A DNA stretch of 64,000 nucleotides from Deltaproteobacteria bacterium (GTDB taxonomy: Bacteria; Desulfobacterota; Dissulfuribacteria; Dissulfuribacterales; QOAL01). This document shows positions 1 to 64,000 of the stretch, in pieces. The position numbers were made by a program, and so were the translations under genes. Position 1 is the stretch's first letter; each line of letters starts with the position of its first letter. The stretch lies in NCBI GenBank assembly GCA_026986785.1, contig JALSNW010000019.1, positions 1 through 64,000 of the forward strand. Direction: 5' to 3'. The notes beneath the pieces are model-generated. The model saw nothing but the letters and a program-made list of their open reading frames with translations. It searched no databases and was not told the origin of the DNA.

Positions 1-123
1 AACAGGATAGTATTACCCCCAAAGGGATAGATTCCTTGAGCAAATTACTATATCTCATAGGGCTATTTTAGTTTTTTTCTGCAAGATGTCAATCCTATGA
101 CAACAGCTTTTTGAGCATATATA

Positions 124-165
124 CAAAAACAGCTTATGCTTAAATAGTTTGATAAGTAGCTGTTT
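124..165 (-). terminator. Possible terminator of the shc-ade operon
   Basis: Read on the minus strand, AAACAG and CTTAT, separated by three bases, pair with ATAAG and CTGTTT across a 14-base loop, and the stem runs into TTTTTG. It lies about 40 bases past the adenine deaminase stop codon, the right place to end this transcript. The stem is AT-rich and bulged, so the call is moderate. The rest of the first 203 bases shows no gene. Confidence 0.4.
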
Positions 166-203
166 CCGTATTTCTAATTTTAAGCAAGTGGATTTATATT
201 TAG

Positions 204-1949
204 TTACACGAAAAGGGGCACAAATGAAAATCGTTCCACGTCCACGAGCCCTTTGTCTGTGAGTTTTAGGCTTGGGATTACTGGTAGAGCCAGAAAGCTA
301 ATCGTCATGAAGGGATTTGATGAAATGGCCCCCAGGTCTTTTGCAGCCTTAATAGTCCGATCGGCCATTAGGCGTACTTCATCCAGCGGTCGGTCTGACA
401 TGAGACCAGCTATAGGTAGAGGGAGGATAGAGATTACTTTTTCTTCATCAGCTACGCATAATCCACCTTCCCTTTCTGCAACTGCCTTGACTGCGTTTAA
501 GATTGCCTGATCATTGACACCAGCCACTATAAGATTATGGGAATCGTGGGCCACTGAGCTTGCAATGGCCCCCCTTTTAAGACCCAGCCCTTTCACAAGG
601 CCTTTACCTATATTGCCTGTACCATGATGTCGCTCTATGACAAAGAGTTTTATTATGTCGTTTTCGAGATCGGGCTGAACCAGACCATCCTTTACCTTTA
701 CCTCCATTTTCAAGTGCTTTGTGATGATTTGTCCCTCTATCGTACCTATTATCCTTGCCACAGTACAAGTCTTCTTTTGTCCAGGTGCCTTTATGGAAAA
801 ATCCAATTGAGACAGATCCAGGTTGAAATCCTTGGGGACAGGTGTGTGGCTTGCTGGGATACGAGGGAGAAATCTGCCATTGGCAGCAACGGTCATACCA
901 TTAAAGATGGTCTTTATCACCTCAAATTTTTCTATATTGTGTAGAAGTACCAGGTCTGCAAAATATCCAGGTGCAATTGCACCAGTATTTTGCAGACCAA
1001 ATCTCATTGCTGGATTCAAGGTCACGAGCCTTAAGGCCGTGATCGGGTCCATGCCCGCCTTGACAGCGGTCCTGAGAGAATAATCCAAGTGTCCCAGGTC
1101 CATGAGGTCGTCTGGATGGCGATCATCCGACACCAAACAGCAGCGTCCCTGGGTAATTTTTGTTACTGCAGGCAACAGATCAATAAGATTTTTTTCTGCT
1201 GTACCTTGTCGGAGAAATAACCACATCCCCCTGGAGAGCTTTTCCTCTGCTTCCCGGGCAGTGGTACATTCGTGGTCTGAATCAATCCCAGCAGAGATAT
1301 ATGCACAAAGGCGAGTGCCTGAGAGACCAGGGCAGTGGCCATCTATCACTACAGCCTTTTTTCTGGCCACCTCCAGTTTGGCCTCCACTTCCGGGTCTGA
1401 ACATATGACGCCAGGGAAGTTCATCATCTCTCCAAGGGCGATGATCCGTTTCTTTTCCAGAAGAAGTGCTATCTCCTTATGGCCTAATTCAGCACCAGAT
1501 GTCTCAAGATGTGTAGCTGGCACACATGAGGGTGCACAGATGTATATGGAGATCGGCAGGTCCTTGCTGGCTTCGAGCATATATTCAACACCTTCCATGC
1601 CAAGACAGTTTGCTATCTCATGAGGGTCAGCTATTACTGTTGTTGTGCCCCTTGGAATCACTGCCTTGGAAAATTCCAGAGGGGAAAGCAAAGTGCTTTC
1701 AATATGTATATGTGCATCAATAAAGCCAGGTGCCACAAAGGCCCCCGCACAGTCTATGTAGCGTTCTGCCTGAAAATCTGTGCCCAGGGCAGCTATAAAT
1801 CCTCTGGATATGGCTATGTCCTGCTCTTCTATCTTGCCAGTGAAAAGATCTATAACCCTTCCGTTTTTGATGCAAAGTTCTGCAGGTGCCTTTTTTTGGG
1901 CTACGGCAGCCAACTCCCTGTGAATCTCTGCGGTGAGTCTTCTTGTCAT
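204..1949 (-). CDS. ade: Adenine deaminase
   Basis: A 581-residue amidohydrolase that deaminates adenine to hypoxanthine and ammonia in purine salvage. The family pattern is clear: GFIDAHIHIES near residue 78 carries the metal-binding HxH, a second metal/catalytic segment LGEMMNFPGV lies near residue 172, and SDDRHPDDL near residue 275 supplies the catalytic Asp/His region. The length matches the family, and the C-terminal adenine deaminase domain is present (VAHDSHNLIVAG). The ATG overlaps the stop of the upstream squalene-hopene cyclase by 4 bp, so the two are probably translationally coupled. The pairing with hopanoid synthesis is unusual and may have a biochemical reason (see findings). 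Family assignment is firm. Confidence 0.95.
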   Translation of the reverse strand: MTRRLTAEIHRELAAVAQKKAPAELCIKNGRVIDLFTGKIEEQDIAISRGFIAALGTDFQAERYIDCAGAFVAPGFIDAHIHIESTLLSPLEFSKAVIPRGTTTVIADPHEIANCLGMEGVEYMLEASKDLPISIYICAPSCVPATHLETSGAELGHKEIALLLEKKRIIALGEMMNFPGVICSDPEVEAKLEVARKKAVVIDGHCPGLSGTRLCAYISAGIDSDHECTTAREAEEKLSRGMWLFLRQGTAEKNLIDLLPAVTKITQGRCCLVSDDRHPDDLMDLGHLDYSLRTAVKAGMDPITALRLVTLNPAMRFGLQNTGAIAPGYFADLVLLHNIEKFEVIKTIFNGMTVAANGRFLPRIPASHTPVPKDFNLDLSQLDFSIKAPGQKKTCTVARIIGTIEGQIITKHLKMEVKVKDGLVQPDLENDIIKLFVIERHHGTGNIGKGLVKGLGLKRGAIASSVAHDSHNLIVAGVNDQAILNAVKAVAEREGGLCVADEEKVISILPLPIAGLMSDRPLDEVRLMADRTIKAAKDLGAISSNPFMTISFLALPVIPSLKLTDKGLVDVERFSFVPLFV

Positions 1950-3946
1950 CTGTTTTTAAGATATCTTCTGGCCCTGCCCAAGGCCATGAGTGGGAAGTAA
2001 TGTCTGTAAAGGTTGTAATTCAACATAAATCCCCGCGAAAGCTCTGGCCCTTGATGGAGCTTGTCTGCTACCTTCTCGAGATCTGCCCTGTCACCCCATC
2101 CATAACCAGGGAAACCAGTGCCGGTGTACCAGGGTTCATCCCAGGTACCATCATCTCTTTGGGTCTGGACGAGAAATTCTATCCCCCTTACTATGTTTTT
2201 TTCAAAGGCCTTGCCTCCAGCCGCAACGAGTGCCATTAATGCCCAGCCGGTCTGTGAGGCTGTGCTAATGCCACGGCCCCTGAAGGAATTGTCCATGTAA
2301 GAGGCACAGCTTTCCCCCCAGCCCCCATCACTATTTTGATGCTCAGCTATCCATCTTGCGGCTTTCTGGACATAGTCAGCATCCATGTCTTCTCCCACTG
2401 CCTTTAGTCCAGGCAGCACTGCTCCAGTGCCATAGATGTAATTGACCCCCCATCTGCCAAACCAGCTTCCATCAGGTTCTTGTTCCGATTTTATATACTC
2501 GATCGCCTTTTTTATTGCAGGCTCATCCTTTGTCTTGCCGAGAAAGCCCAGGGCCTCTATGACATGTCCTGTCACATCCACACTTGGTGGGTCCAGGGCC
2601 TCCCCAAAGTCACAGAATGGTATCTTGGTCACCATTAGGCTATTGTTGTCTTTATCAAATGCTGCCCAACCACCATTCGAAGACTGCATGGCCAGTAGCC
2701 AATCGATAGCCAGGCGCAACTTCCTTTTCATATCAGAGTGATGGGGAAATTTGTGCAGGATCCTGGCAATCACGATCAGTCCCACAGCGGTGTCATCTAT
2801 GTCAGGATACCAGGTATTGGCCCGTTCAAAGGACCATGCCCCTGGTTGTACCTCTTTCAGGTAGACCTGCCAATCTCCAGGGGCCTCGACGAACTTGCCG
2901 AGTATCCATTCCAGTGCCTTCTGAAAGCTGGTGGACTCCAAGGGGTCAACTTCGCAGTCCAAGAAGGCTAGCATGGTAAGAAATGTATCCCAGATTATGG
3001 ATTCACTGGCATTTATATAGAGACCGGTCTCCTTTTCCCTTGACCAGTGTCTGTCGAATGCCTTCAGGCCCTTTTGCAGCATGGGATGGCAAAGCAGATA
3101 ACCTTCATTATAGAGTGCCATTAGGGAATAGATGAGCGGAGGTTGGATGCCGCCCCAGCCACCGTCTTCATCCTGGTGTTTTATGAGCCAGTCCAGGCAA
3201 TATTTTCTGGCCGTCTCCCTGAACGGCTGAAAAGGCCACTTGGCATACCAGTTGAGAAACCTGTCTGCTGCCAGGAAGAATCCTTCCCATGAAAAGAGCC
3301 GATCCTTTCTCAGTGGCCGAAAATCGAACTTGTCTCTCCCGTCGGGAAAGAGTTCATCTATGTTTTTATCGGTAGGAAGAGGCCTGACAGGTCGTCTGGA
3401 GCAGAGGAGTGCAATGGGTACTATGGTCGCCCTGGCCCATGATGAAAACCGATAGATGTTGAATGGGGCCCAGGGTGGGAGAAAGATGATCTCAGGGGGA
3501 AGATTCGGTGTATATTCCCAAGGCCATTGTCCCAAGAGGGCCAGCCAATATTTTGTAAAGACCCTAATATGTCTAAGCCCACCATGAGCCAGTATCCATT
3601 CCCTCGCCTTGGTCATCGGTTCGCTATCTGCAGGATAGCCAGCAATTTTCAGGGCCGTGTAACACTCTACTGTTGTATTGATATCACCGGTTGGTGCCTG
3701 GTAATAGACCTCCCAGGAGCCGTCTGGGCGCTGTTCTGACAATATGGCCTGCACAATCCTGGGGAACTTGGGATCGTCGCAGAGCCCCAAGAAGTGCATG
3801 GCCATAATCCATTCGGCCTCCATACAGCAATTGGTGTCAATATGTCCGATCCAAAAGCCTTCTGGGGCCTGATTTTTCTTAGACCAATCAAGGGCCTTGT
3901 CAATAGCGATATCGAGCTTTGTCAATAGATGGTTGTCGCTGCTCAT
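1946..3946 (-). CDS. shc: Squalene-hopene cyclase
   Basis: A 666-residue class II triterpene cyclase that turns squalene into hopene/hopanol, the committed step to hopanoid membrane lipids. The catalytic acid motif DIDDTA is present (preceded by WYP, near residue 391). Several QW repeats that stabilise the barrel are visible: EQRPDGSW, HQDEDGGWG, QEPDGSWFGRWG, QNSDGGWGES and TQRDDGTWDE. The length is normal. No strong ribosome-binding site precedes the ATG. Other hpn genes are not in the window. The downstream partner, adenine deaminase, overlaps it by 4 bp. It is expected to work as a monotopic enzyme on the cytoplasmic face of the inner membrane. Confidence 0.95.
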   Translation of the reverse strand: MSSDNHLLTKLDIAIDKALDWSKKNQAPEGFWIGHIDTNCCMEAEWIMAMHFLGLCDDPKFPRIVQAILSEQRPDGSWEVYYQAPTGDINTTVECYTALKIAGYPADSEPMTKAREWILAHGGLRHIRVFTKYWLALLGQWPWEYTPNLPPEIIFLPPWAPFNIYRFSSWARATIVPIALLCSRRPVRPLPTDKNIDELFPDGRDKFDFRPLRKDRLFSWEGFFLAADRFLNWYAKWPFQPFRETARKYCLDWLIKHQDEDGGWGGIQPPLIYSLMALYNEGYLLCHPMLQKGLKAFDRHWSREKETGLYINASESIIWDTFLTMLAFLDCEVDPLESTSFQKALEWILGKFVEAPGDWQVYLKEVQPGAWSFERANTWYPDIDDTAVGLIVIARILHKFPHHSDMKRKLRLAIDWLLAMQSSNGGWAAFDKDNNSLMVTKIPFCDFGEALDPPSVDVTGHVIEALGFLGKTKDEPAIKKAIEYIKSEQEPDGSWFGRWGVNYIYGTGAVLPGLKAVGEDMDADYVQKAARWIAEHQNSDGGWGESCASYMDNSFRGRGISTASQTGWALMALVAAGGKAFEKNIVRGIEFLVQTQRDDGTWDEPWYTGTGFPGYGWGDRADLEKVADKLHQGPELSRGFMLNYNLYRHYFPLMALGRARRYLKNR

Positions 3947-4159
3947 TTAATTGTTTTTAAAAAGTGCCTGTTGCAGGTTTAAAGGGCAGACTAAGAGAGT
4001 GAAACACCTCCAGACAAAGTTTCTTTAATATAGCCTTTTTATTCGTCTTAACAATCCCGGATTTAAATTTTTAGCCTTTTGTAGATTAAAAAAGAGAAAC
4101 GATATATCAAAAGGATAGGACCGGGGAGGGGGATAAACAGGTATTGGAGATAAGCCAGC

Positions 4160-5401
4160 TCATTTCGTGTTTGGGGGGATCGGATCTATCTTCAGGCCAT
4201 TTGCGACGATCTCGGTGAGTAGGGCTGATTTATACGGGAGTTTATAGTACCTGGCTAATTTTTGGATCTGGATATAGCAGCTCTGGCAACACACAACAAC
4301 AAGATCTGCCGCGCTTTGACTGATCTGCTCCGCCTTCCATCTTCCAAATTCAAGGGCATCCTCATTTCCTGCAGCCAGTACAGTGCCTCCACAACATATG
4401 GAATCTCTTTTGGTACGACCCAGCTCCACGAAGTCGGTTGCAAAGAATTCAAGAAGTGTCCTGGGAAACTCAAAGAGCTCTTGGGGGCTGCTTACATTGC
4501 AAGGGTCGTGGAAGGTCACAGTTGATCTCAATATAGATGGCCGAAGATTCAGTCTTCCCTGTTCAAGGTACTTGAAGATGAGTTCAGCCGAATTCAACAC
4601 CTTAAAGGGTAATTCATCTACAGTAGGTATGTTGTTGCCGGCCCCGAATGAGGATAATGGATTGGCGCAGTCATCGATTATGCAGGTATGGATCCCAAGA
4701 TCTTTGCAGATGGTAACGATTCGATCCCTCCATAGCTGTTCACCCATCTTGTCTCCTGCCAAGAATGCAGGACAAGATGTGTCAATGGCAAAGCTCGAAA
4801 GGGTCCAGTCCTCCCTGGCAGCATGAAAGATTTTGGTGTAACTATGGAGGATATATGGGTTTAGTTCCAATAGTTGCATATTCAGAAAGAGGATGGTGCC
4901 GGCCCCTTTTTTGTCAATGGGAATGGTAACCTGTTCAAATCCAGGGCTGTTGTTCAGTTTTTTTTGAGCCATCTGTACAACCGTCATGAACCACGAAGGC
5001 GTCTTCCCCAGATTGTTGCCAGTAATATTATTGATCTCCACTGCTGCCCGTAGGTATTTTGGTAGGGCGTTATGTGGCTGGAGTCTTCTGGCCCTGTCTA
5101 TGATGAGAGGGATGTTTATGTTTAGTGGGCAAGCGTTTACACAATTATGACAAAGGGCACATAGCCAAAGCCATTTTGAATTGAGTACGACCTTTTCTTG
5201 GCCAAGTATTATTAGACGGATAAATTTTTGAGGATCCATGCCAAGGATACCAGAGGCTGGACAGACAGAACTACAGGAATTGCATCCTATGCATCGATAG
5301 GGGTTCAGCCCCTCTGGTTGTTCAGGTCGGAGCAGTATCTGGCCAAATCTTTCCGATGAACTATCAATGTCTATTATGCTCTTCAATCCATAAGTTTTCA
5401 T
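4160..5401 (-). CDS. HdrC-HdrB-like fused iron-sulfur protein
   Basis: A 413-residue fusion. The N-terminal HdrC-like part carries two [4Fe-4S] motifs (CIGCNSCSSVCPA near residue 37 and CALCHNCVNACPL near residue 81). The C-terminal HdrB-like part holds one full CCG domain, HDPCN ... CCGG ... CCQSC, the signature of a catalytic non-cubane cluster. HdrB proper has two CCG domains; here the first is degenerate (isolated Cys in SCPAF and DDCANP), which recalls HdrD/DsrK-type proteins. It is the last gene of the cassette and overlaps mvhD by 4 bp. The likely role is the disulfide- or thiol-handling catalytic subunit receiving electrons from HdrA; the substrate cannot be told from sequence. Confidence 0.82.
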   Translation of the reverse strand: MKTYGLKSIIDIDSSSERFGQILLRPEQPEGLNPYRCIGCNSCSSVCPASGILGMDPQKFIRLIILGQEKVVLNSKWLWLCALCHNCVNACPLNINIPLIIDRARRLQPHNALPKYLRAAVEINNITGNNLGKTPSWFMTVVQMAQKKLNNSPGFEQVTIPIDKKGAGTILFLNMQLLELNPYILHSYTKIFHAAREDWTLSSFAIDTSCPAFLAGDKMGEQLWRDRIVTICKDLGIHTCIIDDCANPLSSFGAGNNIPTVDELPFKVLNSAELIFKYLEQGRLNLRPSILRSTVTFHDPCNVSSPQELFEFPRTLLEFFATDFVELGRTKRDSICCGGTVLAAGNEDALEFGRWKAEQISQSAADLVVVCCQSCYIQIQKLARYYKLPYKSALLTEIVANGLKIDPIPPNTK

Positions 5402-6033
5402 TGCTTATCCAAGGTTACGATACGCCTGGTATAAATGAGCAGGCAATGTTTTGCTGGTACGAGTTTCGCTTCCATCTCCATGTCGAGATATCTTGACAAG
5501 GCCTTTTGGGCCGACGGTTCGTCTTTATAGATGATGCCATCCCAATAATAATTAGTCCTGTCTGAGACATGTATGAATGGAATCCTGGGGTCGTTTTTGT
5601 CTGGTTGAGCCATGGTTGGGAAGGTGATCGCTATTGGCCTGTTGGGGCCGAGTGTCTTGATCACATCTGTCACCTGTGAGATGATTTGGGCAAATCTTTG
5701 TGCCTCGGCTGCAGAGACCCAGTCGATGTGAAATCTGTTTTGTTCCACGCCCAGATCTTCCAGTGTGGTAGAGATGATCTCTGAGCGTTTTGCTGCAAGC
5801 TCATTACCTGTACCGTAATGGCACTCGCCAGGATGGCAGCCAAGGATTATGACCCCATCCATCCCGGCCATGAGGGCTTTTATAACCCAATCTGGATGGA
5901 CCATGCAGGAGCACATCACCTCGATGGTCCTGATGGATGCTGGGTATTCTATGTGGGACGTCCCAGCAAGATCTGCACAATTATAACCACACCAGTGGCA
6001 CAAGAATGTCAGGATCTTAGGTAGAGTTTTCAT
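5398..6033 (-). CDS. mvhD: MvhD/FlpD-type delta subunit (2Fe-2S electron-transfer protein)
   Basis: A 211-residue protein of the methyl-viologen-reducing hydrogenase delta family. In characterised complexes it carries electrons from a hydrogenase, formate dehydrogenase or NADH module to HdrA. The hallmark cysteines are present: FLCHWCGYNCADLAG at the N-terminus, VMCSCMVHP near residue 39, and GCHPGECHYGTGN near residue 65. The C-terminal third is longer than a minimal MvhD. No MvhA/MvhG hydrogenase or other electron-input subunit is adjacent, so the donor is unknown. It overlaps hdrA by 17 bp and the downstream HdrCB gene by 4 bp. Confidence 0.88.
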   Translation of the reverse strand: MKTLPKILTFLCHWCGYNCADLAGTSHIEYPASIRTIEVMCSCMVHPDWVIKALMAGMDGVIILGCHPGECHYGTGNELAAKRSEIISTTLEDLGVEQNRFHIDWVSAAEAQRFAQIISQVTDVIKTLGPNRPIAITFPTMAQPDKNDPRIPFIHVSDRTNYYWDGIIYKDEPSAQKALSRYLDMEMEAKLVPAKHCLLIYTRRIVTLDKQ

Positions 6034-9000
6034 TTTGTTTCGTTGAGATAAGGCTTTTTATCTGGGCCAAGATCTGTTCAGGCATAAACCCTGGGATGCC
6101 TATGGCATATTGGGGGCATGAAGAAGTACATGCCCCGCATCCACTGCAAAGGGATGGATCAATTTCCACTATCTTTTTTACTTCATCGAGGTTTACATAT
6201 TCAACGAGCTTGATGGCCTTTTCATGGCAGACATCAAGGCACAATGCACAACCATCGCATCTGGAGATGATGATCTCAGCGGTGATTCTGTCCGGGCTAA
6301 CGCTGTCTTTTGAAAGAAATACCGCAGCCTTACCCGCCGCCGCTGCTGCCTGGCTTATGGATTCTTCCACCTCTTTTGGGTAATGGGCAAGTCCAGCCAC
6401 AAAGAAGCCATCCCTTCTAAGCTCTACAGGCCGAAGTTTTGCATGGGCCTCTTGAAAAAATCCATCCTGGTCCAGGGGGACCTTCAGCTTATTGGAGAGG
6501 GCCTGTTGATTGGCCATGTCCGGTTCAATGGCAGATGCCAGTATGAGGTAATCGGGGTTTATCTCTATCATGTCTCCTGTTAGGGGATCATGGGTGTTGA
6601 TGTTTATTATGGTTTGTGGCCGAGTATCTTGATCGAGCCTTGTGAGAAATCTTACCTCTGGAGGAGAGGCATCTTCGAAGCGAATGGCCTTTATGCCCTT
6701 TTCTCTTGCCCTGTTGTAGAAGTCATCTCTCTGCCCATAGGTCCTCATGTGACGATAAAGGATGTAGATAGACAGGTCTTTTTTGTATGCCTTTAAAAGA
6801 AGTGCTCTGGTTACTGAGTGGGTGCAGCAGACTCGACTGCAGTATGGACGCTCATCGTTACACGAACCGACACATTGAATAAATACCACAGTTTTGGCAT
6901 CATCCAGGAATTCCAGGCCTCCACGCATTATCCTCTCATCAAGTTCTTGATGAGTAAGTACATTGGGATGACGTCCATAGCCAAAGCCGATTGGCCTTGC
7001 CTCCTTGGCTCCACTCGCCACTATCACAGCACCGTGATGAATGGCCTTTACAATGCCCTGGCTGCCGTATCTTACAAAGCTGGTAAGATTTCCCGTCTCT
7101 CCCTGGGTATCCAGGAGATCAGCTTCCATGAAGATATTGATATTTTTCTTGGATGTAACCTCCTTGATGAGGTCGTCAAGGTATGTACTTATGTCAACAC
7201 CGCGCCACGATTTCAAAAGCGCCCTGGCGTTGCCTCCCAAAACGGGGCTTTTTTCCAATAAGCTGACTGTTATATCCCGTTCGGATAGAATTCTTGCAGC
7301 AGTTAGCCCTGAAATACCCCCTCCGATTATCAGGGCATGTTTTGTCACAGGGAAGCGGGGGATATCAATGGGTGCCAGGAGGGCAGCCTTGGCTATAGAC
7401 ATCTGGATCTGATCCATGGCACGATTGGTCGCCCCCTTGGGATCTGAGGAATGCACCCAGGCAGCCTGCTCCCTGATATTGGCGATCTCCAAGAGATTAC
7501 TGTTCAGCCCTGCCTCCTTCATTGCCTTTTTAAACAGCTGCTCGTGTGATTTAGGGCTGCAAGCGGCAATGACGATCCTGTTCAGTCTCTTTGTTCTTAT
7601 GGTTGTGGACAGGCTTTGCAATGCATCCGGTGTACATGCAAAGGGCATGTGTCTGGCCACAATTACTCCATTTATTGTCTTTACTTGATGCAGCAGTGCC
7701 TTGATATCAATGACCTGGCCTATGTTTCGGCCACATGCACATATGAACACCCCGATTCTGGGCCTATCCATTCCAGAGTCGAGCTTGGGGGCATTGGCCT
7801 TTTTTTCACTGTGTCCATGACGTCTATGGGCGGTGATTTTCAAATCACTGCCCAGTAAGGCCGCTGCCGCTGAGCCTTCAATGACAGCCCCCTGGATGGA
7901 TTTTGGGTCCGTATATGTCCCACAGGTATAGATACCAGGCTTGTTGGTCCTGGTTACCTCTAATCCTGTGGCGCTACTAAATCCGAACCCAGTGGTTTTT
8001 ATGCCAAAGAGGTTAGAAAGTCTGTTCAAATCTCCATCCATGCCAAGGCCACAGGAGAGGACAACCATGTCAAAAATTTCTTCCAGTTTTGAGCCTGCCC
8101 CTGTCCATGCCATTATCTTGAGCCTACCTGAGTCTATCTCCTCAAGACAATGGATCTTGCTTGGTATAAGTCTTACCCCGGCTTGGATAGCCTGCCTCAG
8201 ATAGCGTTCAGCACCCTTTTGGTGTGATCTGATATCAATATAGAAAATAGATGTCTCAGGAGGTGGAGACAGGTTCTGTCTTATAGACAAGGCCTGTTTT
8301 ATTGCAGCCATGCAGCAGATGCTGGAACAAAAGGGGCGGTCAACGATATTGGTTTGCCTGGATCCGACGCATTGTATCCAGGCTATTTTTTCAGGTCTTT
8401 GCCTTTTTAGGCTTTCCCAACCAATGCCGGATGGGCTTAACAGAACCTCCATCTCCAGCCCTGTGATAACATGCTTGCTCTGCCCGTATCTGTATGAAGG
8501 CAGGATGGTTGGGTCAAAGGGCTTGGCACCTGGAGAAAGGACAACGGCTTGGGTGTTTACTTCAAATTCCTGGGCTGCCTGATCCAGGTCGATAGCCCCT
8601 CGTGGGCAGATTTTTTCACATTTCCTGCACGTGCCATTGGTGAAAAAGGCGCAGTTTTTCCCATCTATTACATAACCCCTGGGTATGGCATTGGGCGATG
8701 GAAGATAGATGGCCTTTCTATATGTGTCATGAATATAGGACTTATCTGTAACGTTTATGGGACAAACTTTCTCGCAAAGGCCACATCCAATACATTTTTC
8801 AGGGGATACATACCTTGGATTCGTCTTTATCCTTAAATAAAAATCACTATCTTCTTGGCGAACATCAAGCACTGAAGATCTGGTGAATATCTCTATGTTT
8901 GGGCTGGTTCCCAACTGGGCCATCAATGGTGACAGGATTCACGTGGGGCAATCGCCTGTGGGAAAGGTCTTGCTCAGTTGGGACATGAGTCCCCCTATTA

Positions 9001-9130
9001 CGTCACCGCTCTCTACCAGGTAGACATGGATGCCAAGTTCTGCAAGGTCCAAGGCCGCTGTAATACCTGCTACCCCGGCACCTATTACTGCGGCAGATTG
9101 TTTTAGACCAGTATTTCCAGGGGTTTTCAT
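6017..9130 (-). CDS. hdrA: HdrA-like flavoprotein, fused double form, with UGA-encoded selenocysteine
   Basis: Read through one in-frame TGA at 8939-8941 (codon 64), this is a 1037-residue HdrA-type FAD/iron-sulfur protein. Residues 1-63 hold the FAD-binding [15 protein letters not shown] and run into [13 protein letters not shown] follows, and ILSPLMAQ continues in the same frame. Cys-type HdrA proteins have a conserved Cys exactly there (FPTxDCxxC-ILSPK), so UGA most likely encodes Sec. Next come a ferredoxin-like region ([21 protein letters not shown]), the HdrA core (CVGSRQT, CSSICC), a second Rossmann/HdrA half from about residue 525 ([27 protein letters not shown]), and two C-terminal [4Fe-4S] motifs. 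The role is flavin-based electron branching between MvhD and HdrCB. The start overlaps the sigma-54 regulator by 4 bp. Confidence 0.9.
8905..8941 (-). promoter_or_regulatory. SECIS-like hairpin after the hdrA UGA codon
   Basis: Starting 17 bases after the TGA on the minus strand, TGGCCC pairs with GGG-AA-CCA (six pairs, a two-base bulge) around the loop AGTT. The loop G sits 24 bases past the TGA. Bacterial SECIS elements lie inside the coding region about 15-37 bases after UGA and usually show a GU in the apical loop bound by SelB; this one has that. The fold was done by eye. Confidence 0.6.
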
Positions 9131-10179
9131 GCCGATTTCCTACCTCTTGAGGTGGCCCTTACCCTAAAAGCAGATGGGTCAAGCTGGAGTTGTTGGACCT
9201 TTCTGTAGAGATTCTGTCTCCTGATTCCGGCGATCTCTGCTGCCAGGGTCATGTTGCCCCTGGTTTTCACCAGCAGTCTCTCGAGATATTGTCTTTCAAA
9301 GCGTTTTCTCGCCTCGCTTATGGGCAGCGAAAATATGAGATCATCTTGCGATTGGGCCTTTCTTTCTTCTCTATGACAGGTATCAGAATGGTTTTCAGTT
9401 TCATGCTCGGCCTCTCCTTTATCCTTCATGTACCTTGGCAAAGAGGATACCGTTAGTTCATTGGAATTTTCTACCACGATCCCTCTCTCTATCACATGAA
9501 AAAGCTCCCTGACATTGCCTGGCCAATGATATGTCCTGAAAAGTTCTTTGACCTCGGCAGAAAGTTCGCCTATCTCTTTCTTGTATTTCTTGCTCGACCT
9601 TTGAAGGTGATGATAGGCCAATAGGAAGATGTCATCGCCCCTGTCTCTCAGGGGGGGCAATTTTATCTCAAATACACTCAGTCGAAAAAACAGATCTTCA
9701 CGAAAAGTGCCAACATTGACCGCCAGTTTCAGGTCCTTGTTGGTGGCTGCCACTACCCTTACGTTGACCTTTAACGTCCTCGTTGAGCCTATCCTAAAAA
9801 AACACTCTTCCTGGAGCACCCTGAGCAGGGCTGTCTGGAGTGTGGGAGAGCCTTCCGAGATCTCGTCCAGGAAGAGTGTTCCCTTGTGGGCCTCTTCGAA
9901 GAAGCCCCTGGATCTGCCCGTGGCCCCTGTAAATGCCCCTTTTTCATGGCCAAACAGACAGGATTCCACAAGAGTATCTGGAATGGCTCCACAATTGACA
10001 GGGACAAAGGGCCCCTTTGACCTTGGGCTCTTTTCATGGATTATGCGGGCAGCAAGATCTTTTCCCGTGCCTGTTTCTCCTGTCACCAGTACCTGGAGTT
10101 CCAGGGGGGCGACCTTAGATATGAGTTCTTTGGCCTCTAAGATGGCTCTGCTTTTTCCAATTAGATCCACCGGCAACAA
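9127..10179 (-). CDS. Sigma-54-dependent transcriptional activator without a sensor domain
   Basis: A 350-residue AAA+ enhancer-binding protein. Walker A is GETGTGKD (about residue 34), the sigma-54 contact loop GAFTGA is intact (about residue 81), Walker B is TLFLDE, and a Fis-type helix-turn-helix ends the protein ([18 protein letters not shown]). The AAA+ domain begins almost at residue 1, so there is no receiver, GAF or PAS domain to receive a signal. Activity may be set by expression level or by a separate partner. It is the first gene of the hdr cassette (4-bp overlap with hdrA) and is probably its local regulator. A TATAAT-like element lies on the minus strand at 10262-10267 upstream, but I found no clear -24/-12 promoter nearby. 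Confidence 0.9.
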
Positions 10180-10420
10180 TCATCCTTTTGGGGCTACTTG
10201 TAATGTCATGATATCGGAACATTTTTTGCATTATTATCAATAGAAAATATTTGTATTGTTAATTATAACGTTTTTGGGCTTTGATTGCATTACAAAAAAG
10301 GAAACATATATCCTTAAGAATTTCAATGAGTTGTTTGGGCGGTGGCTGTGTTGGTAAAAATATTATAGGGCAGGGCGTTTTATGACAAGTGCAGGCAAAT
10401 GAATGAGAGGAGGATTGACG

Positions 10421-11446
10421 TTGAAACAATGTAATGTTATTATGACAATAGTTGTCCTGGGGGTGTTTTTCTTATCTTGTGGCCTTTCATGGGCAGACGA
10501 ATTTGATCAATTTATCATGCCCATGAGCAACCCGGTCTATACCGTGGGTGGGGCATTGAACAAGACCTTTATCAGGCCTGTTTATATCTATCAACATCTG
10601 CCCTCAAGGGTAGATACGGTAATAGATCGGAGCCTGGGCATCGAGGATCTCCCCCTGGGTGGTCATGTCAGGGGGGGTGCGTTACAGGCAGGGATCTCCA
10701 TCAATAGACGTCTGTCTATCTTGGCTGTCAAAAGTGGCTACATAAATATCCGTCCTGACAATACCCTCTCTGATTCCGACGGTTGGGTGGATCTGGCAGC
10801 AGGGGTGCAATATTCCTTTTTTTATTCTCCAGAGACAAAAACCGTAATCTCAGGTAGGCTGATATATGAATTTGCCAATGGCAGCGACCAGGTATACCAG
10901 GGAAATGGAGATGGCAATATCGCCCCTTCCCTGTTGTTTCTAAAAGGCATTGGACGATTGGAATTGGCCGGTGCTATGGGCTTTACCATCCCGCTGAATG
11001 CCCCGGAAGAAGATTATGTCTTTTTTGATTCCTGGCACGCAAGTTATGAAATATTTTCTTGGTTTCACCCTCTCATAGAAATCAATCATTTTTACACCAT
11101 AAAGGCAGGAAGCAGGTCTGGTTATATAAGACAGGAGGTTGAAGACGAAGGACTTGGCACGACTGTTGCCAAAAGCCTTAGCTCACCCCAAGAAGACGAT
11201 CTCGTGGCAAGTATAGCCACGTTCAATGGTTGTGATATCATTAACCTTGGAGGTGAAAACAGCAGTGTCCACAGAAATTTTGCAACCATGGCCTTGGGCG
11301 TTCGTTTTCCCATTACCCGCTGGCTTACAGTTGGATATGCCTATGAGTTTAATCTTACCCCTGAGGAAAACGGCCTTTTGGCAGATCGCCACTATGGAGA
11401 TGTTGTCATAACTATCCCGTTTTCTTTAGAAAAATTTTTCAAATAG
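10421..11446 (+). CDS. Predicted outer-membrane beta-barrel protein of the hydrogenase operon
   Basis: About 341 residues with an N-terminal signal sequence (hydrophobic TIVVLGVFFL, likely cleavage near GLSWA-DE), then many alternating short beta-like segments and a C-terminal Phe-containing end (EKFFK), as in outer-membrane barrels. The start is taken as TTG at 10421 because AGGAGG at 10408-10413 sits 7 bases upstream; the ATG at 10403 lies on top of that site. It precedes the hydrogenase small subunit by 12 bp and is probably cotranscribed with it. It resembles the loose family of channel-like proteins annotated as transporters of the meta-pathway type, but no function can be given from sequence. 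Confidence 0.65.
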   Translation: MKQCNVIMTIVVLGVFFLSCGLSWADEFDQFIMPMSNPVYTVGGALNKTFIRPVYIYQHLPSRVDTVIDRSLGIEDLPLGGHVRGGALQAGISINRRLSILAVKSGYINIRPDNTLSDSDGWVDLAAGVQYSFFYSPETKTVISGRLIYEFANGSDQVYQGNGDGNIAPSLLFLKGIGRLELAGAMGFTIPLNAPEEDYVFFDSWHASYEIFSWFHPLIEINHFYTIKAGSRSGYIRQEVEDEGLGTTVAKSLSSPQEDDLVASIATFNGCDIINLGGENSSVHRNFATMALGVRFPITRWLTVGYAYEFNLTPEENGLLADRHYGDVVITIPFSLEKFFK

Positions 11447-11458
11447 AGGAGGGTCAAG

Positions 11459-12565
11459 ATGTTTACCAAAGATCATATTAACGATTTTGCAGGCGGCGGT
11501 GTCAGCCGCAGGACCTTTTTGAAAGGGTGTGCCATTGCGGCAGCCACCTTGGGCCTGTCTCCAGACGTGGTGCCAAAGATGGTGGAGGCTGCCATGTCTC
11601 CAAAAAGGCCTCCTGTGGTCTGGCTACATTTTCAAGAATGTACTGGATGTTCAGAGGCTCTTCTACGCGCAGCCCGGCCCGATATTGCAACCCTGATATT
11701 GGATCTTATCTCCCTGGATTACCACGAAACCCTCATGGCGGCTGCTGGAAAACAGGCTGAAGAGAATCTGCACAATGCCATAACCAAGAATGCGGGTAAA
11801 TTCATTTGTGTCGTAGAGGGAGGTATCCCAACAAAGGATAGTGGTATCTATTGCAAGATTGGTGGGAAGACTGCAATGGAGATACTCGGAGATGTAGCGC
11901 CCAAGGCCAAGGCCATTATAGCCATAGGGACATGCGGGGCCTTTGGCGGGGTCCAGGCGGCAAAGCCCAATCCCACTGGGGCCGTAGGCGTGCAGGATCT
12001 CATCAAGGACAGGCCAATCATAAATATCCCTGGTTGTCCCCCGAATCCAGAGAATTTTTTGGCCACTGTGGTACAGATTCTCACATATGGGCGTCCACCT
12101 GAACTGGATGAACTGGGGAGACCAAAGTTCGCCTATGGGAGAAAGATCCACGACCACTGTGAAAGAAGGCCCCATTTCGATGAAGGACGTTTTGTGGAGA
12201 GATTTGGAGACCCTGGTCACAAGAAGGGTTACTGCCTCTATAAAGTGGGCTGTAAGGGCCCTGTCACCTATTCGAATTGTTCGGTGGAGCGCTTCTGCAA
12301 TATAGGTGTCTGGCCTGTCGGGGTTGGCCATGGATGCATAGGGTGCACCGAGCCTGGCTTCTGGGATACCATGACACCAATCTATAAGCATCTGCCTGGC
12401 ATATATATCCCTGTGGGAGGAGGTATCAGAGAACAGGCCGAGGAGATTGGAAAGGTAGCAGTAGGTGGCGCTGCAGCAGTGATTGCAGCCCATGCTGCAG
12501 TAGGTATAGGTAAGAAGCTCTTTTCCATAAGGTGTTCCACTGAGAATAAAGATGAAGAGAAATAG
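11459..12565 (+). CDS. hydA: [NiFe] hydrogenase small subunit, membrane-anchored, Tat-exported
   Basis: A 368-residue group 1 uptake-hydrogenase small subunit that carries three Fe-S clusters passing electrons from the NiFe site to cytochrome b. The Tat signal SRRTFLKGCAIAAATLGL is at residues 16-33. The proximal-cluster motif ECTGCSEALLR follows near residue 60, then GTCGAFGG, PGCPPNPEN, and the distal/medial cluster cysteines (CNIGVWP, HGCIGCTEPGFWD). A C-terminal hydrophobic helix (VGGAAAVIAAHAAVGIG) is the usual membrane anchor. A strong GAGGAGGG site lies before the ATG. It is followed 9 bp later by the large subunit. The enzyme faces the periplasm. Gene symbols differ between species (hydA, hynA, hupS). 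Confidence 0.95.
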   Translation: MFTKDHINDFAGGGVSRRTFLKGCAIAAATLGLSPDVVPKMVEAAMSPKRPPVVWLHFQECTGCSEALLRAARPDIATLILDLISLDYHETLMAAAGKQAEENLHNAITKNAGKFICVVEGGIPTKDSGIYCKIGGKTAMEILGDVAPKAKAIIAIGTCGAFGGVQAAKPNPTGAVGVQDLIKDRPIINIPGCPPNPENFLATVVQILTYGRPPELDELGRPKFAYGRKIHDHCERRPHFDEGRFVERFGDPGHKKGYCLYKVGCKGPVTYSNCSVERFCNIGVWPVGVGHGCIGCTEPGFWDTMTPIYKHLPGIYIPVGGGIREQAEEIGKVAVGGAAAVIAAHAAVGIGKKLFSIRCSTENKDEEK

Positions 12566-12574
12566 GAGGCAATA

Positions 12575-14284
12575 ATGGCTACCAAGATCACTGTTGATCC
12601 AATTACCAGGATAGAAGGCCATTTGAGAATAGATGTTGAGGTCGATGGGGGCAGCGTTACCAATGCCTGGGCATCGCCCCAGATGTGGCGTGGTATCGAG
12701 GTAATCCTAAAAGGAAGGGATCCAAGGGACGCCTGGGCTTTCTGCCAGAGGATTTGTGGGGTGTGTACCACTGTTCATGCCATTGCGTCTGTGAGGGCTG
12801 TTGAGAATGCCTTGGGCATAGGCATCCCAATAAATGCCCAGTATATACGAAATATCATATTGTGTGCCCATGCCATGCATGACCACATAGTACATTTCTA
12901 CCAGCTATCAGCGCTGGATTGGGTGGATGTGGTGTCGGCTCTCGACGCCGATCCCGCCAAGACGGCCAGGCTTGCCCAATCTCTTTCTCCGTGGCCTTAC
13001 AATGGCAAAAATCGCTTTGCTGCTGTAAAGGCCAAGCTCCAGGCCCTGGTGGAAAGTGGCCAACTGGGTCCTTTTACCAATGGTTACTGGGGACATCCTG
13101 CCATGAAGCTCCCCCCAGAGGCAAATCTGATGGCGGTCTCTCACTATCTCCAGGCCCTCGACTATCAAAGGAAAGCCGACCAGGTAGTAGCCATTTTTGG
13201 CGGTAAAAATCCTCACATCCAGACTGTAATCGTAGGCGGGGTCGCCTTGGCCATAAATCTTGACAATCTTGCCACCCTCAACATGGACAAATTGATGCAG
13301 GCCAAGCAGTTGCTCCAAGAAGTGAGGCAGTTCGTCCATCAGGTATATCTGCCAGACGTTATTGCCATAGGTGCCCTTTACAAGGATTGGCTCGCCTATG
13401 GGAAAGGAGTGACGAACTATCTCGCTGTACCAGATCTACCTCTCGATTCCAAGGGGAGCCGTTTTGATCTGCCAGGAGGGACTATTTTTGGTGAAAGCCT
13501 TAAGGATTTTACGCCAATTACCTCGTTTGATGATAGATACTTCAGGGACAATGTTGCAGAATCCGTTGTACATTCTTGGTATAAAGGGGATTGGACAAGG
13601 CATCCCTGGAACGAGGAGACCATACCTGATTACACCGACTTCCAAGAAAAGGGGAAATATTCCTGGGCAAAGGCACCACGGTTTAACGGTCAGCCAATGC
13701 AGGTAGGGCCTCTCGCCCAAGTACTCATAGGGTATGTTAGCGGACACGAGACCACCAGGAAATGGGTGGATTCGGCCCTGAGAAAGGTCTCAGGCCTGGC
13801 TGGTGCCAAGGTAGGAATAAATGCCCTTCAGTCCACACCAGGTCGTCATCTTGCCCGTGCCATCAGGGCATCGATGGTGGCAGATTATGCACTGAAACAC
13901 CTGGAACTCCTGACAAAGAATATAGGGATGGGAGATCTGGAGATCTATCCCTACAAGAACCCCCCTGAGTTTCCAAAAGGCGAGATAAGGGGCTTTGGAT
14001 TTCATGAGGCCCCAAGAGGGGCCCTTTCCCACTGGATAGTTATCCAGGACGGTAGGATAGAAAATTATCAATGTGTCGTGCCATCCACCTGGAATGTCAG
14101 CCCAAGGTGTTCTAAGGATTTCATGGGACCTTACGAATCATCCTTGATGGGTAACCCTGTTGCCAAGCCAGAGAAGCCGTTAGAGGTACTCAGGACCGTT
14201 CACTCCTTTGATCCATGTATAGCATGTGCAGTCCATCTCCTGGATCCTGACAAGAGGGAGTTTTCCAAGGTAAAGGTGCTCTGA
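12575..14284 (+). CDS. hydB: [NiFe] hydrogenase large subunit
   Basis: A 569-residue catalytic subunit that splits H2 at a NiFe(CN)2CO site. The two Ni-binding motifs are RICGVCTTVHA (about residue 49) and DPCIACAVH near the C-terminus; all four ligands are Cys, so this is not a NiFeSe enzyme. The tail after the His (LLDPDKREFSKVKVL) is the peptide removed by the maturation protease, which is encoded at 22386. ITRIEGHLR near residue 11 is the other family signature. AGGAGG precedes the ATG. It has no signal of its own and is exported with the small subunit. Confidence 0.96.
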   Translation: MATKITVDPITRIEGHLRIDVEVDGGSVTNAWASPQMWRGIEVILKGRDPRDAWAFCQRICGVCTTVHAIASVRAVENALGIGIPINAQYIRNIILCAHAMHDHIVHFYQLSALDWVDVVSALDADPAKTARLAQSLSPWPYNGKNRFAAVKAKLQALVESGQLGPFTNGYWGHPAMKLPPEANLMAVSHYLQALDYQRKADQVVAIFGGKNPHIQTVIVGGVALAINLDNLATLNMDKLMQAKQLLQEVRQFVHQVYLPDVIAIGALYKDWLAYGKGVTNYLAVPDLPLDSKGSRFDLPGGTIFGESLKDFTPITSFDDRYFRDNVAESVVHSWYKGDWTRHPWNEETIPDYTDFQEKGKYSWAKAPRFNGQPMQVGPLAQVLIGYVSGHETTRKWVDSALRKVSGLAGAKVGINALQSTPGRHLARAIRASMVADYALKHLELLTKNIGMGDLEIYPYKNPPEFPKGEIRGFGFHEAPRGALSHWIVIQDGRIENYQCVVPSTWNVSPRCSKDFMGPYESSLMGNPVAKPEKPLEVLRTVHSFDPCIACAVHLLDPDKREFSKVKVL

Positions 14285-14299
14285 GAAGGAGGAAGGATC

Positions 14300-15007
14300 A
14301 TGATCAGAAAAGAACCGCGACTCTATTACAGGGTCTTTGTGTGGAGCGGGACCTTGCGGTTGTTCCACTGGACTCTTGCCTTTAGCACTTTCATTTTGAT
14401 ACTTACAGGCATCTACATACACTATCCACCTATTACGACCAAATGGGCCGAGTTTAAACCTCTATATATCATGGCCACCTTACGTTATTGGCATTTTGCT
14501 GCTGGATATTTCTTTATTTGTGCGCTTGCCGTGAGGTTTTACCTCTTTTTTGCAGGTAACCAGTATGAACGACCAACAGACTTCTTACCTATAAACAAGA
14601 GAAATCTCAAGTCACTTGTCTATAATATAAAGTTTTATCTCTATCTGACTGATGAGCATGAATGTAGAATGGGACATACCATTCTTGCAGGTACCATATA
14701 TTTTGTCTTGTTTATTTGTGGTGTTGTAATGGGATTGACTGGCCTCTACCTTCTCTATCCAGAGACACCAACGATAGCAAAGATAGGGCACGAGTTGTTT
14801 GGGACTCCCCAACAGGCACGTTTGATTCACTACTTGCTCAACTGGTTTTTTATTTTCTTCATATTAGTGCATCTCTATATTGCCATCTGGAATGACTTCA
14901 ATGCTCCAGACGCCATAATATCAGGGGCATTTTCCGGTTCAAAGATGATGCCGGCTGACCTGGAGTGCCCAGTGGAGGAACTGGAAAAGATACCATTTGA
15001 AAAATAA
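14300..15007 (+). CDS. hydC: Hydrogenase b-type cytochrome subunit
   Basis: A 235-residue HyaC/HydC-type di-haem cytochrome b that takes electrons from the small subunit to quinone. Four or more membrane helices are visible. Candidate haem ligands are the His in LFHWTLAF (about residue 26), YWHFAAGYF (about 71), and GHELFGTPQQARLIHYLLNW (about 160-180). AAGGAGGAAGG lies just upstream of the ATG, and the gene follows the large subunit by 15 bp. It ends the structural part of the hydrogenase operon; a 410-bp gap precedes the SulP and hyp genes. Confidence 0.92.
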   Translation: MIRKEPRLYYRVFVWSGTLRLFHWTLAFSTFILILTGIYIHYPPITTKWAEFKPLYIMATLRYWHFAAGYFFICALAVRFYLFFAGNQYERPTDFLPINKRNLKSLVYNIKFYLYLTDEHECRMGHTILAGTIYFVLFICGVVMGLTGLYLLYPETPTIAKIGHELFGTPQQARLIHYLLNWFFIFFILVHLYIAIWNDFNAPDAIISGAFSGSKMMPADLECPVEELEKIPFEK

Positions 15008-15417
15008 CCCCCAAGGATATCGGCTACCATGGGCTGCTTCTAAGAATTGGGAATTTTGTTCAAGAACAAGGCGCATGAGAAAAATAATCGGAGACATCTT
15101 ATTGATATTTCAAGGATTATTTTTTGAGTGCAACATGATTGTTGGGCAAAAGGGCAATTTTTAGAGGTAGCCTATAGCCATTATTGAACTACCGAAACAC
15201 ACTGCACGGCAGATCTGGCAGGAAGAATATAGGCTTTTTTGGGGCTATGTCTTTATTCCCTTGTCAGACCTGCCGTATTGGCGAGGAATGTGGTTTTGTG
15301 GGCCTGGGCCCCTGGCTTTCTGCCGTGATATGTAAGGGTCAAAACAAGAATCGTTGTTGGGGTGATTTGTTTCAATTAAAATAATTAAAAATTAAACAGA
15401 GGCCTCGTTGATATAAG
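15008..15417 (+). other. 410-bp gap before SulP with nested inverted repeats
   Basis: No convincing gene. CACGGCAGA (15205-15213) is exactly complementary to TCTGCCGTG (15319-15327). Between them GGCAGG (15217-15222) can pair with CCTGCC (15269-15274), and GC-rich GGCCTGGGCCCCTGG precedes the outer right arm. This could be a structured leader RNA for the SulP-hyp transcript. The 66-codon reading frame inside it resembles nothing I know and is not called. Confidence 0.4.
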
Positions 15418-17652
15418 ATGACAAAATCTTTGACCAAATTTTTCCCTTTTCTATCATGGTTCCCGGGTTACGACTTGGAGGCCTTCCGCCACGATCTTGT
15501 CAGCGGTTTCACTGTAGCCTTGGTATTGATCCCCCAGTCCATGGCCTATGCCCAACTTGCTGGTCTCCCTCCCTATTATGGACTTTACGCCTCATTTCTC
15601 CCCCCAATAGTTGCTGCCCTTTTTGGCTCCAGCCGTCAGCTGTCCACTGGGCCTGTTGCTGTGGTGTCCATGATGACTGCGGCCGCTCTGGAACCCATGG
15701 CTGTAACAGGAAGCCATGGCTATATAGCCTATGCAATCCTTTTGGCCCTTCTCATAGGTATCATACAGTTCTCCCTTGGACTTTTGAGACTCGGCGTGGT
15801 AGTGAATCTCCTTTCGCATCCGGTACTTCTGGGGTTTACTAATGCCGCTGCCATAGTGATTGCCACGAGCCAGTTAGGGAAATTTCTGGGTGTACCTGTG
15901 GAGAAGGCACCTCATCATTTCGAGACAGTGTGGAGGGTGATAGAGGCTGCCTTAGATTATGTATATTGGCCTACTATTGCCTTTGGGGCAGGGGCATTGG
16001 CTGGCATGCTCTATCTGAAATGGCGCAATCCACGTCTGCCCTATGTGCTAATTGCCGTGGTGATAACCACAGTGATCTCCTGGGCTACGAATTACGGCAT
16101 GGATAGAAGGGTTGGTGTGGAGCAGATAGAATGCAGGGAACTTCCTGAGTTGATACACAATTTCAATAAAGAACTGATCACCATAGATACCTTCACCCGG
16201 ACACGGTCAAAATTGCAACCTCAGGTTGAATATCTAAAAAATAGCACTAAGCAGCCATGCAGCCGCTGTCATCCCAGCAGGCACATAAACCTCGACTCCT
16301 TGGAGCATCCTTCCAAGCAAGTTATACAGAACAAGAAGTCCTTAAGGGGATATTCTGAAAATATCCTTGCCTTACACCTTATGGCAGGTGTCATAGACGA
16401 GTTTATCGCTGATGCAAAGGATAGGTTGGTCAACCTCAGGGCCAAGCTCATGAGCTATGAGTTTGTTGCTGTGCACCTGCCAAATGGGGCTGTTAGATAT
16501 TATCCCAGGTATAAGGTCCCTTATGGTGCAGATACCGATTGGCATGTATGGAGAATTAGGGCCCAGAACAAGCCCATATCCCCCAGAGCCATTATCCTTT
16601 CAGGTGGGGGAGCGGTCATAGGAGCCATACCCAAGGGACTACCTGCCCTTTCAATGCCCTATTGGGATAATGAAGTGGCCCACAGGCTTTTTGGTGCAGC
16701 CTTTGTTATCTCCCTCGTGGGCTTCATGGAGGCTATTTCCATTGCAAAGGTCATGGCAGCGAGATCTGGCCAGAAACTGGATGCCAATCAGGAGCTGATA
16801 GGGCAGGGACTTGCCAATATTGCAGGGGCCTTTTCTGGGAGTTTTGCTGTTTCTGGATCGTTTTCCAGGTCGGCAGTAAATTTTGAATCTGGTGCCAGGA
16901 CAGGCCTTTCTGCCATCTTCACCAGTGCAGTCGTGGTGCTCGTAATGCTATATCTCACACCCTTGCTGTACCACCTGCCTCAATGTGTGTTGGCAGCCGT
17001 GATCATGGTGGCCGTCTTGGGCTTGATAAACATTCAAGGTGTCAAGCATACCTTTAAGGTATCCAAAAGTGACGGCATAATAAGTATCGTCACCTTCGTG
17101 GTCACCCTTGTCTTTGCGCCACATTTGGACAAGGGGGTCATCACCGGAGTGATGTTGAGTATAGGGGTGTTTTTTTACCGCCTGATGCGTCCATCCATTG
17201 CCGTATTGTCTCTGTGGCGTGACGGCCATTACAGGAATGCACAAAAATTTCATCTCGCCCTTTGTAGGCGCATGGTAGTGATCCGTTTTGATGGTCCCTT
17301 CTTTTTTGCAAATATCGGCTACCTTGAGGACGAAGTGCTCAAGATCGTCAATGAAATGAAGGAATTAAAGGCCATAATCTTCAAATGTAATGGTATAAAT
17401 CTGATAGATGCATCAGGAGAAGAGGCCTTGTCCCTTTTGGTGGACAGGCTAAGGGCAGCAGGATACAAAGTCTATTTCAGTGGTCTTAAGGAGCAGATTC
17501 TGGAGGTTATACAGAATTCATCATTATATACGAAGATCGGTCCAGAGAATATTTTCCCAACAATTGCCTCTGCAGTGGATGCCAATTGGGAGAGGTTTCA
17601 TCAGGAAGCAGAGAAACAGACATGTCCTCTGAAAAATGTCATACGAGTATGA
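15418..17652 (+). CDS. SulP-family anion transporter with periplasmic CxxCH insert and STAS domain
   Basis: A 744-residue SLC26/SulP transporter, well above the usual 550-600. Residues 1-230 are the standard first half (IPQSMAYAQLAGLPPYYGLY). The core resumes near residue 395 with IGAIPKGLPALSMP and GFMEAISIAKVMAARSGQ, and a C-terminal STAS domain follows (GINLIDASGEEALSLLVDRL). The extra 165 residues (about 230-394) lie in the loop that is extracytoplasmic in known SLC26 topology and contain CSRCH at residues 281-285, a c-type haem attachment motif. The rest of the insert (YYPRYKVPYGADTDWHVW) looks like a compact beta domain. The substrate is unknown; sulfate or another oxyanion is the family expectation. 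It overlaps hypF by 4 bp. Confidence 0.9.
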   Translation: MTKSLTKFFPFLSWFPGYDLEAFRHDLVSGFTVALVLIPQSMAYAQLAGLPPYYGLYASFLPPIVAALFGSSRQLSTGPVAVVSMMTAAALEPMAVTGSHGYIAYAILLALLIGIIQFSLGLLRLGVVVNLLSHPVLLGFTNAAAIVIATSQLGKFLGVPVEKAPHHFETVWRVIEAALDYVYWPTIAFGAGALAGMLYLKWRNPRLPYVLIAVVITTVISWATNYGMDRRVGVEQIECRELPELIHNFNKELITIDTFTRTRSKLQPQVEYLKNSTKQPCSRCHPSRHINLDSLEHPSKQVIQNKKSLRGYSENILALHLMAGVIDEFIADAKDRLVNLRAKLMSYEFVAVHLPNGAVRYYPRYKVPYGADTDWHVWRIRAQNKPISPRAIILSGGGAVIGAIPKGLPALSMPYWDNEVAHRLFGAAFVISLVGFMEAISIAKVMAARSGQKLDANQELIGQGLANIAGAFSGSFAVSGSFSRSAVNFESGARTGLSAIFTSAVVVLVMLYLTPLLYHLPQCVLAAVIMVAVLGLINIQGVKHTFKVSKSDGIISIVTFVVTLVFAPHLDKGVITGVMLSIGVFFYRLMRPSIAVLSLWRDGHYRNAQKFHLALCRRMVVIRFDGPFFFANIGYLEDEVLKIVNEMKELKAIIFKCNGINLIDASGEEALSLLVDRLRAAGYKVYFSGLKEQILEVIQNSSLYTKIGPENIFPTIASAVDANWERFHQEAEKQTCPLKNVIRV

Positions 17653-20006
17653 GGGCGGTTAGTGCTTACAAGAAGACAATGGAATCGCATTCTTTGGAGA
17701 TAAGGGTCAAGGGGATCGTGCAAGGAGTTGGTTTCAGGCCCTTTGTATACAGATTGGCTACGAGGTTGTCTCTCAAGGGCAGTATTGCCAATACCTCTTC
17801 AGGGGTCATAATCAAGATTACAGGCAGAAAGGATGCAATAGATACCTTCTTGGAAGAGATCCATCACAGCCACCCGCCTTTGGCCAGGATTCAGTCCCTT
17901 GAGATCTCTGCCATTTCAAGCAAGACTAATGAAGAGGATTTTCAGATCAAGGAAAGCTCTCGAGAAGGAAGTGCCAGGACAAGGGTCTCTCCAGATACAG
18001 CCACCTGCAGCAAATGTGTGGCTGAGATCATGGACAAAAAAAATCGCCGGTTTGATTATGCCTTTACGAATTGCACCGATTGCGGGCCACGCTATACCAT
18101 AACCAGGTCCCTTCCCTATGACAGGCAAAATACCTCCATGAAGGTATTCGACATGTGTGAAAGATGCCTTGCAGAATATAGGGATCCACTCGACAGGAGA
18201 TTCCATGCCCAGCCAAATGCCTGCCATGACTGCGGGCCCAGGCTCTTTTGGCAAGATGCCACAGGCATCTATCGCGATCGTCCTATCGATAGGGCTGTGG
18301 CCCTCTTGAAAGGAGGTGGGATCATAGCCTTAAAGGGCCTTGGGGGCTTTCACATTGCGGCAACCGCCTTACTCGATGGGCCAGTTGAGACCTTGAGGGC
18401 CAGAAAGAAAAGGCCTTTCAAGCCCTTGGCAGTAATGGTGAAAGACCTCGCCACGGCCAAGCGTCTCTGCCATGTCTCTACCAGGGCGGGCCAGATGTTG
18501 TCTTCCCCATGGGCCCCTATCTGTATCCTCCCCAAAAGGGCAGAAGAGGGCCTGTCGGATAGAATAGCCCCCGGATTGAACGAATTGGGTATCATGTTGC
18601 CATATACCCCGATTCACCACCTGCTTTTTGCCAGAAACCAGTGCCCCGAGGCCTTGATCATGACAAGTGGCAATCCCCGAGGAGAGCCTCTTTGTACAGA
18701 TAACCAGGAGGCCCTTCATCGTTTGAAAGGCTTCGTTGACGGTTTTTTGTTGCACGATAGGGACATATATACAGGTATTGATGATTCTGTCGTAAGGATT
18801 GTAGGAGAAAAGGTTTTATTTGTCCGCCGTTCAAGGGGCTTCGTCCCTGCTCCTGTGGAATTGGCCTTCGATATGGCACCAGGGCTGGCCGTGGGGGCAG
18901 AGTTAAAAAATACCTTCTGCCTTTTTAGAACAGGGGAGGCGTTTGTAAGCCAACACATCGGAAATCTTACCAATCTGTCCGTACTGGAATTCTTCCAGCA
19001 AAATATAGAACACATGAAGGCCCTCCTGGAGATCTCTCCTGGATATGTGGTAGCAGATCTCCATCCCGATTATCTGAGTACCAGGTTTGCAGAGGAATCC
19101 GGACTACCTGTCTACAGGATACAGCATCATTTCGCCCATGCAGCCTCGGTGATGGCAGAACATGGAATAGACGGCAAGGTCCTGGCCCTGGTACTCGATG
19201 GTGCGGGTTTCGGTACAGACAACACCATTTGGGGAGGTGAGATACTCGAATGTTCTCCAAATGGTTTTCTAAGGTTGGCCAGGCTTTCTCCTTTTCCTCT
19301 TCCTGGAGGAGACATGGCAGCGAGACAGCCCTGGCGTCTATCATTGGCACTACTATATGCCTACAGGTATTCTTTTCATGACCTGCCAGATCGGTTTAGG
19401 CCTCATGTTTCCCTGGATAAGATGGAATTTGTGGCCCAGATGATAAAGAGGCCTGTAAATACCCCTCTGACTTCCAGTTGCGGCAGGCTTTTTGATGCAG
19501 TCTCAGCACTAATCGGGCTCTGTTATGAAAATAGTTATGAGGCCCAAGGGGCCATGATGTTGGAGGCACTGTGTGAACAGGCCCTGATGGGCAGATCCAT
19601 CCTTGAAACCCGGGAATTTTCTAGCCTTGCAACTTCAAGGTATCTGTGGGCCAAGGGAGACGAGGTGGCCTATGAGATAGACTGGAGGATGTGTCTTGAG
19701 AGGATACTGGAGTATGAAAAAGATGGGAGGAATAGGGGCGAAACCTCGATCCTTTTCCATGCCTTTCTGATAGCTGCCTTTAGCAGGGTTCTCGTGAAGT
19801 TGAAGGAAGAGCGGGGTATTTCCAAGGTGGTTTTGAGCGGTGGATGTATGCAAAACAGGATACTTGTGGAGGGCCTTTTGTCCTACCTCGAGCAGATGGG
19901 GCTAAAGGTCTATATCAATGAGCAGGTCCCGGCCAATGATGGAGGCATAAGTCTTGGCCAGGCCCTAATAGGGGCGAAGAATTACGAGGTATCAAAATGT
20001 GCTTAG
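17649..20006 (+). CDS. hypF: Hydrogenase maturation carbamoyltransferase HypF
   Basis: Makes the thiocarbamate on HypE from carbamoyl phosphate, the source of the cyanide ligands of the NiFe site. The acylphosphatase domain (VKGIVQGVGFRPFVYRL) comes first, then two zinc-finger pairs (CSKC ... CTDCGPR and CERC ... CHDCGPR), a YrdC-like domain (ALKGLGGFHI), and a Kae1/HypF C-terminal domain with VLSGGCMQNRILVEGL. I chose the ATG at 17649, which makes a 4-bp overlap with the SulP stop. An in-frame ATG at 17679 and a longer form from 17586 are possible. The length (about 785 residues) is normal. Confidence 0.95.
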   Translation: MRAVSAYKKTMESHSLEIRVKGIVQGVGFRPFVYRLATRLSLKGSIANTSSGVIIKITGRKDAIDTFLEEIHHSHPPLARIQSLEISAISSKTNEEDFQIKESSREGSARTRVSPDTATCSKCVAEIMDKKNRRFDYAFTNCTDCGPRYTITRSLPYDRQNTSMKVFDMCERCLAEYRDPLDRRFHAQPNACHDCGPRLFWQDATGIYRDRPIDRAVALLKGGGIIALKGLGGFHIAATALLDGPVETLRARKKRPFKPLAVMVKDLATAKRLCHVSTRAGQMLSSPWAPICILPKRAEEGLSDRIAPGLNELGIMLPYTPIHHLLFARNQCPEALIMTSGNPRGEPLCTDNQEALHRLKGFVDGFLLHDRDIYTGIDDSVVRIVGEKVLFVRRSRGFVPAPVELAFDMAPGLAVGAELKNTFCLFRTGEAFVSQHIGNLTNLSVLEFFQQNIEHMKALLEISPGYVVADLHPDYLSTRFAEESGLPVYRIQHHFAHAASVMAEHGIDGKVLALVLDGAGFGTDNTIWGGEILECSPNGFLRLARLSPFPLPGGDMAARQPWRLSLALLYAYRYSFHDLPDRFRPHVSLDKMEFVAQMIKRPVNTPLTSSCGRLFDAVSALIGLCYENSYEAQGAMMLEALCEQALMGRSILETREFSSLATSRYLWAKGDEVAYEIDWRMCLERILEYEKDGRNRGETSILFHAFLIAAFSRVLVKLKEERGISKVVLSGGCMQNRILVEGLLSYLEQMGLKVYINEQVPANDGGISLGQALIGAKNYEVSKCA

Positions 20007-20263
20007 CAGTTCCAATGAAGGTTATCGAGTTGGAAGGCGAACAGGATGATTTTTTTAATCCCCCTGTGGCAACGGTTGAGGCAGAAGGGATGATGCGGAA
20101 GATCAGACTGGACATAGTCGATCGCTTCCCAAGGGTTGGAGATTATGTGATTGTCCATGCAGGTTTCGCCATTCATACCCTCAGCCCAGGTGAGGCCAAT
20201 GAAAGTCTTAGGCTTTTTGACGAAATGGGCAAGTATATCCCAGGGGTGAACGATGGGGAATGA
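19997..20263 (+). CDS. hypC: Hydrogenase maturation chaperone HypC
   Basis: An 88-residue HypC/HybG chaperone that carries the Fe(CN)2CO group with HypD and delivers it to the large-subunit precursor. It begins with the invariant MCLAVPMKV, whose Cys2 is functional once Met1 is removed. The GDYVIVHAGFAIHTL segment is typical. It overlaps the ends of hypF and hypD, consistent with coupled translation. Confidence 0.95.
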   Translation: MCLAVPMKVIELEGEQDDFFNPPVATVEAEGMMRKIRLDIVDRFPRVGDYVIVHAGFAIHTLSPGEANESLRLFDEMGKYIPGVNDGE

Positions 20264-21353
20264 CAGATTTATGGACAAACAGGCAGTCCAATCTCTCATT
20301 GAGGAGATAAGAAGGCTGGCGCAAAGACCCATGCGTTTCATGGAGGTCTGCGGTACCCATACCATGTCGATATTTCGCCATGGCATAAGGACATTGTTGC
20401 CAAAGGAGATAGAGCTTGTTTCAGGCCCTGGCTGTCCTGTATGTGTTACCCCTGTGGGCCAGATCGACCAGATGATCAACCTGTCCCTTATACCAGGGGT
20501 GGCTGTGGCTACTTTTGGAGATATGTTAAGGGTGCCTGGTAGCAAAGGCAGTCTTGCAGAGGCACGGGCCCGAGGTGGACAGGTGGAGGTTGTCTATTCC
20601 CCGGTCGATGCCCTGATGTTGGCAAAAGATCAGCCTAATGGGACGATTTGTTTCCTGGGTATCGGATTTGAGACCACGACACCGTCTGTTGCAGCCACGA
20701 TTTTACAGGCCAGGGAAAATAGGATAAGGAATTTCTGTGTCTATTCCACCCACAAGCTCATGCCCCCTGCTCTGGATGCCCTCATGGCAGAGCCAGATCT
20801 GGATATAGATGGTCTGCTCTGCCCCGGTCATGTCAGCACCATAATTGGCACCCAGGCCTATGGGCCTATTTCAGAAAAATACGGGTTGCCGTGTGTGGTG
20901 GCAGGTTTTGAGCCTCTGGACATCCTACTTGGTGTCTATATGTTGGTCAGACAGGTTGTGGACGGAAGGTGCCAGGTGGAAAATGCCTATGAGCGGGCAG
21001 TGTCTGCCCAGGGTAATGAGCGGGCAAGAAGGGTTACAGAAGCAGTATTCGAACCGGTTGGCTCCAGGTGGCGTGGGCTTGGATTTATAGATGCCAGTGG
21101 GCTTGCCCTACGGGAAGAATTTGGGGAACTGGACGCACGGTGTCGTTTTGAACTGAAGGAAATCGATATCCCTGATCCAAAAGGTTGCAGATGTAGTCGG
21201 ATAATCAAGGGTATCGAGACTCCTGGGGCTTGTCCCCTGTTTTCCAATGTGTGTACGCCGCTGCACCCAGTTGGTCCGTGTATGGTCTCAAGTGAGGGAA
21301 CCTGTGCCGCCTATTACAAATATGGAGGTATCTTGGAGGAAAAAATCAGATGA
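20253..21353 (+). CDS. hypD: Hydrogenase maturation protein HypD
   Basis: A 366-residue Fe-S scaffold on which the Fe(CN)2CO unit is assembled with HypC. The conserved EVCGTHT (about residue 31), SGPGCPVCVTP (about 62) and GFETTTPS (about 137) motifs are present, and the [4Fe-4S] cysteines lie in the C-terminal part (GCRCSRIIKG, CPLF, CMVSSEGTCAAYYKYG). It overlaps hypC by 11 bp and hypE by 4 bp. An alternative start at 20271 would shorten it by six residues. Confidence 0.95.
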   Translation: MGNDRFMDKQAVQSLIEEIRRLAQRPMRFMEVCGTHTMSIFRHGIRTLLPKEIELVSGPGCPVCVTPVGQIDQMINLSLIPGVAVATFGDMLRVPGSKGSLAEARARGGQVEVVYSPVDALMLAKDQPNGTICFLGIGFETTTPSVAATILQARENRIRNFCVYSTHKLMPPALDALMAEPDLDIDGLLCPGHVSTIIGTQAYGPISEKYGLPCVVAGFEPLDILLGVYMLVRQVVDGRCQVENAYERAVSAQGNERARRVTEAVFEPVGSRWRGLGFIDASGLALREEFGELDARCRFELKEIDIPDPKGCRCSRIIKGIETPGACPLFSNVCTPLHPVGPCMVSSEGTCAAYYKYGGILEEKIR

Positions 21354-22375
21354 AAGATGACAGGGTCCTTTTGGATCACGGAAGTGGTGGACTTGCAACA
21401 AAGAGGCTCATAGAAGAGTTTTTTCTGAGCCGTCTGGCTAACGACTACCTCTCGAGATTGGAAGACAGTGCTGTGGTGCCAGTGCAGGAGGGGAGGTTGG
21501 CATTCACCACAGATAGTTATGTGGTGGATCCCATCTTTTTCCCAGGTGGAGATATCGGCTCCCTTGCAGTACACGGGACAATAAATGACCTTGCAATGCA
21601 AGGCGCTGCTCCAATGGCATTGAGTATGGGGCTCATCTTGGAAGAGGGATTGATGTTTTCTGAACTCGAGAGGGTTGCAGAGTCGATTTCTCAGGCCTGT
21701 ATAGAGGCTGGGGTGGCCATTGCCGCAGCAGATACCAAGGTCGTCCCGCTGGGAAAGGGGGATAAGATATTCATAAATACGTCTGGCATAGGCCGTGTGC
21801 CAAAGGGATTGTATCTTGGTGCCCACAGGGCTCGCCCAGGAGATGTGGTGATAGTGTCAGGATTTGTAGGAGATCACGGGGCAGCTATTCTCACCGCGCG
21901 TTCCAATCTCTCCTTCGGTACAGAGATAAAGAGCGATTCCGCTCCATTGCACGCTCTCGTCTCGGCAGTATTGGAGAGATGTCCATCTGATAAGATCCGC
22001 CTTTTCAGGGATCCAACCAGGGGAGGGCTTGCCACAGTATTAAATGAGATTGCCATGAGCTCAAACGTATGCATCGAGATAGATCAAGACGCAGTGCCAA
22101 TCAGGCAGGAGGTCTCAGGCGTGTGTGAGCTGCTTGGCCTCGATCCCCTCTATTTGGCAAACGAGGGTAAGTGCGTGGTGGTGGTGGAGGAGGACCATAG
22201 TCAACTGGTAATGGATGCATTGTCAGGTTTGGCCCTGGGGAGACATGCTGCTGTTATCGGTTGTGTCAAGGAGCTTGGGGGAGTGGGCAGGCCTGTGGTG
22301 ACAATGAACACGAGTATTGGTGGAAGACGTATAATCTCCATGCTGTCTGGAGAGCCTCTTCCCAGGATATGTTGA
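21350..22375 (+). CDS. hypE: Hydrogenase maturation dehydratase HypE
   Basis: A 341-residue PurM/AIRS-type protein. It accepts the carbamoyl group from HypF on its C-terminal Cys and dehydrates it to thiocyanate. The expected terminal PRIC is present, as are LDHGSGGL near the start, FTTDSYVV, and DPTRGGLATVLNEIA. The start overlaps the hypD stop by 4 bp. Confidence 0.96.
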   Translation: MKDDRVLLDHGSGGLATKRLIEEFFLSRLANDYLSRLEDSAVVPVQEGRLAFTTDSYVVDPIFFPGGDIGSLAVHGTINDLAMQGAAPMALSMGLILEEGLMFSELERVAESISQACIEAGVAIAAADTKVVPLGKGDKIFINTSGIGRVPKGLYLGAHRARPGDVVIVSGFVGDHGAAILTARSNLSFGTEIKSDSAPLHALVSAVLERCPSDKIRLFRDPTRGGLATVLNEIAMSSNVCIEIDQDAVPIRQEVSGVCELLGLDPLYLANEGKCVVVVEEDHSQLVMDALSGLALGRHAAVIGCVKELGGVGRPVVTMNTSIGGRRIISMLSGEPLPRIC

Positions 22376-22385
22376 GGTTAAGGCA

Positions 22386-22880
22386 ATGGTGCGATACAGA
22401 AAGGGCGCTGCCATAATAGGGATAGGGAACCTCCTCATGAAGGACGAGGGCTTTGGTGTCCATGTCATAAGGTATCTGGAGAAAAATTTCAGGTTCCCTG
22501 GTGAGATTGACTTGGTGGATGCCGGGACAGCGGGGATCTATATGGCCCCTGTTTTCGAGGAGGTGGCCAAGGCCATAGTTGTAGACGTCATAGCCTTGGA
22601 CAAGGAACCTGGTAGCCTGGTTCACCTTAGCTACGAAGGCATGATGGCAAAAGGGCTGTCTTTGTGCATGTCTCCTCATCAGATAGGGGTGTTGGAGATC
22701 CTCGAGGTATGTAGATTTAGGGGCACTTTGCCCGGGGAAATAGATTTTTTTTGTGTAGTACCAAAGATAATAGAGGCAGGAATCACCCTATCTCCCTGTG
22801 TGGCATCAAGGGTGGCAGAGATTTCTCGTTTAGTGGTAAACGATTTGAGACAGGATGGATATCCCATAGAAAATGCATGA
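22386..22880 (+). CDS. Hydrogenase maturation endopeptidase (HyaD/HybD/HycI family)
   Basis: A 164-residue nickel-dependent protease that trims the large-subunit C-terminus after the metal site is complete. IGIGNLLMKDEGFGVHVI contains the conserved Glu/Asp ligand, and VDAGTAGIY and the His of MSPHQIGV complete the site. The target is almost surely the large subunit at 12575-14284, whose tail follows DPCIACAVH. It overlaps hypA by 8 bp. Confidence 0.93.
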   Translation: MVRYRKGAAIIGIGNLLMKDEGFGVHVIRYLEKNFRFPGEIDLVDAGTAGIYMAPVFEEVAKAIVVDVIALDKEPGSLVHLSYEGMMAKGLSLCMSPHQIGVLEILEVCRFRGTLPGEIDFFCVVPKIIEAGITLSPCVASRVAEISRLVVNDLRQDGYPIENA

Positions 22881-23253
22881 GGTAAGCTTGGTCCAAGGGC
22901 TTATGAAACAGGTTAGGGAGATTGCCCAAGACCACCAGGCACATAGAGTGACCTGTATACGGTTGAGTATTGGCCCTTTTTCCGGTGTTGTCTTGGATTC
23001 GTTTTCCTTTGCTTTCGAGGTCTTGAAGAGGGATGACGAGTTATTTTCTCAATCAAGGCTTGTGATCAAGACCCCTGCGCCAGTGCTTAAGTGTCCTCAT
23101 TGTGGCCATGAAGTAGAGGTTCAGGGTGTGGTAGAGGGGGAGATGGAGCTTTTCGGCACCTTTTCCAGGGCCAAGTGCCCATCATGTGATATGTACGGCT
23201 TGGCCCCTTTTGGTGGAGATGACATCCTGCTGCTGCAGGTAGAAATGGAGTGA
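22873..23253 (+). CDS. hypA: Hydrogenase nickel-insertion protein HypA
   Basis: A 126-residue HypA/HybF with the N-terminal nickel site MHEVSL (His2) and a zinc site of two Cys pairs (CPHCG near residue 75 and CPSC near 105). It delivers nickel to the large subunit with HypB. The length is slightly over the usual 113-118. It lies between the protease gene and hypB. Confidence 0.93.
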   Translation: MHEVSLVQGLMKQVREIAQDHQAHRVTCIRLSIGPFSGVVLDSFSFAFEVLKRDDELFSQSRLVIKTPAPVLKCPHCGHEVEVQGVVEGEMELFGTFSRAKCPSCDMYGLAPFGGDDILLLQVEME

Positions 23254-23257
23254 TAAC

Positions 23258-23959
23258 ATGTGTGAAAAATGTGGTTGCCAGACAGGCATGGGTACAAAGC
23301 CAAAGGTTATAGATGTAAACAAAAGTCTTTTCGAGGCCAATGAAAAGATTGGGGAACAGAACAGGCATCACGTGGAACGTATGGGGGCTGTGGCAATCAA
23401 TATGATAAGCAGCCCAGGGGCAGGAAAGACCACTCTACTGGAGGCCACGGCAGATGCCTTGAAAGATTCTGTGACCTTTGGGGTTATCGAAGGAGACATA
23501 GAAACCGAAAAAGACGCCCAAAGGATAAGGGCCAAGGGGATCCCAGCGGTCCAACTCACAACAGGGGGGGCATGTCATCTGGATGCATCCCTTGTCCATC
23601 ATGGAATCCATGAGTTGGAACATATTGTGCCAGGAGGAAGGCTGGATATCATCTTCATAGAAAATGTGGGCAACCTGGTATGTCCGGCCGCCTTTTATCT
23701 CGGAGAGCATAAGAGGATCGTCATGGTTTCGGTGCCAGAAGGTTCTGATAAACCGGCAAAATATCCCAGGGCATTTATTGGCTCGGATCTGTTCGTCATT
23801 TCAAAGGCAGATCTTTTGCCCTATTTTGATTTTTCTGTGGAAGAGGCCATATCCGAGGCCAGGAGGTTGAATCCCTCTATAGATGTCTTGATCATTTCAC
23901 CCAAGTCTGGTCAGGGGATGGATAAATGGCTCGATTATCTTTCTGGAATACTTAAGTGA
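23258..23959 (+). CDS. hypB: Hydrogenase nickel-insertion GTPase HypB
   Basis: A 233-residue GTPase. The high-affinity nickel motif is the N-terminal CEKCGCQ. There is no His-rich storage stretch. Walker A is SSPGAGKTTLLEAT (about residue 52), followed by GDIETEKDAQRI, TGGACHLDA and the guanine-specificity region ISKADLL. It follows hypA by 4 bp and ends the hyp series. Of the usual maturation set, hypF, C, D, E, A, B and the protease are all present here. Confidence 0.95.
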   Translation: MCEKCGCQTGMGTKPKVIDVNKSLFEANEKIGEQNRHHVERMGAVAINMISSPGAGKTTLLEATADALKDSVTFGVIEGDIETEKDAQRIRAKGIPAVQLTTGGACHLDASLVHHGIHELEHIVPGGRLDIIFIENVGNLVCPAAFYLGEHKRIVMVSVPEGSDKPAKYPRAFIGSDLFVISKADLLPYFDFSVEEAISEARRLNPSIDVLIISPKSGQGMDKWLDYLSGILK

Positions 23960-23974
23960 TATCGGCTGGTTGTG

Positions 23975-24487
23975 ATGGTTGACGATTCCAATCTGAGCAA
24001 GGGAGTGATAGTCAGGTTTGTGGTGGTTTACCTGGCGCTCATTGCCATCATGGAGATTTTCCTGGGGCTTCGCTTTTTCCAAAACTACCTGGATTTAAAT
24101 GGGATATATTCGGATACAACAGCCTTCCTTTCTGCCAAGTTGTTGTCTTTTTTGGGAATAAAGGCAACCAGTACAGCAGCCATATTGGATTTGCCAGGTA
24201 GGTCGTTGAGGATATCCTTTGGTTGCAATGGGCTTGAGGCAGTAGTTATTTACGGCTGTGCGGTTATTGCCTATCCTTCTAATTGGCTCTATAGGTTAAA
24301 GGGTCTTCTCTACGGTTTTGTCGTCTTGCTGTTGTTGAATCTTTTAAGGATAGTGGGCCTTGGTTTTACAGTGGTAAAGATGCCCCAGTGGTTTGATTAT
24401 GTGCACTACTATATTGCCCAAGGGCTCATGATCGTAATCGCCTTGGGCCTTTTCATGGTGTGGTTGAAGGGTACACGACATGGCTGA
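23975..24487 (+). CDS. xrtH: Exosortase, XrtH-like
   Basis: About 170 residues with five to six membrane helices and the exosortase catalytic triad: Cys in FGCNGLEAVVIY (about residue 78), Arg in LLNLLRIVGL (about 121), and His in DYVHYYIAQ (about 143). The enzyme cuts C-terminal sorting tails of exported proteins at the membrane. The small size and the adjoining membrane protein fit the exosortase-H type, which is named for IPTLxxWG-type tails. A GTG three bases upstream could also start it. It follows hypB by about 15 bp in the same orientation and overlaps the next gene by 8 bp. The subtype is less sure than the family. Confidence 0.82.
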   Translation: MVDDSNLSKGVIVRFVVVYLALIAIMEIFLGLRFFQNYLDLNGIYSDTTAFLSAKLLSFLGIKATSTAAILDLPGRSLRISFGCNGLEAVVIYGCAVIAYPSNWLYRLKGLLYGFVVLLLLNLLRIVGLGFTVVKMPQWFDYVHYYIAQGLMIVIALGLFMVWLKGTRHG

Positions 24488-25085
24488 GCCCTTTAAGATC
24501 AGGTCGATTATAAGGCCTGTTTTGCTCTTTTGCTTAGTCTATTTCCCTGTACTTGTCGGCTGGGTATATCTGAAACATTTTTATACTCGTCCCCTTGTCT
24601 GCAGTGGAGCAAAGCTTGCCACAATGAGCCTTGATGCCGAATTACATTCTTGCCGATATGAAAGAGGTGGTGTACAGGTGATATTTTCGAGACACGTAGT
24701 TACCCCATTGGGGATCTATCCTGCCAAGTCTGCCGTCTTATTGAGTGACAATAGCTATACATTCAATTTGCCTATAACCTTGGCCATGCTGATAGTGACC
24801 AGTTTGTTGATGCATATTTCCTGGAGATCGTGGAGCAAGGCTGTGGTTGCCCTTGTGATGGGGCATCTAACCTATATCTATGCGTGTTTTCTCTACCGTC
24901 TTCAATTATTTCGTGTTGTTGTCAATGGCAAGGAATTGGTTTCTCATCCCCCTTTTGCCATCCAACTTTTTTGGGATTTTTGCAATAGTATGCTCATCCG
25001 TTTTGAGCCGTTTTTGATACTGATTGTCTTGGTGTTGCTGCACAAGGTAAGTACCATGTCTGCAAGGTCAGCCAAGGAGAAGTGA
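24480..25085 (+). CDS. Exosortase-H-associated membrane protein
   Basis: A 201-residue membrane protein with an N-terminal helix (PVLLFCLVYFPVLVGWVYL), an extracytoplasmic domain of about 80 residues, and three C-terminal helices. Its size, topology and 8-bp overlap with the exosortase match the membrane partner seen beside xrtH in other proteobacteria. The biochemical role of that partner is not established. It closes the 15.4-25.1 kb run of plus-strand genes. Confidence 0.68.
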   Translation: MAEPFKIRSIIRPVLLFCLVYFPVLVGWVYLKHFYTRPLVCSGAKLATMSLDAELHSCRYERGGVQVIFSRHVVTPLGIYPAKSAVLLSDNSYTFNLPITLAMLIVTSLLMHISWRSWSKAVVALVMGHLTYIYACFLYRLQLFRVVVNGKELVSHPPFAIQLFWDFCNSMLIRFEPFLILIVLVLLHKVSTMSARSAKEK

Positions 25086-25123
25086 GTTTTGACACATCCT
25101 TACATGTGACCACATATACAGAG

Positions 25124-25140
25124 GTCTCCAATTCGGAGAC
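25124..25140. repeat. Inverted repeat between convergent genes
   Basis: GTCTCC-AATTC-GGAGAC, a perfect 6-bp stem with a 5-base loop, lies between the converging exosortase partner gene and letB. Neither side has a T-tract, so it is not a classical intrinsic terminator, although it may still help end transcription. Confidence 0.4.
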
Positions 25141-25166
25141 ATGGTAGGAAGAAAGTGGTTTGGCAT

Positions 25167-27851
25167 TTATTTTTTCAATGCAATGGCAGGTTCCCATTCA
25201 AGCCATTCGTCTTTGGCCTTTTCATAGAGTTTGAAGTGATGTCCTTGCGAGACAGCTCTTCCCATGTCCTCGCCCTCAGGTGTGGCAAAGGCTATACCTC
25301 CTGCCAAGATTGCCTCAATCGTCTCTGTCTTGACGTCGATACCTGAAAATAGCCCAGCGTCGACCCTTATGCCACTTGCATTCCAAAACCTGGTGTTGGT
25401 CCTTACAAGGGGAGCAAAGGCATCGTAAATATTCAGATGGACCCAAACCATTCTGGCATCAGGGGCCAGTTCATATCCAGTGACTGTGCCCACCTTTATC
25501 CTGCGATAATACACTGGACAGCCCCTTTTCAGAGAACCGAGGCTTTGGGCCTCGGCTATAAGGTTCAAACCTGTTTTTACGACCGGGACCGCAGGTGGGG
25601 CTGCCAGTCCTTGGAGGTCGGTGCATCTGGGGCCTGGTCCAGCCTCAACAGCTATATATGGCCCGGTAATTGCTGTTTCCAGGTTTCTTATTCCTGACAG
25701 GCTGAACTCAGGATATACGACCCAGATCTTTGCCCCTGTGGTAAAGATGGATGAGGCGGATTTCTTTATAAGGGCCTTTACCAATATGGAATCCATGTGG
25801 TTCTCAAATCCGATATCTTGTACGTGGCCTATCTCAATGCCCTGATGCCGAATCTTTGAATTTACTTTTATTTTTTGACCTTTTGGAAAATGTATCGTCA
25901 CAGCTACATAGTCTGCTGCAAGGGCATCGTCCAGACTGTTGTAAAGCCTGAACACCTGTCCTGTCTTGATCCGCTGGCCTGATTTCTTGTGCCCTGGATT
26001 GATGAAGGAGATGGCGCCCATCATTATAGAGGCCAAGGGAGAGGCCTGGATGTCGAGGCCTGTCCTGATACTCCCCTTGACCTTTATGCCACTTGCAAGA
26101 TAGAAACGGGTCGTCTTGTGGATGAGAGCAAGGTATTTCTTTTCCAAAAAGACAGTGACTATGATCTTGTCGTGTTTCTCTTCGAGGGATACACCTGTTA
26201 CCTCTCCCACCTTTACTTTCTTGTAGTAAACAGGGCTTCCTTCAGAGACCGACACAGGCTGAGTTGTCTCGAGTTTTACGAATTTACCTGCTGGCTTCAG
26301 CCCAGGTGCATGTTTGACTGCTTCCTGGAAATTTTTGAATAATTTGAATCGCTGCCCGGGTTTGGCAGGTTTTAGTCTCTTTCCATATAGCTGATGTGGG
26401 TAATCAAAGGCTATCCCCCCGGCCAGGATCGCCCTTATGGAATCTGTCTTCAGATTCACTTCAGCAGGTGTTACCCTCAGGTTCATGCCGGAATAATTCC
26501 AGAATACACAGTGTCTGTTCATGAGGCGTACATATCTATCGTAGATGATAAAGACGAGGTCCACACTGTTGTCTGGATTTAGATCATAACTGGCGACCTC
26601 ACCCACCTGGATATGCTTGAAGAGGATTGGGGCCCCTGGTTCAAGGGAGTTCAGGTCTGTGGATTCCAGCCTGTAAAATGTCCCATTTTTAAGTATCTCC
26701 TTGGAGTGGCTTCCCTGTATTACAAACTCATAACAGGGTTCTCCCTCTCCAGGAACGAAGGTGATATAGGGGCCTGAGACCAAGGCTCCCAGGTTCTGGA
26801 TGCCGTTTACCCCTACCTTTGGCCTTATGATCCAAAATCTCGTACCCTTTTTCAGGATGGGTTTTGCCATGGGGTCCAGGAGAAGATGGGCTGTAACCTT
26901 GTATTTTCTATCGTTTCGGTTGAGGGTGATCTTTTTGATCCTACCAACCTCCAGACCTCGGTAGATCACCTTTGTCAGGTCTTCCACCATGTCCTCCCCG
27001 GTCTCCATTTTCAGTGTTACCTTTATGCCGTATTCTGCTGCTTCATAGTCTTTGTATAATTTGAATACATGGCCATCTTCGGCAGGGGGCTCATCCATGA
27101 GTACCTCTGGCGTATAAAAGCTAATGCCTCCATTTATGAGGGTACTTATGGATTCCATGTGGAATTTTATGCCGCTCAGGCCACCAGAAAGGGTTATGCC
27201 GCTGGCATTCCAAAATCTGGATCCGGGTTTGACAAGATGTCTATATTCTGGCTCTATATAGGCATTGATTATGATACCCTCGCTGCCTTCCATGGTATAA
27301 TCTTGGACAGAGCCTACTTTTATATCCCTGTAATATATATATGAGCCTCGTTGTATGGAGTTCAGGGCATCGGTTTTCAGCTTGAAGTGTAGGCCTGGGG
27401 CCGTCTCTGGTACTGGAGGTGGTTCGTCGAGCCCATAGAATTCACGGCATGGCACCTTTGATATCCCCGGTTGAACCGCTATATAGGAGCCTGAGAGAAG
27501 GGTCTCGAGTCCACTGATCCTCCCTGCAGTGATCTCTGGCCGGACTATCCAGAATTTTACGTCTTGGACCAGCCCCTCTTTCGTCTTTGGGCTCATTGCC
27601 AAGACAACGGATACCGAGTCCAGTCCCTTGTCCACGTTGATCTCTTTGACAAATCCTATAGGCAGGCCTTTATACATGACCTTGGTCTTGCCGGCAGTGA
27701 TCCCTTCGGCACTGTGAAAGTGCACCACCACCGTTATGGGCCTTTCAGTTATCCCTCTATAGAGGAGCCATAGACCTATTGCCAGGGCAATTGCCGGTAG
27801 TATCCAGATGGGTGAAATCCCTTTTTTCTTTTTGGTAACTGGTTTTTCCAT
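25167..27851 (-). CDS. letB: LetB/YebT-type seven-MCE-domain intermembrane lipid transport protein
   Basis: About 894 residues: an N-terminal membrane anchor (ILPAIALAIGLWLLY) and then seven MCE repeats. Each is marked by a segment such as VMYKGLPIGFVKEI, YYRDIKVGSV, VIYRGLEVGRI, LFKHIQVGEV, YYKKVKVGEV, IRHQGIEIGHV or YYRRIKVGTV. Seven is the number in E. coli LetB, which stacks into a tunnel carrying lipids across the periplasm; PqiB has three. I start at the ATG at 27851, 7 bases past the stop of the upstream LetA-half gene. An extended frame to 27914 would overlap that gene. It is cotranscribed with the two PqiA-domain genes. Confidence 0.9.
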   Translation of the reverse strand: MEKPVTKKKKGISPIWILPAIALAIGLWLLYRGITERPITVVVHFHSAEGITAGKTKVMYKGLPIGFVKEINVDKGLDSVSVVLAMSPKTKEGLVQDVKFWIVRPEITAGRISGLETLLSGSYIAVQPGISKVPCREFYGLDEPPPVPETAPGLHFKLKTDALNSIQRGSYIYYRDIKVGSVQDYTMEGSEGIIINAYIEPEYRHLVKPGSRFWNASGITLSGGLSGIKFHMESISTLINGGISFYTPEVLMDEPPAEDGHVFKLYKDYEAAEYGIKVTLKMETGEDMVEDLTKVIYRGLEVGRIKKITLNRNDRKYKVTAHLLLDPMAKPILKKGTRFWIIRPKVGVNGIQNLGALVSGPYITFVPGEGEPCYEFVIQGSHSKEILKNGTFYRLESTDLNSLEPGAPILFKHIQVGEVASYDLNPDNSVDLVFIIYDRYVRLMNRHCVFWNYSGMNLRVTPAEVNLKTDSIRAILAGGIAFDYPHQLYGKRLKPAKPGQRFKLFKNFQEAVKHAPGLKPAGKFVKLETTQPVSVSEGSPVYYKKVKVGEVTGVSLEEKHDKIIVTVFLEKKYLALIHKTTRFYLASGIKVKGSIRTGLDIQASPLASIMMGAISFINPGHKKSGQRIKTGQVFRLYNSLDDALAADYVAVTIHFPKGQKIKVNSKIRHQGIEIGHVQDIGFENHMDSILVKALIKKSASSIFTTGAKIWVVYPEFSLSGIRNLETAITGPYIAVEAGPGPRCTDLQGLAAPPAVPVVKTGLNLIAEAQSLGSLKRGCPVYYRRIKVGTVTGYELAPDARMVWVHLNIYDAFAPLVRTNTRFWNASGIRVDAGLFSGIDVKTETIEAILAGGIAFATPEGEDMGRAVSQGHHFKLYEKAKDEWLEWEPAIALKK

Positions 27852-27858
27852 CTTCGAG

Positions 27859-28533
27859 CTATTCCTCTTCTCTATTGGGTGGGATGCACGTGTCCCAGAT
27901 GAGCCTGGTATCAAATGTTATGGCAGCCAACATGGTTGAGATGACCACGCCGCAGAAATATGTGGCGGCGGATGCTGCCGAGATAGTGGAAAAGAATCCA
28001 AAATTTACCAGGACTGTCAGGAGTGCTATCACAAAGATATCCAGCATGGACCATCTGCCTATGAATTCGATAAATCTGAACATCATGGTCTTGTGCCTGA
28101 GCCATGTCTTCCATCTGAAATGGATGGACAGAAGAATCAGCATTATGCCGGCGATCTTGAATACAGGCACCAAGACGCTGGCTGTGAGAATGACGATACC
28201 GATCCCATAGGAGCCTTCCTTGAAAAAATATATGATGCCGTCCATTATTGTGGAGTATTCTTGGGAGCCGAGATAGTCCACCTGCATGATAGGGAGAAGA
28301 TTGGCAGGGAATAGTAGGATGAGAGATGTTAGCACCAGTGCCCATGTATAGGTTATGCTGCCTGGTTTCCTCGTGTGTACCGTGGCACAGCACCTGGGAC
28401 AGATGGTGGCTTCATCATAGTCATGGCAAGAGACGACCTTGTGGCAATAATGGCAAATCATGAGGCCTGCCTCTTTTCCAGTAACGGGGCCTTGTCCTAC
28501 ATTGCAGGCGATATCGTTTTGTCTGTTGTTCAT
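27859..28533 (-). CDS. PqiA/LetA half protein, second domain
   Basis: A 224-residue membrane protein with one PqiA domain. A zinc-ribbon-like region (CHYCHKVVSCHD ... CPRC, residues 27-49) precedes four membrane helices, including ALVLTSLILLFPANLLPIMQV. PqiA/LetA are inner-membrane partners that feed lipid to the MCE tunnel. E. coli LetA holds two such domains in one chain of about 427 residues; here they are separate genes overlapping by 4 bp. This one lies next to letB. Confidence 0.85.
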   Translation of the reverse strand: MNNRQNDIACNVGQGPVTGKEAGLMICHYCHKVVSCHDYDEATICPRCCATVHTRKPGSITYTWALVLTSLILLFPANLLPIMQVDYLGSQEYSTIMDGIIYFFKEGSYGIGIVILTASVLVPVFKIAGIMLILLSIHFRWKTWLRHKTMMFRFIEFIGRWSMLDIFVIALLTVLVNFGFFSTISAASAATYFCGVVISTMLAAITFDTRLIWDTCIPPNREEE

Positions 28534-29297
28534 GGTCTGCCTTGGGTGCTCAGTGCAGGAGGGCCGTTGTTTGGCTCAGGTCTTCGGCAGGGCAATATTC
28601 CCTCTTTTTGTTCCCGAGCCAGGGCCTGTTTGTCTATCTCATCCCAGAATAGTTTCTTGTCCATCAAGGCTGCTGATCCAAGTGTCGCTGCGAGCAGCCC
28701 TATAAAGCAATAGAATCCCACATCATAGTTGACATGTGCCATATGAAGCATCTTGATTATGGTGACCAAGATGCCGATCATATAGACCTCTAGCATTCCC
28801 CATTCGTCCAGATGGTGATACAAACGGAAGAGCACTGCAGTCTTTCTGGAACTACGGCCAGTATAGAGTGAGGCTGCCACGATAAACAACATTACGAGTT
28901 TTACCAAGGGGATCAAGATCGCAGTCAGAAAGACCATCAGGCCTGTAAAATAGAAATGGGTATTTATTAGGGCCAAAAAACTATCGGCTATGCTGCCGCT
29001 ACTTTCTATACCTGCTGCGTCAAAGGTGAGAAGTGGCAAGAAGATGGCTGGTACATAAATGAGCAGACCTGCTGAGGTAAGGGCCAGGACTTTTTCCACA
29101 GAATCCTTTACAGGTGCCCCTAAGATCGCTCCACACCTTGGACAGAGGAGTTTTTCACCTTCTTCTACAGATGACATTTCAAGCAATAGATCACATTCGG
29201 GGCAGAGGATGATTTTTTTTGGGTTCATCTCTATTGTTCCAAAGCAATGTCTTTGTAAGGGATGAAAATCCCACAATAAATGAAGTGACTGGGCCAT
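28530..29297 (-). CDS. PqiA/LetA half protein, first domain
   Basis: A 255-residue protein with one PqiA domain: Zn-binding CPECDLLLEM ... CPRCGAIL near the N-terminus and then four helices (VLALTSAGLLIYVPAIFLPLL, FTGLMVFLTAILIPLVKLVM and others). The Met 23 residues in (at 29228, MNPKKIILCPEC) matches the usual domain start and may be the true one; ribosome-binding sites are weak at both. Together with the 27859-28533 gene it makes the equivalent of one LetA. Confidence 0.85.
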   Translation of the reverse strand: MAQSLHLLWDFHPLQRHCFGTIEMNPKKIILCPECDLLLEMSSVEEGEKLLCPRCGAILGAPVKDSVEKVLALTSAGLLIYVPAIFLPLLTFDAAGIESSGSIADSFLALINTHFYFTGLMVFLTAILIPLVKLVMLFIVAASLYTGRSSRKTAVLFRLYHHLDEWGMLEVYMIGILVTIIKMLHMAHVNYDVGFYCFIGLLAATLGSAALMDKKLFWDEIDKQALAREQKEGILPCRRPEPNNGPPALSTQGRP

Positions 29298-29876
29298 GCT
29301 GGTCTCGTGGGGCAGGAAGATTTCTTCATAATAGAGTGTTTTTATCCATAAACTCCTAAATATAATAGGCCATCATGATTAAAGCAAATCAAATATCTCT
29401 GTGCTTAGATGGGTTACGGGTATGGCCTAGTTCATGGACAAGAGTAGTCTTGGCCCCCTGTCTGATTTTCCTTGGAAGTAAACATCACGGAATAAGAGGA
29501 TGTTGTATTAATAGTATTATACTTATTATAATGCTAATATATCTTGGTTCATAGGGTTTTGCCTCGATCAGCTTGATGTATCTCCAATCTTTGCAAAATG
29601 GTTGCAGGGGGCTCTTCATCCGTCGGGTAAAAGACTTCTCTTTTAATTATGCGTCTGTGGTAGAAAGCATAAACAAGATAGCTCAAGATTGCCTATGGGC
29701 GTCTTATTGGCCTATTTTTCGGATTCAGTGGTTTTTTTAGATGTATTGCCAAAAATTTTCTTGAAAAGGCAACTTATATTTAGTATTGCTATAAAATGTT
29801 GTGCAAAAAATTACTATAAAACTCATAATGAGGAATTCTATAAGAATGATCGTAACAAAGATAGGGTTCATGACCA
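29298..29876. other. AT-rich 579-bp divergent intergenic region
   Basis: It separates the leftward let operon and the rightward molybdenum-enzyme operon and must hold both promoters. The only clear structure is an AT-rich hairpin at 29512-29536 (AGTATTATA-CTTAT-TATAATGCT, one G-T pair). TATAAT-like stretches are plentiful and none can be chosen. I see no gene in it. Confidence 0.5.
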
Positions 29877-30419
29877 TTGCTTTCTGATTTCATCTTGATA
29901 TTTCGCCTTTTGGCAAGTGGTTTTTCTTATCCATGCAAAGAGAATCTTTCTCCCACGTTTTTCAGGGCTGTAGAAAAGCTGGCTGAAAATGCTGGCATAG
30001 AAACGGGTGGACTTTTGTTCAGCCCCGACGAACTCAAAGAGGCCTATACCAGGCTTTTCATCAATAGCCCAGGTGGCATCCCAGCCCCGCTATATGCCTC
30101 GGTGTATGTATCAGGTCAGGGGCTGCTGATGCAGGACGGTTATGGCCAGGCAAGGGCGTTTTACCTTCGTGCAGGAATAGAACCAGCCAGTGAAGAGGAG
30201 CCTGCCGACTCCCTGCCCATGGAACTGCTTTTCGTGGCCATTCTTTTGGAGAAAGAGGCACTTGACTTATTGTCAGAATTTTTGGGGGAGCACTTGAGGA
30301 AATGGTTTCAGCTCTTTGAACAGAGGGTTCAGGCCGCTGATCCCCATCCCTATTACAGCCTTCTGGCAAGGCTAACCCTGTTTTATCTCACTAAACTAAA
30401 CGAGGAGGTTATTGGATGA
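29877..30419 (+). CDS. TorD/DmsD-type molybdoenzyme chaperone
   Basis: About 180 residues, all alpha-helical, of the TorD family, which binds the Tat signal of a molybdopterin enzyme until cofactor is loaded. The LLFSPDELKEAYTRLFIN and PLYASVYVS segments and DSLPMELLFVAILL are typical. The frame opens after a TGA at 29871 and the first start available is TTG at 29877, with no good ribosome-binding site, so the exact N-terminus is uncertain. It overlaps the following catalytic-subunit gene by 4 bp, which identifies its client. Confidence 0.82.
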   Translation: MLSDFILIFRLLASGFSYPCKENLSPTFFRAVEKLAENAGIETGGLLFSPDELKEAYTRLFINSPGGIPAPLYASVYVSGQGLLMQDGYGQARAFYLRAGIEPASEEEPADSLPMELLFVAILLEKEALDLLSEFLGEHLRKWFQLFEQRVQAADPHPYYSLLARLTLFYLTKLNEEVIG

Positions 30420-32731
30420 AGCGACGTAGATTTCTGAAGCTTTCTGCTTCAGCCTGTGCGGCCCTGGCAGCCCTTGAATTTCAGGGTAAGGGCATGTTCA
30501 GGCCGGCAGCCGCATCGACCGGCAATGCACAAGGACTGCCAGGAAGCCTTGGGGCAAAAGACATCCCAAGTGTCTGCGAGATGTGTTTCTGGCGCTGCCC
30601 CATAGTGGGGAAGGTGAAAAATGGGAGGCTTGTAAAGATCGAAGGCAATCCCAAAAGCCCGGCAAACGATACGAGGGTGTGCGCAAGGGGTAATTCAGGC
30701 GTACAGCTTGTATACGATCCAGATCGTTTGAAGTATCCACTCAAGCGCACAGGCAAGCGGGGGGAAGGAAAATGGGCCAGGATATCCTGGGAGGAGGCCC
30801 TGGATGAAATAGCCCATAACATGAACAAGGTCAAGGACAAGTATGGGCCACATGCCCTTGCATTTTTCGATCATGGGGCCTCGGCAGAATTTATGAGGGG
30901 GATTTTCAATGCCCTGGGTACTGAAAATTACACTAACGAGCCAGCATTTTTTCAGTGTGTAGGTCCTGCCGCACTGGCCTTTATAAAGACCATGGGCTAT
31001 GTCACCTCGGGCACGAGGCAGTACATCGACATGAAGAACGCAAAGGCTATTTTGTTGGTGGCCAGCCACATTGGGGAAAATGTCCACGTGTCCCATGTCA
31101 GTGAATATATGGAGGGGCTGAGCAAGGGGGCAAAGCTCGTAGTGGTAGACCCCAGATTTTCTGCACCTGCAGGCAAGGCCCACATCTATCTGCCGATCCG
31201 CCCAGGTACTGATACGGCCCTTCTGTTAGCCTGGATGAATTTCATTATCGAAAATGGGCTCTATGACAAAGATTTTGTCAAGAATCACTGTACTGGCTTC
31301 AATGATGTAAAGGAAGCTGTAAAAAAATGTACTATAGAGTGGGCAGCCCCAATATGTGACCTGAAGCCAGAGGAGATGAGGAAGGCCATCGTCATGTTGG
31401 CAGAGGCCAGGCCCCACGTGGCCATTCATCCTGGGCGTCATGCCACATGGTATGGCAAGGGTGACACCAGCAGACATCAGGCACTTGGTATGCTGGCAGC
31501 CCTTTTCGGGGCCGTTGGCGTACCTGGTGGACTCTATTTTCCTACACATGTGAAAAAGGGGCATTCCGAATGCGCCGAATGTGGTGGAGAGCCAGAGACC
31601 CCTGATGAATCCTTGCAGGAAGACTATTACCCATTTGCCTCCATGTTTGGATCTCCAACGAGCAAGATCATAGAGGCAAGCCTCAGTGGGGATCCTTATC
31701 CAGTCAAGCTTTGGGGGATCAATGGTGTCAACATCCTGCAGACAATACCCGATCCCTACAAGACCATGGAGGCCATAAAGAAGCTGGATTTCATCTTCTG
31801 CGAAGAGATCCTGCCTACTGAGACAGCCATGTGGTCTGATATAGTCCTGCCAGGAGCCACCTACCTGGAAAGATATGACGCTGTCTATACCTATGACCTT
31901 TTGACACCATATATCACCATAAGACAGCCTGTGATCAAGCCCATGTTTGAGGTCAAGTCTCCATATTGGATTGCCAGGCAACTGGCAAAGAGATTGGGGC
32001 TCGAGTGTTTCCAGGTAAAGGATGAAAAGGACATAATAGAAGAAGAACTAAAACCAGCAGGTCTTTCTATCGATTCACTCAACAAGAAAGGCGGTCTTGT
32101 CAAATTCAAGGCCCATCCTTACAGGAAGAGAAAAGATCTGAAGTTCAAGACCGACTCTGGGAAGATAGCCCTAAGCGTTGAGGCATTTGCAGATGAGGAC
32201 CTGGATCCCATCCCCAAATTCATACCCACACCTGCCCCGCCAAAGGGTTATGCAAGACTCATTTACGGTAGGGTGCCTGTACATACATTCAGTAGGACCA
32301 TGAACAACAAATGGCTCCATAACGAATGGCCAGAAAATCAGTTGTGGCTGAACGACGAGGCTGCTGGCAAGATGGGGCTAAAGGATGGAGACGAGGTGAT
32401 CCTTGAGAACCAGGATGGGTACAAATCACTCCCCATCAAACTCAAGGTTACACCAGGTATCCGTGCAGACGTGGTCTACATGGCACACGGCTATGGTAGC
32501 AGGTCAAAGATGCTGACCAAGGCATTCGAAAAGGGAGCCAGTGACCAGTTCATAATAACTGAATACGTAGATGATCCATTCATGGGTGCATCGAGTCACA
32601 GGACCAATTTTGTGCGGATCATAAAGGGAAGTAAGATCATAGACGTCCCTGATCTTTGTCCAGTACCGCCGGAGCTTCCAAGATTTAAATTGAAAAAAGC
32701 AGACAGAGTTAAGACAGGAGGCAGAAAATGA
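30416..32731 (+). CDS. Tat-exported molybdopterin oxidoreductase, Phs/Psr-like catalytic subunit
   Basis: A 771-residue DMSO-reductase-family enzyme. The Tat signal is MKRRRFLKLSASACAALA. The N-terminal [4Fe-4S] motif is SVCEMCFWRCP ... RVCARG (residues about 54-90). Molybdopterin-binding stretches follow (PLLAWMNF-type, HPGRHATWYG, LWGINGVN, EEILPTETAMWSDIVLPG), and a C-terminal dinucleotide domain with NDEAAGKMGLKDGDEV. FFQC near residue 183 is a candidate Mo ligand. The nearest characterised relatives by pattern are thiosulfate, polysulfide, tetrathionate and arsenate reductases; the substrate cannot be decided. There is no NrfD/PsrC-type anchor gene, so the complex is probably soluble in the periplasm or uses a distant quinone partner. 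Confidence 0.85.
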   Translation: MKRRRFLKLSASACAALAALEFQGKGMFRPAAASTGNAQGLPGSLGAKDIPSVCEMCFWRCPIVGKVKNGRLVKIEGNPKSPANDTRVCARGNSGVQLVYDPDRLKYPLKRTGKRGEGKWARISWEEALDEIAHNMNKVKDKYGPHALAFFDHGASAEFMRGIFNALGTENYTNEPAFFQCVGPAALAFIKTMGYVTSGTRQYIDMKNAKAILLVASHIGENVHVSHVSEYMEGLSKGAKLVVVDPRFSAPAGKAHIYLPIRPGTDTALLLAWMNFIIENGLYDKDFVKNHCTGFNDVKEAVKKCTIEWAAPICDLKPEEMRKAIVMLAEARPHVAIHPGRHATWYGKGDTSRHQALGMLAALFGAVGVPGGLYFPTHVKKGHSECAECGGEPETPDESLQEDYYPFASMFGSPTSKIIEASLSGDPYPVKLWGINGVNILQTIPDPYKTMEAIKKLDFIFCEEILPTETAMWSDIVLPGATYLERYDAVYTYDLLTPYITIRQPVIKPMFEVKSPYWIARQLAKRLGLECFQVKDEKDIIEEELKPAGLSIDSLNKKGGLVKFKAHPYRKRKDLKFKTDSGKIALSVEAFADEDLDPIPKFIPTPAPPKGYARLIYGRVPVHTFSRTMNNKWLHNEWPENQLWLNDEAAGKMGLKDGDEVILENQDGYKSLPIKLKVTPGIRADVVYMAHGYGSRSKMLTKAFEKGASDQFIITEYVDDPFMGASSHRTNFVRIIKGSKIIDVPDLCPVPPELPRFKLKKADRVKTGGRK

Positions 32732-33468
32732 GTCAGCTGGCCATGGTAATAGATTTGAAGAGGTGTGTGGGGTGCCATGCCTGCGCGATTGCCTGCAGGG
32801 CCGAATGGGGGATCCCCGTTGCCTACAAGAGAAACTGGGTTCACCGCCTTGGGCCCGAAAAGACCCCTCACGGCCTTTCCTATACATTTTATCCCGGGCT
32901 TTGCAATCACTGTGATGACCCAAAATGTGTTTCGGTTTGCCCTGTTGATCCTGAGGAGAGGACCTTCAAGGATCCCAAGACAGGCAAGACAAAAAAGATG
33001 GCAGTCCATGCCACCTTCAAGCATCCTTTCACAGGGGCAGTGCTGATAGACAAATCAAGGTGTATCGGTTGTGGATCTTGTGTGGAGGCCTGTCCCTATG
33101 GGGCAAGGTATCTTAACGAGGACCTGGATGATCCCAAGGCTGATAAATGTACCTTCTGCGTGGAGAGGCTTGAAGTTGGTGAGCAACCAGCATGTGTAAA
33201 GACATGTATAACAAAGGCCAGGATATTTGGAGATCTTTCAGACAAGTCCTCAGAAGTACACAAGATAGTTGCTTCTGGTAAGGCTGTAAGGCTCACGTCA
33301 AAAGAGGTCAATATCGGGCCAAATGTTTACTATACGGGGCTAAAAAGGGATACGTATCTGTTGATACAAAAATGTGCCCCCCATGAAAGGAAATGGGAGA
33401 ACGTAAAGGCCCCTACCAGAAGAGATGTCATACTGGCTGCAGTGCGGCGTCTTAAGACTGCAGTCTGA
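32728..33468 (+). CDS. Four-cluster [4Fe-4S] electron-transfer subunit of the molybdoenzyme
   Basis: A 246-residue DmsB/PhsB/TtrB-type ferredoxin with four cluster motifs: CVGCHACAIACRAEWG (about residue 12), CNHCDDPKCVSVCP (about 58), CIGCGSCVEACPYG (about 112), and CTFCVERL ... CVKTC (about 145-163). It relays electrons to or from the catalytic subunit, whose gene it overlaps by 4 bp. It has no signal of its own and is probably exported with its partner. The NVYYTGLKRDTYL tail is typical of the polysulfide and tetrathionate reductase groups. Confidence 0.88.
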   Translation: MSQLAMVIDLKRCVGCHACAIACRAEWGIPVAYKRNWVHRLGPEKTPHGLSYTFYPGLCNHCDDPKCVSVCPVDPEERTFKDPKTGKTKKMAVHATFKHPFTGAVLIDKSRCIGCGSCVEACPYGARYLNEDLDDPKADKCTFCVERLEVGEQPACVKTCITKARIFGDLSDKSSEVHKIVASGKAVRLTSKEVNIGPNVYYTGLKRDTYLLIQKCAPHERKWENVKAPTRRDVILAAVRRLKTAV

Positions 33469-33503
33469 AATATTTGCTGACAGGCTTGAACTCTTTTTAG
33501 AGA

Positions 33504-35216
33504 TCAGCGCCTCAGTAGTCTCAACAATACATCCAGGGGCTGGGTATTTATAACATCCTTTGGTTCTATCCAGCCCCTCCTTGCCTGGTTGATCCCATAA
33601 CGCATGAATAGCAGGCTGTCAGTATTGTGGGAATCGGTTGAGACTGCCACGCGAAGTCCCATGTCTTTTGCCAATTTGAGGTGTACGTCGTTGAGATCCA
33701 GACGGGCTGGCTGGGCATTCAATTCCAAAAAGCATCCTTTCTCCAGGGCCTTATTCATGACTTGTTCCATGTCTACTTGATACCCTTCCCGCTCCCCAAT
33801 AAGTCTGCCTGTGGGATGGGCCAATATATTGACATAGGGGTTTTCCAGTGCCTTGATGATACGTCTGGTCTGCTGTGTCCTCGAGAGCTTGAATTTGCTG
33901 TGGACCGCCGCTATCACGATATCGAGGCTGGACAGGGCCTCGTCCGAAAGATCGAGGCTGCCGTCTTCGAGTATGTCCACCTCTATACCCTTCAGGATGG
34001 TGATGCCCTTGACCTCTTCCCTTACGCGTTCTATCTCCTCTGCCTGCTGCCTGAGTTTTTCATCGTCAAGTCCTTTGGTAATGGCCATCCTCTTGGAGTG
34101 ATCAGTAATGGCTATGTAGGAATAGCCAAGGCGGAGAGCAGCCCTTGCCATGTCCTCTATGCTGTATTTCCCATCACTCCACTTGGTATGCATGTGGAGG
34201 TCTCCCCTTATATCCTTTTGGGTTATAAGCTGGGGCAGCTTGGCAGTAGCAGCGGCCTCTATCTCACCGCGATTCTCCCGTAACTCGGGTTCTATGAAAG
34301 GCAATCCTACAGCACTGAAGATGTCTTTTTCCTCTCGTCCAGCTATCCTTTTATCTCCTTTGAAGACCCCGTATTCGTTTATTTTCAGGCCGGCTTTTTG
34401 GGCAATGGACCTAATGGCTATGTTGTGTGCCTTGGAGCCAGTGAAGTAGTGCAAGGCAGAGCCATAGCTTTCGGCCTCAACGGCTCGTAGATCGACCTGG
34501 AGATCAGAGGTGAGGATCAGGGTTGATCTTGTCTGTCCCTTTGAGATGATATTCTTGACCCCAGGAAACCGGACAAAGTGTTCTATGACCCTATGAGGTT
34601 GGCTTGCAGTGACTAGTATATCCAGGTCTCCAACAGTATCCTTTTTGCGCCTGAAGCTCCCAGCAACCTCCGCTTTTTTAAGCCCCGGTGCCTTTCCCAG
34701 ATGATTCAAAAGTTCCAAGACATAGGATTCAGCAAGTGCCCATCTAAATCTGCGCCCCTCTTTCTTGGCAAGCACCACCCCTTTCATGATCAGTTCTTCC
34801 AGTTTTTTCCCAAAGCCTGGAAGCCTATGTATCTCGCCATGAGCAGCAGCATTTTTTAGTTCCTCCAAGGTCGTGATACCCAGTTTATCATGCAATATCT
34901 TTATGCGCTTGGGACCAAGACCTTCTACCTTCAAAAGCTCCACCAGGCCAGGGGGTACTTGTGCTTCAAGCTCTTGGAGCTTGGCCAGGGTTCCTGTTTC
35001 TATGATCTCTGTTATTTTTCCAGCGAGGTCTTTGCCAATACCAGGTAATTTTGTAAGATCTTCTCCCTGTTCAACCATCTCCTGTAGATTTCTGCCCAGG
35101 CTCTCTATGGTGCGGGCAGCATTCCTGTATGCACGGATGCGAAAAGGATTTTCTCCTTTGATCTCAAGAAGATCTGCAATGCGGTAAAATATTTGTGCTA
35201 TTTGTTGGTTAACCAA
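33504..35216 (-). CDS. polX: Family X DNA polymerase with PHP nuclease domain (PolX)
   Basis: A 570-residue bacterial PolX for gap filling in base-excision repair. Helix-hairpin-helix elements come first (LPGIGKDLAGKI, VEGLGPKRI, LPGFGKKL). The polymerase palm has GSFRRKKDTVGDLDILV with the catalytic Asp pair, and the C-terminal PHP domain carries metal ligands (GDLHMHTKWSDGKY, AITDHSKR, ILAHPTG, STDSHN) for 3'-5' exonuclease and AP-endonuclease activity. The length is standard. It stands alone, converging on the Fe-S subunit gene with a 35-bp gap. Confidence 0.95.
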   Translation of the reverse strand: MVNQQIAQIFYRIADLLEIKGENPFRIRAYRNAARTIESLGRNLQEMVEQGEDLTKLPGIGKDLAGKITEIIETGTLAKLQELEAQVPPGLVELLKVEGLGPKRIKILHDKLGITTLEELKNAAAHGEIHRLPGFGKKLEELIMKGVVLAKKEGRRFRWALAESYVLELLNHLGKAPGLKKAEVAGSFRRKKDTVGDLDILVTASQPHRVIEHFVRFPGVKNIISKGQTRSTLILTSDLQVDLRAVEAESYGSALHYFTGSKAHNIAIRSIAQKAGLKINEYGVFKGDKRIAGREEKDIFSAVGLPFIEPELRENRGEIEAAATAKLPQLITQKDIRGDLHMHTKWSDGKYSIEDMARAALRLGYSYIAITDHSKRMAITKGLDDEKLRQQAEEIERVREEVKGITILKGIEVDILEDGSLDLSDEALSSLDIVIAAVHSKFKLSRTQQTRRIIKALENPYVNILAHPTGRLIGEREGYQVDMEQVMNKALEKGCFLELNAQPARLDLNDVHLKLAKDMGLRVAVSTDSHNTDSLLFMRYGINQARRGWIEPKDVINTQPLDVLLRLLRR

Positions 35217-35275
35217 GATCTACTCCTTGTCGAAGTTTGTCCATTTGTAACCTTTGAAATGGAACAAGCTTTTCT

Positions 35276-35298
35276 CAATGGGAAAAATATTTCCATTG
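35276..35298. repeat. Inverted repeat upstream of polX and the PEP-CTERM gene
   Basis: CAATGGGAA and TTTCCATTG pair over nine positions (one G-T) around a five-base loop. AATGGAA-like words recur on both sides (35256 and 35302). This is the divergent promoter region, so it could be an operator; no known regulator matches. Confidence 0.35.
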
Positions 35299-35462
35299 AA
35301 AAAATGGAATAAATTTTCTCCATGATTCCCTGAGGTCTATTTTTAACTTATTTATCCGGCATTTTTGTCTCGAACAGGCCAATTAAATGGTATGTCTTAT
35401 GCGATAGCTAAAGTTAGGTTTGATATCAAAACATGTCAATGACATCAGTTGAGGAAATAATC

Positions 35463-36245
35463 ATGAAAAACAACAAGTGCAATAGAAAGCCTTTTTCCTT
35501 AAGTATCATGATATGGCTCCTCCTGCTGATGTCAGCAGATAATGCCTTCACTCTACAATATACAATGAATGTTTTGACTTTTGATGATCTTGGTGTCTCC
35601 AGTCAGGCCCCAGGCCCTTTATCCGATAATTATGGAGGTTTTCACTGGAGCCATGCCTATACCATCCAAGGTCCTGATCCATCGATAAGCTCTACTTGTC
35701 CAGATTGGACAGGGGCATCTATCCTGGATATGGACGTTTCTAACGAGGTGGGCAAGGCAATTACTATTTCACGAGACGAAACCTTTACATGGCTTGGGGC
35801 TTCCTTCTCTGTCCCTTGTCTTGGCTCGATGGAAATCACAATAGCTGGTTACCTTGATGGTATGCTTGCCTTCTCAACCAATCTCATCCTTAACGAGCTG
35901 TGCCCGCAAGATCTCAGGGTCTTCTGGCCCAATATCGATGAACTTGTGATCTATGTGTCCGATGAAGATACACTCGGTAGGTTCACCATGGATGAGTTCA
36001 GATACGCATTGGGATGTAATAGTCCTTTTTGCAAGGCGTGTAGTGGTCTCGTGGCAAGAACAACCAATTCTTCTCCAGGTGGTTCCCCCGACTATTCCCC
36101 CTGGAATCCTCCATCCAATCCACCAGTCAATCCTCCAGGTAACCCTCCGCCAGTGCCAGAGCCTTCTACTTTTGTCTTGACGGGTGTTGGCATTGCCCTT
36201 TTGTTCATGATAAGGCTAAAAAAGCACTTAGCAGGTCTATTTTGA
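35463..36245 (+). CDS. PEP-CTERM-like exported protein
   Basis: About 260 residues: a signal peptide (SLSIMIWLLLLMSADNAFT), a beta-rich domain beginning LTFDDLG, a Pro/Asn-rich linker (NPPSNPPVNPPGNPPP), then the sorting tail VPEPSTFVLTGVGIALLFMI and a basic end (RLKKH). That tail is the PEP-CTERM layout, in which an exosortase cuts at the motif after export. I start at the ATG at 35463 because GAGG lies 8 bases upstream; the frame is open to an earlier ATG at 35433. The only exosortase in view is XrtH-like (23975), whose known tails differ, so this is probably handled by another enzyme or by relaxed specificity. Confidence 0.8.
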   Translation: MKNNKCNRKPFSLSIMIWLLLLMSADNAFTLQYTMNVLTFDDLGVSSQAPGPLSDNYGGFHWSHAYTIQGPDPSISSTCPDWTGASILDMDVSNEVGKAITISRDETFTWLGASFSVPCLGSMEITIAGYLDGMLAFSTNLILNELCPQDLRVFWPNIDELVIYVSDEDTLGRFTMDEFRYALGCNSPFCKACSGLVARTTNSSPGGSPDYSPWNPPSNPPVNPPGNPPPVPEPSTFVLTGVGIALLFMIRLKKHLAGLF

Positions 36246-36256
36246 GGAATTGATCG

Positions 36257-37135
36257 TTACCAGCCGCCTCTGCGACGCATATGGGGTACGAAGATAATCG
36301 GCAGGTCTGCATGTCTGGCTATTGCATTGGCAGTGCTGCCCAAAAAGATCTCAGGGATATAGCCCCTCCCCTGGGAGCCCATGATGATGAGGCTGAACTC
36401 TCCACTGTTGGCCATGTTCAAAATACGCTGGGCAGGAACGCCATAAGAGACCAAGATCCGGCATTCACCAGCACCATTTGCCTCCAGATGTTCCTTCAGG
36501 AGCTGCATCCTGGCCTTGTCTTCTTTGTCGAATTCTGGGAGCATGTGCCTGAGATATGGGTCGATCCTTGCTTTGTCATGTACGTGAAACAGGGTGACCT
36601 TTGCATGTGTGACCGTTGCAATGCGTTCGAGAAGCATGAAGGCAGCTTCTGCAGTCTCTGAAAAATCGGTTGGGAAGAGGATATGGCTGTTGCAACTATC
36701 CGAAGATGGCTCTGTGGCCTCTTCGTTGTCTCCAGGACTGAAGCGCACAAGAAAAGTCGGCCGAGTTGCCTCGTGTAGAATGCCATAACTGACACTTCCA
36801 ATGAGTGCACCCCTGAGGCCGCCTCTGTGATGGGAGCCAATTATCACCATGTTCACATCGAACTGCTCGGCAACCTCGAGCACAGCCCTTCCAGGTGTAC
36901 CACGTACTACTTCTACCTTGCAATTGAACCCACGTTTTCGTATTTCATCAGCCCTGTCTTCCAGCCTGTTTTTGATCCCATTTAGATAGTCTTGATGTAG
37001 CTGGAAGTTTTCAGGTGGGTTGATGGCATGGCAGAGAATCATCTCCTTGACTCCAAGTGCCTTTTTAGGGATGCATCTTACCAGGGAAAGGGGGGGGATC
37101 TTCAGGTCATCTGCCAGAAGCAATTTTTCAAACAT
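36257..37135 (-). CDS. Tandem universal stress protein
   Basis: About 292 residues made of two UspA domains. Each has an ATP-binding G-x2-G-x9-G(S/T) region: IGSHHRGGLRGALIGSVS in the first half and MGSQGRGYIPEIFLGSTA in the second. The second half begins HILFPTDFSETAEAAF. The first half is less regular at its start (LLLADDLKIPPLSLVRC). The ATG at 37135 (MFEKLL) has GGGG nearby; an earlier ATG at 37153 lacks any site. It converges with the PEP-CTERM gene 11 bp away. The ligand and stress are unknown. Confidence 0.88.
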   Translation of the reverse strand: MFEKLLLADDLKIPPLSLVRCIPKKALGVKEMILCHAINPPENFQLHQDYLNGIKNRLEDRADEIRKRGFNCKVEVVRGTPGRAVLEVAEQFDVNMVIIGSHHRGGLRGALIGSVSYGILHEATRPTFLVRFSPGDNEEATEPSSDSCNSHILFPTDFSETAEAAFMLLERIATVTHAKVTLFHVHDKARIDPYLRHMLPEFDKEDKARMQLLKEHLEANGAGECRILVSYGVPAQRILNMANSGEFSLIIMGSQGRGYIPEIFLGSTANAIARHADLPIIFVPHMRRRGGW

Positions 37136-37306
37136 GTCTTGGCCCCAGCACATTAAAATTTTAGCAAAGAAATAATTCTTATTTTCACTATGTCAGATGA
37201 ATGATTGAATGTCAATTAAGACCAAAAATATTAGCATCGTATCTATACTGACATTAAAAATATCTCAGTTGTCTTTTCCATGGTTTTTCACAATGGAGAT
37301 AAAATA

Positions 37307-39145
37307 TCATCCCTTGATGGGTAAATAGATGAAAAAGGTGCTGCCCTTGCCAGGCCTGCTTTTCAGACCAACTCTGCCCCCGTGCAATTGTGCTATATGT
37401 TTTACTATGGCCAGGCCAAGGCCGGTACCTCCAAGTTTTCTGCTCCTCGCCTTATCCACCCTGTAAAATCGTTCGAATATCCTATCCCTATGTTCTGATG
37501 AGATACCAACACCAAAGTCCTGGACACTTATTATTGCCTGGCTTGTGGATCCGGGAGCAGTTGTCTTTTTTGCCATGACGATGATTTTTTTGCCCCTACG
37601 ACTATATTTCACTGCGTTTATTATGAGATTGGTCAGGGCCTGTTCGAGAAGGCGGGCATTTATTTCGAGCTTTAAGGGACTTTTGCACTCGCACTCTATG
37701 GTGATGTCTTTTTCTTTGGCCCTTAGTCTGCACGTATCTATGGCCGCCCTTAGTATGGGACAGATGTCTTGACTTTCCATGGAGATCCTGGGACCATCTG
37801 CCTCTATCTCTATCCTGGAAAGACAGAGCAGATCTTCCACTATCGCCTCGAGATGTTTGGCCTGCTTGGCTATGACTCTGAGGAATTCGTCGGCATGTTC
37901 CGCATCTTGAAATGCCCCGTCCAACAAGGTCTCCACATAGCCTTTTATAGATGTTATAGGTGTCTTCAACTCGTGGGAAACATTTGATACGAAGTCGCGC
38001 CTGATACTTTCCAGGCGTTTCATCCTCGTGAGATCATCCATCACCAATAGCACCCCTGTGGCTACTCCATGCTGATTTTTCAGCACTACAGTGCGTACAT
38101 AGAAATATCTTTTCTTGGAATAGTCTTGCTCCAGACTGAAGACGATCTCTTCCTCCCTGTCCTGCCAGGTTGCAAAGACCTGTTTCAGGTGTCTTTGCAT
38201 GTCCAGGTTTCTTATGGCCGAGAAGATTGACATACCAATGTAATAGTCAGGACCAATATTGAAGAGGCTCGAGGCAGCGCTATTTATGCTCTTTATCTTT
38301 CCATCCCTGTCTACTACTATTACCGCCTCCTTCATGCTTGCAAATACCAACTCCAGTTGATTCTTTTGTTGTTGTAATTGCCCAAAACGCTTTTGTAGCT
38401 GCCTTGCCATGTGGATAAGTGAATTTTTCAGGCTTAGTATCTCTTGGGAGACGGGGCCCCGGTCTCGTTGGCCAAAACGTTGGTCTAGATTGCCTTTTGC
38501 AAATTCCATGGCCATGGTCTTGATCTCCTGGAGGGGCCAGCTTATCCATCTGGAAACGAGAAAGGCGATTACCACGGCAAAAAGGAGTGCCAAGACAATC
38601 CCCAAGAAGATCTTGGCCTGAAAGGAAAACAACTTGTCTTCCAAAGATGCCAGAGGAACCGATAGCCTCAGTACACCCTTGGCCCCGGATAGGTGGTCTG
38701 TGGGTCCAAGGGCTGTGCACCGGATGGGAATTGCCACATAGAGCATGTCTCTGTCCAACGTGGTGCTATATCTTATTGCCCAGCCCTCCTTGCCAGAGAT
38801 GGCCTCTTTGATCTCTGGACTATTTTTATGGCTATTTATCCGGCCGGCAATGGATTCGGAGTCAGCTATTACTTTCCCGTTTGGGTTTAGCAGGGTGATC
38901 CTGACAGAGGTCCTTTGGCCTATTCTTTCAAATAAGTTGTCTAGGCCAGAGTCTTTGCCAGAGCAAAATGATTGGGATGCCTCTTCATGGAGGATCTTGG
39001 CGCTTCTAAGAAGGTTTTGGCGTTCTTCTTGAAAATAGAAGTCTTTTAATTCAGTGTAAAAAAAGAAGGTTAGTGCCCATATTAGTGAAAGGGTGATGAA
39101 AACGGTCCCAATAAAGATATACCAGAAAAGGGGCCTGGATTTCAT
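37307..39145 (-). CDS. phoR: Phosphate-regulon sensor histidine kinase PhoR
   Basis: A 612-residue sensor kinase. Order: membrane helix (FIGTVFITLSLIWALTFFFY), periplasmic domain of about 140 residues, second helix (FLGIVLALLFAVVIAFLVS), HAMP, PAS, HisKA with the phosphorylated His in VSHELKTPITSIKGYVE (about residue 388), and HATPase with NLIINAVKYS, DFGVGI and GTGLGLAIVKHI. The long form with a periplasmic domain resembles the Bacillus/Desulfovibrio type rather than the short E. coli PhoR. It shares one base with phoB and lies beside pst genes, which supports the phosphate role. Confidence 0.9.
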   Translation of the reverse strand: MKSRPLFWYIFIGTVFITLSLIWALTFFFYTELKDFYFQEERQNLLRSAKILHEEASQSFCSGKDSGLDNLFERIGQRTSVRITLLNPNGKVIADSESIAGRINSHKNSPEIKEAISGKEGWAIRYSTTLDRDMLYVAIPIRCTALGPTDHLSGAKGVLRLSVPLASLEDKLFSFQAKIFLGIVLALLFAVVIAFLVSRWISWPLQEIKTMAMEFAKGNLDQRFGQRDRGPVSQEILSLKNSLIHMARQLQKRFGQLQQQKNQLELVFASMKEAVIVVDRDGKIKSINSAASSLFNIGPDYYIGMSIFSAIRNLDMQRHLKQVFATWQDREEEIVFSLEQDYSKKRYFYVRTVVLKNQHGVATGVLLVMDDLTRMKRLESIRRDFVSNVSHELKTPITSIKGYVETLLDGAFQDAEHADEFLRVIAKQAKHLEAIVEDLLCLSRIEIEADGPRISMESQDICPILRAAIDTCRLRAKEKDITIECECKSPLKLEINARLLEQALTNLIINAVKYSRRGKKIIVMAKKTTAPGSTSQAIISVQDFGVGISSEHRDRIFERFYRVDKARSRKLGGTGLGLAIVKHIAQLHGGRVGLKSRPGKGSTFFIYLPIKG

Positions 39146-39852
39146 CAGTCATCCCTTTTGAATCGATAACCAACTCCTCTTACCGTCTCGATAAGAGACC
39201 CAGCACAGCCCAGTTTTTTTCTTAGGCCATGTATCTGTACATCTACTGTTCTGGATGTGACCATGTATCCGTGGCCCATTACCTCGTCAATTATCTGCTG
39301 TCTCGAAAAGACCCTGCCTGGGTTCCTGGAAAGAAGAGACAATATCTTGAACTCACTTGTGGTCAATGAGAGCGGTTGTCCATCGAGGGTGACACAAAAA
39401 CCTGCATAATCTATTTCGAGCCCTTCCCCAAACTTGTATTTTTCCATACCCCCATTTGGGGCTGTTTCCCTGTCCTCTTGACTACGTCTCAATAAGACAT
39501 TGACCCTGGCCAGGAGGATTTTGGGGCTGAATGGTTTGGTAACATAGTCATCTGCACCAGAGTCGAGGCCTGTAATGATGTCTTGTTCCTCTCCCTTGGC
39601 AGTCAACATGATAATGGGCATAGCAGGGTGTTCTGTTCCTTGCCTGATCCTTTTACATACTTCGAGCCCGTCCATACCAGGAAGCATTATATCCAGTATG
39701 AGACAGTCGAAATGCTCTCTGGCCAGGGCAGCAAGGCCTTCTTCGCCTGTATCTGCACAACTTACGCTATAGCCGTTTTTTATGAACTGGTAACTGAGCA
39801 GTCTTTGTATGTCCTCGTCGTCTTCTATGATGAGAATTGATGGTTTGGCCAA
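39145..39852 (-). CDS. phoB: Phosphate-regulon response regulator PhoB
   Basis: A 235-residue OmpR-class regulator with a receiver (acidic pocket EDDED, phospho-acceptor in DCLILDIMLPGMDG, Lys in VTKPFSP) and a winged-helix DNA-binding domain (RQQIIDEVMGHGYMVTSRTVDVQIHGLRKKLG). The start codon is TTG (39852), with GGGAGG about 11 bases upstream. It presumably binds the two TAAC-repeat boxes at 41728-41753 and 41816-41845. Confidence 0.92.
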   Translation of the reverse strand: MAKPSILIIEDDEDIQRLLSYQFIKNGYSVSCADTGEEGLAALAREHFDCLILDIMLPGMDGLEVCKRIRQGTEHPAMPIIMLTAKGEEQDIITGLDSGADDYVTKPFSPKILLARVNVLLRRSQEDRETAPNGGMEKYKFGEGLEIDYAGFCVTLDGQPLSLTTSEFKILSLLSRNPGRVFSRQQIIDEVMGHGYMVTSRTVDVQIHGLRKKLGCAGSLIETVRGVGYRFKRDD

Positions 39853-40231
39853 ATCCTTCTTATCCCTCCCGATTCAAAAGATAAGTTGTTAAGCAGCAGG
39901 TATGGTTTGGACCCATAGCAGGCAACTGTTCATCCCAAATCTTATACATCAAGATATCAATACTGAAAGAGACTGGCCATGGAACCGAATCCACTGTACA
40001 GGTACCGAGTCGAGATACCAGAATTATGAATACGTCCCCACCGTCTCATGTTGGTCTTGCTTGCCAACCTTATGATTTGGGTTCATGTCTATGCCATATA
40101 TTTGTAAATTTTAGATGTTTGTCAACAGGCAGTACATGACATAGGGTAGCAGAAAATCTTTCGAAAGCACAGTGCCAAAAAGATGGCAAATATCAAGGTG
40201 TCCATGCAGTCGGCATTATTACACAAGAAAT
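39853..40231. other. Gap between phoB and the porin terminator
   Basis: About 380 bp with no gene I can support and no TAAC repeat array like those at pst, so phoB autoregulation is not evident here. It should contain the phoBR promoter on the minus strand. Confidence 0.45.
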
Positions 40232-40267
40232 GAAAAAGCTGGGCTGCAAACGTCTCATGCAGCCCAG
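40232..40267 (-). terminator. Rho-independent terminator of the porin gene
   Basis: On the minus strand CTGGGCTGC and GCAGCCCAG form a perfect 9-bp GC-rich stem with an 11-base loop, followed directly by CTTTTTC. It begins about 10 bases after the porin stop. Confidence 0.85.
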
Positions 40268-40277
40268 CCCAGACAAT

Positions 40278-41612
40278 TTAGAATTTTAGCTGGTAGACCA
40301 TTTGGAACTTGTGTTCATTCCCAGGCCTATTGTCTGGTGATGGTGCTGAACTTTTCTTGTTCCCGAAGTCATCGCCATAGTTTGTATATTCGTAGTCCAT
40401 GAGGAGATAGTTGCCATGGACAAGCTCCAGGGCCCCACCGCCTATATACATGTCATAGGTTGCATCACTTGCTATCTTGTTGTCCTTGTCCCTATCCACG
40501 TGGTCGTAGCGGAAGAAGAAATTGAGCTTCCTGTCCAACCAAGGGCTTATCCCGTATACAGGCGGTTTTACGTTTAGGAAAAAGGAATAGTTCTCAGTCC
40601 ACAGGGCATCTCCATTGGGCTTCAGCCATTTCCCATCCTTGTTGCCCTCTGTCACAAAATATTGGGCAGTGGCAATTATGCGAGGGTGTTCAAAACTGGC
40701 ATAACCCATATGTACCTGATAGTCTGGATAATCTCCATTCTGTTCAGCCCTGTGGTTCCCCTCTCCATAGAGGCCAAAGTAACTGAATTGCAGTCCTGGA
40801 ATCAGATCAGGCAAGGGTCTGATGGTGATCCTTCCCTCAACAACCTTGTTGCCGTTGTCTTCCTTGGCATGATATCCACTTCCATTGTATACACCTAGGT
40901 GCCAGCTCCCATATCTTCCTGCATAGTGGTGATTCCCCGTCTTCGCCTTTGCGTCTTCGAGCTCTCCTGCAAAATAGCCCCTTATGCTTATACCAAGGTC
41001 TGCCGAGTTGAAGGTACCAGCCCTTTCAATGGCCATTGTCCCCTGGCATCTATAGGGATTTACATGTTCTTCAAAATCGAGCCATGGGATGTGGCCAAGA
41101 CCGAATTCCGATTTCATGTTGGTAAGTAGCCCCAAGTCATGGGGTTTGAACTGGGCATAGAGATACTTCAATCTGGTCTTCCAGTCCCCGTACTCATCTT
41201 GGTGGACATCATAGGTGAGATGTGCCGCAGCCCAGGAATTTATCTTCTTGTCTACCCTGAAATAGCCACGTTTGATGGCAAAGCGGTTATAACTCTTCTG
41301 ACCACCATGGGATCTGGCTGCTTCACCAGCACTATAGTCGAGATAAGCAAGCATCCTGAACTTCAATCCCTTCAATGCCTTGGGTACAGCGTCTTCCTTT
41401 ATCTCATTTGTTAGCTGTTTTGTCTTTTGTTCCTCGAGTTGTCTTGCCTCTTTCTCTATCTCTGCAGCTTCCTGGGCAGAAATTATCCCTTTTTTCATTA
41501 GCACTTCCAAGAGGGGATCGTATTGGCTGCCAAAGACCGGCCCTGTCATTGCCACTAAAAGGAAAATGCACAGCATTATCCCTGTAATACTCCTGCAACC
41601 CCTTGTTTCCAT
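40278..41612 (-). CDS. Outer-membrane porin of the phosphate regulon (OprP/OprO-like)
   Basis: A 444-residue precursor: signal peptide (GIMLCIFLLVAMTGPVFGS), a short periplasmic helix rich in Glu/Gln/Lys (AAEIEKEARQLEEQKTKQ, likely coiled coil), then a beta-barrel ending in the terminal aromatic FQMVYQLKF expected of outer-membrane proteins. GGAG lies 7 bases before the ATG. The architecture fits phosphate-selective porins. The promoter carries a PhoB-type box and the gene sits between phoBR and pst, so phosphate or polyphosphate uptake is a reasonable inference, not proven by sequence. Confidence 0.8.
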   Translation of the reverse strand: METRGCRSITGIMLCIFLLVAMTGPVFGSQYDPLLEVLMKKGIISAQEAAEIEKEARQLEEQKTKQLTNEIKEDAVPKALKGLKFRMLAYLDYSAGEAARSHGGQKSYNRFAIKRGYFRVDKKINSWAAAHLTYDVHQDEYGDWKTRLKYLYAQFKPHDLGLLTNMKSEFGLGHIPWLDFEEHVNPYRCQGTMAIERAGTFNSADLGISIRGYFAGELEDAKAKTGNHHYAGRYGSWHLGVYNGSGYHAKEDNGNKVVEGRITIRPLPDLIPGLQFSYFGLYGEGNHRAEQNGDYPDYQVHMGYASFEHPRIIATAQYFVTEGNKDGKWLKPNGDALWTENYSFFLNVKPPVYGISPWLDRKLNFFFRYDHVDRDKDNKIASDATYDMYIGGGALELVHGNYLLMDYEYTNYGDDFGNKKSSAPSPDNRPGNEHKFQMVYQLKF

Positions 41613-41727
41613 AAGTTCTCTCCTTTGTTTGCTAAGTAGTAAGATAGGTAAGTTTATGTAATCGTTTGATTCAGGGACCGAGACACTATGTATACAAGGG
41701 TAGTTAGCATCTCTTTATTAGGAGGCT

Positions 41728-41753
41728 GTTAGTGGTGGGTTAAAATTGGGTTA
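41728..41753 (-). promoter_or_regulatory. PhoB-type box for the porin gene
   Basis: Three GTTA words on the plus strand (TAAC on the minus) start at 41728, 41739 and 41750, exactly 11 bp apart. An 11-bp direct repeat is the spacing of PHO boxes bound by PhoB/PhoP dimers. It lies about 115-140 bases upstream of the porin ATG, so it may act at some distance or share the region with pst. Confidence 0.72.
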
Positions 41754-41815
41754 GGACTATACCGGCAAGGGGAAAGGAGTGTCTGTAACCATATGTTCTT
41801 ATCGAAGAAATTCAA

Positions 41816-41845
41816 TCTTAACGAAATCTTAACAATTGTCTAACA
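41816..41845 (+). promoter_or_regulatory. PhoB-type box for pstSCAB-phoU
   Basis: TCTTAAC, TCTTAAC and TCTAACA are arranged so that TAAC starts at 41819, 41830 and 41841, again exactly 11 bp apart. The box is about 75-105 bases upstream of the pstS ATG. It mirrors the porin box, and together they make a divergent PhoB-controlled region (41613-41921) with no gene inside. Confidence 0.78.
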
Positions 41846-41921
41846 TTTGGCAGATAGTATTAGCTCAAATTTCAGGGACCGAAGCACTTAGAAAAGTCAA
41901 TTCAAACAAGGAGTATTAGTC

Positions 41922-42980
41922 ATGAGAAGAGACAGGTTGATGGTTTGGGGTTTGGCCCTTTTGGCTCTGGTCGTGCTCAATCCAGGTGGTGTACATGCTG
42001 GGGCTGTAAAGGCTATCTCTGGGGCAGGGGCTACGTTTCCCTATCCAGTTTATGCCAAATGGGCATCTGCCTATTATAGGTTGACAGGGATAAAGATGAA
42101 TTATCAGTCCATTGGCTCTGGTGGAGGCATCAAGCAGATCAAGGCAAAAACAGTAGATTTTGGTGCATCGGATGCCCCCTTGAAGCCAAAAGCTCTCCAG
42201 GAGGCAGGTCTCATCCAATTTCCGATGATAATGGGTGGGGTGGTGCCGGTAATAAATCTAAAAGGTATCAAGGCAGGCCAGATAAAGTTGAGCAATAAGC
42301 TAATGGCCGATATCTATCTTGGCAAGGTCAAGAAATGGAATGACGAGCGTATAAAGAAGGAGAATCCTGGGATGGCCCTGCCTGCCAGGAATATCGTGGT
42401 GGTACACCGTTCCGATGGTTCTGGTACTACCTGGATCTTTACGAATTATCTCTCCAAGGTCAGCAGCGAATGGAAGGACAGGGTAGGTAATGCAAAGGCA
42501 GTTGCCTGGCCTGTCGGAATAGGCGGCAAAGGCAACGAGGGCGTTGCTTCTTATGTGAGGAGAATAGATGGTAGTATCGGTTACGTGGAATATGCATATG
42601 CCCTGCAAAACCACCTTACATATGTGAAATTGAAGAACAGGGATGGTAATTATGTAGAGCCCAATAGCCAGACCTTCCAGGCTGCGGCAGCCAATGCAGA
42701 CTGGGAAAAGGCTGAAGGATTTTATATGGTCCTGACCAATCAACCTGGTAGCGAAAGTTGGCCAATTACCGGGGCTAGTTTCATTCTCATGCACAAAGTG
42801 CAAAAAAAACCAGAAGTTGCCAAGGCTGTCCTCAAGTTTTTCGACTGGTGTTATAAGAACGGTCAGAAGATGGCAGAAGACTTGGACTATGTGCCAATGC
42901 CCATGAAAGTGGTGTCATTGGTAGAAAAGACATGGGAAAAAGAGATAAAGGATGAACAGGGCAATCCAATCTGGCCGTAG
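41922..42980 (+). CDS. pstS: Phosphate ABC transporter substrate-binding protein PstS
   Basis: A 352-residue periplasmic phosphate binder. The signal peptide (MVWGLALLALVVLNPGGVHA) is followed by ISGAGATFPYPVYAKW, IGSGGGIKQI, VDFGASDAPL and HRSDGSGTTWIFTNYLS, the phosphate-ligating segments of the family. CAAGGAGT precedes the ATG. It is the first gene of the pst operon, behind the TAAC box. Confidence 0.95.
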   Translation: MRRDRLMVWGLALLALVVLNPGGVHAGAVKAISGAGATFPYPVYAKWASAYYRLTGIKMNYQSIGSGGGIKQIKAKTVDFGASDAPLKPKALQEAGLIQFPMIMGGVVPVINLKGIKAGQIKLSNKLMADIYLGKVKKWNDERIKKENPGMALPARNIVVVHRSDGSGTTWIFTNYLSKVSSEWKDRVGNAKAVAWPVGIGGKGNEGVASYVRRIDGSIGYVEYAYALQNHLTYVKLKNRDGNYVEPNSQTFQAAAANADWEKAEGFYMVLTNQPGSESWPITGASFILMHKVQKKPEVAKAVLKFFDWCYKNGQKMAEDLDYVPMPMKVVSLVEKTWEKEIKDEQGNPIWP

Positions 42981-43070
42981 TTGATTGGTATACGGTGCCC
43001 CCTCTCCAATGGGGGCGCCCGGTTTGTTTCCAGGGTGCAGCCTTGGTCAAATCGAAGATTCAAGGGAAAA

Positions 43071-44051
43071 ATGGAAATGACTCAAAATTCCAAGGACATG
43101 ACGATCATCAGGCGAGGGAACGCGGGCCAGATACTCGATTTCATCTTTGCGAACAGTACCAGGATATGTGCAGTGATCGTCCTGTTGATCATATTTGCCA
43201 TGATGGTCTCTCTGTTCATTGGAGCATGGCCGGCTTTCAAGAAGTTTGGCCTTCATTTTTTTATAAGCGACAAGTGGAACCCTGTCACAGAAGAGTTTGG
43301 GGCATTGGTAGCCATCTATGGGACGATTGTCACATCGATCATTGCCATGCTGATTGGGGTGCCTGTGAGTTTTGGTATAGCTATATTCATCACCGAGCTC
43401 TGCCCGATATGGCTTAAACGTCCAGTCTCCACTGCTATCGAGCTCCTTGCTGCGATCCCCAGCATCATATACGGTATGTGGGGCCTTTTTGTTTTTGCCC
43501 CCTTTTTTGGTGATCACATCGAGCCCTGGATATCCGAATACCTCGGAGGCATCCCGTTTCTCGGGCATCTTTTTTCAGGCCCTCCCCTGGGTATAGGCGT
43601 GCTCACTGCTGGGATAATCCTGGGAATCATGGTGATACCCTTTATGGCCTCAGTCTTTCGGGACCTTTTCGAGGTGGTACCAGCCGTGCTCAAGGAATCG
43701 GCATATGGCATCGGTGCTACTACCTGGGAGGTGGTGAAGATGATCGTCTTGCCCTATACGAAGATAGGTGTTGTGGGTGGGGTCATGTTGGGTCTTGGAA
43801 GGGCGCTGGGAGAGACCATGGCCGTGACCTTTGTAATTGGAAATGCAGATAGGCTTGAAAGTTCGCTTCTCATGCCAGGAAATACAATTTCTTCAAGCTT
43901 GGCAAATCAATTTACAGAGGCTGTAGGTCAGATGTATACATCTTCTCTCATAGCCCTCGGGCTTATTCTATTTTTTATCACCTTTGTGGTGCTTGCTGTG
44001 GCCAAGTTTTTTCTTCTTCGCTTGACGCTCAAGGAGGGACAAAGGACATGA
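43071..44051 (+). CDS. pstC: Phosphate ABC transporter permease PstC
   Basis: About 326 residues, six membrane helices, with the permease-ATPase coupling loop (EVVPAVLKESAYGIGATTWEVV) and AAIPSIIYGMWGLF. I start at the ATG at 43071, which follows AAGGGAAAA. The frame is open back to 42981, but the extra 30 residues are unlike the family. It pairs with PstA, whose gene it overlaps by 4 bp. Confidence 0.93.
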   Translation: MEMTQNSKDMTIIRRGNAGQILDFIFANSTRICAVIVLLIIFAMMVSLFIGAWPAFKKFGLHFFISDKWNPVTEEFGALVAIYGTIVTSIIAMLIGVPVSFGIAIFITELCPIWLKRPVSTAIELLAAIPSIIYGMWGLFVFAPFFGDHIEPWISEYLGGIPFLGHLFSGPPLGIGVLTAGIILGIMVIPFMASVFRDLFEVVPAVLKESAYGIGATTWEVVKMIVLPYTKIGVVGGVMLGLGRALGETMAVTFVIGNADRLESSLLMPGNTISSSLANQFTEAVGQMYTSSLIALGLILFFITFVVLAVAKFFLLRLTLKEGQRT

Positions 44052-44902
44052 GCCAGTTGCAAAATATAAACATTCGTCTCTACAAGAGAAGGATCAAGTT
44101 AAATTTCCTTGTCCTTTCGGCCTCTTTGTTGACAACCCTTTTTGGCCTTTTCTGGCTGGTATGGCTCCTCGTAACCCTGTTCAGCCATGGCTTTCAGTAT
44201 CTCGACCTGTCAGTGTTTACACAACCCACCCCGCCGCCAGGTGAGGCTGGTGGACTGGCCAATGCCATCGTAGGGAGTGTAATCATCACAGTCATGGGTG
44301 TGTTGATTGGTGCCCCCATAGGGGTGATGGCCGGGACCTTTCTGTCAGAGTATGCAATGAGATCCCGCATTGCGCCACTCATCCGGTTCGTAAACGACGT
44401 ATTACTAAGCGCCCCATCCATTATTATTGGTGTGTTTATTTATGAGGTTGTGGTAGTGCCAATGGGCAATTTTTCAGGCTGGGCTGGGTCGCTTGCCCTG
44501 GCCCTTATTGCCCTTCCCATTATAGTTCGTACCACAGAAGACATGTTGAAAATGGTTCCCAACACTGTGAGGGAGGCAGCCTGTGCCTTAGGGGCCCCAA
44601 GGTGGAAGATGACGGTAGCAATCGTATACAGGGCGGCAAAGGCAGGTATCCTTACTGGTATCCTCTTGGCGATTGCAAGGATAAGTGGAGAGACAGCCCC
44701 GCTCCTTTTCACGGCCTTGAACAACCAATTCTGGAGCAGCAGTCTCAACGAGCCAGTTGCAAACCTGCCAGTAGTCATATTCCAATTTGCAATGAGCCCT
44801 TATGAGGATTGGCAGAATCTGGCATGGGCGGGTGCCTTTCTGATAACTCTCAGCGTGTTGGTCTTGAACATACTTGTGAGAACTTTCTTGAGGAATCGTT
44901 AA
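44048..44902 (+). CDS. pstA: Phosphate ABC transporter permease PstA
   Basis: A 284-residue partner permease with six helices and the EAA-type loop (MLKMVPNTVREAACALGAPRWKM). SAPSIIIGVFIYE and RISGETAPLLFTAL are typical. It overlaps pstC by 4 bp; pstB follows. Confidence 0.94.
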   Translation: MSQLQNINIRLYKRRIKLNFLVLSASLLTTLFGLFWLVWLLVTLFSHGFQYLDLSVFTQPTPPPGEAGGLANAIVGSVIITVMGVLIGAPIGVMAGTFLSEYAMRSRIAPLIRFVNDVLLSAPSIIIGVFIYEVVVVPMGNFSGWAGSLALALIALPIIVRTTEDMLKMVPNTVREAACALGAPRWKMTVAIVYRAAKAGILTGILLAIARISGETAPLLFTALNNQFWSSSLNEPVANLPVVIFQFAMSPYEDWQNLAWAGAFLITLSVLVLNILVRTFLRNR

Positions 44903-44980
44903 TCATCAACATCCCCTTTATTGCCGAGGCAGAGATGGCCAAGGATCAATGGAGCGGGGCAAGAAACAGGACAGATCGAT

Positions 44981-45847
44981 ATGGCAATGGATAATAGTGG
45001 AATGGAAAAAGAAAAGACCCTCCTGGAAAAAGGATTTTCTTCCATAAAACATACGGGTGATGTCTCAACTCCTGCCGGGGATCTTTCTTCTCTTGAGATC
45101 AAGATGAGGGTAAGAGACCTGGATTTCTATTATGGCAAGTTTCATGCTCTTCATTCCATAACCATGGATATACCTGAAAAAAGGGTTACTGCCATGATAG
45201 GGCCTTCTGGGTGTGGCAAGTCTACCTTGATAAGGTGCTTCAATAGGATCTATGAACTATATCCGAGGCAATATGCTACAGGAGAGATACTGTTGGATGG
45301 TAGAAACATCCTTTCTCCAAAGGAGGATCTCAATCTCTTGAGGGCCCAGGTTGGCATGGTCTTTCAAAAACCTACACCCTTTCCCATGTCCGTATATGAC
45401 AATATCGCCTTTGGGGTTAGACTCTATGAGAATCTTTCCAGGTCCGAAATGGATGAAAGGGTGGAATGGGCGCTTCAAAAGGCCGCTCTCTGGAAAGAGG
45501 TGAAGGATAAGCTCAGGCAGATTGGCACAGCCCTATCTGGAGGCCAGCAGCAACGTCTGTGCATAGCCAGGGCCATTGCCGTAAAGCCGGAGATCGTCTT
45601 GCTCGACGAGCCTTGCTCAGCCCTGGATCCCATCTCTACGGCCAAGGTGGAGGAGCTTATTGACGAATTGGTCAGTGACTACACTATAATTATTGTTACA
45701 CACAATATGCAGCAGGCAGCCAGGGTTTCTGATTTTACTGCCTTCATGTATCTGGGAAAACTCATAGAATATGACAGTACAGACAAGATGTTTACCAACC
45801 CAGTCAAAAAGGAGACAGAAGATTATATTACAGGTCGGTTTGGATAG
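44981..45847 (+). CDS. pstB: Phosphate ABC transporter ATP-binding protein PstB
   Basis: An ATPase of about 288 residues with Walker [12 protein letters not shown]-loop [11 protein letters not shown], signature [14 protein letters not shown], Walker [13 protein letters not shown] and the switch His in THNM. The N-terminus carries roughly 40 residues before the usual start ([11 protein letters not shown]). ATG at 44981 has AGGA 9 bases upstream; 44921 and 45002 are alternatives. Confidence 0.94.
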
Positions 45848-45921
45848 GATTCATATGGAGTGGCTCATTTTCGGCCGAACAGGGGGCCTTTAGGGCAATG
45901 GTAAGAAAAGGGGAATAACTC

Positions 45922-46590
45922 ATGCAAAGTTTTCACTACACGTTTCATAAGCAGCTCGACAAGCTGTTCGAGAGGTTTTTAAACCTTGGGGCCTTGGTAG
46001 AAGACAGGGTCATGAAGGCATGTGAGACAATAAAGACCAGGGATCCAAAGTTGATTAAATTTGTTTCCAGTTCCGACTATGAGATCGACGAGCTCGAGAT
46101 AGACATAGAAGAGGAATGCCTCAAGATCCTGGCTCTCTATCAGCCTGTTGCAAGAGACTTGAGGATCATCATCACCATCATCAAGGTCATCAGCGAGCTG
46201 GAGCGTATCGGGGATTATGCAGTCAGTATAGCCAGGAGGGTAGGGGACCTATCCAGAGCAGACATCCCCATGAGATACAAACCCGATTATGATGAGATGA
46301 TTTCTGCCGTGCTCATGATGTTGAAGCTCTCCCTTGATGCCATCACGAACCAGGATAACGATCTGGCGCACAGGATATTCATCTTGGACGATGACGTGGA
46401 CAAGCAGCGTACCAAACACTACGAAAAGGTCATCGAAGAGATACAGAAACAACCAGAGGCAGCTCGATACTTGGTGGATTGCTATATCCTTGCCAGACAC
46501 CTTGAAAGGATAGCCGACAGGGCAACCAACATAGCAGAAGAGGTCATCTATCTCATAGAGGGAGAGATAGTAAGGGGTGAGTTTGCCTGA
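45922..46590 (+). CDS. phoU: Phosphate-uptake regulator PhoU
   Basis: A 222-residue all-helical protein of two PhoU repeats, each with a metal-binding Glu/Asp pattern (ELERIGDYAVSIARRV and HLERIADRATNIAEEV). It links Pst activity to PhoR and represses the regulon in high phosphate. It is the last gene of the pst operon, 74 bp after pstB. Confidence 0.95.
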   Translation: MQSFHYTFHKQLDKLFERFLNLGALVEDRVMKACETIKTRDPKLIKFVSSSDYEIDELEIDIEEECLKILALYQPVARDLRIIITIIKVISELERIGDYAVSIARRVGDLSRADIPMRYKPDYDEMISAVLMMLKLSLDAITNQDNDLAHRIFILDDDVDKQRTKHYEKVIEEIQKQPEAARYLVDCYILARHLERIADRATNIAEEVIYLIEGEIVRGEFA

Positions 46591-46779
46591 TTAGGGCCCA
46601 TCAAACAAGTGGGCTGGCAAAAGTTGTTGTCCTATCCATTTGTGGCAGGTCCCTGTCTAAGGAGATCTTCTTCTTCCATATTGGGATATTCAGTCTTATG
46701 TTGTAAGAAATGAAAACCGGTATGTGGGTACTACTAAGGCCGGGAGGGGGATGGTGACCTTATTAGTGAGGATTGAGAT

Positions 46780-47865
46780 ATGGCTCTTTTAATGGACATC
46801 GTTTTGCAATCCTGGAATCTCCTGCTGTCTGCAGGTATATACATCCTCCTGGGAATCCTTGCTGCCGGCCTGTTCAAGGTATTTCTGAGTCCATCTGCTG
46901 TTTCGAGGCATCTTGGAAGGGGGGGGATGTCCTCTATTGCCAAGGCAGCCCTCTTTGGGATACCATTGCCCCTTTGATCTTGCGGTGCTCTGCCGGCGGC
47001 AGCAGCCCTAAAGAAACAAGGAGCAAGCAAAGGGGCTGTTACTGCCTTCTTGATATCTACCCCTGAATCAGGTGCGGATTCCATTGCCGTTACCTGGGCC
47101 CTTCTTGATCCTGTGATGACTGTGGCAAGGCCTGTAGCCGCCTTTTTTTCAGCCTTTATTGCAGGGATAATGGAAAATGTATTTGGGAGGGATGAGCACA
47201 TAGATACCAAGAAGGGGCAGTGCTGTTCGTCTCATGCCCAGACAGCGTGCCAGGGCCAAGATTGCGAGGCTGAAAACGAGGCCGTACACTATACGTTTCT
47301 CCAAAAGATATCGGCAGGTCTGCTTTATGCCCTGAAGGATGTCTGGGCAGATCTGGCAGGGTGGTTCCTTTTAGGCATATTCCTTGGTGGGCTGATCTCT
47401 GCGCTCATCCCAAGTGATTTGCTGGCATCCCACCTGGGTGGAGGGATCGGATCCATGTTTGTCATGTTGGCAGCAGGGATACCGATATACATATGTGCAA
47501 CTGCCTCAACGCCAGTTGCAGCCGCACTCATGATGAAGGGCGTAAGCCCTGGAAGTGCCTTGGTCTTCCTGTTGACAGGCCCGGCTACGAATATGACATC
47601 CCTTTCAGTAATCACTGGCATCCTTGGCAAGAGAGGTACTGTGATATACCTGCTTTCTCTTGGTGGCTGTGCCATAATGGCTGGACTTCTGCTCGACAGC
47701 TTTTATTTGGCCTTTGGCATATCTGCCTCTGCTACCATTGGTCAAGGGGCAGAGATGTTACCCCTTTGGTTTAGAACCAGCGGGGCGATATTGGTGTTGA
47801 TCCTCTCTGTCGGGCCTGTTTGGAAAAGGCTCATCTCCTCTTTGCACAAAAAAAGGACATGCTGA
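46780..47865 (+). CDS. Permease of the SO_0444/ArsP (DUF318) type with UGA-encoded selenocysteine
   Basis: Read through TGA at 46975-46977 (codon 66), this is a 361-residue membrane permease. The frame before the TGA ends GIPLPL and the frame after it continues SCGALPAAAALKKQGASKGA. Cys-type relatives read PLPLCSCGVIPAA, so UGA replaces the first Cys of the CSCG metal site, giving Sec-Ser-Cys. The second half has a Cys-rich cytoplasmic or periplasmic loop (CCSSHAQTACQGQDC) and the mirrored core IPIYICATASTPVAAALMMKG with LLTGPATN. Relatives are proposed to export Cu/Zn or organic arsenicals. GAGGAT precedes the ATG at about 7 bases. It follows the pst operon but has its own 190-bp upstream region. 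Confidence 0.87.
46975..47006 (+). promoter_or_regulatory. SECIS-like hairpin after the permease UGA codon
   Basis: Ten bases after the TGA, GCTCTGCC pairs with GGCAG-C-AGC (eight pairs, one bulged C) around the loop GGC, 46987-47006. The first loop G lies 18 bases after UGA, inside the usual bacterial SECIS window. The loop is smaller than average and lacks a GU, so confidence is lower than for hdrA. Confidence 0.5.
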
Positions 47866-48104
47866 GGGGCGTAGGTAGCGAGCTTGAGCCAGCTTCAGCC
47901 TACTTATGCCTCCCAACCAGCATGGAGTCGGTCTTTGGGAGCATCTAAATGTTGACAGGGGAAGAAAGTTGTTCTAAAAGAATATTATTTCACATGTAAA
48001 TATCATGATGAAAAGATATGTGCGAGGTCTGGGTGGTTGGAGATCTGCTTCTTCATATCTCCTGTAAATGGTATCTTTTAGCACGATATAAGGAGGGATA
48101 TAGG

Positions 48105-48863
48105 ATGAAAAGGGGTTGTGGGATATTGTGTTTTTTGTCTTTAATGGTTGCAGTTGGTGTGACTCCTGTTGGTGCAGCCATAATAGCACCTTCATATGAG
48201 TCGAGTTGTCATGCAGAAAATAGTCTTGGCTTACAGGATGATGGGCCTTATCATGCCCGTGCGGGAAGTGATAACAATTATGCAGAATCAATGGTTCAGG
48301 GTTGGGGCCTTGGTAGCCAGGCACACCTCGTAATGGGCAATGATGAGACGTTTTCTGGCAGCACCTTTTCTTTCTCTCAGTTTTCCCAGCCGTTTTCTAT
48401 AACAGATTCTGGTAAGGCCTGGATAGAATTTTCTTATGAGGGCAGCCTCTTGGTCTCTGATCCCAACTCAGGCCTTTCTGGAGAATACACGGCCTATTTT
48501 TATATCATCGCAGATGATACCTTTGAGCATTCCAATGGAGTAACTGGTATGATCCAAAAAGTGACCTCCATTCCATATGGAGATATATTTTATCTAAACT
48601 ATGATTTTTCTGATGAACAGGTTGGAGAGATTTTCACTGTGACATTGACCTTGGAGACAGGAATATCATCAGAGAAAGGAGTCAGTTATTCAGGCCAGGG
48701 TCATGCGGAACTTGTGGCCGATTTTTATAATACAGGCCAAATAATAGGCCTTGGTGGAGGAATACAGCCTCTGAATCCTGTGCCAATTCCAGCATCGGTA
48801 TGGCTTTTGGCCACAGGCCTTGCAGGTCTAATGGGGATTGGGATCAGGAGAAGATCTTTATAA
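48105..48863 (+). CDS. Exported protein with VPIPA-type C-terminal sorting tail
   Basis: About 252 residues: signal peptide (GILCFLSLMVAVGVTPVGAA), a beta-rich middle of unknown function, and a C-terminal tail VPIPASVWLLATGLAGLMGI ending in a basic IRRRSL. The tail is the VPLPA-CTERM variant of the PEP-CTERM family. GGAGGG about 7 bases before the ATG at 48105 fixes this start; the frame is open to 48018 but lacks a site there. The protein is probably surface-exposed or attached to extracellular polysaccharide. Confidence 0.8.
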   Translation: MKRGCGILCFLSLMVAVGVTPVGAAIIAPSYESSCHAENSLGLQDDGPYHARAGSDNNYAESMVQGWGLGSQAHLVMGNDETFSGSTFSFSQFSQPFSITDSGKAWIEFSYEGSLLVSDPNSGLSGEYTAYFYIIADDTFEHSNGVTGMIQKVTSIPYGDIFYLNYDFSDEQVGEIFTVTLTLETGISSEKGVSYSGQGHAELVADFYNTGQIIGLGGGIQPLNPVPIPASVWLLATGLAGLMGIGIRRRSL

Positions 48864-48865
48864 GA

Positions 48866-49102
48866 CTACCATTTTACCAGGGCTAGTAGTATGAGTCCAG
48901 TGAGCAACAAAGAGGTGTAGCCATGTGTTGGTACAGTAGAAGTTGCAACAGGGATTTGGCAGGGAGTCATGAGTAATAAGATATTTTCAACGTTATTCTT
49001 GATGGCCTCCTTCAGGGCATCAAGCAATCGTTGTAGCTGCCCTTGAATTTCACATTGATGTCTATACAAGGCCTGTGTAATCTTCAGGCATATCTGTGCC
49101 AT
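48866..49102 (-). CDS. Small protein with a VPTHG-helix C-terminus
   Basis: A 78-residue frame 22 bp after lptE in the same orientation. An amphipathic N-terminal half is followed by TSTVPTHGYTS and a single hydrophobic helix (LLLTGLILLALV) ending KW. The tail has the order of an exosortase sorting signal (short VPT motif, helix, basic residue) and recalls IPTL-type tails, but there is no signal peptide and no clear ribosome-binding site. It may be a real small membrane protein, a gene remnant, or chance. Confidence 0.42.
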   Translation of the reverse strand: MAQICLKITQALYRHQCEIQGQLQRLLDALKEAIKNNVENILLLMTPCQIPVATSTVPTHGYTSLLLTGLILLALVKW

Positions 49103-49124
49103 GGTTGGAGACTACAAATTCCAG

Positions 49125-49664
49125 CTAAAATACCCCTGTTATCCTGTGATGTACTATCTCTGCGATGTCCTGGCTTATCTTTTTTAGGGCACTATCCTTC
49201 CGTCCCTCTGTGGTCATAATGTCTTTTGCCACATAAAAGCCTTCCTCCCTGTAAATATTGGCGCTTTGCCAGATCTCTTTTCCCGTCTTGGCATCGGTGA
49301 GCTTGACAGAGCATTCCACTCCTATGCGCCTTTCTACTGCCACATCATAGCGTACATAGGACAGCCCTGTGGTATAGGCGCTGATGACTAGGCCTTCGAG
49401 GATTACATCTGCTTCTTCCCTTGGGACAAGCTTGAGGCCGCTATCGCGGAGGAACTCCTCCCGGAGTTCATCTGTGATCCAGGTTCCAAGGCGGAGTTCA
49501 TTACTGTTGTTCTTTATGGGGGCGACATAGATGGTCCGGATCCAATGGGGTAGCTGAACCCTTGTCTCTTGCCTATGATAACCACATGAGACACAGAGCA
49601 AAAAAAGCAGGGAAACTGCAATAATAGAGACGAAAAATCTTTTGGATCCGGTTTTATACCACAA
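49125..49664 (-). CDS. lptE: LPS-assembly lipoprotein LptE-like
   Basis: A 179-residue lipoprotein with signal helix [17 protein letters not shown]; the last Cys (about residue 27) would be lipidated, though the -3 residue is Cys rather than Leu. [30 protein letters not shown] is the LptE fold signature (DUF of the RlpB/LptE family). LptE plugs LptD in the outer membrane. It follows leuS with an 11-bp overlap, the same order as leuS-lptE in many proteobacteria. Confidence 0.88.
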
Positions 49665-52161
49665 TATTCAATATCCTATCTCTTATGTAGATGAGCTTTC
49701 TGATCCTTTTGCCTTCCAGATGACGTTTAACATTTGTCTCCTTCATGGCAAGGGCCTCTACTTCTTCCTGACTGGAGCCAGCAGGTGCCTGGATTTTTCC
49801 CCTGACTTTGCCATTGACCTGGACTACTATGGTGACATCCTCCACCTGGGCGGCCTTCTCATCTGCCTCGGGCCATGGTTCAAGGCTTATTATCCTGTTG
49901 CGTCCGAGTAACCTCCAGAGCTCTGCTGTCATGTGCGGCACTACAGGGCTTAGTAACAGCAATATCGTTTCAACTGCCTCAAGTATCACTGGCCAGTAGG
50001 CCCCTGGTGCAATATTTGTCTTTGCCTCTGTTATATCACGCAAGATCGTGGATGTCTCGTTGGTAAGTTCCATTATGGCACTGATGGCCGTATTGAAGTG
50101 ATATCTCTCTTCTATATCCTGGGTGACCTTGGATATGGTTTGGTGGGTTTTTTGTCTGAGGGCCTTCAATTCTGGATACTCGGCGGCAGCCTTGGATAGC
50201 CGTGAGACATCCTCTGGAGGTATCTTTTTCAACATCTCCAGATTGTCGGTCACAAGGCGCCATACCCTCTGGAGAAATCTATGGGCACCTTCAACTCCCC
50301 TGTCACTCCATTCCAGATCCCTCTCGGGAGGGGCAGCAAAGAGTATGAAAAGACGTACTGTATCCGCACCATAACGCTCGATCATGGTGTTGGGGTCCAC
50401 AACATTGCCCTTCGACTTGGACATCTTGGATCCATCCTTGAGTACCATTCCTTGGGTAAGCAGACGTTCAAAGGGTTCATCCGCAGACAGATATCCAAGG
50501 TCCCTGAGCACCTTGGTAAAAAATCGTGAATAGAGCAGGTGCAAGATCGCATGTTCTATCCCGCCTATGTATTGGTCCACTGGCAGCCATCTGTCCACTC
50601 TTTGCCTGTCGAGGGGCAATTTGTCTTCATCTGGGCAGATATACCGTGCAAAATACCAAGACGACTCTACAAAGGTGTCCATGGTATCTGTTTCTCTTTT
50701 GGCAGGTCCACCACACTTGGGGCAGGTGGCCTCATAAAAGCTCTTGAGCTTGGGCAGGGGGGAGCGGCCCTTGGGATCGAATTCCACATCAAAGGGTAGC
50801 TCTACAGGGAGGTCTTCCTTGTTTACTGGTACGGCTCCACATTTCTGGCAATGGATGATAGGGATGGGGGCACCCCAATAGCGCTGGCGCGATATACCCC
50901 AATCCCTGAGCCTGTAAGTGATTTTGGGCCTTGCCTTGCCCTCTTTCTCCAGGAAGTCGACTATGGCCTTTTTGGCATCTTGGTTATTCATGCCATCAAA
51001 TGGGCCGGAGTTTATGAGTACACCTGGGCCTTCCCAGGCCTCGTCCATGTCTTCGGGATGGATCTTTTTGTCAGTGGGGGATATTACGACACGGATAGGC
51101 AGGTCATATTTCTTGGCAAACTCGAAATCCCTCTGGTCATGGGCAGGAACGGCCATTACCGCACCTGTGCCATATTCAATGAGCACGAAATTGGCTATGA
51201 AGATGGGAATTTCTTCTCCTGTTACAGGATGAATGGCATAGCTGCCTGTAAATACGCCTTCTTTTTCCGTATCGAGATATTTCCCCGATCTTACACGTTT
51301 TTTGTACTGTTCCATGAATTCCCGGACTGCCTGTTCCTGTTTGGTACCCTCGGCAAGTTTCTTGGCCAGGGGATGTTCCGGGGATAGGCTCATGAAGGTC
51401 ACGCCAAACAGGGTATCGGCTCTGGTGGTAAATACCTTGATGCAGTCCTTCTTGCCTTTGACCGGGAATTCTATCTCTGCGCCAATGCTTTTGCCTATCC
51501 AGTTTTTCTGCATAGTGATGACCTTTTCAGGCCAACCCTTGAGCTTTTCACAACCCTCAAGCAGCTCTTCTGCATAGGCAGTGATCCTGAAAAACCAACC
51601 CTCGAGCTCTCTTTCTTCTACTTCACTGTCACAGCGCCAGCATCTACCGTCTTCTACCTGTTCATTGGCCAGGACAGTCTGGCATTGTTCACACCAGTTT
51701 ACCTTTGATTTTTTTCTATAGACCAGCCCCTTTTCCAGCATTTCGATGAAGAAGAGTTGTTCCCATCTATAATAATCGGGATCACAGGTGGCAATCTCTC
51801 TGGACCAGTCATAGGATAGGCCCATGCGTCTGAGCTGTTGCCTCATGTAGTCAATGTTTTCGTATGTCCATTTTGCCGGGTGAATTCCGTGCTTGATGGC
51901 TGCGTTTTCTGCTGGTAGGCCAAAGGCGTCCCAGCCCATGGGATGCAAGACGTCAAAGCCTCTCATCCGTCTGAAACGGGCGATCACGTCACCTATCGAA
52001 TAGTTTCTCACATGTCCCATGTGAATCCTGCCCGATGGATAGGGAAACATCTCCAGACAGTAATAGGGCCTGTTGGCTTTTTTGTCATCGAGCCTGAAAA
52101 TACCCTTTTTATCCCAGAGCGTTTGCTGTTTTTCCTCAATTTCCTTGAAGTTATATCTCAT
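49654..52161 (-). CDS. leuS: Leucyl-tRNA synthetase
   Basis: An 835-residue class I synthetase charging tRNA-Leu. The HIGH-type motif is [14 protein letters not shown] (about residue 40) and the KMSKS loop is [12 protein letters not shown] (about 585). The CP1 editing domain ([13 protein letters not shown] ... [18 protein letters not shown]) lies between them, and zinc-ribbon cysteines are present ([21 protein letters not shown]). The C-terminal anticodon and extension domains are complete. It is cotranscribed with lptE downstream. Confidence 0.97.
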
Positions 52162-52216
52162 TTTCCCTTTTTTCTCGAAAAAAAAGCCTATTGGTCATCG
52201 CCATTAACAGATGCCG

Positions 52217-52675
52217 TCACTGCTGCTTTTCCTTGCATACCTCCCGATAGACAGAATCCAGGATGCCATTCACAAACCCTGCAGAGTTTGCATCTCCAAA
52301 TTTTTTTGCCAGCTCGACTGCTTCGTTTATTGCAACCTTTGGCGGGATCTCGTCAAGGTAACACAGTTCAAAGATCCCGAGGCGGAGGATGTTTCTATCC
52401 ACTGCGGCCATCCTTTCCAGCTTCCAGCTCTTGGAGAACCTGCTTATTATTGAGTCGATCTGTCTGCGTCTGGCAAGTACCCCTGAGACCAACAATTCTA
52501 CAAAACCGATCAATTCCTGGTCGTTGTGGGCACCGTTGGGTGCAAGGTCCTTTTTATATTCTTGCAAGGTCTGCTTAGTCAATTCTGCGGCGTCATCAGG
52601 CGTCATATCCCTTGTCCAGTCTGCCTGATAGAGGATCTGGAGGGCAATGGTGCGTCCCTTGCGCCTGCTGGCCAT
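52217..52675 (-). CDS. nusB: Transcription antitermination factor NusB
   Basis: A 152-residue all-helical NusB that binds boxA with NusE during rRNA antitermination. RRKGRTIALQILYQADW at the N-terminus and NILRLGIFELCYLDEIPPKVAINEAVELAKKFG are diagnostic. It shares one base with the end of ribH, the common ribH-nusB order. Confidence 0.95.
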   Translation of the reverse strand: MASRRKGRTIALQILYQADWTRDMTPDDAAELTKQTLQEYKKDLAPNGAHNDQELIGFVELLVSGVLARRRQIDSIISRFSKSWKLERMAAVDRNILRLGIFELCYLDEIPPKVAINEAVELAKKFGDANSAGFVNGILDSVYREVCKEKQQ

Positions 52676-53145
52676 TAGACATCTATCTCTTTCAGGAGAT
52701 TGGCCATCTCGACAGCGGCAAGGGCGGCGTCCCAGCCCTTGTTACCTGCCTTTGTCCCGGCTCTTTCTATGGCCTGTTCTATTGTCTCAGTGGTGAGAAC
52801 GCCAAAGGCAACTGGACAATCGGCCTTCATTGCAACCTGTGCGATCCCCTTGGACGATTCAGCCGCAACATAATCAAAGTGGGGTGTTGCGCCCCTGATG
52901 ATGCAGCCCAAACAGATTACGCAGTCGTATTTACCCGATGCAGCCATGCGTTTTGCCACCAATGGGATCTCAAAGGCACCCGGCACCCAGGCTACCTCGA
53001 TGTCTTCATCCCGTGCGCCATGTCTTATCAAGGCGTCAAGGCTGCCTCCCAGGAGTTTGGTCGATATGAATTCATTGAATCGTGCAACGATAATGCCTAT
53101 CTTGAGTCCTTCGGCATTTAGGTTCCCTTCAAAGTTTTTTGGCAT
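52675..53145 (-). CDS. ribH: 6,7-dimethyl-8-ribityllumazine synthase
   Basis: A 156-residue lumazine synthase. It condenses 5-amino-6-ribitylamino-uracil with dihydroxybutanone phosphate in riboflavin synthesis. [48 protein letters not shown] and [18 protein letters not shown] match the family. It lies between ribBA and nusB. Confidence 0.96.
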
Positions 53146-53166
53146 TTGATATTATCCTCCCTCCCC

Positions 53167-54378
53167 TTAATCTATGTGGAGAAGATGACCCATTTTCTCG
53201 GCCTTGCACTTTAGGTAATTGATGTTTTCCTCTTGTGGGGGAATCTCTATGGGTACCCGCTCCACTACCTCGAGACCATAGCCCTCGAGTCCGACAATCT
53301 TCTTTGGGTTGTTGGTCATAAGGCGCATCTTCCTGATACCCAGATCTCTCAATATCTGTGCCCCAACCCCGTAATCTCTCAGATCTGGTTTGAATCCCAG
53401 TTCCTTGTTGGCTTCTACTGTATCCCTGCCATGGTCTTGGAGTTGATAGGCCTTGAGTTTGTTCAGAAGGCCTATACCTCTTCCCTCTTGCCTCATGTAG
53501 AGGAGCACCCCTCTCCCCTCTCGACCGATTTGGAGCATGGCTCGCTGGAGTTGAGGCCCGCAGTCGCATCTAAGAGAGCCGAACACATCCCCTGTCAGGC
53601 ATTCAGAGTGGACTCTCACCAGGATTTCCTCTTCTGGTTTTATTACAGGATCACCAAGAATAAGTGCCAAGTGCTCGTGTGTATCGAGGACAGATGTATA
53701 TGCTATGAGTTTCCATTCTCCACCAAATCTGGAGGGCAGCCTTGTCTCCACCTCTCTTTTCACAAAACACTCCGTCCTGAGACGGTATTCTATCAGGTCT
53801 GCAATAGTGACAATCTTGAGACCGTGTTCCCTGGCAAAGACCTCAAGATCGGGCATCCTTGCCATTGTTCCGTCGTCTTTCATGATCTCACATATAACCC
53901 CGGCTGGCTTGAGACCAGCAAGACGGGCAAGATCCACCGAGCCTTCTGTCTGCCCAGCCCGGACCAGTACGCCCCCGTCTCTTGCCCTCAGAGGGAATAC
54001 ATGCCCTGGGGTGGCTATGTCGTCTGGACCACAGCCATCCTTCATGACGGTCTGGATGGTGGTGGCCCTGTCGTGTGCCGAGATCCCAGTGGTGACCCCT
54101 CGTCTTGCCTCGATGGAGACGGTAAAGGCTGTACCAAATCTAGATGTGTTTTTGGATGCCATCATGGGTAGGCCAAGTCGATCGACCATTTCTCCTGTCA
54201 GGGCCAGGCATATCAGACCTCTGCCATATTTGGCCATGAAGTTGATGGCCTCGGGGGTCACCTTTTCTGCTGCGAGGCAGAGGTCTCCTTCATTTTCCCT
54301 GTCTTCATCATCCACGAGGATTACCATCTTCCCTTGTTTGATATCTTCGATTGCTTCTTCAATAGTGGATTTTGCCAT
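53167..54378 (-). CDS. ribBA: Bifunctional dihydroxybutanone-phosphate synthase / GTP cyclohydrolase II
   Basis: 403 residues. The N-terminal RibB domain ([38 protein letters not shown]) makes the four-carbon unit from ribulose 5-phosphate. The C-terminal RibA domain ([22 protein letters not shown] with zinc cysteines, [16 protein letters not shown]) opens GTP. Both active sites look intact, so one protein feeds both arms of the riboflavin pathway. It is followed by ribH after 21 bp. Confidence 0.97.
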
Positions 54379-54493
54379 GTTTATTAGAACTCCAGATAAT
54401 ATTTGAAAATGTCTATCATATTCCTGATCATAAACGGTGTAGATATCGAATTCTTACTGGCACTGGCAGAATTGGCTGGCCATGAGGCATGTA

Positions 54494-55156
54494 TTACAAA
54501 AAGCCATGACGTGCCAAAAGATCTCTGTCTACACCTGGGGCAGAGGCCTTGTCCGAGGTCCTCGATCCTGTTGCAAAGAGGAGTTTTTCAATATACTTAC
54601 CAATAATGTCCAACTCAATATTTACCTTGTCTCCAGGCTTTTTAAAGGACAAGGTAGTCAGCTTAGCCGTATGAGGGATAATGGCAACGGAAAAGCCGCC
54701 TTTTCTGCACGAATTGACTGTAAGACTTATTCCATCTATGGCAACAGAGCCCTTTTCGATGAGATAGCGGTCATGTTTGCTGTCGAGCAGAAACGAAAAT
54801 ACAGTGAATTCTCCCTGGGGTCGTTTTTGATCAATGGTCCCAATGCAATCTACGTGTCCACTCACTATGTGTCCCCCGAGCCTGTCACTCAGCCTGAGGG
54901 CGCGTTCCAGGTTGACCCTTGTGCCTGTTGTGAATTGCCCAAGGGTAGTCCTTGACAGGGTTTCAGGGGAAACGTCTACCGCGAAGGAGTCCCCTGAAAA
55001 AGCTGTTGCAGTAAGGCATGCCCCATTGACCGAGATGCTTTCACCTGTTTGGGGATTTTCTATTTCAAAATCAGGCCTTATCCTGAAACGTAGCCCTTTT
55101 GATGCAGGCGAGATATTGGTAATGGTACCAAGACCTTCAATTATCCCTGTAAACAT
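54494..55156 (-). CDS. ribE: Riboflavin synthase alpha chain
   Basis: 220 residues in two lumazine-binding repeats (MFTGIIEGLGTI at the start, GHIVSGHVDCIGTI at the beginning of the second). It dismutates two lumazines to riboflavin. GESISVNGACLTA and GISLTVNSC are the repeat motifs. The C-terminus runs a little past the usual end. It follows ribD by 3 bp. Confidence 0.95.
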   Translation of the reverse strand: MFTGIIEGLGTITNISPASKGLRFRIRPDFEIENPQTGESISVNGACLTATAFSGDSFAVDVSPETLSRTTLGQFTTGTRVNLERALRLSDRLGGHIVSGHVDCIGTIDQKRPQGEFTVFSFLLDSKHDRYLIEKGSVAIDGISLTVNSCRKGGFSVAIIPHTAKLTTLSFKKPGDKVNIELDIIGKYIEKLLFATGSRTSDKASAPGVDRDLLARHGFL

Positions 55157-55159
55157 CTG

Positions 55160-56299
55160 TCATTTGCTCCACAGGCTGTCGAGATCTGAGATAATACCCC
55201 TGACGAGCCAGTTGTCACCAAGGTGGGTTATGGTTACACCTTTTAACCTCTTGGCATTTGTCAACACGTCCGTACCCATGCCTCCTATGGCAGGCTTGGC
55301 GCCAGTGCCACCAATGATCAGTGGGGCAAAGAAGAAAAATGCCTCGTCCACCAGATCGTTGTCGTAAAAGCAGCCGAGTACCTCTGCCCCCCCTTCTACG
55401 AGAACAGACTGTACTTCTTTTCTTCCAAGGAGTTCCAGCAATGAGCCGGGATGTGGTCTGCCCATGCTGTTTGGGGGGAGCTCAACCACCTCCACCCCCT
55501 TTTTTTCCAGTATACGTCGTTTTTCTACGTCGGGCATGGTCGAAACCACCATGGTAGGAGAACTGTCGGACGGGCTGAAAAGTTTCGCATCGGTTGGACA
55601 TTCCAGCCTGCTGTCCAGTATCACCCTTAACAATTTTTTTTGTCCAGGAGACGGTCTCCTTGGTCTCCAGGTGAGGCTTGGGTCGTCAGCCAGCACAGTG
55701 CCTTTGCCTACCACAATGGCATCACTCATTTTTCTGAGTTCTTGTCCGTATTGTCTTGCCTTGTCATTTGTAATCCACTGGGAGTGTCCTGTCCTGGTGG
55801 CTATCCTGCCATCGAGACTGCATGCCGTCTTGGCCCTGATCCAGGGAATCCCTCGTTTTATCGACTTGGCAAAGGGTGCAAGAAGGCGTTTGCACTCTGA
55901 TTCGAGAAGCCCTATATCCACTCGAATGCCTTGAGACCTGAGAAAATCCGCTCCGCCTCCCTTGACGGAGGGGTTTGGGTCAAGGGCACCAATGACGACA
56001 CGTCTTAGGCCCGCCTCCAGTATTGCCTTGGTACAAGGAGGGGTCTTGCCTGTGTGGTTGCAGGGCTCCAAGGTGACGAAGATTTCAGCCCCTTTGCACC
56101 GTTGTCCTGCATCCCTTATGGCATTTACCTCTGCATGGGCATCACCGGCCCTCTTGTGATAGCCTCTACCTACCACCTGTCCAGCATTGACTATTATTGC
56201 CCCAACGGCTGGATTAGGGGAGGTGAAGCCAAGGCCCTTTTCAGCGAGCCTAATGGCAGATCTCATAAATTTTTTTTCACTGGTAGTGAACCTGTTCAC
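55160..56299 (-). CDS. ribD: Bifunctional deaminase/reductase RibD
   Basis: 379 residues. The N-terminal deaminase has zinc ligands in HAEVNAI and CNHTGKTPPCTKAI; the C-terminal reductase starts RAKTACSLDGRIATRTG and contains VEGGAEVLG. Together they perform the second and third steps of riboflavin synthesis. It is the first gene of the rib run. The 173 bases upstream contain nothing I recognise as an FMN riboswitch. Confidence 0.96.
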   Translation of the reverse strand: MNRFTTSEKKFMRSAIRLAEKGLGFTSPNPAVGAIIVNAGQVVGRGYHKRAGDAHAEVNAIRDAGQRCKGAEIFVTLEPCNHTGKTPPCTKAILEAGLRRVVIGALDPNPSVKGGGADFLRSQGIRVDIGLLESECKRLLAPFAKSIKRGIPWIRAKTACSLDGRIATRTGHSQWITNDKARQYGQELRKMSDAIVVGKGTVLADDPSLTWRPRRPSPGQKKLLRVILDSRLECPTDAKLFSPSDSSPTMVVSTMPDVEKRRILEKKGVEVVELPPNSMGRPHPGSLLELLGRKEVQSVLVEGGAEVLGCFYDNDLVDEAFFFFAPLIIGGTGAKPAIGGMGTDVLTNAKRLKGVTITHLGDNWLVRGIISDLDSLWSK

Positions 56300-56472
56300 T
56301 TTTCATTCCTGGTTTTGGCTGACTTTTTATATTATAATCTCAAGTCAGGTACAGGGCATTATCATTAAAAAGCCTTTGTGAGTCAACTCGTAGTTCGAGG
56401 TTTCGGCCTTGAATTTTTTCAGAACAAATGTAATTTCAAAAACAATAATTAAAAAAGAAAGGAGGTATTTCA

Positions 56473-56814
56473 ATGAACATCTTGGTTATTGGATGCAGTT
56501 CTTACATGGATGCAGGCTATGGCTGCCCTGGTGAATACAAGTGTATCAATGCAGTGAACGAGAAGAATGGAGAATTTGCCAAATACGATGATCCAGTCCT
56601 GGTGGGGTTTCTTCGTTGTTCGTGCCCAGGCAGGGCCACTATCAACAATATAGGCAGCGTGATGAAAAATGTGAAGGTAGATGCTATTCACCTCAGTAAC
56701 TGCATGGTCAAGGCAGTCCCCATGTGTAAAAATCATGATTTTGAAGAATTCAAAAAGATCGTGGAAGAAAAATACAAGGTCCCCTGTATCCTTGGCACCC
56801 ATGCCTATGGTTAG
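56473..56814 (+). CDS. CGGC-domain protein (variant motif)
   Basis: A 113-residue small Cys-rich protein (9 Cys) of the CGGC family, proposed metal-binding proteins of anaerobes. The name-giving CGGC is here CSC (in FLRCSCPGRATINNI), one residue shorter. Other Cys are in IGCSS, GYGCPGEYKC, LSNCMVK, PMCKNH and VPCILGTHAYG. AAAGGAGG precedes the ATG by a good distance, and a strong terminator follows. It is a single-gene unit. No function is established. Confidence 0.75.
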   Translation: MNILVIGCSSYMDAGYGCPGEYKCINAVNEKNGEFAKYDDPVLVGFLRCSCPGRATINNIGSVMKNVKVDAIHLSNCMVKAVPMCKNHDFEEFKKIVEEKYKVPCILGTHAYG

Positions 56815-56851
56815 ATCTACGTAGTTTCTCTCCGAAGAGTTCTCCCCTTGG

Positions 56852-56886
56852 AAGGCCGCCTGTATACGACGGCCTTATCATTTTTT
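56852..56886 (+). terminator. Rho-independent terminator after the CGGC gene
   Basis: AAGGCCG and CGGCCTT form a perfect 7-bp stem with an 11-base loop, followed four bases later by TTTTTT. It begins 38 bases after the stop codon. Confidence 0.85.
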
Positions 56887-56901
56887 GCACCATCTGTTCT
56901 G

Positions 56902-57615
56902 CTAAGACAGTATGCTATACTTCTCTGGTAACAGCTCTGCCAGGGTATGATCTGCCCATTTTTCCTTTGCCAGCCTCCTCATGAAAGACTTGAAGCGAAT
57001 GGTGTCATCAGGAGGTACGACAAAACAGGGCAATTGCCTGTTGGTCTTGATCCTGCCTCCAGCCGCAGCAACAAGATCGGGCACCTTTCCCCTCTCAGCA
57101 AGTCCCAGGGGGATCATATCCAGGAGATTGCCATACCAGCCCTCGCTATCGATATGTTCGAGGATCTGGTAAATGGCCAGGTTTATGGTTACCAGAAATG
57201 GGGGCATGTCTGCCTGACCGCCCTGGGGACAAAGGGTTTGGGATGACATGGCCCTGCAAGAGAAGGGTCGGTGTTCGTAGACTGTACAAAGACCTTGTTC
57301 ATCCAGAAGGGGACAGGGCTCAAAGGTTATAGGGCTGGTCTCTTCCGGTATTGCTTTTTGGGCTAGACACATTGCTGCCGTGGTATTTATGGTGGTGCTT
57401 GGCACAAAATGGTCTTTTTGTTGTTCCTCTTCCAGCTTTGCAAGGAGTTGTTTGTCCATGTTGCCAGATTGGAGGAGGTAGTTGGTCTCAAGACTTGTGA
57501 CAGTCACATTCGTGGTACAGCATGTATGGCAGCCTTTTTCACAAACTGTGGAAAAACCTTTTACGAATTGTTCATAGAAATTGTAGATAGCCTCGAGGGC
57601 CAATAATTTGGACAC
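56902..57615 (-). CDS. YkgJ-family cysteine-cluster protein
   Basis: A 237-residue protein with the Fe/Zn-chelating pattern of the YkgJ family: CEKGCHTCC (about residue 24) and later CPLLDEQGLCTVYEHRPFSCR (about 100-120). A further LCPQGG follows. The remainder is helical and unlike anything I can name. Members are common near flagellar or Fe-S genes, but no role is proven. It is a single gene converging on the CGGC gene. Confidence 0.8.
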   Translation of the reverse strand: MSKLLALEAIYNFYEQFVKGFSTVCEKGCHTCCTTNVTVTSLETNYLLQSGNMDKQLLAKLEEEQQKDHFVPSTTINTTAAMCLAQKAIPEETSPITFEPCPLLDEQGLCTVYEHRPFSCRAMSSQTLCPQGGQADMPPFLVTINLAIYQILEHIDSEGWYGNLLDMIPLGLAERGKVPDLVAAAGGRIKTNRQLPCFVVPPDDTIRFKSFMRRLAKEKWADHTLAELLPEKYSILS

Positions 57616-57758
57616 GTCTTTTCTCCTGTTTTTTTAAGAGACTACCATATCCACCAAGTCCTTTCATGAAGATCTGGAACGGTCTGCTTCTATATGCCAC
57701 CCTTCGATATCATGGCCTTCAGGAAGGGGATTTTGAAACCACGCCCTCCGGCCTTTAC

Positions 57759-58508
57759 TCATAGCCTTTCCGTATCCTCTTGGAGGATATTGCCCTTGAG
57801 GCCGATTATCGTCTTTTTCACATCAAAAGATCTGCCTGCCCTCTCTGCAGCCTTTTTGAGTATGCCAAGCATGGCAGAACAGCATGGGACCTCCATGATT
57901 ACGGTAGAAAGACTCTCTATGGGATTTTTTTCAAAGATCTGCTGAAATCTTTTTACATAATCATTGGCATCGTCGAATTTTGGGCATCCAAGCATGATGA
58001 CGTTGCCCTGGACAAATCGTTGATGAAAATCTGGGCAGGCCACTGCAGCGCAATCGGCTGCCACCACTATCTCGCTATTTTTGAGAAATGGGGCATGAGG
58101 GGGGATGAGGCGGATCTGGATTGGCCAGTGGCCAAGTAGGAAGGCTGGTTGCAGACCAGGGCCTGGCTTGATGCTTTTTTGGGGGGGCTCTGCTGGAGAA
58201 AGATCTTTGATCTGGGTGGAAGGACAGGCACATGCCATGTCTTCATGAGATTTCCCTCCTGCCTTGGAGTCCAGGTATTGTTTCACTGCCTCTTCGTCAA
58301 AGTCTTCGGCCACCCTTTCCACTATCTTCAAGGCACCTGTGGGGCAATCACCCATGCATGCGCCAAGGCCGTCACAATATTTTTCTGCTACGAGCCTGGC
58401 CTTGCCATCTACTATCTCTATGGCCCCTTCCTCACAGGCTGGGACACATTGGCCGCAGCCATCGCAGAGCTCTTCGTCTATTTCTATGATTTTTCTGAGG
58501 ACTTTCAT
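57759..58508 (-). CDS. 4Fe-4S ferredoxin with a Cys-rich C-terminal domain
   Basis: 249 residues. The N-terminal 60 residues are a 2x[4Fe-4S] ferredoxin (CDGCGQCVPACEEG and CDGLGACMGDCPTG, the second lacking one Cys because Leu replaces it: C-x-G-L-x-x-C). A linker with CACPST follows, then a domain with ADCAAVACPDF, MLGCPKFDD and EVPCCSAML, perhaps a further metal site. This two-part protein is widespread in anaerobes as an iron-sulfur protein of unknown role. It faces the SpmAB fusion across a divergent region with a palindromic operator. Confidence 0.82.
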   Translation of the reverse strand: MKVLRKIIEIDEELCDGCGQCVPACEEGAIEIVDGKARLVAEKYCDGLGACMGDCPTGALKIVERVAEDFDEEAVKQYLDSKAGGKSHEDMACACPSTQIKDLSPAEPPQKSIKPGPGLQPAFLLGHWPIQIRLIPPHAPFLKNSEIVVAADCAAVACPDFHQRFVQGNVIMLGCPKFDDANDYVKRFQQIFEKNPIESLSTVIMEVPCCSAMLGILKKAAERAGRSFDVKKTIIGLKGNILQEDTERL

Positions 58509-58638
58509 TATATTCTCCTTGGTATTGGAATTTGTTTTTTGTCAAATTCATGGCAAAGATGTCATGCGCGGTGATCTCCAAGGCTCTCCCATGGAGATAC
58601 ACCTGATTGTAAAATATCGGCTTTTTGCCTGAAACCGC

Positions 58639-58654
58639 ATTGACTTAAGTCAAT
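58639..58654. promoter_or_regulatory. 16-bp perfect palindrome, CRP/FNR-like operator
   Basis: ATTGACTTAAGTCAAT reads the same on both strands. Its TTGA-N6-TCAA core has the half-site order of FNR/DNR-type boxes (TTGAT-N4-ATCAA) with C/G at the inner position. It lies between the divergent ferredoxin and SpmAB genes, 24 bases before the latter's ATG, where it could control either. Confidence 0.6.
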
Positions 58655-58678
58655 GGAGAAAGCGGAGATGAATATTTC

Positions 58679-59995
58679 ATGGAAGACAAGCCAGCCGCCA
58701 TAAACGTCATCTGGCTCGGTATGATCCTTATTGCCACTGTTACTGCTGCATACAAGGGCACAATGGATCAGGTCACCAAGGCCTCTTTCGATGCAGCCAA
58801 GGCTGCTGTTACCTTGGCTATAAATCTCATCGGGCCCATGGCCCTTTGGTTGGGGCTGATGAGAGTGGCAGAAGATGGCGGATTATTGAGATTCATGGCA
58901 AGGTGTCTGAAACCGGTGATGGTCAGGCTGTTTCCAGATGTGCCACCTGGACATCCAGCCATGTCTGCCATGATCATGAACATGGCTGCAAATGCCCTCG
59001 GCCTTGGAAATGCTGCTACTCCCATGGGGATAAAGGCTATGAAGGAACTCGATCGCCTCTCTACCAGGAAGGGGACGGCCACCAATGCCATGTGCCTGTT
59101 TCTTGCAATCAATACCTCCAGTGTGACCCTATTGCCCCTTGGGGTCATAACAGTCAGGGCAGCAGCCGGCGCCACTCACCCTGCGGCAATATTGCTCCCT
59201 TCCATACTGGCAACTACCATTTCTACCCTTGTAGCAGTCATGGCTGCAAAATTTTTTGAAGGAAGGCAGGCCCCTTTCCACGGCCAAGAGGTCGTTTTTG
59301 AAAGTTCAGACCAGATCCCCGGCCAAGAGGAATTGTCAACCAGTCAAGGTTCACCCTCCAGGGTATCCATGGGGCTGACTGCCAAGCTATTCGTCTGGGC
59401 AGCCATTGCCGCCTTTGTTCTTGCCTCGATTGCAAGGCTTGTTCACCATCCACCTGGGGCCCTTTTCAGCCTTGAAGTCATAAATAATATTTCCAGTTGG
59501 CTCATTCCTGTCCTGATCTGTCTCTTTCTGATCTTTGGGTTCTTTAGAGGGATTCCAGTCTATGAGAGCATGACAGAGGGAGCCAAGGAGGGGTTTGAAA
59601 CTGCTGTCAAGATCATCCCCTATATGGTGGCCATATTTGTTGCCATTGGCATGTTAAGGGCAAGTGGTGCAATGGATCTATTCATCAAGTTTCTTGCCCC
59701 TGTCACAGGGTTTATCGGTATGCCGCCCGAGGCCCTTGCCATGGCCTTGATGCGTCCTTTGTCAGGTTCCGGTGCCTTTGGAATCATGTCCGACATAGTC
59801 AGTAGGGCACCTGATAGCTTCTTGTCATACCTCGTTTCTGTGATGCAGGGCTCGACCGAGACCACCTTCTATGTGCTTGCAGTCTACTTTGGAAGCGTGG
59901 GTATAAGGCAGACCCGCCATGCATTGCCTGCAGCCCTGTGTGCAGACGTGGCAGGTATATTGGCATCTGTTTGGATAAGCCGGCTGTTTTATTGA
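58679..59995 (+). CDS. SpmA-SpmB-like fused nucleoside-recognition (Gate-domain) membrane protein
   Basis: 438 residues with about ten membrane helices and two Gate domains. The first half matches SpmA (NAANALGLGNAATPMGIKAM, FLAINTSSVTLLP). The second matches SpmB (VYESMTEGAKEGFETAVKIIPYMVAIFVAIGML region, RPLSGSGAFGIMSD, QGSTETTFYVLAVYFGS). In spore formers these act in spore-core dehydration. In non-sporulating proteobacteria the fusion is a presumed transporter of unknown substrate. Nothing here suggests sporulation. Confidence 0.88.
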   Translation: MEDKPAAINVIWLGMILIATVTAAYKGTMDQVTKASFDAAKAAVTLAINLIGPMALWLGLMRVAEDGGLLRFMARCLKPVMVRLFPDVPPGHPAMSAMIMNMAANALGLGNAATPMGIKAMKELDRLSTRKGTATNAMCLFLAINTSSVTLLPLGVITVRAAAGATHPAAILLPSILATTISTLVAVMAAKFFEGRQAPFHGQEVVFESSDQIPGQEELSTSQGSPSRVSMGLTAKLFVWAAIAAFVLASIARLVHHPPGALFSLEVINNISSWLIPVLICLFLIFGFFRGIPVYESMTEGAKEGFETAVKIIPYMVAIFVAIGMLRASGAMDLFIKFLAPVTGFIGMPPEALAMALMRPLSGSGAFGIMSDIVSRAPDSFLSYLVSVMQGSTETTFYVLAVYFGSVGIRQTRHALPAALCADVAGILASVWISRLFY

Positions 59996-60283
59996 GCTTT
60001 TTTCTGTCCTCTCCATCTATTCCCAAATGATCAACTTGTCTCAATGTCCAAAGTACCCCTGCGGGTACTCCTTACATCTTCAGAACCCTTGTGAGTTACA
60101 TGATCTGGATTAATTTCACAAACACTTGTTATGCAAAAGTTTTCTTTAAGTTGTTGTGTATACTATATGCTTGACTATTGATAATTTTGTATTAAGCATT
60201 CTGCTTATATTAGTCTGAATATTTGTAGAAATATTAATTAGCAATTATACGCTTTTGTTATATTATTAACTTTATAATCTGAT

Positions 60284-62047
60284 ATGTTTTGTATAGATCG
60301 TTTTTTCACTATCTCACGTTCCAAATATGCTGTTACTTGCAGTGTCATTTTGGCTGTTTGGCTGCTGGCTCTTTTGCATGGTAATCCTGCTCAGGGTGCA
60401 AGGCTGCTGGCTGTGTCCGTGCATAGAGGGTTTGGTTGCCAGGCCTGTCATGAAAAAGCCGGTGGTGGAGGCCCTGCCGATTGTGCCAAATGCCATGGAT
60501 TTGAGGCTGATGAATATGACCACAGTATACATTCGAAAAAGGATCATCAGGGCAGGCAAAATGCTACTTGCTATGATTGTCATGGCAAACATCATATATT
60601 GCCGATCTCTGATCCCAGATCTTCCGTGAACCAATCTAACATCGTCAAGACATGCGGGCGATGTCATAAGGATGAAGAAAAGGAATACGAGGCGGGCATA
60701 CACTTTGAGATCTATAAAGACGATCCCGATTCAGCACCAAGTTGTCAGACTTGTCATGGCTATCATAGGATAGATAAGGTAGGGAAATATCAGTTCATCA
60801 TCAGTACTACAAAGACCTGTGGTTCCTGTCATCCAGGTCCCTTTGAGAGCTATAAAGAGAGCCTTCATGGTCAGGTTTTGGCATTACAAGGGGGTGTAAG
60901 TGCTACCTGTTGGGATTGCCATTCTTCGCATAAGATATTAGAGCCTTCTGATCCCTCTTCTCCTGTTTCCAAGGAAAAAGGTGCCAGTGCATGCCGCAGA
61001 TGTCACGGCAATACAGGTCCAATGTTCATGTCCTTCTGGCCCCATGCATCTGTACACGATAGAGACGGTTATCCGATACTTTATTATTCCTATATCATGA
61101 TGAAGTGGCTATTCATTCTGGTCATGCTTTCGGCCACTGTCCATACCCTGGCCTGGATGAGGTGTTTCCCAAGGATGCTCAAGGCCAGGATCGAAAAATC
61201 CAAGGGGAGGCGCTATGTGTATTATCTCAGGTTCCCCGCTTGGCACAGGCTCACCCACTTTATTCTTTTGGTAAGCGTATTGGGCTTGGCATTTTCCGGG
61301 CTTCCCCTACGCTATTCGGAGACGTATTGGGCACGCTGCATAGTGGATCTGGTGGGGGGATTCAAAGACATAGACCTCATCCATAGGTCCATGGCAGCTT
61401 TTCTATTTCTTGCCGTATTTCTTCACGGCTATTATCTATTGAAATTGATCAGGGAAAAGGGTGTAAAGGGATTTTACCGTTTTCTCCTTTCTCAAGATTC
61501 TCTTTTCCCCAAAATTCAAGATTTCAAGGAAGCTTGGGCAGAATTTCAGTGTTTTTTGCGAGGGAGTCCTGAGCCGGAGAGAGATAAGTGGAGCTATTGG
61601 GAAAAGTTTGATTATTGGGCTGTTTTCTGGGGAATGATCGTTATTGGAGGCTCTGGGCTGATGTTGGCTTTTCCAGAGGTGACTACCCGTTTCCTTCCAG
61701 GATGGGCCTTGAATGTAGCCCTTGTTTTCCATTCTGAAGAGGCCCTGCTTGCCATATTTTTCCTCTTCATCTTTCATTTCTTTCATTCCCACCTGCGGCC
61801 CATGAAGTTTCCTGTGGACGAGAGCATATTCACTGGTAGAATCTCGGAAGAGGACTATTTCAATGAGAGGCAGTTAGAGATCACAAGGAAGACCCCTGAA
61901 GAACTGGAAGAGATGAAGGTGGGACCTCCCAATTTCTTCATGAGGTTGGTTGTGTACATTGTGAGCTTTATTGCAATAGGTATAGGGCTCTCGCTCATAG
62001 CATGTATCCTCTATACTGCATGGAAGACAGGTAGGGTCTTGCCTTAG
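60284..62047 (+). CDS. Octahaem cytochrome c fused to a cytochrome b membrane domain
   Basis: 587 residues. A signal anchor (SVILAVWLLALLHG) is followed by eight CxxCH motifs at about residues 52, 67, 96, 124, 154, 179, 209 and 237, in a periplasmic domain of 250 residues with many extra His for bis-His ligation. From about residue 270 a five- to six-helix cytochrome b domain follows (MMKWLFILVMLSATVHTLAW, WHRLTHFILLVSVLGLAFSG, HRSMAAFLFLAVFLHGYYLL, HSEEALLAIFFLFIFHFFHSHL), with His pairs placed to bind b haems. It should exchange electrons between quinone and periplasmic carriers. No ribosome-binding site is obvious at the ATG, so the N-terminus is slightly uncertain. It stands alone between convergent and AT-rich flanks. 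Confidence 0.9.
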   Translation: MFCIDRFFTISRSKYAVTCSVILAVWLLALLHGNPAQGARLLAVSVHRGFGCQACHEKAGGGGPADCAKCHGFEADEYDHSIHSKKDHQGRQNATCYDCHGKHHILPISDPRSSVNQSNIVKTCGRCHKDEEKEYEAGIHFEIYKDDPDSAPSCQTCHGYHRIDKVGKYQFIISTTKTCGSCHPGPFESYKESLHGQVLALQGGVSATCWDCHSSHKILEPSDPSSPVSKEKGASACRRCHGNTGPMFMSFWPHASVHDRDGYPILYYSYIMMKWLFILVMLSATVHTLAWMRCFPRMLKARIEKSKGRRYVYYLRFPAWHRLTHFILLVSVLGLAFSGLPLRYSETYWARCIVDLVGGFKDIDLIHRSMAAFLFLAVFLHGYYLLKLIREKGVKGFYRFLLSQDSLFPKIQDFKEAWAEFQCFLRGSPEPERDKWSYWEKFDYWAVFWGMIVIGGSGLMLAFPEVTTRFLPGWALNVALVFHSEEALLAIFFLFIFHFFHSHLRPMKFPVDESIFTGRISEEDYFNERQLEITRKTPEELEEMKVGPPNFFMRLVVYIVSFIAIGIGLSLIACILYTAWKTGRVLP

Positions 62048-62090
62048 ACAAGACGATTGTTGGGGGCGAATAGATGTTTGGGGTTACCTG

Positions 62091-63641
62091 TCAAAGTCCC
62101 AGTTTCCTTTTTACCGTGGGGAACCTGGAGATATCCGTATGTGGCAGGAATAGGGCCCCGGATAACTGGTTCATGAAGTCTCCGCGCACGTTCATCTCGA
62201 GATAGGTAATCCGTTCGCAAATCTGTTGAAGCTCTTTCCTGCCATGTCTGTCGAGCAATACTTTTACTGCACCTTGACCAGCAGAGTTTCCAAGTGCCTT
62301 GAATCTTTCAAGGGGGATGTCAGGAAGCATGCCTATGGTTATGGCCTGCTCAGGATCTATGTAATTGCCAAAGGCACCTGCCACGAAAAAGTTTTCTATG
62401 TCGTCAAAATCGATACCAACGCTTTGTATGACCACGTTCAGGATCGTATACATGGCACCCTTGGAGCGTATGAGGTTTTTTATGTCGCTCTGGGTTATAT
62501 AAACAGGATTGCCATCCTTGGTCTCGGTTTTGTCAGCCACTACATAAGCCCACTCCCCTTGGATCTGCCTCATCCTTTCAGGGTCCTTGTCTGGTATTAG
62601 TTTCCCTGTAGGGTCAACAAGGCCTGATTTGAACATCTCGGCAAGGAGATCTATGATGGCAGAACCACAAAGTCCCTTGGGAGGCATATTGCCTATTGTA
62701 CTGTATTGGATAGACAGGTCTTGGGGGGATATCTTTATCCGTTCAATGGCACCTTCCTTGGCTCTCATGCCGCAGGAGAGTATTCCTCCTTCAAGGGCTG
62801 GGCCTGCTGCGCCAGCACAGGCGACGAGCCAGTCCTTGTTGCCAAGGACAACCTCGGCGTTGGTGCCAACATCCACCAGCAAAGAGATCTCTTCCCGTTT
62901 GGACATCTCTGAGGAGAGTATGCCTGCCAAGAGATCGCCTCCAAAATAACTTCCAACATTGGGAAGCACATAGATATAGCCCTGGGGGTTGATGTTGATC
63001 CCAAGTTGATCCGGCCTTAGGAGATCAAAGGTGTTGACCGTTGGTATATATGGCTCCTTACAGATATGACTGGGATCAAGGGCCAAAAGGAAGTGGCACA
63101 TGGTAGTATTGCCAGCGATTGTAGAATAATAGATGGAGGCAGGAGTGATCCCTTCATCTTTACAAAGCGTCAAGGTGGCCATATTGATGAGCTCTATCAC
63201 CTCTCTTTGTAAGGTGCCGAGGCCACCTCTTCCCGCAAAGATGATTCTGTCAAGGATGTCTTCACCATGTCGTCTTTGGGGGTTTTCAAGGGAAACCGTC
63301 CTGGAGATCCTCCCCTTTTCCAGGTCGACCAGGTAGAAAACTACGGATGTGCTGCCAAGGTCTATACCAAGCCCATAGACACCTTCAATACCCTGCTTGG
63401 GGGCAATATCTGCAATATCCCAGCCACAATCATGGCTTACAGTAACCACATCGATTTCAAAGCCAGATGTCTTCAGTACATTTGGCAGCCGTTTTGCCGT
63501 CTCTAAGGGGAGAGACAGGGGCTGGGAATAAAGGCCGGATAGTGAATCCCTGAGCCTTTTTTCATGGCTTCTATTATCGCCAAGGGCGGGCCGAGGGAGG
63601 GTCAATGTCTTCTTCTTGGCTACTGGTTCAGTGCCTTCCAT
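62091..63641 (-). CDS. RACo-like corrinoid-activating ATPase (DUF4445), lacking the ferredoxin domain
   Basis: 516 residues of the ASKHA ATPase that reduces inactivated Co(II) corrinoid proteins. The nucleotide-binding signatures are GLGIDLGSTSVVFYLVDLE (about residue 91), STIAGNTTMCHFLL, LLVDVGTNAEVVLGN, AGAAGPALEGG and FVAGAFGNYIDPEQA. Characterised RACo/RamA proteins have an N-terminal [2Fe-2S] or C-terminal [4Fe-4S] domain; here neither is visible, so electrons must come from another protein. It overlaps the upstream membrane-protein gene by 14 bp and converges with the octahaem cytochrome gene. No corrinoid methyltransferase is in the window. Confidence 0.83.
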   Translation of the reverse strand: MEGTEPVAKKKTLTLPRPALGDNRSHEKRLRDSLSGLYSQPLSLPLETAKRLPNVLKTSGFEIDVVTVSHDCGWDIADIAPKQGIEGVYGLGIDLGSTSVVFYLVDLEKGRISRTVSLENPQRRHGEDILDRIIFAGRGGLGTLQREVIELINMATLTLCKDEGITPASIYYSTIAGNTTMCHFLLALDPSHICKEPYIPTVNTFDLLRPDQLGININPQGYIYVLPNVGSYFGGDLLAGILSSEMSKREEISLLVDVGTNAEVVLGNKDWLVACAGAAGPALEGGILSCGMRAKEGAIERIKISPQDLSIQYSTIGNMPPKGLCGSAIIDLLAEMFKSGLVDPTGKLIPDKDPERMRQIQGEWAYVVADKTETKDGNPVYITQSDIKNLIRSKGAMYTILNVVIQSVGIDFDDIENFFVAGAFGNYIDPEQAITIGMLPDIPLERFKALGNSAGQGAVKVLLDRHGRKELQQICERITYLEMNVRGDFMNQLSGALFLPHTDISRFPTVKRKLGL

Positions 63642-63945
63642 CTCCTATCCTGGGTCTATCATTCGGCTCAGGGGTGATATCTATGATGATGTCCGTCTTC
63701 TCAAAACCACCTGTCTTCTGCATTTCTTGTTCTTGTCTCAACATCTCTTCCTGGGCCTTTTTCAATGCACTGGTGAATCGCCATGCCATGTAAGCAGCAA
63801 AAGTGCCAAAGACAACAAGGGCTGCGATGAGAATAGGAAGTGTAAGGAAGAATGCCCCAAGGGCCAGTAGTGCCAAGCCGATGGCCGCAAACGGCGACAT
63901 CTCGGTAAAATATATTACATCTTTTCGTTTCATATCTTCTCCCAA
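63628..63945 (-). CDS. Small two-helix membrane protein of unknown function
   Basis: 105 residues: two hydrophobic segments (AIGLALLALGAFFLTL and ILIAALVVFGTFAAYMA) and then a charged coiled-coil-like tail (LKKAQEEMLRQEQEMQK). GGGAG lies just before the start. A second Met at 63933 is possible. It overlaps the RACo-like gene by 14 bp, so the two are coexpressed. I do not recognise the family. Confidence 0.65.
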   Translation of the reverse strand: MGEDMKRKDVIYFTEMSPFAAIGLALLALGAFFLTLPILIAALVVFGTFAAYMAWRFTSALKKAQEEMLRQEQEMQKTGGFEKTDIIIDITPEPNDRPRIGDGRH

Positions 63946-63956
63946 AAATTACGTGG

Positions 63957-64000
63957 TCAGTTCTCGGAAATCTCTCTGTCTATCCTTTCTGGATCGCCTG
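63957..64000 (-). CDS. Partial gene running off the window edge (C-terminus)
   Basis: Only the last 13 codons or so of a minus-strand frame (GDPERIDREISEN, stop at 63957-63959) are visible, 11 bases before the next gene start. The composition looks coding and the spacing fits an operon, but another frame also stays open, so this is tentative. Confidence 0.35.
   Translation of the reverse strand, partial: GDPERIDREISEN

Follow-up and report, generated by a model that had tools for sequence, protein, structure and literature searches.

An exosortase H (XrtH)-type system would comprise a short integral-membrane cysteine transpeptidase/protease and its regular membrane partner. The steps of cleavage, release and transfer ascribed to it derive from the exosortase model proposed in PMC1569441, whose available text also describes Cys-x-Gly, Asn-x-x-Arg and a downstream His as the motifs of EpsH. 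The closest described systems to the locus studied here are exosortase H (XrtH; TIGR04177), the XrtH-associated membrane proteins (NF041730), and the IPTL-CTERM targets (TIGR04174). PMC8671808 reports an S-layer protein with a predicted IPTL-CTERM domain, which fits a surface role for such targets. No paper on XrtH biochemistry was found among the open-access papers searched.

We analysed a window, meaning the whole stretch of 64,000 nucleotides, together with the rest of its genome and the genomes of relatives. In our best explanation, which we hold with good confidence, the window encodes an XrtH-type system whose likely cargo is at least two proteins encoded elsewhere in the genome (on contigs C47 and C16), the VPEP and VPIPx tails of the same genome belong to the EpsH/XrtD class, and the position of the exosortase behind hypB is specific to the lineage. 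This corrects the tempting reading of a hydrogenase-linked exosortase with VPEP targets.

The exosortase and its partner membrane protein

Two overlapping genes form the core of the locus:

23975..24487 (GTG start 23972), + strand: membrane enzyme of the exosortase H (XrtH) type, 170 aa counted from the ATG (TIGR04177, conserved motifs)
24480..25085, + strand: XrtH-associated membrane protein, 201 aa, predicted to form five helices, each at least 14 residues long, and a small beta region (NF041730, conserved position)

The exosortase-H-like pair named in the original prediction was confirmed. The exosortase reading frame is real and located on the + strand at 23972/23975-24487. Its product (P0001) scored above the cut-offs of PF09721 (34.4 bits, cut-off 25.7) and TIGR04178 (52 bits, cut-off 23) and contained the Cys-x-Gly/Asn-x-x-Arg/His motifs, which places it in the exosortase/archaeosortase superfamily. 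The putative catalytic residues C84 (CNG), N122-x-x-R125, and H144 (P0001 numbering) were invariant in 15/15 aligned exosortases. TIGR04177 was the top NCBIfam subtype for P0001 at 71.1 bits, below its cut-off of 86, and we therefore call the enzyme XrtH-type, a diverged relative and not a certified member. The same subtype was best for 8/9 relatives scanned singly, which covered 9 of the 14 non-window members of the family alignment; the ninth (L055) was nearest to XrtM. Two exosortases from the same order exceeded the TIGR04177 cut-off (94.5 and 90 bits). Judged by its sequence, the window exosortase is of the XrtH type and a further member of an already known exosortase class.

A search for related loci with P0001 alone returned 50 pattern matches and no relative. 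We built an exosortase profile (A2) from the 15-member family alignment, which was more sensitive than PF09721; the exosortases of G044:C28, G050, and G090 (L051, L054, L056) were omitted from this and from the partner profile (A3) as too diverged or oddly framed. PF09721 found one exosortase only in the whole window genome (2.59 Mb, 52 contigs, 99.2% complete), and A2 again returned the window enzyme as the single exosortase on these contigs. The AlphaFold2 model of the enzyme had a pLDDT of 88.2 and gave no match at E<=0.001 in a fold search of the PDB. A sequence search of solved structures with A2 gave three matches at E 0.94 to 1, which we took as chance.

The start of the partner gene overlaps the end of the exosortase gene by 8 bp. 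Its product matched NF041730 at 26.7 bits (E 3.9e-6; cut-off 35 not reached), and this model matched 13/14 partners at E<=0.1. The partner lay directly 3' of the exosortase in all 11 other family genomes whose orthologues were read. A3, which also leaves out the L055 partner, matched the next gene in 68/72 loci from named genomes, whose records carry titles such as Deltaproteobacteria, Nitrospirae, Dadabacteria, and Campylobacterales, and one of the four loci without a match ends at a contig edge. The exosortase and its partner are one widely conserved unit. The AlphaFold2 model of the partner (pLDDT 87.6) had no PDB match at E<=0.001, and its best structural alignment, VIA-align with a Z of 5.1, was too low to mean much.

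Candidate cargo with IPTL-type tails

Relatives with the pair had IPTL-type tails of the form VPT-xxx-WG (VPTLSEWG, VPTMNQWG, VPSLGEWG). In the window genome, TIGR04174 gave no match over its cut-off, so that no IPTL-CTERM member was identified with that model, and the DNA pattern [IVM]P[TS]xxxWG gave six matches (4 in the reversed control), none of them a C-terminal tail. A profile of 15 IPTL-type tails from relatives, none from the window genome (A1), ranked first a C47 frame ending ...VPTFDAFGAIILVFLLALAACIKTRDVF (20.3 bits, E 0.0019) and second a C16 frame ending ...VPAMNGFGAATLSMLLLLAGVYAWRKKAA (17.4 bits, E 0.016), while the third-ranked match had an E of 0.41. These tails lie outside the window and read VPTFDAFG (C47) and VPAMNGFG (C16), with F in place of W. 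A further tail profile (A4) contains both of them, which makes its E-values for them circular and leaves A1 as the only test. TIGR04174 matched neither tail in searches to E 10 and to E 0.01.

The bodies of the two proteins belong to the same families as those of the relatives. Without its last 40 residues, the C47 protein aligned over 1143 aa with a G009 protein that has the tail VPTLSQWG (61% identity). The C16 protein, trimmed likewise, aligned over 205 aa with a G006 protein that has the tail VPAMDGFG (91% identity) and over 237 aa with a G009 protein that has the tail VPTMNQWG (40% identity). In the wider sense given by the relatives' tail profile and shared protein families, IPTL-type targets are present in the window genome. 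The C47 protein is large, with DUF11 repeats and isopeptide-forming fimbrial domains, and the C16 protein contains a choice-of-anchor U domain (choice_anch_U, 45.4 bits, cut-off 32). Tetranucleotide distances to the window were 0.16 for the C47 stretch and 0.14 for the C16 stretch, compared with 0.09-0.10 for pieces of the window, 0.11 to 0.20 for other stretches of the genome, and 0.21-0.23 for five foreign loci. The C47 gene runs off its contig end. The C16 gene has a signal-peptide-like start in a different frame from the body, a mutation or a sequence error.

As relatives of the same surface proteins, the C47 and C16 proteins are likely the cargo of the window exosortase; they show that loss of the signature tryptophan can hide a likely XrtH target from the standard IPTL model. 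The original prediction had described the candidate targets as not of the textbook IPTL type. This stands in that nothing matched TIGR04174 over its cut-off, and gives way in that two W-less IPTL-type tails occur outside the window; with these, the theme of odd targets mostly dissolves. The genome that had been named as contrary to the prediction, one full of IPTL tails and with another exosortase, was found only in its first half and in reduced form, with two diverged IPTL-type tails and no second exosortase.

As a separate observation, the C16 gene (L147, about 330-1385) is 91% identical to the gene of G006, a genome of another genus, versus ~35-39% for the exosortase genes, which suggests recent transfer.

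IPTL-type tails and the pair occurred together. Within the family, such tails were found in 10/12 genomes with the pair and 0/7 without it (Fisher p=7e-4), with the carrier counts biased upward because A1 was trained on carriers' tails. TIGR04174 at its cut-off matched 6/12 carriers and 0/7 non-carriers (p=0.044) and, across 99 genomes, 10/16 genomes with an A2 match of at least 185 bits versus 5/83 others (p=1e-6); the genomes are related, so all of these p-values overstate and are a guide only. The carriers without an IPTL-type tail were G003 (55% complete) and G017 (90%). An IPTL match over the cut-off with no A2 match was found in G035, G037, and G040, and G050 and G090 had more distant exosortases (A2 63 and 89 bits). 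G034 combined an IPTL tail with what PF09721 showed as a full-length exosortase only; an XrtH-type gene (G034:C193, L233) that PF09721 had missed was picked up by the family profile A2, at 219 bits, after the IPTL tail had flagged the genome.

Two of the diverged loci had unusual arrangements. L054 (G050:C344) contained, at ~5459-7033, a 524-aa frame (577 stop to stop) with two tandem exosortase-like segments, a possible double exosortase, whose A2 matches (5534-5950 and 6011-6397) were near IPTL-tailed proteins. At L051 (G044:C28, 2236-3211), a second short exosortase is followed by a different neighbour of 148 aa; the visible end of the gene adjoining this exosortase has a different hydrophobic tail.

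VPEP and VPIPx tails

The window itself contains three proteins whose ends drew attention:

35433..36245, + strand: protein with a PEP-CTERM tail, VPEPSTFVLTGVGIALLFMIRLKK, and a candidate orphan substrate for exosortases of the EpsH/XrtD type (TIGR02595, 17.6 bits, cut-off 16)
48018..48863, + strand: protein with a VPLPA-CTERM tail, VPIPASVWLLATGLAGLMGIGIRRR, and a candidate orphan substrate for exosortases of the XrtD type (TIGR03370, 28.1 bits, cut-off 25.35)
48866..49102, - strand: 78-aa ORF with a 'VPTHG' end, unconvincing as a sorting tail (read by eye)

All three had been put forward as candidate targets (VPEPS, VPIPA, and VPTHG). The first two are genuine PEP-CTERM-class tails. The VPTHG ORF was rejected because, read by eye, it lacks a signal peptide and its end, LVKW, has no basic cluster. 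As targets of the window exosortase, the VPEPS and VPIPA tails were probably misassigned, given the XrtH-type tails with F for W elsewhere in the genome.

Six PEP-CTERM-class tails were found in the window genome (two VPEPAT, one VPEPST, two VPIPAS, and one VPIPGS), five of them above the TIGR02595 cut-off. Both VPIPAS tails exceeded the VPLPA-CTERM cut-off (28.1 and 29.2 bits), and the VPIPGS tail was below the cut-offs of both models (TIGR02595 13 bits; VPLPA-CTERM 21.7 vs 25.35). Among the genomes compared, TIGR02595 tails (E<=0.01) occurred in 33/34 with a full-length exosortase and in 6/11 with short exosortases only, versus 12/54 without any PF09721 match; genomes were sorted here by PF09721, so that G014 counts as full-length through a fragment and G034 as full-length despite the short exosortase found later. 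No XrtD-type or other second exosortase was found in the window genome with PF09721 or A2 (52 contigs, 99.2% complete). The VPEP/VPIPA tails are probably not targets of the window XrtH-type enzyme. All six VPEP/VPIPx tails fit EpsH/XrtD-type exosortases and are probably leftovers or else served by an enzyme in an assembly gap, and we consider it most likely that the EpsH/XrtD-type enzyme was lost from the window lineage, or is absent from the assembly, while the tails stayed.

The second of these options, that an EpsH/XrtD-type exosortase exists in the organism, is missing from the 52-contig assembly and serves the VPEP/VPLPA tails, is possible but on the unlikely side. In G001, a sister genome, an XrtD scored 564 bits (cut-off 400) and TIGR02595 gave 18 matches at E<=1; the window assembly, though 99.2% complete, is not closed. 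However, neither PF09721 nor A2 detected an exosortase fragment in it, and G006, G009, G016, and G018 (91-99% complete) show the same combination, where chance gaps in all of them would be unlikely.

We think it improbable, more so than a missing enzyme, that XrtH turned generalist after the loss of the EpsH/XrtD-type enzyme, such that the family's single XrtH and its partner took over three tail classes (VPxxx[W/F]G, VPEP, and VPLPA) and the six tails are real substrates. If true, an XrtH of this breadth would depart from the usual rule that each exosortase type is paired with a single tail type. XrtH is the sole exosortase found in the window genome, G006, G009, G016, and G018, all of which keep well-formed VPEP/IPEP tails, and the higher frequency of TIGR02595 tails in short-only genomes than in those without an exosortase (p=0.058) points the same way. 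Yet such tails track full-length enzymes far better, they persist in the 12 genomes without a PF09721 match, including the family members G013 (6 tails) and G015 (2), and they were absent at E<=0.01 from the XrtH-only genomes G002 and G010. Short-only genomes outside the family (G045, G050, G086) had none either (0/3). Chlorobium tepidum, described in the available text of PMC1569441 with two PEP-CTERM proteins and no EpsH, offers a precedent against this reading, and remnant tails were considered there.

We keep to the reading of tails that outlasted, or are separated by the assembly from, their EpsH/XrtD-type enzyme. Natural genomes with well-formed VPEP tails beside XrtH alone, or with no exosortase found, provide a clean setting for testing tail specificity and for following what becomes of orphan tails. 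One further genome, G053 (98% complete), had six TIGR02595 tails at E<=0.01 and no PF09721 match, with either orphan tails or an unrecognised sorting enzyme.

Genomic neighbourhood and comparison with described systems

Upstream of the conserved unit lies a hydrogenase maturation gene:

23258..23959, + strand: hypB, upstream neighbour and last gene of the hyp cluster, outside the conserved unit (sequence match, comparison of loci)

The pair does follow hypB by about 15 bp on the same strand, as first described, with 15 bp from the hypB end (23959) to the ATG and 12 bp to the GTG. The gap itself contained no promoter-like or terminator-like site. A terminator-like site occurs inside hypB at 23806-23820, and such sites were not above chance here (5 vs 3.4 in shuffles).

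The hyp cluster adjoined the pair in only 2/11 testable family carriers, the window genome and G002, and two genes separate hypB from the pair in the latter. In G001, of the same genus, the 11 kb read around the pair contained no hyp genes; the pair there converges on a pqiB-like gene, as does the window pair on its downstream side. G003, also of this genus, shares the pqiB-like neighbour, but only 87 bp of its contig precede the exosortase, and it was left out of the hyp count. The pair followed a ribF-like gene, assigned by eye from the sequence, in G006, G009, G011, G014, G016, G017, and G018, and another gene in G010. Among the 72 named loci, which had at least 2 kb of upstream sequence in 54 cases and at least 3 kb in 46, a hyp cluster was found at one (L190, apparently the G002 record itself), or 1/54 of those with at least 2 kb upstream. 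L193 (HypF 27%) and L211 (HypE 22.5%) were rejected as hyp clusters, their weak matches being read as distant paralogues.

The convergent gene on the downstream side of the window pair encodes a 915-aa PqiB-like MCE protein (25167-27914, - strand; NF008070 590 bits, cut-off 525), and this neighbour recurs in G001 and G003.

The position behind hypB is confined to this lineage and appears to be a local accident; a conserved functional link between the pair and the hydrogenase is not indicated. The suggestion that surface sorting and hydrogen metabolism are coexpressed holds to the extent that co-transcription of hypB and the exosortase is plausible in this species, and fails as a functional theme. 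That the pair works with the hydrogenase, its expression with hyp tying surface sorting to hydrogen metabolism, is very improbable: the short same-strand gap free of promoter-like and terminator-like sites speaks for it, and the rare adjacency, the two intervening genes in G002, and the terminator-like site within hypB, though of a kind found at chance frequency, speak against it. Among the open-access papers searched, none was found to link exosortases with hydrogenase or hypB.

In the XrtH-type system that we favour, exported surface proteins would halt in the inner membrane through a C-terminal helix with a basic end, and XrtH, at the periplasmic face, would recognise the motif VP(T/S/A)xxx(W/F)G. 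Cys84 would attack the motif, presumably assisted by Arg125 and His144, after which the helix would be released and the protein handed to an acceptor en route to the cell surface. The partner may aid substrate or acceptor binding, a role that we infer from its conservation alone since its predicted fold has no match in the PDB at E<=0.001.

The window enzyme resembles exosortase H in its length, its C-x-G, N-x-x-R, and His motifs, its top subtype, and the joint occurrence of the pair with IPTL-type tails in relatives, and differs in scoring below the TIGR04177 cut-off. Other short exosortases also matched P0001, namely archaeosortase B (TIGR04144, 68.7 bits), XrtX (NF046081, 63.3 bits), and XrtM (TIGR04300, 58.6 bits), but far under their cut-offs of 150, 170, and 125. 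EpsH, in the available text of PMC1569441, has an H-x3-G motif, whereas the window exosortase has H-x5-G. Like the NF041730 proteins, the partner lies directly downstream of the exosortase, is of similar size, and matches the model over nearly its full length, though under its cut-off. Unlike the IPTL-CTERM targets of TIGR04174, the tails of the candidate cargo carry F for W and escape the model. XrtD (TIGR04152), which is VPLPA-CTERM-specific and by name the expected enzyme for the VPIPA tails of the window, is present in G001 and not found in the window genome; at 533 aa in G001 and with an EpsI domain, it is longer than the window enzyme.
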